A stretch of DNA of 50,162 bases from Mucispirillum schaedleri (GTDB lineage: Bacteria > Chrysiogenota > Deferribacteres > Deferribacterales > Mucispirillaceae), in assembly GCA_949287985.1 (NCBI GenBank), contig CASEIN010000063.1, forward strand, positions 1 through 50,162. Direction: 5' to 3'. Numbering within the stretch: the stretch's first letter is position 1; each line of letters opens with the position of its first letter. Of this stretch, positions 1 to 50,162 are shown piece after piece. The notes under the pieces are model-generated. The model did not search any database, was not told the origin of the DNA, and saw nothing but the letters and a program-made list of their open reading frames with translations. The position numbers and the translations under genes were made by a program.

Positions 1-135
1 TAATTTTAATAGCAAATATTTATAATTTAATATTATAAAAATAAATATATTTTCTTATATAATGGTGAAAAAAATAATAAAAATCAATAAATAATATTCT
101 TGACTTTAAAAATTATTATATTAAATTTACCAGCT

Positions 136-873
136 ATGGATACTAAATTGATACTTGAAAGGATAGAAAAATTTTTCTGTTCAATAACACCACCTTTTTA
201 TTTAGTGGCATTGATGCTTGGTTTTTTATCTGTCATTTCTATTTTAATGACACCTTATGTGGATAAGGTATCAGATAATTATGAGTATGCAATTGCAGAG
301 AATAAAGAGCGTTTAGATGGTATTTCTAAGGAAATAATATCTATTACCCAAGTTAATAATATTTATGAAGATATATTATTAACCAACTATGCATTAAGTG
401 TAAGTAATGCAAAAAGGCTTCCAAGTCATGAACGCTATAACATGGCAGAAGTTATTACAGAACAGGCAAAACAGCACAATATTGACCCTTTATTAATTGT
501 AGCACTAATACAAGTGGAGAGTAATTTTAAGCAAAATGCATTATCAAAAAAAGGTGCAAAAGGGTTAATGCAGTTACTGCCTGATACTGCCAAATATATT
601 CATGGAAAAAATAGTAAAGGAATAAATGATTTAACAAACCTTTATGATATGGAAACCAATATTAAGCTTGGCACAGCTTATATGGATTATTTACTTGCAA
701 AAACAAAAGGTAATATGGAGCATGCATTAATTGCCTATAACATGGGACCTGGTAATATGTATAAGGCAATACGTAATAACAGACTGCCTAAAAAGTATAG
801 TAATAAAGTATTAACAGTATATAATGATTTACAGAAAAAAGTAGAAAGTCTTAATACTGCACAGTTAATGTAG
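136..873 (+). CDS. Membrane-anchored lytic transglycosylase (SLT domain)
   Basis: Probably cleaves the glycan strands of peptidoglycan in the periplasm. One hydrophobic segment near residues 20-40 anchors the N-terminus. The C-terminal half is an SLT/goose-lysozyme-type domain: the catalytic Glu is in VESNF (about residue 128), followed by the family motifs GLMQLLP and AYNMGPG. The ATG at 136 was chosen; a TTG at 100 in the same frame would add 12 residues and neither start has a good ribosome binding site. The length of about 245 residues is normal for the short, membrane-bound members. A terminator follows directly. The enzyme class is clear; the physiological role (recycling, secretion or division) is not. 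Confidence 0.88.
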   Translation: MDTKLILERIEKFFCSITPPFYLVALMLGFLSVISILMTPYVDKVSDNYEYAIAENKERLDGISKEIISITQVNNIYEDILLTNYALSVSNAKRLPSHERYNMAEVITEQAKQHNIDPLLIVALIQVESNFKQNALSKKGAKGLMQLLPDTAKYIHGKNSKGINDLTNLYDMETNIKLGTAYMDYLLAKTKGNMEHALIAYNMGPGNMYKAIRNNRLPKKYSNKVLTVYNDLQKKVESLNTAQLM

Positions 874-878
874 TAAAA

Positions 879-900
879 ATGGGGCTTTTAAAAGCCCCAT
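879..900. terminator. Bidirectional terminator hairpin
   Basis: A perfect 22-bp palindrome (ATGGGGCTTTT and its complement) lies six bases after the transglycosylase stop and is followed by a T-rich stretch. It stands between two convergent genes, so it probably serves both. Confidence 0.8.
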
Positions 901-960
901 GATTTTTTATTTCTTATATATATTAAAATATGTTTTAGTTATAATATATATAGTTGGATT

Positions 961-1434
961 TTATTTGTATTCTTCCACATATTTATTAATATATTCAATA
1001 GTTATTTTTATAACTTCAGGCAGCACTTCAGCAAGACATTCTGAAAGTTCAGTTCCTGCGGCATATGATTCAGGAACAACCCCAATCAATGTTACTATTT
1101 CTGGTAATTTAGAATGGAGCTCTGCTTGAAAAAGTGTTTCTTGAAAGCCTAATTGATGAGGCGATATTTTCATTGGCACTTTAGAAAGCATAATATCTTC
1201 TTTTTCATATATTCTAATTGTTCCCGGCTCTTCTTTTAAAGCGATAGCATCTATTGCTATTATAATATCTGCTTCTACAAATTTATGAAATGATAATATA
1301 CCAGTAGTGCCACAGTCATAAATTTCCACATTTTCAGGCCACTGCATTTTTTCAAGTTCTTTTATAACGTGTATTCCTATACCTTCATCTGAAAGAATAT
1401 AGTTGCCAACACCCATAACTACAATTTTTTTCAT
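961..1434 (-). CDS. Hydrogenase maturation protease (HybD/HyaD family)
   Basis: Endopeptidase that trims the C-terminus of a [NiFe]-hydrogenase large subunit after nickel insertion, in the cytoplasm. The N-terminus has the GVGN and SDEGIG motifs. Candidate nickel-sensing residues are Glu17, Asp62 and His93 (SPHQLG), the same positions as in E. coli HybD. The 157-residue length fits the family. It is the last gene of a minus-strand group, 12 bases after a 97-residue hypothetical. No hydrogenase structural gene lies in the window, so its substrate must be encoded elsewhere. Confidence 0.88.
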   Translation of the reverse strand: MKKIVVMGVGNYILSDEGIGIHVIKELEKMQWPENVEIYDCGTTGILSFHKFVEADIIIAIDAIALKEEPGTIRIYEKEDIMLSKVPMKISPHQLGFQETLFQAELHSKLPEIVTLIGVVPESYAAGTELSECLAEVLPEVIKITIEYINKYVEEYK

Positions 1435-1446
1435 ATATGCTCCAAA

Positions 1447-1740
1447 TTATTTATTTATATCCCTGCCAAGCATAAAATATTTCAGTTTTTCAAAAGTAGT
1501 AGGTTTTGTAGAAACTGCAATACCTGTTGCAGGGTCATATATTTCAAGCCTATCAAGCTCATGCTGTTTTACAATGACATAATGGTTTTTTTTATCTATT
1601 TCTATTACGCCTGTTCTTTCTTTTGGGTTATCTTCTGGTCTTGTATAAGTGGCAACAATACCAGTTATAATCTCGCCATCTTTACAGTATGCTTTTACAA
1701 ACATTCCTTCAGATTTACTCATTTTAAAAAGTGATACCAT
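1447..1740 (-). CDS. Conserved-looking small protein of unknown function
   Basis: I do not recognise this 97-residue protein. It has no signal peptide or membrane segment. The N-terminal two thirds looks beta-rich (alternating hydrophobic strands around GEIITGIVATYTRP and GVIEIDKKNHYVIV), so a small barrel is possible but unproven. A good AGAGGT ribosome binding site precedes the ATG, and the gene starts 5 bases after the secreted protein upstream and ends 12 bases before the hydrogenase protease, so it is probably cotranscribed with both. It does not resemble HypC. Confidence 0.6.
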   Translation of the reverse strand: MVSLFKMSKSEGMFVKAYCKDGEIITGIVATYTRPEDNPKERTGVIEIDKKNHYVIVKQHELDRLEIYDPATGIAVSTKPTTFEKLKYFMLGRDINK

Positions 1741-1745
1741 ACTTA

Positions 1746-2489
1746 CTACCTCTTAAAAAAATTATTTAATGTAACAATACTTTGGGAAGAAATTGGCATA
1801 ACTTCTGGTTCATATCCCTGCCTAAATAATATTAAATTGCCGCCTTTTCCTTCCAGCCTTATTCTATAACCATTAGGAAACATAATTTCCTTAACATTAT
1901 CTTCAGCTTCCTGATAATTAATTTTTAAAGTATTCAGGTTTGAAATAATCTGCCTTCTAACATTTTCTTGAGTTTGAAAATAAACTTCCTGCTCATCTTC
2001 ATCTAAATATCCATTTTTTAAATCATATATTTCTTTATCACTGTATTTAATATATATAGCACCTTCATAGCCTTTGACATATAATGTTTTTGTTCGTTTA
2101 TCAAATATCGGATATATTTTTCTACCAAAGTATGTATTTACTTTTTCTGCTAATGTATTATCTGATAGATTTATATTATAATAAGACCTGCCTTTTTTAT
2201 ATAAAAGTATATCAGATTTTTCCTGATTATATGAAGAAAGCTCAACGTATGAATTATTATTAAATTTCACTCTTGAATATTGGTCTTTTTTAATATACCA
2301 TATTTGCAGGTTCGCTTTAGATATAGTATTTAAAAATATTTCTAAAGGAGCATTAATACTTGTATCTAACGCAGAGCCTTGCAGGAAGATTACACATTCA
2401 TTATCAATAATATTAAATATAGGCTTTTCTGCAGCATAAGCAGTAGTGAAAAAAGACAAAAAAATAAGTATGAAAGTTATCTTTTTCAT
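1746..2489 (-). CDS. Secreted hypothetical protein
   Basis: A cleavable signal peptide is clear (MKK, hydrophobic core, then TAYAAEK; likely cut after AYA). The mature part, about 228 residues, has no motif I recognise and no cysteine lipobox. Predicted strands and a KR-rich C-terminus suggest a soluble periplasmic protein. A GAGGG ribosome binding site supports the start. It is first in the minus-strand group with the 97-residue protein and the hydrogenase protease; whether it relates to hydrogenase is unknown. Confidence 0.6.
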   Translation of the reverse strand: MKKITFILIFLSFFTTAYAAEKPIFNIIDNECVIFLQGSALDTSINAPLEIFLNTISKANLQIWYIKKDQYSRVKFNNNSYVELSSYNQEKSDILLYKKGRSYYNINLSDNTLAEKVNTYFGRKIYPIFDKRTKTLYVKGYEGAIYIKYSDKEIYDLKNGYLDEDEQEVYFQTQENVRRQIISNLNTLKINYQEAEDNVKEIMFPNGYRIRLEGKGGNLILFRQGYEPEVMPISSQSIVTLNNFFKR

Positions 2490-2589
2490 AAAGCCCTCAA
2501 TAATTTTTTATGTATAGTAATCTTTCTAATTGATAATTTATATCTTTTATAATAGACTTATAATATATTTGTAAACTAAAGCGAGCAAT

Positions 2590-3570
2590 ATGAAAAGTAA
2601 AATTTTATTATTTTTAATAATTTTTTTTGTTTTTGTTTCAAGCTGTGCAAGATTTAGCTCTAATAGTGCTTATCTTTATATTCCAGAGCTTTACCATAAA
2701 AGTGGGGTGGAAGCATATAATAACGGTAATATTACCGTAGCTATTAGGCTTGCTAAATCAGCTTGTGATAATTATAGTTTAGATGACTGTAATCTTTTAG
2801 GTAAACTATACAGAGAAGGTAAATATTTAGATAAAAATGATAATATGGCTGCTTCTTATTTTAATAAGGGCTGTATAAATAAAAATGGCTATTCCTGTTT
2901 ATATCTTGGTGATATGTATAATATTGGTGCAGGAGTTCCACAAAGTGATAGAAAAAGAGATGAATATTATAATCAAGCTGTTGATATTTTTATGCAGTTT
3001 TGTAATGATAATATTAGCAGTGGCTGTAGAGGGCTTGGAGAAAGCTATATACTTGGTTATGTGGAAGACCCGTATGAAGAAGGCATCAACTACTTGAAAA
3101 AAGCATGTAGTAAAAAAGATGGTGCTGCCTGTTTAATTTTGGCAGACTACTATTTTTATAAAGCAGATAATAAAAGCGAAGCTTTTACATATTATGAAAC
3201 AGCATGTTCTAACCATAATACAGAAGGGTGTATGAAACTTTTAGATATGTATAATAGAGATAAATCAAAGGATATTAAACAAGCATCACCAGTTATTTCA
3301 AAGGCAGATAAAATGTGTAAAAGTGGTGCGGCTAATGTATGTTTATATCTTGGTGATATGTATAGAAACTACTCAAGAGCATCTAAAATAAACCCTGAAA
3401 AAAGTTTTGATTATATAAAATACTCTTGTGAATTTAATCAGCCTTATGGCTGTAAAGTTTTAGGCGATATGTATGCTACAGGTTTTGGAGTAAAGGAAAA
3501 TGACGGCTCTGCAAAATCATATTATTCTAAATCATGCAGTTTAGGTTTTAGTGCTGCTTGTAACAATTAA
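2590..3570 (+). CDS. Cysteine-rich Sel1-repeat lipoprotein (Hcp-like)
   Basis: The N-terminal hydrophobic segment ends in VSSC, a lipobox, so the protein is probably lipidated and exported. The rest is a row of Sel1-like helical repeats; typical repeats carry paired cysteines about eight positions apart (for example CDNYSLDDC), with LGDMY and GAxxCxxLGxxY signatures. This matches the disulfide-stapled Helicobacter cysteine-rich proteins (Hcp). Some databases label such proteins beta-lactamase precursors, which I would not adopt. The next gene, 10 bases downstream, is a shorter paralogue. Function is likely protein binding at the cell surface or in the periplasm. Confidence 0.8.
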   Translation: MKSKILLFLIIFFVFVSSCARFSSNSAYLYIPELYHKSGVEAYNNGNITVAIRLAKSACDNYSLDDCNLLGKLYREGKYLDKNDNMAASYFNKGCINKNGYSCLYLGDMYNIGAGVPQSDRKRDEYYNQAVDIFMQFCNDNISSGCRGLGESYILGYVEDPYEEGINYLKKACSKKDGAACLILADYYFYKADNKSEAFTYYETACSNHNTEGCMKLLDMYNRDKSKDIKQASPVISKADKMCKSGAANVCLYLGDMYRNYSRASKINPEKSFDYIKYSCEFNQPYGCKVLGDMYATGFGVKENDGSAKSYYSKSCSLGFSAACNN

Positions 3571-3580
3571 GGGATAAAAG

Positions 3581-4204
3581 ATGAAGAAAATATATATAAT
3601 AATGGCTTTATTTGTAATATTTACAGCATGTAATAAATCAGAAGATTATGGTATATCTGCATATGAAAATAAAGACTATTTAACGGCATTTATACTGGCA
3701 GAAAAAGGATGTAACGATAAAAATGGCGAAGCCTGCTATATTTTAGCAAATATTTATAATAGTGGGCTTTCAAGGCAGGCAGACCAAGTAAAAGCAGCAA
3801 GATATTACATAAAAGCATGTGATATAGGTAATGGCAGGGCGTGTTATATGGTTGGAAAAATATACAGCCAGTCACGAGTTGTTCCAGAAGATATTGACCA
3901 GTCTGAATCATATTTTAGAAAATCTAATCAAATATTAGTAAAAGAATGCAGTAGTGGTAATGCTGAATCCTGCTTATATGCTGGGGCATTATATTTATAC
4001 AGTCAGGGAGTGCCTCATGACAGCGAAAAAGCAATGGAATATTTTGAAAAATCATGCAGATTAAATCACGGATCAGCATGTTATACTATAGGTATGCTTT
4101 ATAAAACAGGTAAATATGGTATTGCTCAAGATATGAATAAAGCAAATAGTTTTTTAAATAAAGCCTGTAATATAGGCTATGAAGATGCATGTAAAGAAAA
4201 ATAA
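3581..4204 (+). CDS. Cysteine-rich Sel1-repeat lipoprotein, second copy
   Basis: Shorter paralogue (207 residues) of the gene just upstream, probably in one operon with it. Lipobox FTAC at residues 14-17. Four or five Sel1 repeats follow, with paired cysteines such as CNDKNGEAC and CDIGNGRAC; the last one ends at the C-terminus (CNIGYEDAC). Exported and probably disulfide-bonded. Downstream is an extremely AT-rich spacer and a large hairpin. Confidence 0.8.
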   Translation: MKKIYIIMALFVIFTACNKSEDYGISAYENKDYLTAFILAEKGCNDKNGEACYILANIYNSGLSRQADQVKAARYYIKACDIGNGRACYMVGKIYSQSRVVPEDIDQSESYFRKSNQILVKECSSGNAESCLYAGALYLYSQGVPHDSEKAMEYFEKSCRLNHGSACYTIGMLYKTGKYGIAQDMNKANSFLNKACNIGYEDACKEK

Positions 4205-4481
4205 TATTATTTAATATTATTATAGATTATCTAATTATCAAATATTTATTAAATATTTTAATATTTAATAAATAATTAAATTTAAATCATTAAATTAAAA
4301 TAATTTAAAAATAAATAAATTTAATTTTATATTAATTTAGTAATAATAAATAATATATTTTTTTAATAAATATATTTTATTAAATATTTTATTATTTAGT
4401 AAAATTATAAATATTGTAATAATTAATAATAATTAATATTCATTATAAATTAGGAAATTTATTTTTATGATAATAAAATAA
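4205..4481. other. Very AT-rich intergenic spacer
   Basis: About 280 bases composed almost wholly of A and T, with only isolated G or C. No open frame with a ribosome binding site, no RNA gene seen. It separates two convergent transcription units. Confidence 0.6.
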
Positions 4482-4555
4482 AAAAGGCAGGATAACTGAG
4501 GCGAACCCCATTTATTTGTCCAATAAATTTGGGTTCGCCTCATAACCTGCCTTTT
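4482..4555. terminator. Very long hairpin, probable bidirectional terminator
   Basis: Nested inverted repeat of 74 bases. Outer arms are AAAAGGCAGG and CCTGCCTTTT; middle arms GAGGCGAACCC (4498-4508) and GGGTTCGCCTC (4531-4541); inner arms ATTTATT and AATAAAT around a short loop. A/T runs on both sides suit termination in both directions, after the Sel1 genes and after the Bax-inhibitor-like gene. Confidence 0.75.
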
Positions 4556-4561
4556 AATATA

Positions 4562-5305
4562 TTAATCACTTTCTTTAAGTTTTGCTAAAAGCTTTAATAT
4601 TTCAAGATAAAGCCATAAAATTGTTACCATTAAGCCAAATGCAGCATACCATTCCATATATTTTGGCATGCCACTGTTTTCACCTTCTACAATAAAATCA
4701 AAATCTAATATTAAGCTAAATGCAGCAATACCAATAATTACAATACTAATACCAATGCTTATCATAGAGTTGCCATAATACCAGTCTGGACGAATACCAA
4801 ATAATGAAAGCACAAGCATTATAATGTAAAATATTGCAACAGATGATATAGCTGTAAACATAATAGCTCTAAATTTTGCAGTAACTTGAATAATACCTGT
4901 TCTAAATAAGAAAAGCATAGTAAAGAAAACTATCATAGTGCATGCAATTGCTTCAAATACAATACCTTCATATAATGAATTAAATAAGTAAGATATACTT
5001 GCAAGTGCAACAGCTTCAAAAATACTATATACAACGGATAAAAAAGGTGCTGTAGTAGGTTTGAAACTAATTATTAATGACACAATAAAGGCTGCTATTG
5101 AAGGAGCTATAATAAATGTACCAACAGGCACATTATAATTATATGTATTAGCTTTTAAATAGCTGTATGTAAAAATAGCTACAACTGAAAATACTAATGC
5201 TAAAATAAAAGCTTTCATGATAGCACCATTTGTTGTCATTGTTTCTGCGCTGGAATATGTTCTTGCTTTGTTAAACATATTATCATTTAAAATTGGGTTA
5301 CTCAT
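4562..5305 (-). CDS. Bax inhibitor-1/YccA family membrane protein
   Basis: Integral membrane protein of 247 residues with about seven transmembrane helices after a polar N-terminus (MSNPILNDNMF). That start, the overall spacing of helices, and the acidic residues in the last part (SLILDFDFIVEGENSGMPKYMEW) match the bacterial Bax inhibitor-1/YccA-like group. Family members are proposed to leak calcium or to modulate membrane proteases; the role here is not known. A GGAGG ribosome binding site supports the start. Single gene, closed by the long hairpin. Confidence 0.85.
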   Translation of the reverse strand: MSNPILNDNMFNKARTYSSAETMTTNGAIMKAFILALVFSVVAIFTYSYLKANTYNYNVPVGTFIIAPSIAAFIVSLIISFKPTTAPFLSVVYSIFEAVALASISYLFNSLYEGIVFEAIACTMIVFFTMLFLFRTGIIQVTAKFRAIMFTAISSVAIFYIIMLVLSLFGIRPDWYYGNSMISIGISIVIIGIAAFSLILDFDFIVEGENSGMPKYMEWYAAFGLMVTILWLYLEILKLLAKLKESD

Positions 5306-5481
5306 AATACCTCCATAAAATATTTTTTCATTGTAGAAAATAGAAACATATATAATATATACTAAATAATTTAAAATACAAGAGTAAATAAAGATTATAT
5401 TTATATTTTATTATGTTATATTTAGAATATATAATATGATATTATAAAATAATGTATATTAATAAATCTATTTTAAATAAT

Positions 5482-7074
5482 CTATATTTCTAAAAAGTTT
5501 GCAACGGCAGCTTTTTGAAAATCAGCATCATCTAATAAATCTATTCTTCTTATATTATTAAAATGTAATTTTAAGTAAGTAGGCACATCTTTTTCTTTAA
5601 AAAACTTAATTGCCTGCACTGTAGCTTCACCGGGACGGTAAATTACTTTATTGGAAAATTCTTTTGGTATAAAATCCAGCTCAAACATTAAATTTATAAG
5701 CTCATCATGGGCTTGTGTAGTATAAAAAATAAGCCCGTCAACTACACCTATACAGTCTCTTGTATAATCAAGAACAGCACGAATATATGACCTAATTTGG
5801 AAAATCTCATCTAATTCTTCTTGTGTAAGTATTATTTCAGCAAATCTATCTCTGTATAAATAAAAGCCATCTGGTGTATCTCCCCCTGTGATTTTAACAG
5901 AAAAACTAAGGGGCACATTAGCTTTTGCTAATTCTTTACGAGATTTTAATTGAAATTTATTATTTATAATACCATGCTTCATCATTAATTTTACAGCCTG
6001 AAGTGTGGCAGTTAAAGTTATACCATCAATATCTTTTTCTTTATTTTCTCTTGAAATCGGCTCTAAATTATCATTAAAAGCAGTAATAGGGTTAAGCCCT
6101 CTTGGTTTTACTGCTACAAGATTATTATTTCTTAAAAACGGAAACTGCATATCGGTAAAAAGTTTTGGTGTAGCATAATGGCATCTGTTTAACATATCTA
6201 AAGAAAATATTAACTGGTTATCTTTATCAGCATTTAAAAGCCTAAAAAAATGGGTTATATCATAGCTTTTACTGCCGCGAGGCATAATCATTTCATACTG
6301 CTGAGTGCCTATTTCAAAGTTCATATACCTAAACATATCCATTTTCGTTTCAGCACCATAGCTGTCATTACCTTCAATAAGCACCATAACACGCTCAATA
6401 TCACGTATTTTAAGCTGAGAAAATAAAAAGTCTGGCAGCATATCATTATCAATAATATCTCTTAAAGGCTCACTTGCTTGATGAATACCTTCTGATACAA
6501 TATTATCAATAGCAGCAGAATAGCAGTAATATCTAATACCATTTCTTTGCTGTATTAATAAAATCCCGTCTGTTGGACCTTCTTCTTTTTTTATGTCAAA
6601 TATATTTTTTGAAACAGTCTGTTCTGGGGCAAAATCACTAATAGATATAGTATCATTATACTCATTGTTTTCACTGTTTTCATTATTTGCCATTTTATTT
6701 TCTATATCATTTTCATTATCTGTATTTTCATTATTTTTCTGCTTATTATCCTGCATGAAAAATTTAGCAGATGAAGATATTTCACTAATATCAATTTCAA
6801 TATCTTTTTTAATAGTCTGCTGGCAGGCAAGACGAAAACCTGCGTCAATATTGATTTTTGCAAGGCTTAATGTTTCTTTATAAACAGGTTTTGGTATATG
6901 ATTGCCAAAAAATTTTACTCTGCATTTACCACACTGGCCTGCACCATTACATAATGTAGGGTTTATAAGCTTTTCATCAAGAAGTAATTTATATAGATTA
7001 GTACCAGATTTTGCCTGTAATGTAATATTTTTATCTTTTATGGTAATATTATAAATCTTTTTTGAAAAAAGCAT
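5482..7074 (-). CDS. 2Fe-2S ferredoxin domain protein with RACo-like C-terminus
   Basis: Residues 1-95 form a plant-type ferredoxin domain; cluster ligands are Cys42, Cys48, Cys51 and Cys84. A low-complexity linker rich in Asn and Glu (about 105-150) follows. The remaining 370 residues resemble, distantly, the DUF4445/RACo fold of reductive activators of corrinoid proteins: the end reads like the family's IxxAxxxLLxxxxI, GLIFYTTQAH and final strand-helix segment. The ATP-binding motifs of the ASKHA fold are not obvious, so it may not be an active ATPase. No corrinoid methyltransferase lies nearby. Start supported by GAGGGT. The ferredoxin domain is certain; the rest is tentative. Confidence 0.6.
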   Translation of the reverse strand: MLFSKKIYNITIKDKNITLQAKSGTNLYKLLLDEKLINPTLCNGAGQCGKCRVKFFGNHIPKPVYKETLSLAKINIDAGFRLACQQTIKKDIEIDISEISSSAKFFMQDNKQKNNENTDNENDIENKMANNENSENNEYNDTISISDFAPEQTVSKNIFDIKKEEGPTDGILLIQQRNGIRYYCYSAAIDNIVSEGIHQASEPLRDIIDNDMLPDFLFSQLKIRDIERVMVLIEGNDSYGAETKMDMFRYMNFEIGTQQYEMIMPRGSKSYDITHFFRLLNADKDNQLIFSLDMLNRCHYATPKLFTDMQFPFLRNNNLVAVKPRGLNPITAFNDNLEPISRENKEKDIDGITLTATLQAVKLMMKHGIINNKFQLKSRKELAKANVPLSFSVKITGGDTPDGFYLYRDRFAEIILTQEELDEIFQIRSYIRAVLDYTRDCIGVVDGLIFYTTQAHDELINLMFELDFIPKEFSNKVIYRPGEATVQAIKFFKEKDVPTYLKLHFNNIRRIDLLDDADFQKAAVANFLEI

Positions 7075-7178
7075 ATGACCCTCGTACTAAAAAATTATGA
7101 CTTTATACTAGACCAATATATATGATATATAGCTTCTATGCAATAGATAATATTAATATATTTACAGCTGTTTATATT

Positions 7179-7952
7179 TTAGCTATAACTTTTAAGTTTG
7201 TTTACATCTTCAATAAAATCATCAAGGTTATCTTTAGAATTTTTTTCAGTTTCTACAGATATAATTGCATCATCTGGAATAAGTGAGAAAATAGTTTTAA
7301 AATCGTAACTGCCAGAACCAATATTATAGTGTTTATCAATATTACTTGTAATATATCCGTCGCTAATATGGAACATATACGGGTTTAGTTTCATAAATTC
7401 TTTTAAAACATCAATATAGTTTTTATTCTCACTGTTTGCAGCACAAGTTGCATGACCAATATCTAAACAAAATCTAAGATTAGTTTCTAGTAATATATAT
7501 TCCATTTGTTTATAATCATACCCAACGCATATATCATCAGGTTTTAGCCTGTCATTTGTGATGGCAACATTTTTAGGTTTATTTTCTATTAATATCCTGC
7601 TATCGTTTAAAAGTTTTAACTGCCTTGCAGTTTCTTTATAATCCCCTTTAATTCCCGGGTGAAAAATAATTTTTTCAGCCTGCAAAAAATCAGCAAATTT
7701 TAAAGCTTCATAGGAAAGAAAAATATTATTTTGTTCATTTTCTTTAATGGAAAAATTAATACCATGCATAAAATGTGGGGCGTGTATTATATATGGAATA
7801 TCCAGTGCTTTCCACATATGGATATATTTATCAAAAGAAGATGGAACAGCATAAAGCTCAATATAGTCATACACTTGTTTTTCGTATAACTCTTTTGCTG
7901 TTTTCATATAGTTGTCATTTATAGACCACAGTTTTAAGCCGTATCTTTTCAT
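7179..7952 (-). CDS. TIM-barrel protein, sugar phosphate isomerase/endonuclease IV-like
   Basis: Xylose isomerase-like TIM barrel (AP endonuclease 2 superfamily), 257 residues. Metal-binding-type positions appear in order: the IHAPHF strand, IIFHPG, LIENKP, CLDIGHAT, FHISDG and a late ISVETE. The sequence is closer to uncharacterised sugar isomerase/epimerase relatives than to Nfo. It starts three bases after the glmS stop and its ribosome binding site overlaps the end of glmS, so it is in the pyrG-glmS unit. The substrate cannot be told from sequence. Confidence 0.7.
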   Translation of the reverse strand: MKRYGLKLWSINDNYMKTAKELYEKQVYDYIELYAVPSSFDKYIHMWKALDIPYIIHAPHFMHGINFSIKENEQNNIFLSYEALKFADFLQAEKIIFHPGIKGDYKETARQLKLLNDSRILIENKPKNVAITNDRLKPDDICVGYDYKQMEYILLETNLRFCLDIGHATCAANSENKNYIDVLKEFMKLNPYMFHISDGYITSNIDKHYNIGSGSYDFKTIFSLIPDDAIISVETEKNSKDNLDDFIEDVNKLKSYS

Positions 7953-7955
7953 ATA

Positions 7956-9794
7956 TTATTCCACAGTAACGCTTTTTGCTAAATTTCTAGGCTGGTCAAT
8001 TTCTCTATTATTTAGTTTTGCAATACGGTAAGCAAATATCTGCAAAGCAATAACAGATAAAAATGGGAAAAGATATTCTTCCACATTAGGAAGAATAACA
8101 GCTTCTTCCACTCTGCCTTCTAATAATTTAAACCCTTTTTCATCAGTAATTGCAATACTTTTAGCTCCACGAGCCATTACTTCTTCGCATGCATTTACCA
8201 TTTTATCAAAAAGTTTATCCCCTGGCATAATGGATATAACAGGCATTTCAGCATTAAGAAGTGCAATAGGACCATGTTTGATTTCACCAGCAGGAAAACC
8301 TTCTGCCTGAAGATATGTTATTTCTTTTAATTTCAATGCACCTTCTAATGCAATAGGATAGTTTACATTTCTTCCTAAAAATACAAATGTGCTTTGTTTA
8401 TAATATTTTTCTGCTAATTTTGTAATATTTTTATCTTGAGCCACTGCTGCTTCAATGGCAACTGGAAGTTTCGCAAGTTCATTTAACAGTTCATCTTTTT
8501 TATCTGAACTAATATTGCCAACAGCATCAGCTATTAAAACAGCAAGTGAAAAAAGTGCAGCAAGCTGGGCAGTAAACGCTTTTGTAGAAGCCACACTTAT
8601 TTCTGAACCACATTTTGTATAAAATGTATAATCACTCATTCTAGCAAGAGTAGAAGCAAATACGTTACAAATAGATACGGTTTTAAAGCCTGCTGCTCTT
8701 GCTTTTTCTAAAGCTGCAACAGTATCTGCCGTTTCACCACTTTGGCTTACAAATATTGCTAAAGTTTCATCAGGCATAGCAACTTGTCTGTATTTATATT
8801 CTGAAGCATATTCTGCCTGACATGGAATATTGCAAAATTCTTCTATCCAATACTTTGCTACCATTGTAGCATGGTATGCTGTGCCGCAGCCTATCATCAT
8901 TATATTTTTTATATTTTTAAGTTCTTCTTTTGTTATACCAAACGCATGGTTAATATCTTTTAACACTTCTTCTATTGTGCTTCTAACAGTAAATGGCTGT
9001 TCATTAATCTCTTTTAACATATAATGTTCATAGCCGTTTTTACCACTGTTTTCTGCATTAATATCAAGCTCTATTACATTAAAATATTTTTCATGTAACA
9101 GTTTATCATATATTTTTATTTCATCTTTTTTAATAACTATAAAATCTTCATCATTTAAATATATTGCTTTATTAGTAAACTCAATAAAAGCAGAAATATC
9201 AGAGCCTAAAAAGTTTTCATTTTCGCCAACACCACATACAAGTGGGCTTTTAACTCTTGTTCCTATAATAGTATTTGGCACTTTTTTCCAAAGCACACCA
9301 AGAGCATAACTGCCTTCAAGTATACTTGTAACTTCTACTACTGCTTTTAAAAAATTATCTTCTAAATTATCGTTAACATTATTAAGTTTTTCTTCTAAAA
9401 GGTGGGCTATTACTTCAGTATCAGTATCTGATATAAATTTATGGTTTCTACTTAATAAATCTTCTTTTAAAGTTTTATAGTTTTCAATAATACCATTATG
9501 GACAACTACTATATCACCTGTGCAGTCGCTGTGTGGGTGAGAGTTTAATGTGGTAGGTTTTCCATGGGTTGCCCATCTAGTATGAGCAATACCTGTTATA
9601 CCTTTTAAGTTATGTTTTAAAGTTTCTTCTTCTAAAACTGCTACTTTTCCAACAGATTTTACTATTTCTATATTATCTTGTTCTACTGTTGCAAGCCCTG
9701 CAGAATCATACCCTCTATATTCTAAAGCTTTTAAGCCTTTTATTAAAATTGGTGCACTTGATTTCTCTCCTGCATAACCTACTATTCCACACAT
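7956..9794 (-). CDS. glmS: Glutamine-fructose-6-phosphate aminotransferase
   Basis: Makes glucosamine-6-phosphate from fructose-6-phosphate and glutamine, the first step to UDP-GlcNAc for peptidoglycan and lipid A. The catalytic Cys2 follows the initiator Met (MCGIVGYAG). The N-terminal glutaminase domain has the RGYDSAG and THGKPT motifs; two SIS domains follow (CGTAYHA, SQSGETADT, ALEGALKLKE). The ending AKSVTVE is typical. 612 residues, full length. An AGGAGA ribosome binding site precedes the ATG. It follows pyrG by 19 bases. No glmS ribozyme is possible in so short a gap. Confidence 0.97.
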   Translation of the reverse strand: MCGIVGYAGEKSSAPILIKGLKALEYRGYDSAGLATVEQDNIEIVKSVGKVAVLEEETLKHNLKGITGIAHTRWATHGKPTTLNSHPHSDCTGDIVVVHNGIIENYKTLKEDLLSRNHKFISDTDTEVIAHLLEEKLNNVNDNLEDNFLKAVVEVTSILEGSYALGVLWKKVPNTIIGTRVKSPLVCGVGENENFLGSDISAFIEFTNKAIYLNDEDFIVIKKDEIKIYDKLLHEKYFNVIELDINAENSGKNGYEHYMLKEINEQPFTVRSTIEEVLKDINHAFGITKEELKNIKNIMMIGCGTAYHATMVAKYWIEEFCNIPCQAEYASEYKYRQVAMPDETLAIFVSQSGETADTVAALEKARAAGFKTVSICNVFASTLARMSDYTFYTKCGSEISVASTKAFTAQLAALFSLAVLIADAVGNISSDKKDELLNELAKLPVAIEAAVAQDKNITKLAEKYYKQSTFVFLGRNVNYPIALEGALKLKEITYLQAEGFPAGEIKHGPIALLNAEMPVISIMPGDKLFDKMVNACEEVMARGAKSIAITDEKGFKLLEGRVEEAVILPNVEEYLFPFLSVIALQIFAYRIAKLNNREIDQPRNLAKSVTVE

Positions 9795-9813
9795 ACTTTT
9801 CTCCTAATATATT

Positions 9814-11388
9814 CTAATTATGTTTTTCTGCACAAGCTTTTACAAAGCCTGCAAAGACAGGGTGAGGTTTATCCACATTAGAGGCAAACTCTGGGTGGAA
9901 CTGCACCCCAATAAAAAATGGGTGGTCTTCTATTTCAACTATTTCAGGCAGCTTATCATGTTTTGCTGAAATAATTAAACCAGCATTTTCTAATCTTTCT
10001 GCATATTCTGGATTAAATTCATATCTATGCCTGTGCCTTTCAACAATATCTTCTGTGCCGTATAACTTATAAGCTAATGTTCCTTTTTTGATTTTAGCAG
10101 AATATTCGCCCACTCGTTGAGTGCCGCCTATACTTGTAACAGATTTCTGTTCATCAAGCATGGCAATAACCTGCTCTTTAGCATTATTATCAAATTCGCC
10201 AGAGGTGGCATCTTTAATACCTGCCATATTTCTAGCAGCCTCAATAACAGAGCACTGCATACCAAGGCATATTCCAAAAAATGGTATTTTATTTTCTCTG
10301 GCATAGTTAATAGCAGAAATTTTACCTTCCACCCCTCTGTAACCATAGCCACCGGGGATTAATATACCATCAAAGCCTTTTATTTTTTCAAGTAAATTTT
10401 CATCTTCTGCTTCAAAATAAACATCGTTTACTTTTATACCGTTATGAAGCCCTGCAAGATATAATGATTCTGCTATGGATTTATATGCATCTTTCATACC
10501 TGTATATTTACCAATAACAGCCACATTTATTTCTTTTGTAAGTTCTTTTTTCATAATGTCAAACCATGAAGTATCAAACTTTTTTTTCGGAGTAAGGTTT
10601 AACATTTTCATAACCTGCTTATCAACCCCTTGGTTATAAAAGCTTTCAGGTATAAGGTAAATAGAAGGGCAGTCAGTAGCTTCCATAACAGCATCTTTTC
10701 TAACATTACAAAAAAGAGCAATTTTCTTTTTCACATCATCATCAAGTGGTTTTTCGCACCTGCATATTATCATATCAGGCATAATACCAGCTTCACGAAG
10801 TTTTGCTACAGAATGTTGAGTAGGTTTAGTTTTTAACTCCATTGCAGCACCAATATATGGCACTAAAGTTAAATGTATATTGATAACATTACCTTTACCT
10901 TTTTCAAGAGTAAACTGCCTGATAGCTTCTAAAAATGGCAGCCCTTCAATATCTCCCACAGTGCCGCCTATTTCAATTAATGCTACATCAACTTTATTAT
11001 CAAATTTATCAATACGTTTTTTTATTTCATCTGTAATATGTGGTATTACTTGAACAGTATTACCATTGTAATGGCCTTTAATTTCTTTTTCTATTACTGT
11101 TTTATAAATATCGCCAGAAGTGTTTGTATTGTCTTTTGTGGTTTTCATACCTAAAAAACGTTCATAATAGCCAAGGTCCAGGTCAGTTTCAGCACCATCT
11201 GAAGCCACATAAACTTCCCCATGCTGATAAGGGTTCATTGTGCCAGGGTCCACATTAAAGTAAGGGTCAAACTTTGCCATAGCAGCAGTAAACCCATTAA
11301 GCTGTAATAGTTTACCAACACTTGCTCCACTAACACCTTTACCTAAAGAACTTGCCACACCACCTGTAACAAAAATCCACTTGGTCAT
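9814..11388 (-). CDS. pyrG: CTP synthase
   Basis: Converts UTP to CTP with glutamine as nitrogen donor. N-terminal synthase domain with the FVTGGVASSLGKG P-loop and GGTVGDIEG; C-terminal glutaminase with Cys in GICLGMQ and the late HPEF His/Glu pair. A start 21 codons further upstream is open, but the ATG at 11388 has AAGGAAG at the right distance and begins with the family start MTKWIFVTGG. That gives 524 residues, slightly short of the usual 535-545. First gene of the pyrG-glmS-TIM barrel unit; divergent from guaA. Confidence 0.97.
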   Translation of the reverse strand: MTKWIFVTGGVASSLGKGVSGASVGKLLQLNGFTAAMAKFDPYFNVDPGTMNPYQHGEVYVASDGAETDLDLGYYERFLGMKTTKDNTNTSGDIYKTVIEKEIKGHYNGNTVQVIPHITDEIKKRIDKFDNKVDVALIEIGGTVGDIEGLPFLEAIRQFTLEKGKGNVINIHLTLVPYIGAAMELKTKPTQHSVAKLREAGIMPDMIICRCEKPLDDDVKKKIALFCNVRKDAVMEATDCPSIYLIPESFYNQGVDKQVMKMLNLTPKKKFDTSWFDIMKKELTKEINVAVIGKYTGMKDAYKSIAESLYLAGLHNGIKVNDVYFEAEDENLLEKIKGFDGILIPGGYGYRGVEGKISAINYARENKIPFFGICLGMQCSVIEAARNMAGIKDATSGEFDNNAKEQVIAMLDEQKSVTSIGGTQRVGEYSAKIKKGTLAYKLYGTEDIVERHRHRYEFNPEYAERLENAGLIISAKHDKLPEIVEIEDHPFFIGVQFHPEFASNVDKPHPVFAGFVKACAEKHN

Positions 11389-11479
11389 AAATACTTCCTT
11401 TAAAAATAAAATAATTTTTACTACCTTACCACAGATATAAATTTTCTTCAAATAATAATTTAAGAAAATTACCTTTATT

Positions 11480-11509
11480 TTTACACAATTTTATTAGTTT
11501 GTGTTATAA
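11480..11509 (+). promoter_or_regulatory. Possible guaA promoter with inverted repeat
   Basis: TTTACA and TTATAA stand 18 bases apart. Between them lies a short inverted repeat, ACACAA-N10-TTGTGT (11483-11504), which could be an operator. About 100 bases of leader would precede the guaA start. Seen by eye only. Confidence 0.3.
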
Positions 11510-11609
11510 ATTAGATGCTTTTAAAAAAATTTTTAATGCAAAATATTTTCTTTTTTGATATAAAAGGTATATTAAAACAGTAAATGCTGTATTTGGAGCA
11601 AATTCTATT

Positions 11610-13148
11610 ATGGATTTAGAAAAAATATTAATTTTAGATTTTGGTGGCCAGTATAGTAAATTAATAGCTAGAAGGACCAGGGAATGTGGTGTTTTTAGTG
11701 AAATATTAAGCTATACATCAAGCCCAGAGCGTATTAGGGAAAAGGGTTTTAAAGCCATTATATTATCCGGCGGGCCATCAAGTGTGTATGAAGAAAATGC
11801 ACCAAAATGTGATAAAGGTATATTTGAAATGGGGCTTCCTGTTTTAGGTATATGCTATGGTGCACAGCTTATGGCAAATACTTTAGGTGGCTATGTGGCA
11901 GGCAGTGGTTCTCCAGAATATGGTTCTACAAATGTGGAGGTGGATAAATCTTCCATACTTTTTAGTTCCAGTAATATAGGAAATGTTACAGAAACCTGGA
12001 TGAGCCATGTGGATTATATAAAAGATTTACCTGCTGGCTTTAGAGTGACAGCAAAAACATCATCATGCCCTGTAGCTGCTATGGAAGATGCAGGTAAAAT
12101 GTTATATGCTGTACAGTTCCACCCAGAAGTTACAAATACTGTAAATGGTATGGATATTATAAAATCATTCCTTTTTGATGTTTGTAAATTTAAAGGTGAC
12201 TGGAAAATGTCATCATTTATTGATGATGCAGTTGCAAAAATAAAAGAAAAAGCAGGCGATGGTAAAGCATTATGTGCATTAAGTGGTGGTGTTGATTCAT
12301 CAGTTGCTGCTCTTTTAGTTCAAAAAGCTATTGGGGATAGATTAACTTGTGTTTTTGTAGACCATGGGCTTTTAAGAAAAAATGAAGGCGATGAAGTTGA
12401 AGCCATATTTTCTAAATTTGGGCTTAATTTAATACGAGTTAATGCAGGGGAACGTTTTTTAGCAAAGCTTAAAGATGTGGAAGACCCAGAGCAAAAACGT
12501 AAAATTATAGGCAGTGAATTTATTGCAGTTTTTGAAGAAGAAGCAAAAAAATTAGGTAATATAGATTATTTAGTTCAAGGCACAATTTATCCTGATGTTA
12601 TAGAAAGCGGGGCAGGCAGTTCTGCTATGATAAAAAGCCACCATAATGTAGGTGGTTTACCAGAACATATGGATTTTAAAGGGCTTATAGAGCCATTAAG
12701 GGAGCTTTTTAAAGATGAAGTTCGCAGAGTAGGGCTTGATTTAGGGCTTCCTGAAAATCTTGTTATGCGTCAGCCATTTCCAGGTCCTGGCTTAGGTGTT
12801 AGGATAATTGGTAAAATAACAGCTGAAAAAGTAGCTATTTTACAAGATGCCGATGCAATATTTAGGCAGGAGATAGCAGCTGCTGGGCTTGATAAGGAAA
12901 TAAGCCAGTATTTTGCAGCATTAACAGATATGCGTTCTGTTGGTGTTATGGGTGATTTTAGAACATACCACTATACTGTTGGGCTTCGTGCTGTTATCAC
13001 ATCTGATTTTATGACAGCAGAATGGGCTAGAATTCCCCATGAAGTATTAGCAAAAACATCAAACCGTATAGTAAATGAAGTGCAGGGAATAAACAGGGTA
13101 GTCTATGATATAACTACTAAACCACCTGCAACTGTTGAATGGTTATAA
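11610..13148 (+). CDS. guaA: GMP synthase (glutamine-hydrolysing)
   Basis: Aminates XMP to GMP. N-terminal class I glutaminase: Cys82 in GICYGAQ and His/Glu in QFHPEVT. ATP pyrophosphatase domain with the P-loop ALSGGVDSS near residue 225, and the C-terminal dimerisation domain ending in KPPATVEWL, the universal GuaA ending. 512 residues, full length. GGAG lies 11 bases before the ATG. The following lpxI gene is separated by a small hairpin. Confidence 0.98.
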
Positions 13149-13155
13149 ATATTAT

Positions 13156-13175
13156 GAGCAGGTATTTACCTGCTC
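13156..13175 (+). terminator. Hairpin between guaA and lpxI
   Basis: GAGCAGGT-ATTT-ACCTGCTC, a perfect 8-bp stem followed by TATTTTTT. It sits seven bases after the guaA stop and eight bases before the GGAG of lpxI, so it may terminate or partly attenuate read-through into lpxI. Confidence 0.65.
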
Positions 13176-13194
13176 TATTTTTTGGAGCAAATGT

Positions 13195-14022
13195 ATGAAT
13201 AAAAGACGAGTGGCAATTATTGCAGGTTATGGCAGCCTGCCATTAATCGGTGCAAAATATATTAAAGAAAAAGGCGAATATCTTTTAGTAATTGCATTAA
13301 AAGAAAGCTGCACATTACAGGAAGAATTAAAAGAATTAGCAGATGAATATTATGAAATAAGTGTTGGGCTTGCTGGTAAAATTTTAAAAACTATGAAAAA
13401 ACATCAAATTACCCATGCACTGCTTTCTGGTAAGGTTGAAATAAAACTGCTTCACAGCCTGCGTTTTGACTTTAAGGCACTTTTAATACTTGCAAAAATA
13501 TCATTAAAAAGCACTGATTCCATTAACCTTGCTATTATAGATGAATTAAAAAATATTGGTGTGCAGATGGTTTCGCAAAAGGAAGTTTATTCATCTATTA
13601 TTCCAGAAAGTGCAGTATTTTCTAAAAGAAATTATAATGATAATCAGCTAAAATCAGATATAAAAACAGGCTTTCTATTTGCAAAACATATTGGTGGGCT
13701 TGATTTAGGACAGTCTATTGTAATAAGTCATGGTAAAATTATGGCAGTAGAAAGTGCAGAAGGGACAGATAAAACTTTTGCAAGAGGCTCTAAATTAGGT
13801 AATGGCAGTGCAATATGTATTAAAACAGGTAAAACAAACCAAGATGAAAGGTTTGACCTGCCAACTGTTGGGCTTGATACCTTAAAAAATATAGCAGAAA
13901 ATAATGGGATTGGGCTTATTATGGAAAGTGGTGAAACAATAGTTGTTGATATGGAAAAATGTATTGAATATGCCAATGAACATAATTTAATATTTGCTGC
14001 TGTTACAAGTGATGAAATTTAG
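13195..14022 (+). CDS. lpxI: UDP-2,3-diacylglucosamine pyrophosphatase, LpxI type
   Basis: Hydrolyses UDP-2,3-diacylglucosamine to lipid X in lipid A synthesis, at the inner membrane face. The N-terminus RVAIIAGYGSLPLIGAKY and the C-terminal GIGLIMESGETIVVD match the LpxI (DUF1009) family; the metal-binding region is around VESAEGTDKT. LpxI replaces LpxH in many bacteria. The ATG at 13195 has GGAG at the right spacing; an open frame reaches back into guaA but is not needed. 275 residues, normal length. Its stop directly abuts the stop of the convergent lipoprotein gene. Confidence 0.93.
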   Translation: MNKRRVAIIAGYGSLPLIGAKYIKEKGEYLLVIALKESCTLQEELKELADEYYEISVGLAGKILKTMKKHQITHALLSGKVEIKLLHSLRFDFKALLILAKISLKSTDSINLAIIDELKNIGVQMVSQKEVYSSIIPESAVFSKRNYNDNQLKSDIKTGFLFAKHIGGLDLGQSIVISHGKIMAVESAEGTDKTFARGSKLGNGSAICIKTGKTNQDERFDLPTVGLDTLKNIAENNGIGLIMESGETIVVDMEKCIEYANEHNLIFAAVTSDEI

Positions 14023-14475
14023 TTATTGAATTTTCATATACCATTTATTATTTACCAATACTAATGGCATAATTGCTATTTTCTCACCTAGCCTAATATT
14101 AGCATTATATGTATTTTCATCTATTCTTTCTACATTAATTAATTCCATACTTTTATCACCAAGAACTACTTTAAATATGCCATATAAATATTCTTCTGCA
14201 CTAATATTATCTACTGTCATATTATCTTTATCTAAAAAATAGCCCAGCATCACATATAAATCCTGGTTGTTTATATTTTCTATCATATTTTTAGATACTG
14301 AATATCTATCCTGTGGAAGTATTCTGTTCCAAAAATTATGTATTTCACCGTTATTATAGTAATATATAATTTCTTCAACAGCGTGTTCGGGAGATTCCCG
14401 CATGTCTTTTTCACACCCTGCAGCTAGTAAAATACCCATACACATCATCAGAAAATATATTATTTTTATTTTCAT
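14023..14475 (-). CDS. Small lipoprotein of unknown function
   Basis: Signal peptide with lipobox LAAGC (Cys21). The mature part is about 130 residues with a pattern like small NTF2-like or DUF4878-type lipoproteins: SPEHAVEEIIYYYNNGE, a central helix, and a C-terminal strand pair ending VNNKWYMKIQ. That fold assignment is inference. AGGGGA precedes the ATG. Convergent with lpxI with no base between the stops, so the two mRNAs may overlap at their 3' ends. Confidence 0.65.
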   Translation of the reverse strand: MKIKIIYFLMMCMGILLAAGCEKDMRESPEHAVEEIIYYYNNGEIHNFWNRILPQDRYSVSKNMIENINNQDLYVMLGYFLDKDNMTVDNISAEEYLYGIFKVVLGDKSMELINVERIDENTYNANIRLGEKIAIMPLVLVNNKWYMKIQ

Positions 14476-14612
14476 TAAATAATCCCCTGTATTTAGGATA
14501 TACTATAACACTTTTAATTCAATATAAAAAGTAAAATTATGCAAAATTTGTGCAAAGAATGTCTTTAATTTTTTGTATTTATATGCTAGATTAAATTTTA
14601 GCGGGAGGATAG

Positions 14613-17192
14613 ATGTCAGCTGCTAAAATAAAAAATTATAATAGAAATAAATATGAAAAAGGCGTTATTTTTACATTAATCTTTATATTAATTTCTATTG
14701 TGCTGTTTGTTTATTCTCTTATCTCTTCAAAAGACAAAATCATGCATACTATCAAGGAAATAGGCTCATCACGTATAAATGGTTTTTCCACAAAAATCAA
14801 TAATGTTACACATTTATATGAAACATTTATGAATATGGGGGCTTATCAGTATGAATTAATTTATTACAACAATAATGATAAGGCAGAATTTGGCAGCTGG
14901 TTTAAAAAGTTTGCATTATATGGTTCTAATACTTTTAATGTAAAAAGCATGCAGGCATACTCTGTTGTTTATGATAATGGAACATATGATGTATTAACAA
15001 ATGAAGACTATGATTTATCAATTTTTAATAAAAAATATATTGAAAACAGCATGTGGTATAAAAATGCATTAAAAAATAAAGATAAAGTAGTATTTTCAAA
15101 AGTTTATAGAGATTTATATGACAATAAAAGCACTATTACTATTTCAAAAAGTATTTTAAACGGCAATGGAGTTTTAGCGGTTGATTTAGATTTATTAGAT
15201 ATTAAAAATAACTGGCTGCCCAATGAAGATAATATGGATAACAGCGTATATATTCTTCTTGATAATGAAGGCTCATATATAGCATGTAATAAAATAAAAG
15301 CAAAAAGTGATTTTGATAATGCTACATTAGGCAGATATAGAAGCAATGTTATTCCAGTGCTTTTCGAAAAAATTAGTGAAAATAAACTAGAAAAAGGCTC
15401 TTTTAAAATAGTATTACCTGATATAGGAGAGTTTTATATTTTTTATAATAAAAATGAAAAAACAGGGTTTATTTCAATTGTAGCTTTAAATGTTAAAGAG
15501 TTTTATTCAAAATCATCTATTTGGCAGCTGCGGTATCTTATAATTTTATTAATATTAGCTGTTGCAAGTATAATAATGTATGTAGAAGAACATTATTTAA
15601 ATAAAAAGATTACAGAGTCTAATGATGTAATAGATATGCTTGGCAACTCATATTATGCAATATACAGGGTAAATATAAATACAGAAGAGTATGATATAGT
15701 TCGTTCATCAGAATATATTTCTCAAACAATAGCAAGTTCTGGTAAATACAGCAGCCTTTATAATAAGTTAATAGAATATATGGAAGAATCATCTGCTGAT
15801 GAATTTCGCAAAAGTTTTTCCATTGAAAATATAAAAAAGATGGCAGAAAACTATCAGCTTGATTATGGTATAGATTTATACAGGTTTTTAGAAGACGGTT
15901 ATAAATGGGTTAACCTGCGTATAATCATAGATAAATCAGTATCTAAAGATAATATATTGCTGTGCTTTAAAGAATGTGAGGAAGAAAGAAAACGTGAACT
16001 TGCCCATATTGGTCTTTTAGAAGATGCTGTTAGTGCATTAAAAGAAAGTGCTGAATCAAAACGGATTTTATATTCCAGCGTATCCCATGATATGAGAACA
16101 CCATTAAATGGTATTATAGGTATTGCAGAGCTTATGGGACATTATATTAATGATCCGGAAAAATTATCAGATTATCTTGAAAAAATAAAAATTTCTGGAA
16201 ACCAGCTTATTACTTTAATTGATAATTTTCTTGAAACTGCAAAATCAGAAAGTAAAACTTTAGAAACAAATATTGAAACTTTTTCATTAAATGAGAGAAT
16301 TGGAGAAGTTGTAAATATTTTTACTCTTATTGCTCAACGAGATAAAAAACATTTCTCTGCTGAAATAGATATTATTCATGACCATGTTAGGGGAGATTTA
16401 AATAAATTAATGCATATTTTAAATAATATTTTATCAAATGCATTTAAGTATACAGGGGATAATGGCAATATATCTCTTTTAGTATCAGAAATATATGATA
16501 ATGGCACATATTTTTATGTTTTTAGTATAAAAGATAACGGCATAGGTATGAGTAAAGAATTTCTACGCCACTTATTTACTCCATTTGCCAGAGAAAAAAG
16601 AGATTCCACTAGGAGAATAACAGGGACAGGGCTTGGGCTTTCTATTGTCCAAAGTCAAGTTCGTCATATGCAGGGAGAGATTACTGTTGATAGTGTCTAT
16701 GAAAAAGGAACAGAAGTAAAAATTACACTGCCTTTTGAAATAGTGGAAGATTTGAAAAATGATTGTAAAGACCGTATTAAAAATGTAGATATTATTGATT
16801 TAGCAGGCTCTACTATATTAGTTGCTGAAGATAATGTGGTTAATATGCAGATAATTACAGAGCTTTTAGCTTTACGAAAAATAAAAGTGATACAGGCATG
16901 GAATGGTGATGAGGCAGTTAATATATTTAAAAATTCTAAAGAATACAGTATTGATGCCATTTTAATGGATATATTAATGCCTGTTTTAGACGGTCTTGAA
17001 GCTGCAAAATTAATAAGACAGATGGACAGGCAGGATGCAAAATCTGTGCCTATAATTGCATTAAGTGCTAATATATTTGAAGAAGATATTAAAGAATCTC
17101 GTGCAGCAGGAATGGACGCTCATTTAGCAAAGCCTGTTAATTTAGATATGCTTTATGGCACATTGTCTGAATATATTAAAAAAAATAAATAA
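14613..17192 (+). CDS. Hybrid sensor histidine kinase with receiver domain
   Basis: Membrane sensor of 859 residues. Transmembrane helix at about 17-36, a periplasmic Cache-like sensor region (about 40-300), second helix at about 305-327, a PAS-like segment (about 340-460), then the kinase: phospho-acceptor His492 in SVSHDMRTPLNG, N box NNILSNAFKYT, and ATP lid motifs DNGIGM and GTGLGLSIV. The C-terminal receiver has AEDN, Asp786 in LMDILMP, and KPVN. There is no output domain, so a histidine phosphotransfer protein or partner regulator should exist elsewhere. GGGAGG precedes the ATG. A paralogue lies at 45051-47573. Confidence 0.92.
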   Translation: MSAAKIKNYNRNKYEKGVIFTLIFILISIVLFVYSLISSKDKIMHTIKEIGSSRINGFSTKINNVTHLYETFMNMGAYQYELIYYNNNDKAEFGSWFKKFALYGSNTFNVKSMQAYSVVYDNGTYDVLTNEDYDLSIFNKKYIENSMWYKNALKNKDKVVFSKVYRDLYDNKSTITISKSILNGNGVLAVDLDLLDIKNNWLPNEDNMDNSVYILLDNEGSYIACNKIKAKSDFDNATLGRYRSNVIPVLFEKISENKLEKGSFKIVLPDIGEFYIFYNKNEKTGFISIVALNVKEFYSKSSIWQLRYLIILLILAVASIIMYVEEHYLNKKITESNDVIDMLGNSYYAIYRVNINTEEYDIVRSSEYISQTIASSGKYSSLYNKLIEYMEESSADEFRKSFSIENIKKMAENYQLDYGIDLYRFLEDGYKWVNLRIIIDKSVSKDNILLCFKECEEERKRELAHIGLLEDAVSALKESAESKRILYSSVSHDMRTPLNGIIGIAELMGHYINDPEKLSDYLEKIKISGNQLITLIDNFLETAKSESKTLETNIETFSLNERIGEVVNIFTLIAQRDKKHFSAEIDIIHDHVRGDLNKLMHILNNILSNAFKYTGDNGNISLLVSEIYDNGTYFYVFSIKDNGIGMSKEFLRHLFTPFAREKRDSTRRITGTGLGLSIVQSQVRHMQGEITVDSVYEKGTEVKITLPFEIVEDLKNDCKDRIKNVDIIDLAGSTILVAEDNVVNMQIITELLALRKIKVIQAWNGDEAVNIFKNSKEYSIDAILMDILMPVLDGLEAAKLIRQMDRQDAKSVPIIALSANIFEEDIKESRAAGMDAHLAKPVNLDMLYGTLSEYIKKNK

Positions 17193-17263
17193 TATCATAA
17201 ATAATACAATATTTATTGGTATGTTTTTTGATATATATAAAAATAATAAACTAAGGTGGAAAA

Positions 17264-17950
17264 ATGATAGTAGTATTTGAAGGTTTAGACGGTTCTGGTA
17301 AAGGGACACAGTCAGAAAAATTATCAGCAAGAATGAGTGCAAAAGGTATAGATAATGCTTTATACAGCTTTCCAAACTATAAAGGCACAAGCTTTGGGTT
17401 GGAAGTTGGAAAATACTTAAATGGTGGTTTTGGTTCATTAGATGAAATCCCACCACAGTTTCCTGTAATGCTTTATGCAATGGACAGGTTTGAAATGAAA
17501 AAAAATATTATGACAGATATTAAATCTGGTGCAAATATTATATTTGACAGGTATGTGCCATCAAATATTGCTCATCAGGCAGTAAAGTTTCCTGAAAATG
17601 AGCAAAAAACATTTTCTGACTGGGTAAAACGTTTAGAATACAATATTTTAGAAATGCCACAGCCAGATGTTGTAATATTTTTAGATGTAGAGCCTCGCAT
17701 TGCAGCTAAAATGGTGGAATTAAAAGGAAAAAGAGATTATACAGACAGCAAAAAAGATATTCATGAAGCAAATAATGAATATATGGAAAAAGTGTATAAA
17801 ATGTATAAAAAAATGGCAGTTGAGGAAGACTGGATAATTATAGAAGCAACAGACGGCGAAAATATGCTTGATATGAATGTTATAGCAAAAAATATTTTAA
17901 TTGCTATGGCACATAAAGGCTTCCCAGTAGAAGAACCAAGATTGTTTTAA
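17264..17950 (+). CDS. tmk: Thymidylate kinase
   Basis: Phosphorylates dTMP to dTDP. P-loop EGLDGSGKGTQ at the N-terminus, the DRYVPSN motif (about residue 90) and a lid-like segment GKRDYTDSKKD. At 228 residues it is slightly longer than E. coli Tmk, and the DRYVPSNIAHQ wording is closer to the archaeal/eukaryotic-like branch. A ribosome binding site AAGGTGG lies just before the ATG. Monocistronic, with a weak hairpin after the stop. Confidence 0.9.
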   Translation: MIVVFEGLDGSGKGTQSEKLSARMSAKGIDNALYSFPNYKGTSFGLEVGKYLNGGFGSLDEIPPQFPVMLYAMDRFEMKKNIMTDIKSGANIIFDRYVPSNIAHQAVKFPENEQKTFSDWVKRLEYNILEMPQPDVVIFLDVEPRIAAKMVELKGKRDYTDSKKDIHEANNEYMEKVYKMYKKMAVEEDWIIIEATDGENMLDMNVIAKNILIAMAHKGFPVEEPRLF

Positions 17951-17975
17951 AAATTACTAAATTTTTTAGTAATTT
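17951..17975 (+). terminator. Weak terminator after tmk
   Basis: AAATTACTAAA and TTTAGTAATTT form an 11-bp AT-rich stem immediately after the stop codon, with three bases between the arms. There is no strong T run. Confidence 0.4.
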
Positions 17976-18088
17976 ATACGATAATAAAAATATGTAAAGC
18001 TTTTATTTACAACTTTTACTGCTTCCATATACGTTAAAAACTTGCCAAATGTAAAGTGTATGTTTATATTGGTTAAGTGGGAGGTTTT

Positions 18089-18313
18089 ATGAACTTATCA
18101 TTAGATTTAAGAGAAGATGAATTAGCTCTGCTTGAAAAATATGCAGAGAAACATAATATGTCTATGTTAGAGTTTATAAAAGTAATTATACTGGAGCGAA
18201 TTAAAGATGAGCATGATATGGAAGTATATGAAAGTGCAATTAAATCATATACAAAAAACCCGTTATCATATACTCATTCATCATTAATGCGTGAATTAGG
18301 GCTTGCAAAATAA
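18089..18313 (+). CDS. RelB/DUF6290-like ribbon-helix-helix antitoxin, unpaired
   Basis: A 74-residue protein that opens with a ribbon-helix-helix pattern: a short strand (MNLSLDLRE), then two helices (DELALLEKYAEKHNM and SMLEFIKVIILERI), and ends with an extended segment. This matches RelB/DinJ and DUF6290 antitoxins, which bind DNA and neutralise a RelE-type toxin. The ATG at 18089 is preferred over the GTG at 18077 because GGGAGG lies directly before it. No toxin gene follows: the next plus-strand gene is yceD, 800 bases on. It may be an orphan regulator. Confidence 0.65.
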   Translation: MNLSLDLREDELALLEKYAEKHNMSMLEFIKVIILERIKDEHDMEVYESAIKSYTKNPLSYTHSSLMRELGLAK

Positions 18314-18322
18314 GTAAGGGTG

Positions 18323-18354
18323 TAATGCCTATAAAGATGACTGGTTAGGCATTA
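18323..18354 (+). terminator. Hairpin between convergent genes
   Basis: TAATGCCTA and TAGGCATTA form a 9-bp stem with a 14-base loop. It overlaps the last codons of the minus-strand membrane protein and lies ten bases after the antitoxin stop. A T run starts 13 bases later, so it is a weak candidate. Confidence 0.35.
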
Positions 18355-18940
18355 TTCCCAGTGGTTTTTTGTATATTAGATTATAAAATTCCAGTATGTA
18401 TATAGTCAATATTATTATAATATTCATCATGAATGTATCAGGTAAAAACCCAAGGTAAAACCATAAGAATGTAATTACAAATGATAAAAGTCTTCCTGTA
18501 TAATATCCGTGATGGTATGTAATATTGGAGTTACTCTTTATAAGAAATGGTAAAATAATTAATGATCCAAATATGGTGATTTTTCCGAAAGTATCATTAT
18601 TTTCTGGGTGGAATAGATATATTAAAAAGCCAACAATTACAAAGTAAATAATTACAGCATAAGCACCACGTAAAATTCTTAAGACAGCAAAAAATGAAAA
18701 GGCTTTTTCACCACCTGCCATTTCAGACTCTACAAATGTTCTGCATATTAATATGGCTGCCATTATAAAAAGCCCTTGTATAATATTAATGGAGCCATTA
18801 TATAAAACAGCAGAAAAAAGCACAAACCATAAAGGTATTCTAGATATTAAAAAGGATAATATAAATATCCAGTATCTAACTAATCCCAAAGGGCGTGGTA
18901 AAACATTTTGTAGTGATAGAAAATTGTATAATTTTTGCAT
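18329..18940 (-). CDS. Multi-pass membrane protein of unknown function
   Basis: I do not recognise this 203-residue protein. About five or six hydrophobic helices are visible, with short polar loops (for example VESEMAGGEKAF and HPENNDTFGK). It has no known transporter motif. The only candidate start is the ATG at 18940, with a weak ribosome binding site. Monocistronic and convergent with the antitoxin gene. A role in lipid or sugar handling would be a guess. Confidence 0.55.
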   Translation of the reverse strand: MQKLYNFLSLQNVLPRPLGLVRYWIFILSFLISRIPLWFVLFSAVLYNGSINIIQGLFIMAAILICRTFVESEMAGGEKAFSFFAVLRILRGAYAVIIYFVIVGFLIYLFHPENNDTFGKITIFGSLIILPFLIKSNSNITYHHGYYTGRLLSFVITFLWFYLGFLPDTFMMNIIIILTIYILEFYNLIYKKPLGIMPNQSSL

Positions 18941-19119
18941 AGGTATTAATACAATGAATTTTATATAAGGTCAAGGGGATTGATAAATTAATATTTTTTA
19001 TTTTTTCATTTACAAGTTTGATAAAGTATGGTATAAGCATTTTCCTATTGACGATTTTGTAAGGATTTATTATAATCTGCACAAATCTTTATAAACATAT
19101 ATGATTTTTGAGTATTATA

Positions 19120-19620
19120 ATGGTTATATATTATGAGCAGGTTCATGAAGAAGGGTATGTAATAAATACTTCTTTTTCATTTACTGAAGGTGATGATAAA
19201 TTTGATATAACATCATTTACTGGCAGGGTAGATAAAGCAGGGGATGCTTATGTGGTTACTGGTAAATTAAATTTACATTTTTCCTGCCCCTGTGACAGGT
19301 GTTTAGAGCCTGTTAATATGGATATTGATGAGGATTTAGTGCTTACTCTTTCCCCGCTGGGAGAATACCCACTTATGCAGGCAGACGGGGAAGATGGTTT
19401 ATCTGATGAAGAAGCTGGCATGTATGTTACACCAAAAGATAATTTTGATATACATGAACTTTTAAGAGAGGAAGCATTACTTTTAGTGCCTGAAAAAAGG
19501 CTTTGCAGGCAGGACTGTAAAGGTATATGTCAAGGCTGTGGTGCTGCTCTTAACTATGAAAAATGCACATGTAAAAAAGCTGTTGATGATAGATGGGCAG
19601 CGCTTGATAAGTTAAAATAA
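19120..19620 (+). CDS. yceD: YceD/DUF177 family protein
   Basis: Small cytoplasmic protein nearly always encoded directly before rpmF; linked to 23S rRNA accumulation in plants and E. coli. Visible family features are the CPCDRCLEPV motif in the middle and the C-terminal cysteine pairs around CKGICQGCGAALN and KCTCKK, which may bind zinc. The ATG at 19120 is taken; a TTG at 19108 would add four residues. First gene of the rpmF-plsX-fab cluster. Confidence 0.87.
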   Translation: MVIYYEQVHEEGYVINTSFSFTEGDDKFDITSFTGRVDKAGDAYVVTGKLNLHFSCPCDRCLEPVNMDIDEDLVLTLSPLGEYPLMQADGEDGLSDEEAGMYVTPKDNFDIHELLREEALLLVPEKRLCRQDCKGICQGCGAALNYEKCTCKKAVDDRWAALDKLK

Positions 19621-19690
19621 TAAATAAATAATATTTAAAATATAAAATTACTGCTAAACTAATTAGTTTAGTTAATTAAGGGAGAGCAAA

Positions 19691-19873
19691 ATGCCAAATC
19701 CAAAACACAAAACAACAAAAAGCAAAGTTGGTATGAGAAGGTCACACCATCAACCATCTTCACTTCTAGGTGTTAAATGTGATAACTGTGGTGAGTTAAA
19801 ACAAGCTCACACTGTATGCCCAAGCTGCGGAACTTATAAAGGCAGAAAAGTAACTGAAACTAAAGAAGTGTAG
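19691..19873 (+). CDS. rpmF: 50S ribosomal protein L32
   Basis: 60 residues, beginning MPNPKHKTTKSKVGMRRSHH as L32 does. Zinc ribbon with CDNC and CPSC. A GGGAGAG ribosome binding site precedes the ATG. Followed two bases later by plsX, the classic arrangement tying ribosome and membrane lipid synthesis. Confidence 0.97.
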   Translation: MPNPKHKTTKSKVGMRRSHHQPSSLLGVKCDNCGELKQAHTVCPSCGTYKGRKVTETKEV

Positions 19874-19875
19874 CC

Positions 19876-20901
19876 ATGATTATCGCTGTTGATGCTATGG
19901 GTGGGGATAATGCCCCAGCTGAAATTGTAAAAGGTGCCTGCAAAGCTGTTGCAGAAAATTCTAATTTGCAAGTTATTTTAGTTGGTGATGAAAGAGCTAT
20001 TAAAAAAGAGCTTTCAGCATGTGGAAAAGAAAATCCTGCTAATATAACTATTATGCATACTGAAGAGTTTATTGCTATGGACGACCATCCATCAGAGATT
20101 ATACGTGGTAAACGTAAATCTTCCATGCATATAGGTTTAAAACTTGTAAAAGATAAAAAAGCCGATGGGTTTTTTACTGCAGGTAACAGTGGTGCTGCAA
20201 TGGCAGTATCAATGGTGATATTAGGGCTTTTAGATGGGGTAGCAAGACCAGCTATTGGCACAATTTTACCATGTTCTAATAAACGTGGTCATTTTTTTAT
20301 GCTAGATGTTGGTGCTAATGTGGACTGCCGCCCTGAACATTTAGTTACATTTGCTATTATGGGCTCAGCTTATGCTAAAAAAGTTCTCAATATTAATAAC
20401 CCAACAGTTGGGCTTTTAAGCAATGGGGAAGAAGAAGGCAAAGGCGATATGCTTACAAAAACTGTTTTTCCTATATTAAAAGAAACAAGTGTTATTAATT
20501 TTGTAGGCAATGTGGAAGGAAAAGTTCTTTTTAAAGGGGAGGCTGATGTGGTAGTCTGTGATGGTTTTGCAGGAAATATTGCATTAAAAGTAAGCCAATC
20601 CGTTGCAAAATATATGGTTTCTGTATTAAAAGAGGAGCTTTTATCTTCAACTGTTTCAAAAATTGGTGCACTGCTTTCTAAAAAAGCATTTCAGAAAGTA
20701 AAAGATAAAACAGATGGTGCTCAATATGGTGGTGCTCCATTACTTGGTGTTAAAGGAGTATGTGTAATAGGTCATGGTTCATCAAACGATATAGCTGTTG
20801 CAAATGGTATTAAAGTAGCTATGCGTGCAGCTGAAAGTAAAATGAATGATGCTATTATTGATGATGTAAGTAATTCTCTTTCTAATATTTACAGTTACTA
20901 A
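19876..20901 (+). CDS. plsX: Phosphate acyltransferase PlsX
   Basis: Makes acyl-phosphate from acyl-ACP for phospholipid synthesis. Begins MIIAVDAMGGDNAP, with TAGNSGA, MLDVGAN and VCDGFAGN motifs; 341 residues, full length. Starts two bases after rpmF. Normally fabH follows; here a 327-base gap without a gene separates it from fabD. Confidence 0.96.
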   Translation: MIIAVDAMGGDNAPAEIVKGACKAVAENSNLQVILVGDERAIKKELSACGKENPANITIMHTEEFIAMDDHPSEIIRGKRKSSMHIGLKLVKDKKADGFFTAGNSGAAMAVSMVILGLLDGVARPAIGTILPCSNKRGHFFMLDVGANVDCRPEHLVTFAIMGSAYAKKVLNINNPTVGLLSNGEEEGKGDMLTKTVFPILKETSVINFVGNVEGKVLFKGEADVVVCDGFAGNIALKVSQSVAKYMVSVLKEELLSSTVSKIGALLSKKAFQKVKDKTDGAQYGGAPLLGVKGVCVIGHGSSNDIAVANGIKVAMRAAESKMNDAIIDDVSNSLSNIYSY

Positions 20902-21228
20902 TTATAGAGATTATATAGATAAATTAAAATAAGTTTAATATAATATTATTATATTGAAAATGTTTTGTTGATATTATGTGCTTTTTTGTATATATTATAA
21001 CTGTATATATAAATAAAGCTTGTAATAAATATAAATATAGTTTATTTACTATATAAAAGTGATGCTTTTAAATTAAATAAGAAAAAGAGAAAAAGAGAAA
21101 AAGAGCTTGCAAAGTAAGAAAGTTATACGTCTTTATTCGGCAGATAATGCCATATTCTAGTTTTTCTAGTCTTTCTAGTCTTATTTATATTATATCTTAT
21201 CTTGTAAGCCATAATAATGGAGAAATTT
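20902..21228. other. Intergenic gap at the usual place of fabH, with short tandem repeats
   Basis: No gene is visible. The stretch contains an 8-base period purine repeat (three units of AAAAAGAG, 21081-21105) and a pyrimidine-rich repeat built on CTAGTTTTT/CTAGTCTTT (21157-21182). No coding remnant of FabH could be seen on either strand. Confidence 0.55.
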
Positions 21229-22143
21229 ATGTCAATAGCAGTTGTATTTCCCGGTCAGGGTTCTCAATTTGTAGGCATGGGTAAAGATTATTATGATAAG
21301 TATGAATCTTGTCGTGAATTTTTTACAAATGCTGATAAGGCGTTAGGTTATAATCTTTCTGAGATTATGTTTAATGGTCCAGAAGATGAATTAAAACTTA
21401 CGCAGAACACTCAACCTGCTCTTGTTACTATGAGTGCAGCTGTGTGGTCATTAATAAAAGACAAGGTGCAACCATCTTTTTTTGCTGGCCATTCATTAGG
21501 AGAGTATAGTGCAGTATATGCTTCTGGTGGCTTAACATTTGAAGAAACTGTTAAAGCTGTTCATAACAGAGGCAAGTTTATGCAGAGTGCTGTGCCTGTT
21601 GGTGTTGGTGCAATGAGTGCTGTTCTTGGGCTTGATGAAGATAAAGTCAGCGAAGTATGTGCAAAAATTTCTAAATCTAACTTTGTGGTGGAGCCTGCAA
21701 ATTTTAATTGTCCTGGTCAGGTTGTTATTGCAGGTAATAAAGAAGCAGTAGAAAATGCAGGTGAGGAATTAAAAAATGCTGGTGCAAAAAGAGTTGTGCC
21801 GCTGCCAGTATCTGCCCCATTCCATTGCTCTTTAATGGAACCTGCAAAACAGGCAATGGCAGAATATTTTAAGAATGTTAAAATAAACACATTAAATATA
21901 CCAGTTGTAAACAATATTGATGCAGCATTAGAGCAAGATGGTGCAGATGTTATGGACGCATTAATACGCCAGGTTGCAGGCACTGTAAAATGGACTCAGT
22001 CAGTTCAAAGTATGATAACAGCAGGTGTTACTACTTTTATTGAAGTGGGTGCAGGAAGTGTTTTAACTGGGCTTATTAAAAAAATTGATAGAAATGTTGA
22101 AACAATAAATATATCATCAGTAGATGATTTAGGAAAAATATAA
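21229..22143 (+). CDS. fabD: Malonyl-CoA:ACP transacylase
   Basis: Loads malonate onto acyl carrier protein. FPGQGSQ near the N-terminus, catalytic Ser in GHSLGEYSA, His in APFHCSLM. The ATG at 21229 is chosen because TGGAGA lies just before it; an ATG at 21217 would place that site inside the gene. About 304 residues. One base separates it from fabG. Confidence 0.96.
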   Translation: MSIAVVFPGQGSQFVGMGKDYYDKYESCREFFTNADKALGYNLSEIMFNGPEDELKLTQNTQPALVTMSAAVWSLIKDKVQPSFFAGHSLGEYSAVYASGGLTFEETVKAVHNRGKFMQSAVPVGVGAMSAVLGLDEDKVSEVCAKISKSNFVVEPANFNCPGQVVIAGNKEAVENAGEELKNAGAKRVVPLPVSAPFHCSLMEPAKQAMAEYFKNVKINTLNIPVVNNIDAALEQDGADVMDALIRQVAGTVKWTQSVQSMITAGVTTFIEVGAGSVLTGLIKKIDRNVETINISSVDDLGKI

Positions 22144-22144
22144 T

Positions 22145-22894
22145 ATGGAAAATATGTTAAAAGATAAAGTAGCACTTGTAACAGGTGCTTCACGTGGTAT
22201 AGGAAAGGCTATTGCAATAGCTCTTGCACATCAAGGGGCTAAAGTTGCAATAAATTATTCCAGCAGTGATGATGCTGCTTTAGAAGTTTATGAAACTATA
22301 AGAAAAAATGGTGGAACAGCTGAAATTTTTAAAGCAAAAGTTAATGTGGAAGAAGAAGTAGACAGCATGTTTACTGCTATTGAAGAAAAACTTGGGAATG
22401 TTGATATATTAGTTAACAATGCAGGCATTACAAAAGATAATCTTTTAATGCGTATGAAAACAGAAGAGTGGGACAGCGTTGTTGATGTAAACTTAAAAGG
22501 TGCTTTTTTATGTACAAGGCGAGTGTTAAAAGGTATGATGAAAGCGCGTTATGGTAAAATAATTAATATATCAAGTGTTGTTGGTTTTTCTGGTAATGCA
22601 GGTCAGTTTAATTATTCTGCTACAAAAGCAGGCATTATTGGTATGACAAAATCAGCTGCATTAGAACTTTCAAGCCGTGGTATAAGAGTGAATGCTGTTG
22701 CACCGGGCTTTATAGAAACAGATATGACAGCAGTATTAACTGATGAAGTGAAAGCTGCATATATGGAAAAAATTCCATTAAAAGCACTTGGTAAGGCAGA
22801 AGATATTGCTGATGCAGTAGTTTACCTTGCAAGCCCAATGTCTGACTATATGACAGGGCAGACATTACACCTAAATGGTGGGCTTTATTTATAA
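22145..22894 (+). CDS. fabG: 3-oxoacyl-ACP reductase
   Basis: NADPH-dependent short-chain dehydrogenase of fatty acid elongation. Nucleotide motif TGASRGIG, NNAG at the end of beta 4, catalytic Ser in ISSVVG and Tyr/Lys in YSATKAG. 249 residues. Directly follows fabD and precedes acpP, so cotranscribed. No sign of the divergence seen in FabG-like sugar dehydrogenases. Confidence 0.95.
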   Translation: MENMLKDKVALVTGASRGIGKAIAIALAHQGAKVAINYSSSDDAALEVYETIRKNGGTAEIFKAKVNVEEEVDSMFTAIEEKLGNVDILVNNAGITKDNLLMRMKTEEWDSVVDVNLKGAFLCTRRVLKGMMKARYGKIINISSVVGFSGNAGQFNYSATKAGIIGMTKSAALELSSRGIRVNAVAPGFIETDMTAVLTDEVKAAYMEKIPLKALGKAEDIADAVVYLASPMSDYMTGQTLHLNGGLYL

Positions 22895-22945
22895 TCAAAT
22901 AAACCCGTTAGGGATAAAATATTATTTCTGTGAGGAGGAAATAAA

Positions 22946-23185
22946 ATGGCAGATATCGAATCAAGAGTTAAAGAGATAATTGTTGAGCAATTAAAAATTG
23001 ATGATGCAGCTTCTGTTACAAACGAAGCATCTTTTATCGATGATTTAGGAGCAGATTCTCTTGACACAGTTCAACTTATTATGGAACTTGAAAATGAGTT
23101 TGGTGTAGATATTCCTGATGAAGAATCTACTAAAATTAAAACTGTTCAAGATGCTATTGATTTTATTAAAGCAAATGCAAAATAA
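22946..23185 (+). CDS. acpP: Acyl carrier protein
   Basis: 79 residues, acidic, four helices. Ser38 in GADSLDTVQ carries the phosphopantetheine arm (made from CoA; coaD is also in this window). Strong ribosome binding site GGAGGA. A terminator hairpin follows, so acpP can end as a short abundant transcript. Confidence 0.98.
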
Positions 23186-23190
23186 TTTAA

Positions 23191-23208
23191 GGGCGTATTT
23201 ATACGCCC
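23191..23208 (+). terminator. Terminator after acpP
   Basis: GGGCGTAT and ATACGCCC form an 8-bp stem followed by TTTTTC. It lies six bases after the acpP stop and before fabF. Confidence 0.8.
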
Positions 23209-23307
23209 TTTTTCTCAAAAATGATACTTGTATATCATAATTATACTTTAATTGTTATATATAAGTCTTATTTCAAATAATCAATTTGTTTTTATTGTGG
23301 AGGAATC

Positions 23308-24549
23308 GTGAAACACAGAGTAGTTATTACAGGTATGGGGTGTATTTCACCTTTAGGAAACTCAGTAAAAGAAACATGGGATAATTTAGTTGCAGGTAAA
23401 AGTGGTGCAGGTCCTATTACAAAATTTGATGCATCAGCATTCCCAACAAGAGTTGCTGCAGAAGTAAAAAATTTTAATCCAGAAGAATATGTAGATAAAA
23501 AAGATGTAAAAAAATATGATACATTTTGTTTTTATGCTTTAGCTGCTGCAAAAGAGGCAATGGAGCAGGCAGGTCTTGATAATAAAGAATTTGACCATGA
23601 AAGAGCAGGCTGCTGTATTGGTGCTGGTATTGGCGGCTTTAAAGTTATTGAAGATACACAAGCTGCTTTTTTAACAGGTGGTTTTAAAAAGGTATCACCA
23701 TTTTTTATTCCTGGTGTTATTATAAATATTGCTAATGGTCTTGTATCTATTAAATACGAATTAAAAGGACCAAACGTAAGTATTGTTACAGCTTGTGCAA
23801 CAGGCACACATTCTATTGGTGATGCTGCCCGTATTATAGAAAGGGGCGATGCAGATATTATGGTAGCAGGTGGTGTGGAAGCTGCAATTACTCCACTAGC
23901 TGTTGCAGGCTTTACAAATATGAGAGCATTAACTAGAAGAAATGATGAGCCTGAAAAAGCAAGCCGTCCTTTTGATAAAGATAGAGATGGTTTTTTAATT
24001 GGTGAAGGCGGTGGTGTTTTAGTTCTTGAAAGTTTAGAGCATGCAAAAGCTAGAGGAGCTAAAATATTAGGTGAAATAGTTGGATACGGTATGAGCAGCG
24101 ATGCATATCATGTTACACTTCCTGCAAGTGATGGTAACGGTGCAAGACGTTGTATGGAGGCAGCTATTAAAGATGCAGGTATTACACCAGATAAAGTAGG
24201 CTATATTAATACTCATGGAACATCTACCCCAGCAGGTGATGTGCTTGAAACTAAAGCTATTAAAGATGTATTTGGTGATGCAGCAAAAACTGTTAAAATT
24301 AGCTCTACAAAATCTATGACTGGCCACCTTTTAGGTGCAGCAGGTGCCGTAGAAGGTATTATTACAATGATGGCAGTTAATGAAGGAGTTATCCCACCTA
24401 CAATTAATATAGAAAACCAAGATGAACAGTGTGATTTAGATTATACTCCAAATAAAGCAGTTCGTTATGAAATGGAATATGGGCTTTCTAATTCCTTTGG
24501 TTTTGGTGGCACTAATGCTTCATTAGTATTTAGGAAATATGCAGAATAA
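23308..24549 (+). CDS. fabF: 3-oxoacyl-ACP synthase II
   Basis: Condensing enzyme of fatty acid elongation. Catalytic Cys in TACATG, His in NTHGTSTPAGD and in MTGHLLGAAG. 413 residues. The start codon is GTG with GGAGGA just before it. Its 3' end overlaps the start of rnc by 11 bases. In the absence of a nearby fabH this is the only condensing enzyme seen here. Confidence 0.96.
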   Translation: MKHRVVITGMGCISPLGNSVKETWDNLVAGKSGAGPITKFDASAFPTRVAAEVKNFNPEEYVDKKDVKKYDTFCFYALAAAKEAMEQAGLDNKEFDHERAGCCIGAGIGGFKVIEDTQAAFLTGGFKKVSPFFIPGVIINIANGLVSIKYELKGPNVSIVTACATGTHSIGDAARIIERGDADIMVAGGVEAAITPLAVAGFTNMRALTRRNDEPEKASRPFDKDRDGFLIGEGGGVLVLESLEHAKARGAKILGEIVGYGMSSDAYHVTLPASDGNGARRCMEAAIKDAGITPDKVGYINTHGTSTPAGDVLETKAIKDVFGDAAKTVKISSTKSMTGHLLGAAGAVEGIITMMAVNEGVIPPTINIENQDEQCDLDYTPNKAVRYEMEYGLSNSFGFGGTNASLVFRKYAE

Positions 24550-25255
24550 TATACATAATACATACATAGAAAATATTGAAAAAAGTATTGATTATACATT
24601 TAATGATAAGGTGCTTATCCTTAGGTCCCTTACTCATTCTTCTTACGCTCATGATAATAATCTTGATTACAATTATGAAAGATTAGAGTTTTTAGGTGAT
24701 GCAGTAGTTGAGCTTGTTATTACTGAGTATTTAGTTAAACAGTATCCTTCTTTTCAAGAGGGTGATTTATCTATTTTAAGAGCATATATAGTAAATGCTT
24801 CCACACTGTTTGAAATATCAAAAAAACTTGATTTAAGTAATAATATACTTTTAGGAAAAAGTGAATTTAACGGTATAGATAATTTAAAAAAAGCCATAGT
24901 TGCAGATATTTTTGAAGCTGTTATGGCAGCTGTTTATTTAGACGGTGGCTATGATAATGTTAAAAAAATTGTGTTGAATTTACTAGAAGATTTTATTATA
25001 AATGCAGTTGAAAATAATTCTTTTAGAGATGCAAAAACTCAGCTTCAGCAGATATGCCAGCGTGATTGTGGTGCACTTCCTGAATATACACTTATTTCTG
25101 CTACAGGTCCAGAACATAATAAAACTTTCAATGTGGAAGTAGATGTTTGTGGTAAAATAAAAGCTAGTGGCAGTGGTAAAAGTAAAAAAGAGGCAGAAAA
25201 AGAAGCTGCATCTAATGCACTGCAAATGTATAACAGTTTAATGAAAGATGCCTAA
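24539..25255 (+). CDS. rnc: Ribonuclease III
   Basis: Cuts double-stranded RNA, including rRNA precursors. RNase III signature YERLEFLGDAV with the catalytic acidic residues, and a C-terminal double-stranded RNA-binding domain (DAKTQLQQICQR, then GSGKSKKEAEKEAA). 238 residues. Overlaps fabF by 11 bases and the next gene by 8, so translation is probably coupled along the three genes. Confidence 0.97.
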   Translation: MQNNIHNTYIENIEKSIDYTFNDKVLILRSLTHSSYAHDNNLDYNYERLEFLGDAVVELVITEYLVKQYPSFQEGDLSILRAYIVNASTLFEISKKLDLSNNILLGKSEFNGIDNLKKAIVADIFEAVMAAVYLDGGYDNVKKIVLNLLEDFIINAVENNSFRDAKTQLQQICQRDCGALPEYTLISATGPEHNKTFNVEVDVCGKIKASGSGKSKKEAEKEAASNALQMYNSLMKDA

Positions 25256-26252
25256 AATCTTACCTGTATTTCTCCCCTTTGCTTCCTGTGGTAATAAATG
25301 TATTTTTTGCGACCAGCAGGCTATAAGCGGCGTGCAGGCAGAAAGTGATTTACTACTCCATGCAGAAAAACAAATAAATCAATGGAAAACTTATTCTAAT
25401 AATTATGATGAAATAGCTTTTTATGGTGGTAATTTTTGTGCAATAAATAAAGATATAAGACTGTCACTTTATGAAAAAGCGTATAATAACGGTATAAAAA
25501 AAATTCGTTTTTCCACTCGCCCTGATACGATAAATAGTGATATTTTAAAAGAAATTAAAGATTATAATATTTATCTTGTAGAGTTAGGAATTCAAAGTTT
25601 AGATGATGAAGTATTAAAGGCAAACGGCAGACCATATACAAGTTATGAGGCAGTAAAGGCTGTTGAGAATTTATTAAAAGTTACTAAGTGTGGAGTTCAG
25701 CTTATGACATCAATGTATAAGCAGAATATGTATTCTCCAATTGATGATGCAGCATATTTTTCAAAAATGGATATATCAACAGCAAGAATATATCCTACAC
25801 AGGTATTAAAAAATACATATCTTAATAAGCTTTATGAGCAGGGAGAATATATCCCCTCAAATTTAGAAGATATATTAGTGAGTGCTGCAGGAATGTATAT
25901 TCATTTTACAGCAGAAAATATAAAAGTTATTAGAATGGGACTGCCCCATGAAGCAGAGGACAGCAGAGAAATTACAGCAGGGGCAGGTCATAAATCCTTT
26001 GGGGATATGGTTATAACATTAATTATGCTTTTATATATGGATATGGGTGGTAAAGTAAAATTTTCTGGCTATAAAGCAGCAGCAAAAGAGATTTTTCCAG
26101 AAAATATAAATTCAGAAAATATAATGAAGCATGATATGATGCAGGATATATGCAAAAATATAAGGAGTAAATACCTTGAGGATAGTAAGTGGTTTATTAA
26201 AGGGCAGGCAGCTTTCTACGCAAATAAGCTCAAAAACAAGGCCAACAACTGA
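25248..26252 (+). CDS. Radical SAM protein (Elp3-like core)
   Basis: Radical SAM enzyme of 334 residues. The cluster-binding cysteines are Cys14, Cys18 and Cys21 (CGNKCIFC), followed by the GGN strand (FYGGNFCA) and ELGIQSLDDEVL, which resemble Elp3/HemN-like domains. Relatives are often found beside rnc and smc, with unknown function. It overlaps rnc at its start and rsmD at its end (77 bases). No acetyltransferase domain is present, so it is not a full Elp3. Confidence 0.8.
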   Translation: MPKILPVFLPFASCGNKCIFCDQQAISGVQAESDLLLHAEKQINQWKTYSNNYDEIAFYGGNFCAINKDIRLSLYEKAYNNGIKKIRFSTRPDTINSDILKEIKDYNIYLVELGIQSLDDEVLKANGRPYTSYEAVKAVENLLKVTKCGVQLMTSMYKQNMYSPIDDAAYFSKMDISTARIYPTQVLKNTYLNKLYEQGEYIPSNLEDILVSAAGMYIHFTAENIKVIRMGLPHEAEDSREITAGAGHKSFGDMVITLIMLLYMDMGGKVKFSGYKAAAKEIFPENINSENIMKHDMMQDICKNIRSKYLEDSKWFIKGQAAFYANKLKNKANN

Positions 26253-26712
26253 TAAATTACGTTCATCAATGTTTTCCATATTAGGTGATATGGAAAAATA
26301 TGAAAATATATTAGATGCATTTGCAGGCACTGGTGCAATAGGTATTGAAGCTTTCAGCCGTGGAGCAAAACATATAGATTTTATTGATAAAGATGTCAAC
26401 ACCCTTAAAATTAATGTAAAATTAATGGATAAAGGAAGTTATAATATATATAAAGGTGATTTTTTTAAAACTGCAAAATCGTTAAACAAACAATATGATT
26501 TAATAGTTTTTGACCCACCATATAATCTATACAGCACAAAAGATATACTTGATATAACAAGAGAGTGTAATCTTTTAAAAGAAAATGGTATTATACTTTT
26601 TGAAGAATTTTATAAAACAGAATTTATAGAAAATAGTGCGTTTATTATATATGATGAAAGAAAATATGGTGATACTATTATAAGATTTTTAACACACAGA
26701 CAAGGAGAGTAA
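26176..26712 (+). CDS. rsmD: 16S rRNA (guanine-N2)-methyltransferase RsmD
   Basis: Methylates G966 of 16S rRNA (E. coli numbering). The N-terminus MRIVSGLLKGRQL matches the family start, DAFAGTGAIGIEAFSRG is the SAM site and DPPY the catalytic motif. The start codon is TTG at 26176, supported by AAGGAG eight bases before it. This places the first 77 bases inside the radical SAM gene in another frame. One base separates its stop from coaD. Confidence 0.93.
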   Translation: MRIVSGLLKGRQLSTQISSKTRPTTDKLRSSMFSILGDMEKYENILDAFAGTGAIGIEAFSRGAKHIDFIDKDVNTLKINVKLMDKGSYNIYKGDFFKTAKSLNKQYDLIVFDPPYNLYSTKDILDITRECNLLKENGIILFEEFYKTEFIENSAFIIYDERKYGDTIIRFLTHRQGE

Positions 26713-26713
26713 T

Positions 26714-27187
26714 ATGACAGGCGTCTATCCCGGTTCTTTTGATCCATTTACATTAGGTCATAAAGATATAGTAGAAAGAGCATTAAAATTTTGTGATACT
26801 TTATATATTGCAGTATCAGATAATATTAATAAAAAACACCTTTTTTCTCAAACTGAAAGGGTGGAAATGATAAAAGAAACTTTTAAAGATAATAAAAATA
26901 TTATAGTTGAACATTTTAATGGATTATTAGTAGATTATATGGTGAAGAAAAATGCATCATTTATAATACGTGGATTACGTGCTGTATCAGATTTTGAATA
27001 TGAATTCCAAATGGCTTTTGCTAATAGAAGTATAAATAGTAATATTGAAACAATTTTTATGGTTCCAGGAAGCCAGTATTTGTTTTTAAGTTCAACAATT
27101 GTAAGGGATATTGCAAGAAATAATGGTGATGTAACAAATCTTGTTCCCCAGCCAGTAGCAGAAAAATTTAAAAAAATATATAAATGA
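26714..27187 (+). CDS. coaD: Phosphopantetheine adenylyltransferase
   Basis: Fourth step of coenzyme A synthesis. Begins MTGVYPGSFDPFTLGH with the nucleotidyltransferase TLGH motif; LSSTIVRD is the second signature. 157 residues, full length. AAGGAGAG precedes the ATG. rsmD-coaD is a common pair. Last gene of the long cluster. Confidence 0.97.
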   Translation: MTGVYPGSFDPFTLGHKDIVERALKFCDTLYIAVSDNINKKHLFSQTERVEMIKETFKDNKNIIVEHFNGLLVDYMVKKNASFIIRGLRAVSDFEYEFQMAFANRSINSNIETIFMVPGSQYLFLSSTIVRDIARNNGDVTNLVPQPVAEKFKKIYK

Positions 27188-27651
27188 CACTAGTATCATA
27201 ATTATTAACTACCGTTATAAAATTGCAAACTTAAAATTAGCTAATAATTTTTTATATTAATTAAAAATTTTATTCAAAATCCTACTAAATTAATGTGATA
27301 TTTAGATTTGTAACAAATTGTAAGTTATAGTCATTGAATATAAATTAATATTTAAATGTGTAAAAAAAGTGTATATTATGTATTAAAACAAATAAAACAT
27401 TGTTATATAATACATTTTTTAAGATAATATAAGAAGGCAAAAAAATGAAAAACAAGCCTATAACATATTGATAGATTAGAAAAAATTTTTTTAAAATTTT
27501 CAGATTTATATTGTAATCTATTTATTTCTATGGTAGCCTGTATATAGGAAAGAGAGTATTTTTGTATTATTATATTTTTATACTATGATTTCCGTTTGAA
27601 AATTAAATATGCAATAGCTTTCTTTTCTAAGTAAACTTGGGAGGTGCTACT
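27188..27651. other. Long AT-rich leader region before the formate dehydrogenase operon
   Basis: About 460 bases without a supported gene. It contains an eight-codon frame with a ribosome binding site-like AAGAAGG (27445-27471), then two stops in a row. No clear promoter or riboswitch was recognised. Confidence 0.4.
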
Positions 27652-30600
27652 TTGGAAGTAAGCAGAAGAACATTACTTAAAACTACAGCAGCAGGTGCTG
27701 GTCTTTCCTTAGCTGGCTTTGGTTTTAATATTCCATCTGTTAAAGCAGCAGTAAATGGCTTTAAATTAGATGATGCAAAAGAATACACTTCAATTTGCAC
27801 ATTCTGTGCATGTGGCTGCGGAATGGTAGGTTATGTTAACAAAGACGGCAAAATGATTAACCTAGAAGGTAATTCTGACCACATTGTCAATGAAGGTGGC
27901 CTGTGTAGTAAAGGTGCCTCAATGTCTGTTATTCCTAACTCTGATGGTCGTGTTTTAACACCAAAATACAGAGCTCCAAAAAGTGATAAATGGGTTGAAA
28001 TCTCTTGGGACGAAGCTCTTGATAAAATCACAAGTAAAATTAAACAAGTTCGTGATGATAACTGGATAGCTCAGGAAGTTGAAAATGGGCAAACTTATAA
28101 CGTTAATAGATGTGATGCTATAGGTTTTGTTGGCGGCGCTCAAGTTCATAACGAAGAATGTTACTTAATTGCTAAAATGACAAGAATGTTAGGTGTATCA
28201 TTTCTTGAACACCAGGCACGTCTTTGCCACTCATCAACTGTTCCTGCATTAACAGCAGCTTTTGGACGTGGTGCTATGACAAACACATGGCAGGACTTAA
28301 AAAATGCTAAAGCTATCTTAATTGAAGGTTCTAATGCAGCAGAAAACCACCCAATGAGTGCTAAATGGTTAATGAGAGCAAAAGCAAATGGAGCAACTAT
28401 TATTCACGTTGACCCACGCTATACAAGAACTTCTAAACTTGCAGATATTCATGCTCAAATCCGTCCGGGAACAGATATTGCATTCCTTGGTGCAATTATA
28501 AACTATATTTTAGAAACTGAAAGTTATGATAAAGATTATCTTTTAACTCATACAAATGCAGCACTTTTAGTATCTCCAGAATATGAATTTAATGATGGTT
28601 TATTTGCAGGTTATAACGAAGAAAAACATTCATATGATAAGAAAAAATGGGCATATCAGCTTGATGGTGCAGCAAAACCAATTGTAGCAACATTAGAACA
28701 CCCTGATAGTGTTATGATGAAAATGAGAGAATTTTATAAACGCTATGATTTACAAACTGCTTCAAATATTACTGGTATTCCAGCAGAAGATATTAAAAAA
28801 ATTGCAGAAGTAATGATTAATAACCGTCCAGGAACAGTAATGTATGCACTTGGTATGACTCAGCATACTGTTGGTGTTCAAAATATTAGAAGCTTTACAG
28901 TTATGCAGTTCTTACTTGGTAATGTTGGAAAGCCTGGTTCTGGTATAAATGCGTTACGTGGTGAACCAAACGTTCAAGGCTCTACTGACTTTGCAGTGTT
29001 ATTTAACTATTTCCCTGGTTATTTAAATACTCCAAACCACAGGCAGCAAACTTTAGATGACTGGACTAAAGATTCAGGAACTTTCCGTAGAAAATTTATG
29101 GTAAACTTAATGAAATCTTGGTTTGGTGAAAATGCAACTGCAGCAAACGATTTCTGTTACCCATTAATGCCAAAAATAAATGCTAATAAAAACTATTCAA
29201 TTTATAGAATATTTGAAACAGCATTAGAAAAAGAAATGAAATTCTTATACATTATGGGGCAAAACCCACTTGTTACAAGCCCGAATTTAAATATTGTTCA
29301 AGCAGGTCTTGAAAAACTTGAAATGCTTGTTGTGGCAGACCCTTTTGAAACAGAAACAGCTTGTTTTTGGCAGAAAAGAGAAGATGTTGACCCATCTACA
29401 ATAGATACTGAAGTTATTATGCTTCCTGCTGCATCTTTCTTAGAAAAAGAAGGCACATTAATTAACTCAAGCCGTCTTGTGCAGTGGAGATATGCAGGTC
29501 TTAAACCACTTGGTCAATCAAAACCAGATATTGAAATTATTGACCTTATGTTCCAAAAAATAAGGGAAAAATATGCAAATTCTACTGAAGCAAAAGACCA
29601 GGTATTTAAGCTTGCTAACTGGAATTACCCTGCTGATAACAGAAGTGATAGTGTATTAAAAGAAATTAATGGTTATAACCATACAACAGGTAAACTTCTT
29701 AATGGTATTGGCGAAATACAGGCAGATGGTTCTACATCTACTGGCTGCTGGGTTTATGCTGGGGTTTATGCAAATGGCGAAAACCAAACATTAAGGCAGG
29801 ATTTTACAACTGACCCTGGCGAGCTTGGAATATTCCCTAAATTTGCATGGACTTGGCCTGGTAATATCCATATTTTATACAATAGAGCATCTTGTGATAA
29901 AAATGGTAAACCATATGATGATAAGAATAAACTTATCTGGTGGGACGAAAATGCTAAAAAATGGACAGGTTATGATATACCTGATGTGCCTGCTGCAACT
30001 GATGGCCCTGCAACTGCTAATGGTCAAAAACCATTCCGTATGTCTGGGGAAGGTTTAGGGCGTCTTTTTGGTGGAACATATTACGATCCAGATGCAGCTT
30101 CAACTTTACCTAGAGATGTATCATATGTTACAAGTGACGGTCCATTCCCAGAATTTTATGAGCCAGTGGAAAGCCCTACTAAAAACATATTACACCCTGA
30201 TGTAGCATCAAATCCATGTTTAATTTACCCACGTGTAAAAGGCTTTCAGGAAATTGGTGACAGGAAAGATTATCCATATGTATTATGCACATCAGCAGTA
30301 TCAGAACACTGGTGTTCTGGAACATATACAAGAAATGTGCCATGGTTAAATGAACTTGTAAAAGAAACTTTTATTGAAATGCCACATAAACTTGCTGATA
30401 AATTAGGTGTTAAAAATGGTGATAAAGTTATTGTAAAATCAGCAAGGGAGCAGGACGGTATTGAAGTTAAAGCTATGGTTACAAACAGGATACATACATT
30501 AACAATTAACGGTGAAGAATGCACAGTTGTATGGATGCCTTATAACTGGGGCTTTAAAGGTTTAAGTAGTGCTGCCAGCACAAACCTTTTAACTATTGAT

Positions 30601-30672
30601 GCAGGTGACCCAAATACTTGGATACAAGAAACTAAAGCATGCCTTGTTAATGTTGTAAAAGCAGGAGCATAG
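27652..30672 (+). CDS. fdhA: Formate dehydrogenase N-type catalytic subunit, cysteine form
   Basis: Molybdopterin (bis-MGD) enzyme that oxidises formate in the periplasm. A twin-arginine signal (SRRTLLK) begins at residue 4. A [4Fe-4S] site uses Cys49, Cys52, Cys56 and Cys85. The active-site residue is Cys192 (LCHSS, codon 28225-28227) followed by His193; E. coli FdnG has selenocysteine here. GRGAMTNTW and GSNAAENHP follow as in FdnG, and a C-terminal molydopterin domain ends at about 1006 residues. The TTG at 27652 is taken as start because GGGAGG lies seven bases before it. First gene of an operon with fdhE, a desulfurase, fdhB and fdhC. Confidence 0.95.
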   Translation: MEVSRRTLLKTTAAGAGLSLAGFGFNIPSVKAAVNGFKLDDAKEYTSICTFCACGCGMVGYVNKDGKMINLEGNSDHIVNEGGLCSKGASMSVIPNSDGRVLTPKYRAPKSDKWVEISWDEALDKITSKIKQVRDDNWIAQEVENGQTYNVNRCDAIGFVGGAQVHNEECYLIAKMTRMLGVSFLEHQARLCHSSTVPALTAAFGRGAMTNTWQDLKNAKAILIEGSNAAENHPMSAKWLMRAKANGATIIHVDPRYTRTSKLADIHAQIRPGTDIAFLGAIINYILETESYDKDYLLTHTNAALLVSPEYEFNDGLFAGYNEEKHSYDKKKWAYQLDGAAKPIVATLEHPDSVMMKMREFYKRYDLQTASNITGIPAEDIKKIAEVMINNRPGTVMYALGMTQHTVGVQNIRSFTVMQFLLGNVGKPGSGINALRGEPNVQGSTDFAVLFNYFPGYLNTPNHRQQTLDDWTKDSGTFRRKFMVNLMKSWFGENATAANDFCYPLMPKINANKNYSIYRIFETALEKEMKFLYIMGQNPLVTSPNLNIVQAGLEKLEMLVVADPFETETACFWQKREDVDPSTIDTEVIMLPAASFLEKEGTLINSSRLVQWRYAGLKPLGQSKPDIEIIDLMFQKIREKYANSTEAKDQVFKLANWNYPADNRSDSVLKEINGYNHTTGKLLNGIGEIQADGSTSTGCWVYAGVYANGENQTLRQDFTTDPGELGIFPKFAWTWPGNIHILYNRASCDKNGKPYDDKNKLIWWDENAKKWTGYDIPDVPAATDGPATANGQKPFRMSGEGLGRLFGGTYYDPDAASTLPRDVSYVTSDGPFPEFYEPVESPTKNILHPDVASNPCLIYPRVKGFQEIGDRKDYPYVLCTSAVSEHWCSGTYTRNVPWLNELVKETFIEMPHKLADKLGVKNGDKVIVKSAREQDGIEVKAMVTNRIHTLTINGEECTVVWMPYNWGFKGLSSAASTNLLTIDAGDPNTWIQETKACLVNVVKAGA

Positions 30673-30677
30673 GAAGT

Positions 30678-31523
30678 ATGAGTGTATTAGAAAAAGCAGT
30701 AACATCATGGCTTGAAAAACGCCCATATTTAGAAGAGGTTGCAGCTTTTGCACTTTCTTGTGAGCAAGTTTTAAATGGTGGTAAAGTTATAACTGAACTA
30801 CCAGAAAATTTAGATAATGTAAAAGAAGAACTTGGTCAGGCAGTGCCACTACTACTTTCACAAGCTGATTTTAAACTTGAAGGTACAGTTTGTGAAAATT
30901 TACTTATGCTTGAAGCATTAAAAGATGAAATATCGTTGCCAGAAGATACAAAAAAACAGGCAGAAAAATTAAAAAATATTTCATCAGATGATGCAAAAAT
31001 ATTAGTAAAAGCAGTAATTAGTGGTGATGAAGAAAAATTATTACAGATTGCTGAAAAAAATAATATGAAAGTAGATATGCTGAGATATTTTGTCTGGGTA
31101 TCTATAAAAAAAGCAGTAAGTGGTATAAAAGAACAGCTTGAAAAATGGTTACATGAAAATAACTATAATACTGGAAACTGCCCGGTATGTGGTAATCATG
31201 CTTCTACAGCATTTTTTAAACATACAAAAAGGGGCAGGCAGCGTTTTTTACACTGCGATCACTGCGGCACTGAATGGGCTTTCAAACGTATTGGCTGCCC
31301 ATACTGTGATAATATTGACCAAAAGAAGATGAGTATAAAAGATTCTCAGGACGAAACTGACATGCGTATAGACTTATGCCATAAATGTATGAGTTATATT
31401 AAAACATATATTGGCGAAAATGATAACAGTGTTGGTAAAGAGGGCTGGGCGTCAATTCATCTTGATATTTTAATGGAGGAAACAGGCTTTAGCCCAAAAG
31501 GCAGCCTGATAAAACCAGAATAA
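30678..31523 (+). CDS. fdhE: Formate dehydrogenase accessory protein FdhE
   Basis: Cytoplasmic maturation factor needed for exported formate dehydrogenases; in E. coli it binds the catalytic subunit. The C-terminal half carries four CxxC pairs (CPVC, CDHC, CPYC, CHKC), the FdhE rubredoxin-like iron site. 281 residues. It begins five bases after the fdhA stop, with AGGA over that stop, and ends one base before the next gene. Confidence 0.9.
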   Translation: MSVLEKAVTSWLEKRPYLEEVAAFALSCEQVLNGGKVITELPENLDNVKEELGQAVPLLLSQADFKLEGTVCENLLMLEALKDEISLPEDTKKQAEKLKNISSDDAKILVKAVISGDEEKLLQIAEKNNMKVDMLRYFVWVSIKKAVSGIKEQLEKWLHENNYNTGNCPVCGNHASTAFFKHTKRGRQRFLHCDHCGTEWAFKRIGCPYCDNIDQKKMSIKDSQDETDMRIDLCHKCMSYIKTYIGENDNSVGKEGWASIHLDILMEETGFSPKGSLIKPE

Positions 31524-31524
31524 T

Positions 31525-32685
31525 ATGATATATTTAGATAATGCTGCAACAAGTTTTCCAAAACCTGAAAATGTTACTAAAAAAGTAACAGATATATTAT
31601 CAACTGGTATTGGAACTCCAGGCAGAGGTAACCATATATCAGCAGCAAAAGCAACTTTAGGTGTAAATGAAGTGCGTGGTAAATTTAGAGATTTTTTTAA
31701 TCTCTTGGAAGATTTTCGCATAATATTTACATACAGTGCAACTGATGCTTTAAATATGGCTATAAAAGGTTTTTTAGATAAAGGTGACCATGTGGTAATC
31801 ACCCACACTGAACACAATTCAGTATCAAGGCCTTTAAAAGCTATGGAGAGAGATGGTTATATCTCTTTAGATATTGCCCCTTGTGATGAAGAAGGTTATG
31901 TAAAAGTAGACGAATTTAAAAACTTAATCACAAGTAAAACAAAGCTTGTTGTAGTAAACCACGGCTCAAATGTAACAGGAGCTGTGCAGCCTGTAGAAAC
32001 ACTTGGTCAAATAGTGCGTGAAAAGGGAAGCTATCTTTTACTAGATGCTGCCCAAACTGCAGGGGTTATGCCAATTGATATGCGTAATATGCCAATAGAT
32101 ATTCTTGCAGCAGCAGGGCATAAAAGCCTTTACGGACTGCAGGGCACAGGTATATTAGTATTAGGTGAGAGAATATTCAAACTTCGTCCTTTTAGAGAGG
32201 GTGGCACAGGGTTTGACTCTCAGTCAGAATGCCAGCCTGTAAACTGGCCTGAAGCATATGAATCTGGCACCCATAATGTTCCAGGTATTATTTCTATGGG
32301 GGAAGGTTTAAATTTTATTAATGAAACGGGCATAAAAAATATAGCTGAAAGGGAATTAGCCCACATTGAAAAATTATGGGAGTATTTATCAAGGTTTAAT
32401 AATATTACTCTCTATGGTCCAAGCCCAGATAAAGCTAGGACGGCAGTTCTTTCTTTTAATATACTAGGCTGGGAAGCAGAAGATGTGGGGGTAGTTTTAA
32501 ACCAAAACTATGATATACACACAAGGGCAGGGCTTCAATGCTCACCTTTAACCCATCAGTTTTTAGATACTTTCCCAGTGGGAACTATAAGACTTAGCCC
32601 GGGTTATTGGACAACAGAAAAAGATATTGATAATTTTTGTAACGCAATACGCCGTTTAGCACTTGTTGATGTGCCGGTGTATTAG
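31525..32685 (+). CDS. Class V aminotransferase / cysteine desulfurase
   Basis: PLP enzyme of 386 residues. Begins MIYLDNAATSFPKP; PLP-binding Lys200 (AAGHKSLYG); catalytic Cys339 in RAGLQCSPLTH. It belongs to the desulfurase branch often annotated EF2568-type, close to SufS/CsdA. Set inside the formate dehydrogenase operon, it is well placed to supply sulfur for FdhD-mediated activation of the molybdenum centre, as IscS does in E. coli; that role is inference. No fdhD, sufE or selD lies beside it. Confidence 0.85.
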   Translation: MIYLDNAATSFPKPENVTKKVTDILSTGIGTPGRGNHISAAKATLGVNEVRGKFRDFFNLLEDFRIIFTYSATDALNMAIKGFLDKGDHVVITHTEHNSVSRPLKAMERDGYISLDIAPCDEEGYVKVDEFKNLITSKTKLVVVNHGSNVTGAVQPVETLGQIVREKGSYLLLDAAQTAGVMPIDMRNMPIDILAAAGHKSLYGLQGTGILVLGERIFKLRPFREGGTGFDSQSECQPVNWPEAYESGTHNVPGIISMGEGLNFINETGIKNIAERELAHIEKLWEYLSRFNNITLYGPSPDKARTAVLSFNILGWEAEDVGVVLNQNYDIHTRAGLQCSPLTHQFLDTFPVGTIRLSPGYWTTEKDIDNFCNAIRRLALVDVPVY

Positions 32686-32701
32686 CATAAGGAGGACGTA
32701 T

Positions 32702-33526
32702 ATGGCAGTAGAAATAGCTATGCTGCATGATGTGGAAAAATGTTCTGCATGTAGGGGCTGTTCAGTGGCGTGCAAACAGTGGAAAAACCTGCCCGCTGAT
32801 ATTACTCCATTTGATGGCGAATATCAGTCTCATAAGGATTTAAGCAGTAAAACTTATACTCTTATCCGTATGAAAGAAACAATGGTTAATGACAAAGTAA
32901 GATGGGATTTCTTAAAATTTCAATGTATGCATTGTGGAATAGCAGGCTGTGCCTTAGGCTGCCCTACTAAAGCACTGAAAAAAGAAGAAACAGGTATAGT
33001 ATCTCACGATAACAACTTATGTATCGGTTGTGGATATTGTGAAATAAACTGCACATTTGGTGTTCCACATGTTGACCCTGTTACTAAAAAGTCTACTAAA
33101 TGTAATCTTTGCGAAGACAGGGTTGCAAAATATATTGAAAATGGTAACGATAGAAAATATATGCCAGCCTGTGCAAAAACATGCACTGCTGATGCCATAT
33201 TATTTGGAACAAGAGAAGAAATGGTTAAAATTGCCAATGAAAGATTAGCAGTTTTAAAAGAAAAATATCCTGATGCATGCACATATAATGTGGAAACAAA
33301 TAACAGCATAAAAGGTGGCTCAATGATGTATGTGCTTCCTTATAAACCATCAGTTTATGGACTGCCAGATGAACCACAGCTTGCACCAAGCTTAGGTGTA
33401 TGGAAAGAAACTGTTCAGCCAGTTGGTAAAGTATTAATGGGTGCTGCAGTTGTTGCTGTTGCTGGTGCTGCTATTGTAAATACTGTAACAGGTGGTGGAA
33501 AACATGGAGGTGATGACCATGAGTAA
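32702..33526 (+). CDS. fdhB: Formate dehydrogenase iron-sulfur subunit
   Basis: Electron-transfer subunit with four [4Fe-4S] clusters: cysteine groups at CSACRGCSVAC, CMHCGIAGC, CIGCGYCEINC and CNLC...CAKTC. The C-terminus has a single transmembrane helix (VLMGAAVVAVAGAAIV) followed by a His/Asp tail, as in FdnH. The ATG at 32702 has AAGGAGG at the right spacing; the frame is open further upstream but begins with unrelated residues. 274 residues. Overlaps fdhC by eight bases. Confidence 0.93.
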   Translation: MAVEIAMLHDVEKCSACRGCSVACKQWKNLPADITPFDGEYQSHKDLSSKTYTLIRMKETMVNDKVRWDFLKFQCMHCGIAGCALGCPTKALKKEETGIVSHDNNLCIGCGYCEINCTFGVPHVDPVTKKSTKCNLCEDRVAKYIENGNDRKYMPACAKTCTADAILFGTREEMVKIANERLAVLKEKYPDACTYNVETNNSIKGGSMMYVLPYKPSVYGLPDEPQLAPSLGVWKETVQPVGKVLMGAAVVAVAGAAIVNTVTGGGKHGGDDHE

Positions 33527-34151
33527 TGAAAGAACTGTAAAAAGATTTAGCAAGTTTGTAATAATAGCTCACTGGACTAATGCTATAAGCTTTATTATGC
33601 TTGTATTAACTGGTCTGCCTTTATTTTTAGGTATTAGTGTGCCTGATGTGCTTCAAATAGTTCATAGAGTGTTTGCTGTTACTTTCCTTTTACCTACTCC
33701 ATTTATGATATTAATGGATAGAAAAGGATTTATGAACTGGACAAAAAATGCTTGGAGCTGGAAAAAACATGATTTTCAATTTTTAGCAGTTTTTCCACTT
33801 GAGTTAATTGGTAAAGCTAAAAATATTCCAAAACAGGATTTCTTTAATGGTGGTCAAAAATTAAATTCTGTATTAACAATAATCGGTGCAATTATTATGG
33901 TTTGCACTGGGTTTATTATGTGGTTTAAAGAGCTTTTCCCTAAAGTTTTAGTTCAGTGGGCATACCCTGTGCATGATGCTGGTATGGCAATAATGGTTGC
34001 TGTAATCATTGGCCATGTATATTTAAGTGTGGGGCACCCTGCAAGCCGTCCATCATTTATGGGTATGACAAAAGGTGTTGTGCCAGAAAGCTATGCTAAA
34101 GAACACCATGGCAGATGGTATGATGAATTAAAAGAAAAAAATGAAATATAA
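33519..34151 (+). CDS. fdhC: Formate dehydrogenase cytochrome b subunit
   Basis: Membrane di-haem cytochrome b of the FdnI type that passes electrons to the quinone pool. Four transmembrane helices; candidate haem ligands are His in IIAHWTN, HRVF, YPVHDAG and GHVY. The ATG at 33519 follows GGAGG by eight bases and lies within the end of fdhB. 210 residues. Last gene of the operon, followed by a strong terminator. Confidence 0.92.
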   Translation: MSNERTVKRFSKFVIIAHWTNAISFIMLVLTGLPLFLGISVPDVLQIVHRVFAVTFLLPTPFMILMDRKGFMNWTKNAWSWKKHDFQFLAVFPLELIGKAKNIPKQDFFNGGQKLNSVLTIIGAIIMVCTGFIMWFKELFPKVLVQWAYPVHDAGMAIMVAVIIGHVYLSVGHPASRPSFMGMTKGVVPESYAKEHHGRWYDELKEKNEI

Positions 34152-34156
34152 AATTA

Positions 34157-34184
34157 TTAAGGGCAGGTTAATACCTGCCCTTAA
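34157..34184 (+). terminator. Terminator of the formate dehydrogenase operon
   Basis: TTAAGGGCAGGT and ACCTGCCCTTAA form a 12-bp stem with a four-base loop, then TTTTTT. A textbook intrinsic terminator. Confidence 0.9.
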
Positions 34185-34225
34185 TTTTTTATTAATGTAA
34201 TATTTAATTAAAAAATTCTTTTTAA

Positions 34226-35026
34226 TTATTTTTTTAGCAACTTATCAAAAATCTTTTGTCTTGCAGATTCTAGTATAGACTGCTGCTTTTCAACTGATGG
34301 TTTATTTTGAATATCTTTTTTTAATGTGGAATAGCTTCTTTGTAATGAATTTATATCTATTAAATTATTTTCTTTTAATTTTAAATTATTAAGAACCTGG
34401 TTAAATATTTCAATATCGCCAGTTTCTTTTGCTATCATTAAATTATGCAAAGATTCCGGGCTTAAATCCTTTAGTTTTGTATTTTCATATTTTTCTAAAT
34501 TATTGGAAAATTTTTCAAACTCATTGGGAGCAGTTACCATAAAATAAAGCTCGGCAATATGTCTTGCAAGCCCAGTTTTATCATTACTAACTGCATCAAA
34601 TAAGGCAGGATCGCTTTTATATGTATCACTATTTTTATTCATACCCTTACCTAGCATTTTAGAAGCATAATCAATACTTGATGATACTTTATTTTGGTTA
34701 TACATATATGCTGCCATATCACCAACTGTTAAAGAGTCTACATTTCCTTTTAATCTAAATATTTGAAATCCATATTTTATTTGAGTTACATCATCAGTGA
34801 TAATATTTATAACACCTTCATTAAAATCACTTGTATCAGAAATATTACCCCTTGAAAGAGATGAAATTTTTTCAACATATTCATTATTAATTTTATTTTC
34901 TGTATCTGGGTTGTAAATATTTTCAACTTTTAAAATATTATTTTTTTCAATTGGCACTTCATTTTTGTTTGCATTTATATTATCATTTATATAAGTATTC
35001 TTATTTGTAATATTTGAAATATTCAT
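34226..35026 (-). CDS. Hypothetical protein, mostly helical
   Basis: I do not recognise this 266-residue protein. It has no signal peptide or membrane helix. The first 60 residues are Asn/Ile/Lys-rich and probably disordered; the remainder is predicted helical (for example DYASKMLGKGMNK and TALHNLMIAKE-like segments) with a Lys-rich end. A GAGGGGG ribosome binding site supports the start. It stands alone between two terminators. The disordered start followed by helices recalls secreted or flagellum-associated proteins, but that is a guess. Confidence 0.55.
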   Translation of the reverse strand: MNISNITNKNTYINDNINANKNEVPIEKNNILKVENIYNPDTENKINNEYVEKISSLSRGNISDTSDFNEGVINIITDDVTQIKYGFQIFRLKGNVDSLTVGDMAAYMYNQNKVSSSIDYASKMLGKGMNKNSDTYKSDPALFDAVSNDKTGLARHIAELYFMVTAPNEFEKFSNNLEKYENTKLKDLSPESLHNLMIAKETGDIEIFNQVLNNLKLKENNLIDINSLQRSYSTLKKDIQNKPSVEKQQSILESARQKIFDKLLKK

Positions 35027-35184
35027 ACTACATACCCCCTCTTATATATTTATAACATTACATATAAAAGTGTTTTTTAATAATACAGCAAGTATATTTA
35101 AGTATAGTTATTATATTATATTTGTCAATAAATTATACTCAAAAAAATATTGACGAATATTAAGAATAGTAATAATTATTATGA

Positions 35185-36201
35185 ATGAATAGAAGTGGAT
35201 TTATAATATTAATTATAGTAGTTTTATTATGCAACTATACATTACTATATGCTGCAGCAGAAGATTTAGTGCCTTATAAAAAGCATAGTATTACTATTTT
35301 ATGGGAAAATGATTTTTTAAATTTTATGAAGTCTGATAGATACTATACCAATGGTGCAAGAATTGGTTGGACTTCTAAAGAGTATGATTATTTTAATGAA
35401 GATAACCCTATGAGCTGGGCAAAAAATGTAAGTATAGTATCATATAATAAGCATCATTTAACTAGATTTCATTTAAGTATTAATCAGGAAATGTATACAC
35501 CAGCAACCCATGGTCCAGGCATTGGTAAAAATGACCACCCCTACGGTGGTTTCCTATATTTAAATACAGGGATATTTAATAGAACAGCTAATATGCAGGA
35601 GCATATAGGTATAAAATTAGGGGTAGTAGGAAGTTATTCTCTTGCAGGGCAGCTGCAGACTTATTTACATTCATCTTCAGGGCAGTTAATTTTTTCTGAA
35701 TGGGATAAAAGCCAGCTTGCAAATGAGTTTATATTTAACCCATATTATCAGTGGACAGGTAGAGCCTATTTATTTAAGACAAAAGGTATTTCTATGGATT
35801 TTTTAGGCACTTTTGATATGGCTTTAGGTAATGCTGATACTCATTTTGGAACATATGGAACACTTCGTATAGGTCATAATTTAGATAATGATTTTGGAAT
35901 GCCAAAAATAAATTTAGAGCAGGATTATGCCCCAGTCCATAGTGATAAATTTTCTGTATATGTATTTGTTGGTGGTGGAGCAAAAGTAACACTCCATAAT
36001 ATTTTTGTGCAGGGAAATTCTAAAGAAAGTAATTTCGGGTATAATATAAATCTTTTACGTTGGGAAGTAAGCACAGGGCTTGTAATGTCATTTTATGGTG
36101 TCCGTCTAGGTTATATATGGACATATTATACAAAAGATTATGTAGAACAACCTTATGACCATCATGCTGTTGGTGCATTATTGGTAGAATTTTCATTTTA
36201 A
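35185..36201 (+). CDS. LpxR-like lipid A 3'-O-deacylase / DUF2219 outer membrane protein
   Basis: Outer membrane beta-barrel. A signal peptide (cut near YAAAED) is followed by the family's first-strand motif: ENDF with Asn42 and Asp43, then DRYYTNG with Thr55, and later GKNDHPYGGFLY. These match the active-site region of Salmonella LpxR, which removes the 3'-acyloxyacyl chain of lipid A in a calcium-dependent way. The C-terminus ends in Phe (LLVEFSF), as barrels do. 338 residues, typical. The ribosome binding site is weak. Substrate specificity is inferred. Confidence 0.82.
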   Translation: MNRSGFIILIIVVLLCNYTLLYAAAEDLVPYKKHSITILWENDFLNFMKSDRYYTNGARIGWTSKEYDYFNEDNPMSWAKNVSIVSYNKHHLTRFHLSINQEMYTPATHGPGIGKNDHPYGGFLYLNTGIFNRTANMQEHIGIKLGVVGSYSLAGQLQTYLHSSSGQLIFSEWDKSQLANEFIFNPYYQWTGRAYLFKTKGISMDFLGTFDMALGNADTHFGTYGTLRIGHNLDNDFGMPKINLEQDYAPVHSDKFSVYVFVGGGAKVTLHNIFVQGNSKESNFGYNINLLRWEVSTGLVMSFYGVRLGYIWTYYTKDYVEQPYDHHAVGALLVEFSF

Positions 36202-36501
36202 ATTCAATATATTATAAATATAATATTGTTATATTTATAAATCTAATTAAATTAAATACACTAAAATTTTTATATCAAACAATAAATTTAACTCATATAA
36301 TAAAGGTGGGAAATATCCTAAAATACTAAAAAAATATTGTAAATACATGATATTTTTCTATTAATATAAAATTAAAATAATATTATATTTTCTTATTGCA
36401 ATTTATTATAAATAGGATTAGATTATGTATATGAGATAGATATATTGTAGTTAATTGAGTTTGCAAATAAGGAGTATTACTCCAGATATAGAGGTGAATA
36501 T
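36202..36501. other. AT-rich leader before the small exported protein
   Basis: About 300 bases with no gene. A short hairpin GGAGT-ATT-ACTCC (36471-36483) lies eight bases before the ribosome binding site GAGGTGAA of the next gene and could affect its translation. Confidence 0.4.
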
Positions 36502-36717
36502 ATGAAAAAAATCGCATTCATAGTATTAGCAACATTTATGTTTGCAAGTTTAGCCTTTGCAGCACCAAAAACTGGTAAAGTTGTATCAGTTGATGGTAAC
36601 AAAGTTACTATTGAAGTAAAAGGTGCTAAATTTAAAGCAGGTGATGAAGTATCTATTGATGCAAAAGCAGCTAAAGCTGAGAAAAAAGCAAAAAAACCTA
36701 GAGCAGGTGGCTGTTAA
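36502..36717 (+). CDS. Small exported protein ending in Gly-Gly-Cys
   Basis: 71 residues. A clear signal peptide is cut after AFAAP or SLAFA, leaving about 50 residues: a short beta segment (TGKVVSVDGNKVTIEVKG), then a Lys/Ala-rich helix and the end PRAGGC. A single C-terminal cysteine after two glycines is unusual. Strong ribosome binding site and a strong terminator make it a monocistronic, probably well-expressed gene. Function unknown; it neighbours periplasmic multiheme cytochromes. Confidence 0.7.
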   Translation: MKKIAFIVLATFMFASLAFAAPKTGKVVSVDGNKVTIEVKGAKFKAGDEVSIDAKAAKAEKKAKKPRAGGC

Positions 36718-36743
36718 TTTAAATTATCAACAATGTTTTTAAC

Positions 36744-36760
36744 GGGGAGCAATGCTCCCC
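36744..36760 (+). terminator. Terminator after the small exported protein
   Basis: GGGGAGC and GCTCCCC form a 7-bp stem with a three-base loop, followed by TTTTTTC. Confidence 0.9.
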
Positions 36761-36813
36761 TTTTTTCGTCATTATTTTAGTGCAAAAATATTAGAAATTA
36801 GTTATTATAACAT

Positions 36814-38682
36814 ATGAAAAAATTACTTGTTTTATTTATATTTATTACAATCTGCATTATTATTTTATTAGCTGTATTTATTAGAAATAATCATACTAGC
36901 AGCAGCAGTTCTTCCTGTGTATCCTGCCATGGAGAAATTGAAACAGTATCAGAAACTCATAAGAATATAACATGTATAGAATGTCATGGTGGTAATGGTA
37001 ATACAGAAGATAAAGATTTAGCCCATAAAGACATGTATGGGGGTAATAATCCATCAAATCCTAAAGTATGGGATAAAACATGTGGCAAGTGCCATGAGTA
37101 TGAAGTAAAACGTGTATCATCAACAATAATGCTTACAAATACAGGTATTATTAAAAATACGCTTGCAGCTTGGGGAGAAAGTGATAATAAAAGCCTGTTT
37201 TCTCAAAACCATATACAAAAAGCTTATGGGGATAATGGCAGTGTTATAGATATTTCAAGTATAGCAGATAATGACAATATCTCTGCTGATATGTATAGAA
37301 AATTTTGTTCAGGCTGTCATGTGGGGCAGGCTGCTGATATGGGGTATCTTGGAGTTCATTCTTCAGGCTGTGCTGCCTGCCATTTTCCATACGGCGAATA
37401 TGGAGAGTATGCTGGGGCAGATAAAAATATGCAGGGAAAATATATGCATTCTGTAACACATAAAATGCAGTCACTGCCTAATGATGATGTATGCCTTGCC
37501 TGTCATAATAGAAGTGGAAGGATTGCATTATCATATAAAGGTTTATACGATGGCAATAATGCATTAGTTCCCACAAAAGATGGTTTTGCAGGTCCATTGC
37601 TTACTAGTGGATTAAGAAATGTTCGCCATTTTCAAGCAGATATTCACCATGCAGCAGGTATGGAATGTATAGACTGCCACACATCAAACGAAATTATGGG
37701 AGATGGTTATTATTATGAAAATATGTATGACCAGATAGAAATAAGCTGTGAAAGCTGCCACGGCTCATATACTGAAAAACCAAAAACAAAAAAAGAAACT
37801 AAAGAAAATACAGGCTCTCAAAATATTAAATCAGCTTATGCTAAAAATATACCATTTGGAAGCAGTGTTGTTTTAACTGATAAAGAACGACCTTTTTCAA
37901 ATGTCTATAAAAAGAATGGAGAGTTTATATTAATAAGTAAAAGAAGTGGTATAGAAAGGAATATAAAAATAATAACTGGGACAAAAGAGCATAATATAAA
38001 AGGTCATAATAATATGGAATGTTACTCATGCCATTCTGCAAATGTGGTGCAGTGTTATGGCTGCCATGTGGAATATGATGAAAGGCAAACTATGTATGAC
38101 TATGTAAAAGATAAGGAAACTAAGGGTGCTTTTAAGGAAACAGAAGATATAAGAACATTTTTTCCATTTCCACTTGCCTATAATCAAAAAGGTAAAATCT
38201 CACCAGTAACTCCTGGCTGTCAGACATTTTTAACCCATATTGATGAAAATGGCAATGTAATATCAGAAGATAAAATGGTGGAGTTTAGAGGCAGACCACA
38301 AATGAAATATGCACCATTTTTTGGTCATAATATAGGTAAAAAGGCAGTAGACTGTGAAGTATGCCACAGTAACACTGCATTTTTAGGTTTTGGAGATTCT
38401 CTTTTTTCATATCAAAATAAAACATTAACATCTAGTATTAAATGTGATAACTGCCCAGTGCCTTTAAATGCTGTATATTCAATTGAAAATGGTAAATTTT
38501 TATCAAAATCTGATATTGTGCGTGATGGCTCAAAAGTTTTAGAAAAAGAAATAATGCTAAAAAGTATTGATGCAATGAAATGTTTAATATGCCATAATAA
38601 TGCAGATGAAAAATATTATAATAGAGATATTGATTATGAAAAAATACTTAATGATAGCAATCATAAACATCTTATTGATTAG
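36814..38682 (+). CDS. Membrane-anchored multiheme cytochrome c, 12 haem sites
   Basis: 622 residues with one N-terminal membrane helix (about 4-23) and the rest periplasmic. Twelve CxxCH motifs start at residues 35, 54, 90, 165, 186, 227, 285, 312, 403, 414, 514 and 590. A thirteenth, CDNC at 544, is followed by Pro instead of His and so would not bind haem normally. No CxxCK motif of NrfA or octahaem reductases is present. A Lys/Thr-rich linker (about 320-340) divides the haem groups. The next cytochrome gene overlaps by 47 bases. Likely an electron conduit or reductase; the substrate is not evident. Confidence 0.9.
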   Translation: MKKLLVLFIFITICIIILLAVFIRNNHTSSSSSSCVSCHGEIETVSETHKNITCIECHGGNGNTEDKDLAHKDMYGGNNPSNPKVWDKTCGKCHEYEVKRVSSTIMLTNTGIIKNTLAAWGESDNKSLFSQNHIQKAYGDNGSVIDISSIADNDNISADMYRKFCSGCHVGQAADMGYLGVHSSGCAACHFPYGEYGEYAGADKNMQGKYMHSVTHKMQSLPNDDVCLACHNRSGRIALSYKGLYDGNNALVPTKDGFAGPLLTSGLRNVRHFQADIHHAAGMECIDCHTSNEIMGDGYYYENMYDQIEISCESCHGSYTEKPKTKKETKENTGSQNIKSAYAKNIPFGSSVVLTDKERPFSNVYKKNGEFILISKRSGIERNIKIITGTKEHNIKGHNNMECYSCHSANVVQCYGCHVEYDERQTMYDYVKDKETKGAFKETEDIRTFFPFPLAYNQKGKISPVTPGCQTFLTHIDENGNVISEDKMVEFRGRPQMKYAPFFGHNIGKKAVDCEVCHSNTAFLGFGDSLFSYQNKTLTSSIKCDNCPVPLNAVYSIENGKFLSKSDIVRDGSKVLEKEIMLKSIDAMKCLICHNNADEKYYNRDIDYEKILNDSNHKHLID

Positions 38683-39781
38683 TAATGCATACAGCAGTGA
38701 ATACCATAAAAAATATAGTGGAAATATATCATGTGCAAACTGCCATGCAGATTATAATATGGAAAACATTACTGCTGCTCATTATAATAATGAAAGAAAA
38801 GTTATATATAGTATATTTGTAAATTATGATAATGAATTTGGCAGTAAAAACTGCTATACATCATGCCACCAGATGACATGTGAAAGCTGCCATATGGATA
38901 AAGATAATAATATAATAAATCCAGATAACGAAAATTGTTTAAAGTGTCATAAAGATGTATATACAGGTATGGAGTATGAAGGTTATGGAATAAGGGAAGA
39001 TCATGAAAGATACAAAAGAGGATTAAAAAAAGATAATGAGTATTACTTAAAAATGGTCCCATCAGTTCATCATGAATTAGGTATGAAATGTTCAAAATGC
39101 CATACAAAAAATTCATTATTAGGTAAGGAAAAACCTAAAGACTGCTTATCATGTCATACATATGATACAAAAATTATAGACCACAGTATAAAAGGACATG
39201 ATAAGGTTGCCTGTATTTCCTGCCATGCAGCTTATGCTCCCATGGAGTTTGGCACATTTTATTTAAGGTTTAAAGAAAGTTCTTATAAAGAATATTTTAG
39301 TGAACTGCCCCAGTTAAATGATGAATATGTTAAAAGCAGCTATATGCGTGTAAATGAGCGTCCCCCAATGGTTATTGATAATGAAACTGGAAAATATGTG
39401 CCTGCTAAACCATCTTTTATTATTTTTACTACTAATGTGGAAAATGACATGGTAGCAGGTGAAGAAAATAAAATGATATCTAATAGATGGAAAAAAGCAT
39501 ATCCCCATACAGTAAGGCGTGAAACAGTGCTTTGTAACGGCTGTCATGGTAATGAAAAAGCATTTTTATTAGAAAGTGATGAAAATAGAATACTCTATCC
39601 AGATAAAGATGGATTATCAATTAAATCATTTTATAACAGTGAAAATTTTAGCATAGAAGGTGCCAGGTTTGTAACAAGGCAGGAATATAATGAAAAAATA
39701 AATAAAAAATCAAAAGAATATGTAAAAAAATATATGGAAAAATTAGACCAGTTAAAAAAGGTGATAAAGGAAAGTAAGTAG
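38636..39781 (+). CDS. Periplasmic multiheme cytochrome c, 7-8 haem sites
   Basis: 381 residues with a signal peptide (MKKYLMIAIINILL, cut near NAYSSE). Seven CxxCH motifs start at residues 33, 82, 101, 152, 170, 193 and 300. An extra CYTSCH at 73 has one residue too many (Cx3CH) and may be an unusual haem site. The ATG at 38636 gives the signal peptide; an earlier start in frame does not. It overlaps the upstream cytochrome by 47 bases. Its C-terminal part resembles the end of that protein (a GHxxxxC-SCH segment, then a late CxxCH-G/S-N-xxAFL), so the two are probably related and work together. Confidence 0.9.
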   Translation: MKKYLMIAIINILLISNAYSSEYHKKYSGNISCANCHADYNMENITAAHYNNERKVIYSIFVNYDNEFGSKNCYTSCHQMTCESCHMDKDNNIINPDNENCLKCHKDVYTGMEYEGYGIREDHERYKRGLKKDNEYYLKMVPSVHHELGMKCSKCHTKNSLLGKEKPKDCLSCHTYDTKIIDHSIKGHDKVACISCHAAYAPMEFGTFYLRFKESSYKEYFSELPQLNDEYVKSSYMRVNERPPMVIDNETGKYVPAKPSFIIFTTNVENDMVAGEENKMISNRWKKAYPHTVRRETVLCNGCHGNEKAFLLESDENRILYPDKDGLSIKSFYNSENFSIEGARFVTRQEYNEKINKKSKEYVKKYMEKLDQLKKVIKESK

Positions 39782-39803
39782 AATTTATTAAAGATTTTAT
39801 GGG

Positions 39804-40409
39804 TTATAAATCTTCCAGTTTAAATGTGTTATATCCTTCGTAATAATAGCTGTGGTCTATACCTTTCATATATACTGTCCTGTTTGAGATATCATCTGTT
39901 AAAGCCTGCTTTAATATATGCTTTATTTCAATATCTTTTACAGGGCTTCTTTCCATAGCAAGCAGATAATCATTTTTATTAACCATGCTCCAGTCAACTA
40001 CTTTTGCAAGTGAGCTTTTTAAAATACAGTCAAGCCATATTCTCATACTTCTACCATTACCTTCTCTAAAAGGGTGAGCAATATTCATTTCCACATATTT
40101 TTCTATTATTTCATCAAAATTAGACTGTGGCATATTATCAATATTTTTTAAAGACATATCTAAATACATAAGTGGAGCAAAGCGAAAATTACCTTTTGAA
40201 ATATTTACCGTTCGGATACTGCCAGCAAAATCATATATATCTTGGAATAAATACCTGTGTATTTCCTGTAATGACTTAAATGTTCCTGCTTCTAATTTAT
40301 CTAATATTTTATTATCAAAAAGCTCTAATGCTCGCTTTTTGCTAAGCCTTTCTTCTTCTCTTGCAAGTGCTGATGCATCTTGAATACCTAATTTATTTTC
40401 TAAAACCAT
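39804..40409 (-). CDS. Fic domain protein (class III-like AMP transferase)
   Basis: Fic proteins transfer AMP or related groups to target proteins. The active motif [12 protein letters not shown] lies at residues 112-123, with the [12 protein letters not shown] flap before it as in NmFic and HpFic. The inhibitory motif SYYYEG (Ser187-Glu191) is near the C-terminus, which fits class III, self-restrained Fic proteins that need no separate antitoxin. The ATG at 40409 has AAGG nearby; a longer frame would add a doubtful hydrophobic start. 201 residues. It lies between the cytochrome genes and the repeat array beside tRNA-Ser. Confidence 0.88.
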
Positions 40410-40681
40410 AACATACCTTATGTAATATAATAATATAGTATATATTGCTATATTTATAATTTCAAGTAGATAAATTAGGAATGAGAAAGCCATAAAAAAG
40501 TGATTTGAAAAGCTAGACTGCTCACTGTCGCAGACATAAAAAATACAGGACGTATTTTCTTTAGTAAGTATTTACGAGGTTTCCTCGTAAATATGTTGAT
40601 TTAAAAATTATAGGATGTAATTTTTAAATATAAATCAATAAGTTCTGCTTTTCTTCCCTATTCGGTCAGCGTTCGCTTAAG

Positions 40682-40757
40682 CTTCGAATCCCTTGTTTTA
40701 CAAACAAGAGAGGGATTCGCCTTTCAAATCAATTTGTCCTAAATTGATTTTTCAGGC
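40682..40757. repeat. 76-base repeat, copy 1
   Basis: Runs from CTTCGAATCCC to TTTTCAGGC. It contains two hairpins: CGAATCCC-TTGTTT...AAACAA...GGGATTCG, then AAATCAATTT-GTCCT-AAATTGATTT. It differs from copy 2 (206 bases further on) at one base. Confidence 0.9.
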
Positions 40758-40887
40758 CAGGCTTTTTTCTGTCGCAGACGTCCTGTCTGCTTATTCCAGC
40801 CACTTTTTCTGATTCCTCTTTATTCAGTCGGGAAAAAGTGTCCTCGTAAAATACACTCGCCTCGCTATTCGCTCGGCGAAAAAAGTC

Positions 40888-40963
40888 CTTCGAATCCCTT
40901 GTTTTACAAACAAGAGAGGGATTCGCCTTCCAAATCAATTTGTCCTAAATTGATTTTTCAGGC
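40888..40963. repeat. 76-base repeat, copy 2
   Basis: 75 of 76 bases equal copy 1 (CCTTCC for CCTTTC). The end runs on as CAGGCGTGCC (40959-40968), identical to ten bases of the tRNA-Ser anticodon region at 41141-41150. Confidence 0.9.
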
Positions 40964-41050
40964 GTGCCTACTCACTGTCGCAGACATCCTGTCTGCTTTT
41001 CCTCCCTACTCGGTCGGCGTTCGTAGAGCTTCGAATCCCTCTGTAAATAC

Positions 41051-41082
41051 AAAAAAAAGGACAGTCTACACTGTCCCTTTTT
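41051..41082 (-). terminator. Intrinsic terminator of tRNA-Ser
   Basis: On the minus strand GGACAGT and ACTGTCC form a stem with a four-base loop and are followed by eight T. Outside it GTAAATAC (41043-41050) and GTATTTAC (41084-41091) can extend the stem, and beyond those TTCGAATCCCTCT (41030-41042) can pair with the tRNA 3' end (41098-41110). Confidence 0.85.
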
Positions 41083-41090
41083 AGTATTTA

Positions 41091-41177
41091 CGGAAAGAGA
41101 GGGATTCGAACCCTCGGTGAGTTGCCCCACACACGCTTTCCAGGCGTGCCCCTTAAACCAGACTCGGACACCTTTCC
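41091..41177 (-). tRNA. tRNA-Ser (anticodon GGA)
   Basis: 87 bases on the minus strand, with acceptor arms GGAAAGG and TCTTTCC, discriminator G, a long variable arm typical of serine tRNAs, T arm GAGGGTTCGAATCCCTC, and anticodon loop CTGGAAA giving GGA (41139-41141). CCA is not encoded. Reads UCC and UCU. Confidence 0.96.
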
Positions 41178-41245
41178 ATTTATAATCACTTGAAAAATAA
41201 CTTCTACATAAATTTTTGATAAATTGCAAGAAAAATTTATACCTT

Positions 41246-41542
41246 CTAGTTTACTGTCCTGTTTTTATAAATATATTCCTCAATAACAGCAACTATTGAT
41301 GATAACCGCGAAAGATTTTTATTTAAATCAGTATAAACATCTGTATAATCTTGAATTTCTACCATAAATCCAATACGTGAAAATTCATCACCTAAATACT
41401 CAAGTTCATCTATAACACTCTGTTCAAACCCACAGCCACTGTCATAAATAACCTTAAATAAACTATGAGCCTTATATAAACAAGCTAATACATAATCCAT
41501 TTTTTCAATGTCATCAAGACTATCAAATTCACGTTCATTCAT
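41246..41542 (-). CDS. Small acidic helical protein of unknown function
   Basis: 98 residues, acidic, no signal or membrane segment. Predicted to be mostly helices (for example EREFDSLDDIEKMDYVLACL at the start). AAGGTGG precedes the ATG. It ends 68 bases before the tRNA-Ser gene and follows the coiled-coil protein by 18 bases, so the two are probably cotranscribed. Not recognised. Confidence 0.6.
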   Translation of the reverse strand: MNEREFDSLDDIEKMDYVLACLYKAHSLFKVIYDSGCGFEQSVIDELEYLGDEFSRIGFMVEIQDYTDVYTDLNKNLSRLSSIVAVIEEYIYKNRTVN

Positions 41543-41560
41543 ATTTATTCCACCTTATGA

Positions 41561-41815
41561 TTAGCCTGCATTATCAAGCATATTCATACCCATAGACTGA
41601 CCAGAATGCTCTTTCTTTTTAAGCTTTTCTTGAATAGATTTTTCCATTGCAAGTTCTGCCTTTCTTCTTTCAGCCTGCAGTTCTGCATACTTCCTTCTTC
41701 TTTCCTGCACTGCTTCAAATGCTGCCATTTTACGTTCATAATTACGCAAATCTACCATGATTGCCATGTAAGCAGCAAAACCAAGAATAGCCATTAATAT
41801 ATCCACTTTATCCAT
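41561..41815 (-). CDS. Small membrane-anchored coiled-coil protein
   Basis: 84 residues. One N-terminal transmembrane helix (ILMAILGFAAYMAIMV), then a charged helix of about 45 residues rich in Arg, Lys, Glu and Ala that looks like a coiled coil. AGAGGTGAAG precedes the ATG. The opposite-strand frame is a shadow. Divergent from the lipoprotein with coiled coil at 42012; the two share a membrane-plus-coil layout. Function unknown. Confidence 0.65.
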   Translation of the reverse strand: MDKVDILMAILGFAAYMAIMVDLRNYERKMAAFEAVQERRRKYAELQAERRKAELAMEKSIQEKLKKKEHSGQSMGMNMLDNAG

Positions 41816-42011
41816 AAAGCTTCACCTCTAAATGCTATTGTAACAGCATACAATCCTATTTAAGATTATCGGAAGTATTAAAATTAACTTAAATGTTTTT
41901 TTCTTTAAGATAATATAATTTATAAATAAATATTTAGCAAGATATAAAAAACTATTGCAAACAATTAGAATATAGTAAATAATATATAAAATTATGTATT
42001 TGGAGTAAATT

Positions 42012-42713
42012 ATGAAAAAATATACTTTAATATTATTATTGTTACTAACCTTTATGGCAGGTTGTAATGCTTTAGGCATCAAAGAATCAGATAATACTAC
42101 TAAAGAACCTAATGTTGAGGAAAATTCTAATAATTTCCTTGATGATAACCAGGTAAGCAATGGTAACCAAGTTAATTTCCACGCAGAACAAATTGCAGAA
42201 CTACAAAAAGAAATAGATGAACTAGTTTCTACCTTAAATACTAAAGATATGACTATTGTTGAGCTTGAAAATAAAGTAACAGAGTTAACAGCTAAAATAG
42301 ATGAACTTTCTGGGCAGGTTGCAAATACTCAGGCAGCTTATGATAATCTTCAAGGAACTATTAGTGCAAATAACCAATATAGAAATATTGCTATTATTGT
42401 TGCCCTTGCTTCTATCCTTTTAAATATTATACTCGTTTATATGCTTATTAAAGCAAAATCAAAATATGCTAGAGCTGCACTGCCGCCTGCTAAAAAAGAT
42501 GAAGAAAAAATGCAAGATAATCAGAATAAAGATGAGCAGGCTAAATCAAATAAAAATGAAAACCATGCAGAAAATGTAGAAGCAAAAAGCACTGATGAGA
42601 ATACTTTAATAACAAAAGATAAAAAAGAAGAAGTTAGTGGCGAAAACCAGCAAGCCGATACTCCAGTTGCTAAAAAACGTGGAAGACCAAAAAAAGATAC
42701 ATCTAACCAATAA
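42012..42713 (+). CDS. Lipoprotein with periplasmic coiled coil, transmembrane helix and AT-hook-like tail
   Basis: 233 residues. Signal peptide with lipobox MAGC (Cys18). Residues 57-115 form a heptad-rich coiled coil. A transmembrane helix (about 125-147) follows, then a highly charged, probably disordered tail of 85 residues. The tail ends with KKRGRPKK (221-228), an AT-hook-like motif with the RGRP core. If Cys18 is lipidated and the helix is real, the tail is cytoplasmic. GGAG precedes the ATG. Not recognised as a known family. A membrane-DNA link is possible but inferred. Confidence 0.7.
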   Translation: MKKYTLILLLLLTFMAGCNALGIKESDNTTKEPNVEENSNNFLDDNQVSNGNQVNFHAEQIAELQKEIDELVSTLNTKDMTIVELENKVTELTAKIDELSGQVANTQAAYDNLQGTISANNQYRNIAIIVALASILLNIILVYMLIKAKSKYARAALPPAKKDEEKMQDNQNKDEQAKSNKNENHAENVEAKSTDENTLITKDKKEEVSGENQQADTPVAKKRGRPKKDTSNQ

Positions 42714-42720
42714 TAAAACA

Positions 42721-42751
42721 AACCCCCTGTATAACAAAGTTGCAGGGGGTT
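42721..42751 (+). terminator. Terminator after the lipoprotein gene
   Basis: AACCCCCTG and CAGGGGGTT form a 9-bp stem with a 13-base loop, followed by CATTTTAG. Confidence 0.75.
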
Positions 42752-42832
42752 CATTTTAGGTTTGTATAATAAATGTAGTGTTACTTATTTTATAAAACGT
42801 GTTACGAAAAAAGTCAATAGTAAAGGTGGAAA

Positions 42833-43522
42833 ATGCTAAAAAAAATTTATGCAGTAGGGTTAGGTCCTGGTGATTATGAAATGATGAGTTTAAAGGCAAA
42901 AAGGGTATTAGAAGAAAGTGATGTAATATTTTTGCAAGGTGGTCAAATTTTTAACAGTCAGGAAGAAGTTGTGGCAATACTGGATAAAATAGGCTGTGGC
43001 AAAAAGATAAAATTTCATGAATTTAATGGTGAAAACTCAAACAGGTTTGAAAAATTAAATATTTTTATTGATGATATGGTATCTCATTTAGATAAAGGTA
43101 TGAAGGTATCTTATGTAACTATGGGAGATTTGACGATTTATTCTTCATTTCCAGATGTTTATGGCATATTGAAAGAAAAAAATATAGAGCTTGAAGCAGT
43201 TACAGGTATACCATCATTTTTAGCACCTGCATCATTAACTGGTAACTCTATTGTAGATTTTAAAGACAGGGCTGCCATTATTCCATGCCCTGAAAACCAT
43301 GAAGAAATAAGTAAAATTTTACAGGAATTTAAAACAGTTATTATTATGAAGATAAATGATAATGGAAAAGTTATAAAAGAGTTTATGGCTAATAATAAAC
43401 CATCGCTTGCAATAGCAGCTTTTAATGCATACAACAAAAATCAAAAAGTCTATAATCTTCTTAAAGAAATCACATCAGATAATGAAGAATATTTTATGTG
43501 TGTTGTAATGATAAAAAAGTAA
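42833..43522 (+). CDS. cbiL: Precorrin-2/cobalt-factor II C20-methyltransferase-like protein
   Basis: Tetrapyrrole (corrin) methylase of 229 residues. The N-terminal GLGPGDYEMMSLKA and TGIPSFLAPASL match CbiL/CobI, and VTMGDLTIYSSF is the SAM-site strand seen in that group. CbiL methylates C20 in anaerobic cobalamin synthesis. No other cobalamin gene lies beside it. AAGGTGG precedes the ATG. A promoter-like direct repeat GTGTTAC occurs 21 bases apart upstream (42778 and 42799). The family is certain, the exact step less so. Confidence 0.8.
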   Translation: MLKKIYAVGLGPGDYEMMSLKAKRVLEESDVIFLQGGQIFNSQEEVVAILDKIGCGKKIKFHEFNGENSNRFEKLNIFIDDMVSHLDKGMKVSYVTMGDLTIYSSFPDVYGILKEKNIELEAVTGIPSFLAPASLTGNSIVDFKDRAAIIPCPENHEEISKILQEFKTVIIMKINDNGKVIKEFMANNKPSLAIAAFNAYNKNQKVYNLLKEITSDNEEYFMCVVMIKK

Positions 43523-43530
43523 ATTTTTCT

Positions 43531-43559
43531 TTGCTTTTTTTATTATGTAGGGTTATAAT
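43531..43559 (+). promoter_or_regulatory. Sigma-70-type promoter for the ABC transporter operon
   Basis: TTGCTT (43531-43536), 17 bases, then TATAAT (43554-43559). The spacing is ideal. The start codon lies 28 bases after the -10 box. Confidence 0.75.
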
Positions 43560-43587
43560 ACAGGCAAAATTTTTTCAGCGGTGAATA

Positions 43588-44313
43588 ATGGATAGCTATT
43601 TAAACATACTTTATAATATATTTATAGAAAGCGACAGGTATATGTTAATCGTGAGAGGTTTAGGGTTCACTTTAGGGGTAACTATACTTGCAGCAATTAT
43701 AGGTATTATTTTAGGTGTAATTTTATCTTTAATGAATATTTCTGATTTTAGACCTTTTAAAAATGTAAAATCAGAAAGGTTGGCTTTTTTAAGAGATTTT
43801 AATCCATTAAATAAATTTGCATTATTTTATGTTACCATAATCAGAGGCACTCCAACAGTTGTTCAGCTTTTCATATTATTTAATTTAGTGTTTACTGGTG
43901 TCCTTGAAGCCCATGTTTTTGTAGTAGCAGTTGTAGGTTTTGGGCTTAATTCAGCAGCTTATGTGGCAGAAATAATTAGAGCAGGCATTCAGGGGCTTGA
44001 TAAAGGTCAAATGGAGGCAGCAAGAGCATTGGGTATGTCCTACGGTTTATCTATGAAAGTTATTATTATTCCACAGGCTATTAAGAAGATTATGCCAGCA
44101 TTAGTAAGTGAATTTATAGTTCTTTTTAAAGAGACTTCTGTTGTTGGCATGATAGGTGGTAATGACTTAACAAAGGCAGCAAGAGAGATAGCTGCAAATT
44201 CGTTCAGAGCAGCAGAGCCATGGCTTTTAGTAGCATTAATATATTTACTGCTGACATCTTTATTTACTTATTTTATGAGAAAGGTTGAAAAGAGGTTAAA
44301 AGAAAGTGATTAA
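43588..44313 (+). CDS. Polar amino acid ABC transporter permease
   Basis: HisM/GlnP-type permease of 241 residues with about five helices. The family signatures [11 protein letters not shown] and [28 protein letters not shown] (with the EAA loop) are present. Couples to the ATPase that overlaps its end by eight bases. The substrate may be glutamine, histidine or another polar amino acid; it cannot be told here, since no substrate-binding protein gene is next to it. Confidence 0.93.
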
Positions 44314-45034
44314 GGTAAAAAACTTACATAAATATTTTGGTGAGCTGCACGTTTTAAAAGGTATAGATTTAGAAGTTCATCAAGGTGATGTTATTGCCAT
44401 TATTGGTCCTTCAGGCAGTGGAAAGTCTACTATGTTGCACTGTATAAACAGGCTTGAAGAACCAAGTGATGGTCATATATTTATTGATGATGAAGATATT
44501 ATGAATCCAAATTGTGATATTAATTTAATTCGTCAAAAAGTTGGTATGGTATTTCAGCATTTTAATCTTTTCCCACATAAAAATGTTCTTGAAAATATTA
44601 TACTTGCCCCTACGCTTGTAAAGAAAAAATCAAAAGAAGAAGCATCTAAAATAGCTTATGAACTGCTTGCAAAAGTAGGGCTTTCTGATAAGGCTTCAAG
44701 CTATCCAAATAAACTTTCAGGTGGTCAAAAGCAAAGAATAGCTATTGCTAGAGCATTGGCCATGAAACCAGAAGTTATACTTTTTGATGAGCCTACAAGT
44801 GCATTAGACCCAGAAATGATTAAAGAAGTGCTTGATGTTATGAAAGATTTAGCAAAAGAAGGAATGACAATGCTAATAGTTACTCATGAAATGGGGTTTG
44901 CTAAAAATGTGGCAAACAGGCTTATTTTTATGGATAACGGCGTAATTGTGGAAGATACTGAACCAAATGCTTTTTTTAATGCACCAAAAAGTGAAAGGGC
45001 AAAAGAGTTTCTTAATAAAGTTTTAAACAAATAG
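44306..45034 (+). CDS. Polar amino acid ABC transporter ATPase
   Basis: GlnQ-type ATPase of 242 residues. Walker [11 protein letters not shown] loop FQHFNLFPH, signature LSGGQKQR, Walker [12 protein letters not shown], switch His in VTHEMGF. The start codon is GTG inside the end of the permease gene, so translation is coupled. A histidine kinase gene begins 16 bases later. Confidence 0.95.
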
Positions 45035-45050
45035 TTTTCAGGCAAGATTT

Positions 45051-47573
45051 ATGTATTTACTAAAACAGATTAAAAATTATTTTTCTATAAAATATATTAT
45101 CATAATTACTATAATTTTATTGCTTGCATATACATATGTATATACTATTGGTAAGTTTTCAGAACACAGCGATAAAGTAGGTTATGAAAAAGTATCTGTT
45201 TTTTTAACGAAAGTGGAATATACTCTTAAATCTTTTGATGCTTTAGTTGAGAGAGAAAGCCATTCATTTGATGATTATATGATAACCCACCTATGCAGTC
45301 AAAGAAGCTTAATGTGGCTTACTAATTTTAATATAATAGTTTCTAACACTCTACATGTAAAAAGAAGTGTATCTCATATTATAATTGGAAATACGCTATT
45401 TTCAAACAGTTCAAAGTTTGATAATGTAATCAATGAACAAATAAAATCTAAATGGTATAATGATTTATTAAGTGATGAAAATAAAACAATTAGGTTTTCT
45501 CCGTTATTTAGTGATGAAAATGGAGAATATTGGACTACAATATATAAGCAAATTAATATTTATAACAGTGATGTTATAATTGCCATTACTATTCCATTAC
45601 AGGATTTAGAAGACATATGGTTTAATAGTCCTGTCCATGATTTTGAACAAATATATTATCTTGCAGACCAGTCATCTGGTTTAGTATTTAGTACATATGA
45701 TTTAAAAGTAACAAGTATGTTTATTGATAATCTTAATCTTTTAATAGATGAAATAAAAAATTCAAAAAATATATATGGGGAATTATCAAAAGAATATACA
45801 AATGGTGTAACCTATAGTATTTTTTATATTAATAAATTAGATAATAATTTTATACCCTTTGTTGTTATGCCAAAAGAATATATGCTTTCATCTGTTATGC
45901 ATAATATAAAGTTTTATATTTATGTTATTCTATTTTTTGTTTTAGTTATGATTATTATGTATATAAATGATATAAAAAACAATATAAAATCTAAGCGATA
46001 CAATGAATTTATAAGCATATTAGGTAATGCTAACTATGCAATATTTAGTATAAACATAAAAACAGATAAGTATGAAATAGTGAAAGGTTCTGAAGATGCC
46101 ATAAAATATGTATCTAAATTTGGAGATTATACTCATTTACATAAAATGTTATGCACTATTGTAGAAAAAGGAACACAAGGTGATTTTTCTGATAGTTTTT
46201 CTTTGGAAAATATAAGAAAACTAGCAGAAAGCGGCACAGTAGATTTTGGGGGCGATTTCCAAAGAATATTAGAAAATGGATATAAATGGGTTCAAATAAG
46301 GCTTTTATATGACAGTAAAGTAAATCCAGATTATGCAGTTTTAGCATTTAGAGATAGAGACAAAGAGAGAAAACGTGAATTAGAAAAAATGGAGCTTTTG
46401 GAAAGTTCTATTTCAGCAATGAAAAAAGCAAATAAATCAAAGGTTACCTTTTATTCTGGGCTTTCCCACGATATGAGAACACCTTTAAATGCAATTATAG
46501 GGCTTACTGAATTATTAGAAGAAGATATTGATGATAAAAGTAAAGCTTTAGGTTATATGGAAAAAATTAAAGTATCAAGCCAGCAGCTTTTATCATTAAT
46601 AGATAATTTTCTAGATTATGCAAAACAGGATTATCAAAATGATGATAATGAAGATAATGTTTGTTTTAAACTTAAAGAGTTTATAGAATCTAATTTAAGT
46701 ATATATAAAATAGTCTCAGAAAAAGATAAAAAGAATTTTTCTGTAACATATAATATTACTCATAATAAAATTAAAGGAAATGCAACAAAACTATACAGGA
46801 TTATTAATAATATAATGAGTAATTGTTTTAAATATACGAAACAAGGTGATACAATAGAGTTAAAAGTAACTGAAATTGGAAATCAGGGAAGGCCAAAATA
46901 TAAATTTGAATTTATTGATACTGGCATAGGTATGGACAAAGAATTTTTACAGACAATGTGCAGCCCATATAAACGAGAAAAAAGATTTGAAACAAAAGAA
47001 AGTGCAGGTGTAGGGCTTGGAATGGCCATAGTTGAAAATTATGTGCATTACTTAAATGGAGAAATTTTTATAGAAAGCCAGTTAAATAAAGGCACAAAAA
47101 TTACAATTACTTTAGCATTTGATTTATCAAGCGAAGAACTTGAAGAAAATAAAGTAGAACAACAAGAAAAAGAAGATAATATTAAAGGGTTAAATATATT
47201 AATAGCAGAAGATAATGATGTTAATATGTTTATAATCACAGAGCTTTTAACAAGAAATGGACATAAGATTATTAAGGCATTTAATGGGCAGGAAGCAGTA
47301 GATATATTTAGTAAAAGCCCAGAAAATACTTTTGATATTATATTAATGGATATTCAAATGCCAGTGCTAAATGGAATTGATGCTGCAAAAGAAATACGCA
47401 GGCTTGAAAGGGAAGATGCAAAAATAATTCCAATAGTTGCAGTAAGTGCCAATGTGTATACAGAAGATGTGGCAGCATCAAATAATGCGGGAATGAATGC
47501 TCATCTTTCAAAACCAATAAGTTTTAATGAATTACAGAAAGTATTTAATAAGCTCATTAAAAAAAATAAATAA
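45051..47573 (+). CDS. Hybrid sensor histidine kinase with receiver domain, second copy
   Basis: 840 residues, a paralogue of the kinase at 14613-17192 with the same plan: transmembrane helix (about 15-33), periplasmic sensor region (about 35-280), second helix (about 285-305), PAS-like segment, His473 in GLSHDMRTPLNA, N box NNIMSNCFKYT, GIGM and GVGLGMAI lids, then a receiver with Asp767 in LMDIQMP. The sensor regions of the two differ clearly. It begins 16 bases after the ABC ATPase, so it probably belongs to that operon and may sense the transported compound; that is inference. Confidence 0.9.
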   Translation: MYLLKQIKNYFSIKYIIIITIILLLAYTYVYTIGKFSEHSDKVGYEKVSVFLTKVEYTLKSFDALVERESHSFDDYMITHLCSQRSLMWLTNFNIIVSNTLHVKRSVSHIIIGNTLFSNSSKFDNVINEQIKSKWYNDLLSDENKTIRFSPLFSDENGEYWTTIYKQINIYNSDVIIAITIPLQDLEDIWFNSPVHDFEQIYYLADQSSGLVFSTYDLKVTSMFIDNLNLLIDEIKNSKNIYGELSKEYTNGVTYSIFYINKLDNNFIPFVVMPKEYMLSSVMHNIKFYIYVILFFVLVMIIMYINDIKNNIKSKRYNEFISILGNANYAIFSINIKTDKYEIVKGSEDAIKYVSKFGDYTHLHKMLCTIVEKGTQGDFSDSFSLENIRKLAESGTVDFGGDFQRILENGYKWVQIRLLYDSKVNPDYAVLAFRDRDKERKRELEKMELLESSISAMKKANKSKVTFYSGLSHDMRTPLNAIIGLTELLEEDIDDKSKALGYMEKIKVSSQQLLSLIDNFLDYAKQDYQNDDNEDNVCFKLKEFIESNLSIYKIVSEKDKKNFSVTYNITHNKIKGNATKLYRIINNIMSNCFKYTKQGDTIELKVTEIGNQGRPKYKFEFIDTGIGMDKEFLQTMCSPYKREKRFETKESAGVGLGMAIVENYVHYLNGEIFIESQLNKGTKITITLAFDLSSEELEENKVEQQEKEDNIKGLNILIAEDNDVNMFIITELLTRNGHKIIKAFNGQEAVDIFSKSPENTFDIILMDIQMPVLNGIDAAKEIRRLEREDAKIIPIVAVSANVYTEDVAASNNAGMNAHLSKPISFNELQKVFNKLIKKNK

Positions 47574-47589
47574 AATAATAAAAAAATAT

Positions 47590-47631
47590 TTGACAAAACT
47601 CTGAAAATATAGTAATAAGAATGATTACTAT
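47590..47631 (+). promoter_or_regulatory. Probable perR promoter with Fur/PerR-type operator
   Basis: TTGACA at 47590 is followed, 17 bases on, by a TAATAA -10 candidate. Over it lies the inverted repeat ATAGTAAT-N7-ATTACTAT (47609-47631), similar in layout to Fur-family boxes. It suggests autoregulation of perR and the rubrerythrin gene. Confidence 0.6.
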
Positions 47632-47676
47632 TTTGGTGTTTAAAAGTAAAAATAAACATAACTCTGGAGAGGCAAT

Positions 47677-48060
47677 ATGGCTATAACAAAGTATTCCCGC
47701 CAGCGTGAGCTTATTTATCAGACAGTAATGGAAAATCAAGTCCATCCGACCGCGGAGTTTGTTTACAATTACTTGAAGAAAGATAATCCTCAGCTTAGCT
47801 TGGGAACAGTCTACAGGAATTTGCAGCAGTTATCAGAAAATGGTGCAATAAGTAGAGTTTCAATACCAAATCAGCCAGATAGGTTTGATGGGGTAACAGA
47901 GCCACATTACCATGCAGTGTGCAATAAATGTGGTAAAGTAACAGATATTTTTATGGAGAATATGACTGATATTGACAGCCTTGTAGCTGCAAAAACAGGG
48001 CTTGATATAATAGGTCATGAAATAGTATTTAAAACAATTTGTCCCTTGTGCAAAAATTAG
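47677..48060 (+). CDS. perR: Peroxide-responsive repressor of the Fur family
   Basis: 127 residues. N-terminal winged helix (SLGTVYRNLQQL is the recognition helix region). Regulatory-metal ligand candidates are His23, Asp71, His77 and His79 and an Asp near 98-100, the PerR pattern; structural zinc uses Cys82, Cys85, Cys122 and Cys125. In PerR, peroxide oxidises a metal-bound His, releasing DNA. Upstream operator supports autoregulation. Rubrerythrin follows 21 bases on. Confidence 0.88.
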   Translation: MAITKYSRQRELIYQTVMENQVHPTAEFVYNYLKKDNPQLSLGTVYRNLQQLSENGAISRVSIPNQPDRFDGVTEPHYHAVCNKCGKVTDIFMENMTDIDSLVAAKTGLDIIGHEIVFKTICPLCKN

Positions 48061-48081
48061 GGATAATAAAGGAGTGATAAT

Positions 48082-48621
48082 ATGGAATTAAAAGGTTCTA
48101 AAACAGAAAAAAATCTTCAAGATGCATTTGCTGGAGAATCAATGGCTCGTAATAAATATACTTATTACGCAAGCAAAGCTAAAGCAGAAGGTTACAACCA
48201 AATTGCAGATATTTTTGAAGAAACTGCAAATAATGAAAAAGAACATGCTAAAATATGGTTCAAACTTCTCCATGATGGTCAAGTGCCTACAACTGATGTA
48301 AACTTAAAAGATGCAGCAGATGGCGAACACTATGAATGGACTGATATGTATGCAGGTTTTGCTAAAACAGCAAAAGAAGAAGGTTTTGCTAGAATTGCAT
48401 ATCTTTTTGAAGAAGTTGCTAAAATTGAAAAAGAACACGAAACAAGATATTTAAAACTTCTTGAAAACGTTAAAGAGCAAAAAGTATTCAAAAAAGCAGA
48501 AAAAGTTGTATGGCAGTGTGCTAACTGTGGTCACCTTCACTTTGGTGAAACTGCATTAGAAGTTTGCCCAGTTTGCGAACATCCTAAAGCATTTTTTCAA
48601 ATTAAAGCTGAAAACTATTAA
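48082..48621 (+). CDS. rbr: Rubrerythrin
   Basis: Peroxide reductase of anaerobes. N-terminal ferritin-like di-iron domain ([20 protein letters not shown] with Glu ligands, repeated EExxxxEKEH motifs) and a C-terminal rubredoxin-like iron site (CANCGH and [11 protein letters not shown]). 179 residues, normal length. Cotranscribed with perR. A terminator follows. Confidence 0.96.
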
Positions 48622-48627
48622 TTAAAT

Positions 48628-48660
48628 AACTTATCCAGACTTTTTAAGTTTGGATAAGTT
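48628..48660 (+). terminator. Terminator after rubrerythrin
   Basis: AACTTATCCA and TGGATAAGTT form a 10-bp stem, followed by TTTTTTT. Confidence 0.85.
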
Positions 48661-48691
48661 TTTTTAAAAAATCTTATATTATCAAATGCAA

Positions 48692-48707
48692 TATGGGTTT
48701 ACCCATA
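48692..48707 (+). promoter_or_regulatory. Palindrome upstream of the cytochrome c peroxidase gene
   Basis: TATGGGT-TT-ACCCATA, a 7-bp inverted repeat with a two-base centre, ends 24 bases before the ATG. It could be an operator or mRNA hairpin. It does not resemble the repeat before perR. Confidence 0.4.
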
Positions 48708-48731
48708 AAAAATATAAAACAGGGAAATGCT

Positions 48732-49949
48732 ATGAAAAAAGTGTATCTTTTAGCAGTAGTTATGACTATTACGGCTATACTTGCTGGCTGTAATAAAGGT
48801 GAACAGCAACAAGATGGTTCATTAAAAGAAACAAAAGATGAATTAATTCTTGAAGCTAGAAGCAATTTTGAACCTATTCCACTTAATGTGAAAGAAGGTT
48901 ACAAACAATTAAAAAACAATGAAGCATCTGATGCTAAATATGAGCTTGGTAAAATGCTTTATTTTGAACCACGTCTTTCTAAAAGCCAGCTGATAAGCTG
49001 TAACACTTGCCACAACTTATCATTTGGTGGTGATGACTATCAAAAAACATCTATTGGTCACGGCTGGCAGGCTGGTCCTAGAAATGCACCAACAGTATTA
49101 AACTCAGTTTATAATACTGCACAGTTTTGGGACGGTAGAGCAGGTGACTTAAAAGAACAAGCTAAAGGACCTATCCAAGCAGGTGTGGAAATGGCTGCTA
49201 CTCCAGACTATGTTATTGAAGTGTTAAAAAGTATCCCACAATATGGTGAACTTTTCAAAAATGCTTTTCCTGGAGATTCAGATCCAATAACATTTGATAA
49301 TGTTGCAAGTGCAATTGAAGTATTTGAAGCTACACTTCTTACTCCAAACTCTAGATTTGACCAATTCTTAAGAGGCGACAGCAACGCTCTTACTGATATT
49401 GAGAAAAAAGGTTTAAAAGTTTTTATGGACCAAAGTTGCACAGGCTGTCACTCTGGTATTAACTTAACAAGTGAAGGTTACCACCCATTCCAAGTTACAG
49501 GTACTAAAAATGAAAATCTTTTAGCTGGTGATAAAGGCCGTGCAGGTGTTACATTAGAAGAAGCTACAGAAGATGAACAATTTGCATTTAAAGCTCCAAC
49601 TTTAAGAAATATTGAATATACTGCTCCATATTTCCATTCAGGTATTGTTTGGGATTTAAGAGAAGCAGTTGCTGTTATGAGCTCTGCTCAATTAGGTAGC
49701 GATTTAACTGAAGAACAAATAGACCAAATTGTAGCTTTCTTAAAATCTACTACTGGAGAAATGCCAAAAGTTGAGTATCCTATTCTTCCACCATCAACTA
49801 TTAACACTCCAAAACCAGACCCAGCTGTAGCACAAGCTGCACCAGTTGCTGTTGAACCAGCTGCAGCAGAACAAGTTGTTACAGAACCTGCAGTTACTGA
49901 ACCAGCTGCTACAGAACCTGCAGCTACTGAACCTACAGCAGCACAGTAA
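48732..49949 (+). CDS. Di-haem cytochrome c peroxidase, lipoprotein form
   Basis: Reduces hydrogen peroxide in the periplasm (CcpA/MauG family). Lipobox LAGC gives lipidated Cys20. Two haem motifs: CNTCH at 90-94 and CTGCH at 236-240, with the GPRNAPTVLN and FWDGRAGDL segments of the family between them. The last 40 residues are a Pro/Ala/Thr/Glu repeat (TEPA units) not typical of the family. The ATG at 48732 gives the signal peptide; an earlier frame start would spoil it. 405 residues. Downstream of perR-rbr but after a terminator, so probably its own unit. Confidence 0.92.
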   Translation: MKKVYLLAVVMTITAILAGCNKGEQQQDGSLKETKDELILEARSNFEPIPLNVKEGYKQLKNNEASDAKYELGKMLYFEPRLSKSQLISCNTCHNLSFGGDDYQKTSIGHGWQAGPRNAPTVLNSVYNTAQFWDGRAGDLKEQAKGPIQAGVEMAATPDYVIEVLKSIPQYGELFKNAFPGDSDPITFDNVASAIEVFEATLLTPNSRFDQFLRGDSNALTDIEKKGLKVFMDQSCTGCHSGINLTSEGYHPFQVTGTKNENLLAGDKGRAGVTLEEATEDEQFAFKAPTLRNIEYTAPYFHSGIVWDLREAVAVMSSAQLGSDLTEEQIDQIVAFLKSTTGEMPKVEYPILPPSTINTPKPDPAVAQAAPVAVEPAAAEQVVTEPAVTEPAATEPAATEPTAAQ

Positions 49950-49989
49950 TGGTTAATAAACTTGTATCATAAGTAAAATTTATAAAATT

Positions 49990-50010
49990 GAGGCTGTCTA
50001 TTACAGCCTC
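49990..50010 (+). terminator. Terminator after cytochrome c peroxidase
   Basis: GAGGCTGT and ACAGCCTC form an 8-bp stem with a five-base loop, followed by eight T. Confidence 0.9.
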
Positions 50011-50066
50011 TTTTTTTATAGGTGGTAAATTCTAAAAACGATTGCGAAAAAAGTAGTAAATAAAAA

Positions 50067-50139
50067 AGTGGTTGTTAACTCTCTTAAAATAAAATAATAT
50101 TTTTTAGCTAAAAAAATAAATAAGGAGAGAACAACCACT
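50067..50139 (+). promoter_or_regulatory. Leader hairpin that can hide the ribosome binding site of the last gene
   Basis: AGTGGTTGTT (50067-50076) pairs perfectly with AACAACCACT (50130-50139). After a two-base bulge CTCTCTT (50079-50085) pairs with AGGAGAG (50123-50129), which is the ribosome binding site. The loop holds an inner palindrome TTTTTTAGCTAAAAAA (50100-50115). The start codon follows two bases later. Confidence 0.7.
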
Positions 50140-50140
50140 A

Positions 50141-50162
50141 ATGGATATTACACTAAAACCGA
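50141..50162 (+). CDS. Start of a gene cut by the window edge
   Basis: The ATG at 50141 opens a frame of seven codons (MDITLKP) before the window ends. AAGGAGAG lies 11 bases before it. Too short to identify. Confidence 0.45.

Follow-up and report, generated by a model that had tools for sequence, protein, structure and literature searches.

A structured repeat family behind tRNA and tmRNA genes whose closing stem matches the T arm of the host gene

Results

We found a family of short non-coding repeat units that lie immediately downstream of tRNA and tmRNA genes, in the orientation of the host gene and often in tandem, and that are closed by a stem matching the T arm of that gene. A unit is 118-137 nt long (about 125), has no coding capacity, and consists of a closing stem P1, in which an inverted copy of the T-arm 3' half pairs with a direct one, a domain with the stems P2, P2a and P3, and a P4 hairpin. 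The family itself, its fold, its anchoring to tRNA or tmRNA genes and its host-matched stem are well supported. It is apparently undescribed, as checked against Rfam 15 and the open-access literature, and none of the known kinds that could be tested shares this combination of features.

The array behind tRNA-Ser(GGA)

The window, the whole 50,162-nucleotide stretch of Mucispirillum schaedleri DNA that was analysed, carries an array of these units behind tRNA-Ser(GGA) (Table 1). A sequence-only reading of this DNA had described an array with T-arm copies next to that gene, and this was borne out by ARAGORN, by the sequence and by our covariance model R1; because the gene is on the minus strand, "downstream" here means lower coordinates. 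The source of the P1 arms is the T-arm 3' half TTCGAATCCCTC of the tRNA, and a unit runs from the inverted half GGGATTCGAA through the core to the direct copy CGAATCCC. T-arm copies TTCGAATCCC/GGGATTCG are located at about 40683-40692, 40712-40719, 40889-40898, 40918-40925 and 41030-41042, and the terminator-like hairpin of the spacer is bordered by GTAAATAC/GTATTTAC.

Table 1. Features of the tRNA-Ser(GGA) array in the window
Feature	Position	Strand	Evidence
tRNA-Ser(GGA), host gene	41090-41178	minus	ARAGORN and Rfam RF00005
Spacer, intrinsic-terminator-like hairpin GGACAGT/ACTGTCC and T-run	41043-41091	minus	sequence
Unit 1, intact, P1/P2/P2a/P3/P4	40916-41041	minus	covariance model R1, 113 bits, E=6e-25
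Unit 1 P1 5' strand, inverted copy of tRNA T-arm 3' half	41030-41042	minus	sequence
Unit 1 P1 3' strand, direct copy of T-arm 3' half	40915-40925	minus	sequence
Unit 2, fold as unit 1, nested palindrome between P2a and P3	40710-40900	minus	model R1, 79 bits
Nested insertion in unit 2, about 65 bases	40795-40859	minus	copy of dispersed Mucispirillum palindrome
Unit 3, A/T-rich hairpins inserted in P3	40500-40694	minus	model R1, 23 bits, weak

The estimate of about three degenerate units was right in number, but one unit is intact, one carries a nested insertion and one is interrupted. Unit 1 has CCGACCGAGTAGGGAGG as P2a, GCAGAC-AGGAT-GTCTGC as P3 and AGGAC as P4 loop, and its P3 loop fits the ANGGAN / CAGGANG consensus. 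The insertion nested in unit 2 has arms CACTTTTTC/GAAAAAGTG around a P2a-like hairpin and is missing at the corresponding position in the congener at locus L180. For unit 3, the scoring was confined to the 5' part (40610-40694, R1) and the rest was read by eye against L180. Two 76-base stretches (40682-40757 and 40888-40963) do show a single mismatch as had been noted, but such a stretch straddles a unit border and is not the repeat core it was taken for. Similarly, the idea that the units are built from tRNA fragments holds for the closing arms and not for the cores, and a ten-base match to the anticodon region, GGCACGCCTG, sits at the P2/P4 strands of the family (...CCTG) and is most likely due to chance. 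The dense hairpins remarked on earlier are real, each unit having its own fold of P1, P2/P2a/P3 domain and P4 hairpin.

The gene directly beyond the array (39804-40493, minus strand) has a Fic-type motif. This flank is the same in L180 and different in other congeners, which indicates that the region varies between species. By eye, a tyrosine-integrase-like gene is found right behind tRNA-Ser at four Mucispirillum loci, and at two of them the integrase-like coding stretch comes directly after the array.

Dispersed palindromes of about 65 nt were observed away from tRNAs at six Mucispirillum loci. They are composed of GGCGAGCGTTTTTTGCGAGG, a P2a-like hairpin enclosed by a stem whose arms vary but match each other, and GGCTGG. 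Some are near-identical in many copies, and one palindrome is nested in unit 2 of the window array. At locus L007 (1366-1690, genome G000, contig C1), a cluster of these palindromes is found between near-exact direct repeats of more than 45 bp that hold a gene start (ATGTTTAAATTATCAACACTATCTCAAGC...), the gene start being therefore duplicated around the insert.

Distribution of the family

The host genome of the window (2.44 Mb) has 33 tRNA genes, and arrays were found behind three of them, Ser-GGA, Ser-GCT and Leu-CAA, each copying its own T arm (TTCGAATCCCTCT for Ser and TTCAAGTCCCC for Leu). A 17-base core pattern, allowing up to 3 mismatches, gave 9 matches in this genome versus 0 for the reversed control pattern. 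These two results together indicate that the array did not arise by chance. The Ser-GGA locus is not invariant either, as the array is absent from three Mucispirillum genomes, and most of the other congeners seen have two or three units, some of them degenerate.

Of 79 Treponema genomes, 55 have the element according to model R1, which also recovered it in other Mucispirillum species and several other phyla. When one genome per species was searched for exact copies of the P2a motif, arrays laid out in the same way turned up in Treponema, other spirochaetes, Nitrospirota, Omnitrophota, Clostridia and others, along with chance matches in coding sequence. Pattern matches of the form 'caggcgagcttgcc...CCGACCGAGTAGGGAGGAaagttg...', mostly from Alphaproteobacteria, look like coding sequence and were set aside. 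The tmRNA gene (ssrA) serves as host in Mucispirillum, Treponema and others, and at five loci from the first two genera the arms match the tmRNA T arm. In the cultured Treponema sp. C6A8, arrays lie at the tmRNA gene and at Pro, Gln, Asn and Ala tRNAs. The array is thus no scar peculiar to tRNA-Ser but one locus of a structured family whose hosts include many tRNAs as well as tmRNA, across several phyla. Copy number per genome reaches about 13. A variant that shares the P2a motif and has inverted repeats resembling a T arm, GGAGTTCGAATC...GATTCGAACTCC, was seen at seven loci of G+C-rich MAGs labelled Deltaproteobacteria or Actinomycetota, with no tRNA detected nearby; this is possibly a dispersed branch of the family.

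Fold and structured strand

The structure was drawn by hand on 19 units, and shuffles and slides of 1-3 columns were used as controls. Paired cells amounted to 79.8% versus 62.9% in shuffles, cells changed on both sides to 150 versus 59.9, and the covariation score was 0.469 versus 0.176; sliding the structure by 1-3 columns lowered the pairing to 36-43%. Tandem G·A pairs take the place of Watson-Crick pairs in some units: columns 49/62 and 50/61 alternate between CG/GC and GA/AG. Outside P1, 108 units have G·A in 588 cells versus T·C in 18, which indicates that folding concerns the tRNA-sense strand. G·U is rare and barely ahead of A·C in these units (98 versus 78), and consequently the folding molecule may be either RNA or single-stranded DNA. 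The P3 and P4 loops are conserved and the P2a loop varies among Treponema model matches; an invariant P2a of sequence CCGACCGAATAGGGAGG was rejected as partly an artefact of the search pattern.

Anchoring to tRNA and tmRNA genes

A sample of R1 matches that includes lower-scoring ones comprised 87 distinct Treponema units, and 84 of them follow a tRNA or tmRNA gene of the same strand at a distance of 16-489 nt (limit <700 nt), whereas chance proximity would be roughly 0.5% (33-50 tRNAs x 700 nt, two strands). The first unit is mostly 48-90 nt from the host gene. The arms of the 84 anchored units match their own gene over at least 8 nt, with a mean of 12.2 versus 5.7 for others, and in 49 tRNA-flanked P2a-motif matches the inverted arm agrees with the tail of its host tRNA over a mean of 11.1 nt, compared with 5.8 for other tRNAs. 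Because R1 contains T-arm sequence, a core-only model without P1 (R2) was built. With this model, 62 of 69 matches with flanks were behind tRNA or tmRNA, so the core does not occur at many sites unrelated to these genes; the other seven include two at contig ends, one in a tRNA-Thr array slightly past the 700 nt limit, and three whose arms resemble a T arm. The direct T-arm copy often carries the tRNA 3' end and terminator along, and at several loci both are repeated after the unit. A direct repeat of the tRNA 3' end, as in tRNA-targeting integrative elements, is present.

Comparison with known systems

Rfam, searched at gathering score and at E<=3, left the fold unmatched and returned only tRNA/tmRNA or weak chance matches, and we found no description of a tRNA-flanking repeat family in the open-access literature. 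The rtT repeats of E. coli tyrT are in tandem behind a tRNA gene and include tRNA 3'-end sequence. The likeness to tyrT that had been pointed out holds for this layout and for nothing beyond it, since our family has a branched fold and is found with many tRNAs and tmRNA in several phyla, and the Rfam RtT model did not match the units. The nearest described RNA is TwoAYGGAY (RF01731), which has two GGA-loop hairpins and tandem G·A pairs as well. However, its model gave no match to 12 element-bearing loci (cmscan to E=3), and neither a closing stem derived from a T arm nor a link to tRNA/tmRNA genes is known to us for TwoAYGGAY. From its loops, CsrA binding was proposed (PMC4333381). CsrB, CsrC and RsmX/Y/Z, reported from Gammaproteobacteria (PMC4333381), resemble the units in their repeated hairpins, CAGGA(U/A/C)G or ANGGAN loops and several sites per RNA, but these are stand-alone sRNA genes, whereas the family described here has short units behind tRNA genes, a conserved branched fold and putative CsrA binding.

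Among mobile elements, REP/BIME with RAYT or IS200/IS605 transposases are similar in being short imperfect palindromes, some of them dispersed in the case of Mucispirillum, but the family is restricted in location to T arms. An origin of this kind was rejected because no Y1 (TnpA) transposase was found in seven carriers. The units (118-137 nt, noncoding) have no integrase inside them, unlike tRNA-targeting integrative elements with a tyrosine integrase. Phage or plasmid carriage was rejected, as no copies were found in viral contigs, phages or plasmids.

CsrA-type loops and csrA

Known RsmE/CsrA sites are ANGGAN hexaloops and CAGGA(U/A/C)G loops (PMC7652899), and the hairpin tips of the units look like such binding sites. 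The motif C-A(N)GGAN-G was found in the P3 loop of 80 and in the P4 loop of 58 of the 87 Treponema units, ACGAN being the main P4 variant. The csrA gene (PF02599) is present in the window genome and in 66 of 80 genomes searched, and nearly all carriers among Treponema and Deferribacterales have it; it was not found in several carriers from other phyla, and the majority of these have no such loops. In 34 genomes picked by the P2a motif alone, 13 had loops and csrA, 3 loops without csrA, 3 csrA without loops and 15 neither (Fisher p=3.9e-4, which is optimistic because the genomes are not phylogenetically independent). The three genomes with loops where csrA was not found come from metagenome assembly, possibly with parts missing; among the three with csrA and no loops, two are Nitrospirota and the third, L171, has a CAGGATG loop missed by the stem filter. 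In most lineages with csrA, the predicted P3 and P4 hairpins are capped by GGA loops of the CsrA type.

Discussion

Perhaps the units are a CsrA-binding decoy RNA made behind tRNA genes, and this is the explanation that we tentatively favour, in view of the fold and its strand, the anchoring, the host-matched arms, the loops and their association with csrA. Unit RNA would come from transcription passing the tRNA terminator and would then fold, each folded unit giving a CsrA dimer two hairpin sites; tandem units would multiply these sites, CsrA would be titrated as it is by CsrB/RsmZ, and the supply of decoy would be coupled to tRNA or tmRNA transcription. New loci might arise via recombination at the short conserved T-loop sequence. 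We propose that P1 fits the host tRNA because mismatched arms are fixed through the hairpin, a correction that we infer, or because pairing is selected for. A precedent for decoy action by a tRNA 3' trailer is 3'ETS-leuZ of E. coli, a regulatory RNA from a tRNA 3' flank (PMC6191717), although that RNA pairs with sRNAs such as RyhB and has no repeats, T-arm copies or CsrA sites. An RNA product from the array, as the sequence-only reading had suggested, is possible; the observation made in that reading is confirmed and its interpretation partly supported, the near confinement of the core to tRNA and tmRNA genes and the variation of the locus both being in its favour.

Several results do not sit easily with a decoy. 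A T-run was found in 57 of 61 Treponema first spacers, with units mostly starting 10-40 nt beyond it, while Nitrospirota loci such as L158 have no T-run between tRNA and unit. Upstream of the units there was no signal of an own promoter (38 TATAAT-like sites versus 71 in shuffles). Because the units are past the T-run and lack a promoter-like signal, a decoy RNA would need read-through. In addition, G·U pairs are scarce and hardly more frequent than A·C, the decoy alone does not explain why P1 must be a T arm, and csrA occurs together with loop-less units in two Nitrospirota genomes, while in three MAGs with loops csrA was not found.

The location of units beyond terminators without promoter signal also keeps close behind the decoy another possible explanation, to which we give a little over one chance in three: a mobile or self-amplifying, MITE-like DNA element that homes to T arms in tRNA/tmRNA genes. 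A putative recombinase would recognise its hairpins as single-stranded DNA, the tRNA 3' end would be duplicated so that the gene stays whole, and the arms would be rewritten for each target. The low G·U share, the duplicated tRNA 3' end and terminator, and the dispersed relatives and nested insertion in Mucispirillum would all be expected of such an element, yet a linked recombinase was not found, the Y1 transposase is absent from several carriers, and the viral contigs, phages and plasmids searched had no copies. The record of inheritance is divided. Treponema cores cluster by tRNA across species (37 label changes versus 47.8 in shuffles, 0/200 as low), with four tmRNA units forming a supported clade of the core tree, and from this clustering it follows that arrays persist in place, against what mobility would predict. 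On the other hand, arrays vary between sister species, congeners differ in presence or absence and in copy number, some supported forks of the core tree mix tRNAs, and cores 85-91% alike follow Pro-TGG, Met-CAT and Ala-TGC, each having arms that suit its own host tRNA. The units thus both persist and appear behind different tRNAs, with P1 fitted to the host. A ceiling of about 13 copies per genome is also low for a mobile element, which would moreover leave the CsrA-type loops and the csrA association unexplained.

A cis-acting structured RNA, in which the inverted T-arm strand has two alternative partners, the T arm of the tRNA itself and the distal copy, and so switches termination or 3' processing of the host gene, with CsrA binding as an input where present, seems unlikely. 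It would explain the host-matched P1 directly, and it agrees with the shared orientation, the closeness of the first unit and the window terminator, which between the T-arm half and its inverted half forms one long palindrome. However, most tRNAs have no element and sister species vary at the same tRNA, which would be odd for control of an essential gene, and such control would have no need of a repeated tRNA 3' end behind the unit. Finally, tRNA 3' ends are common integration sites and two loci have, by eye, an integrase-like coding stretch after the array, but functionless debris of repeated phage or island integration, palindromic by chance or template switching, is very improbable and largely refuted by the conserved fold, given the covariation and conserved loops across phyla, the constant tRNA-sense orientation and the absence from viral and phage collections.

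Returning to the decoy RNA, a broader proposal joins it to movement: a new class of element that moves between tRNA/tmRNA genes of many phyla, rewrites its closing stem for each target T arm and serves as a CsrA-titrating RNA in spirochaetes and Deferribacterota. As a whole we consider this doubtful, at perhaps one chance in four. What has come to light is a conserved non-coding structure behind tRNA/tmRNA in most sampled Treponema genomes and several phyla, seemingly missed by Rfam, and its closing stem tracks the host tRNA, raising the question of whether copying, homing or selection is the mechanism. If it is mobile DNA, it would be a non-coding element homing to T arms. If the loops bind CsrA, it would provide a CsrA antagonist RNA, of a kind not previously known in spirochaetes and Deferribacterota, and would tie CsrA activity in these bacteria to tRNA gene expression.
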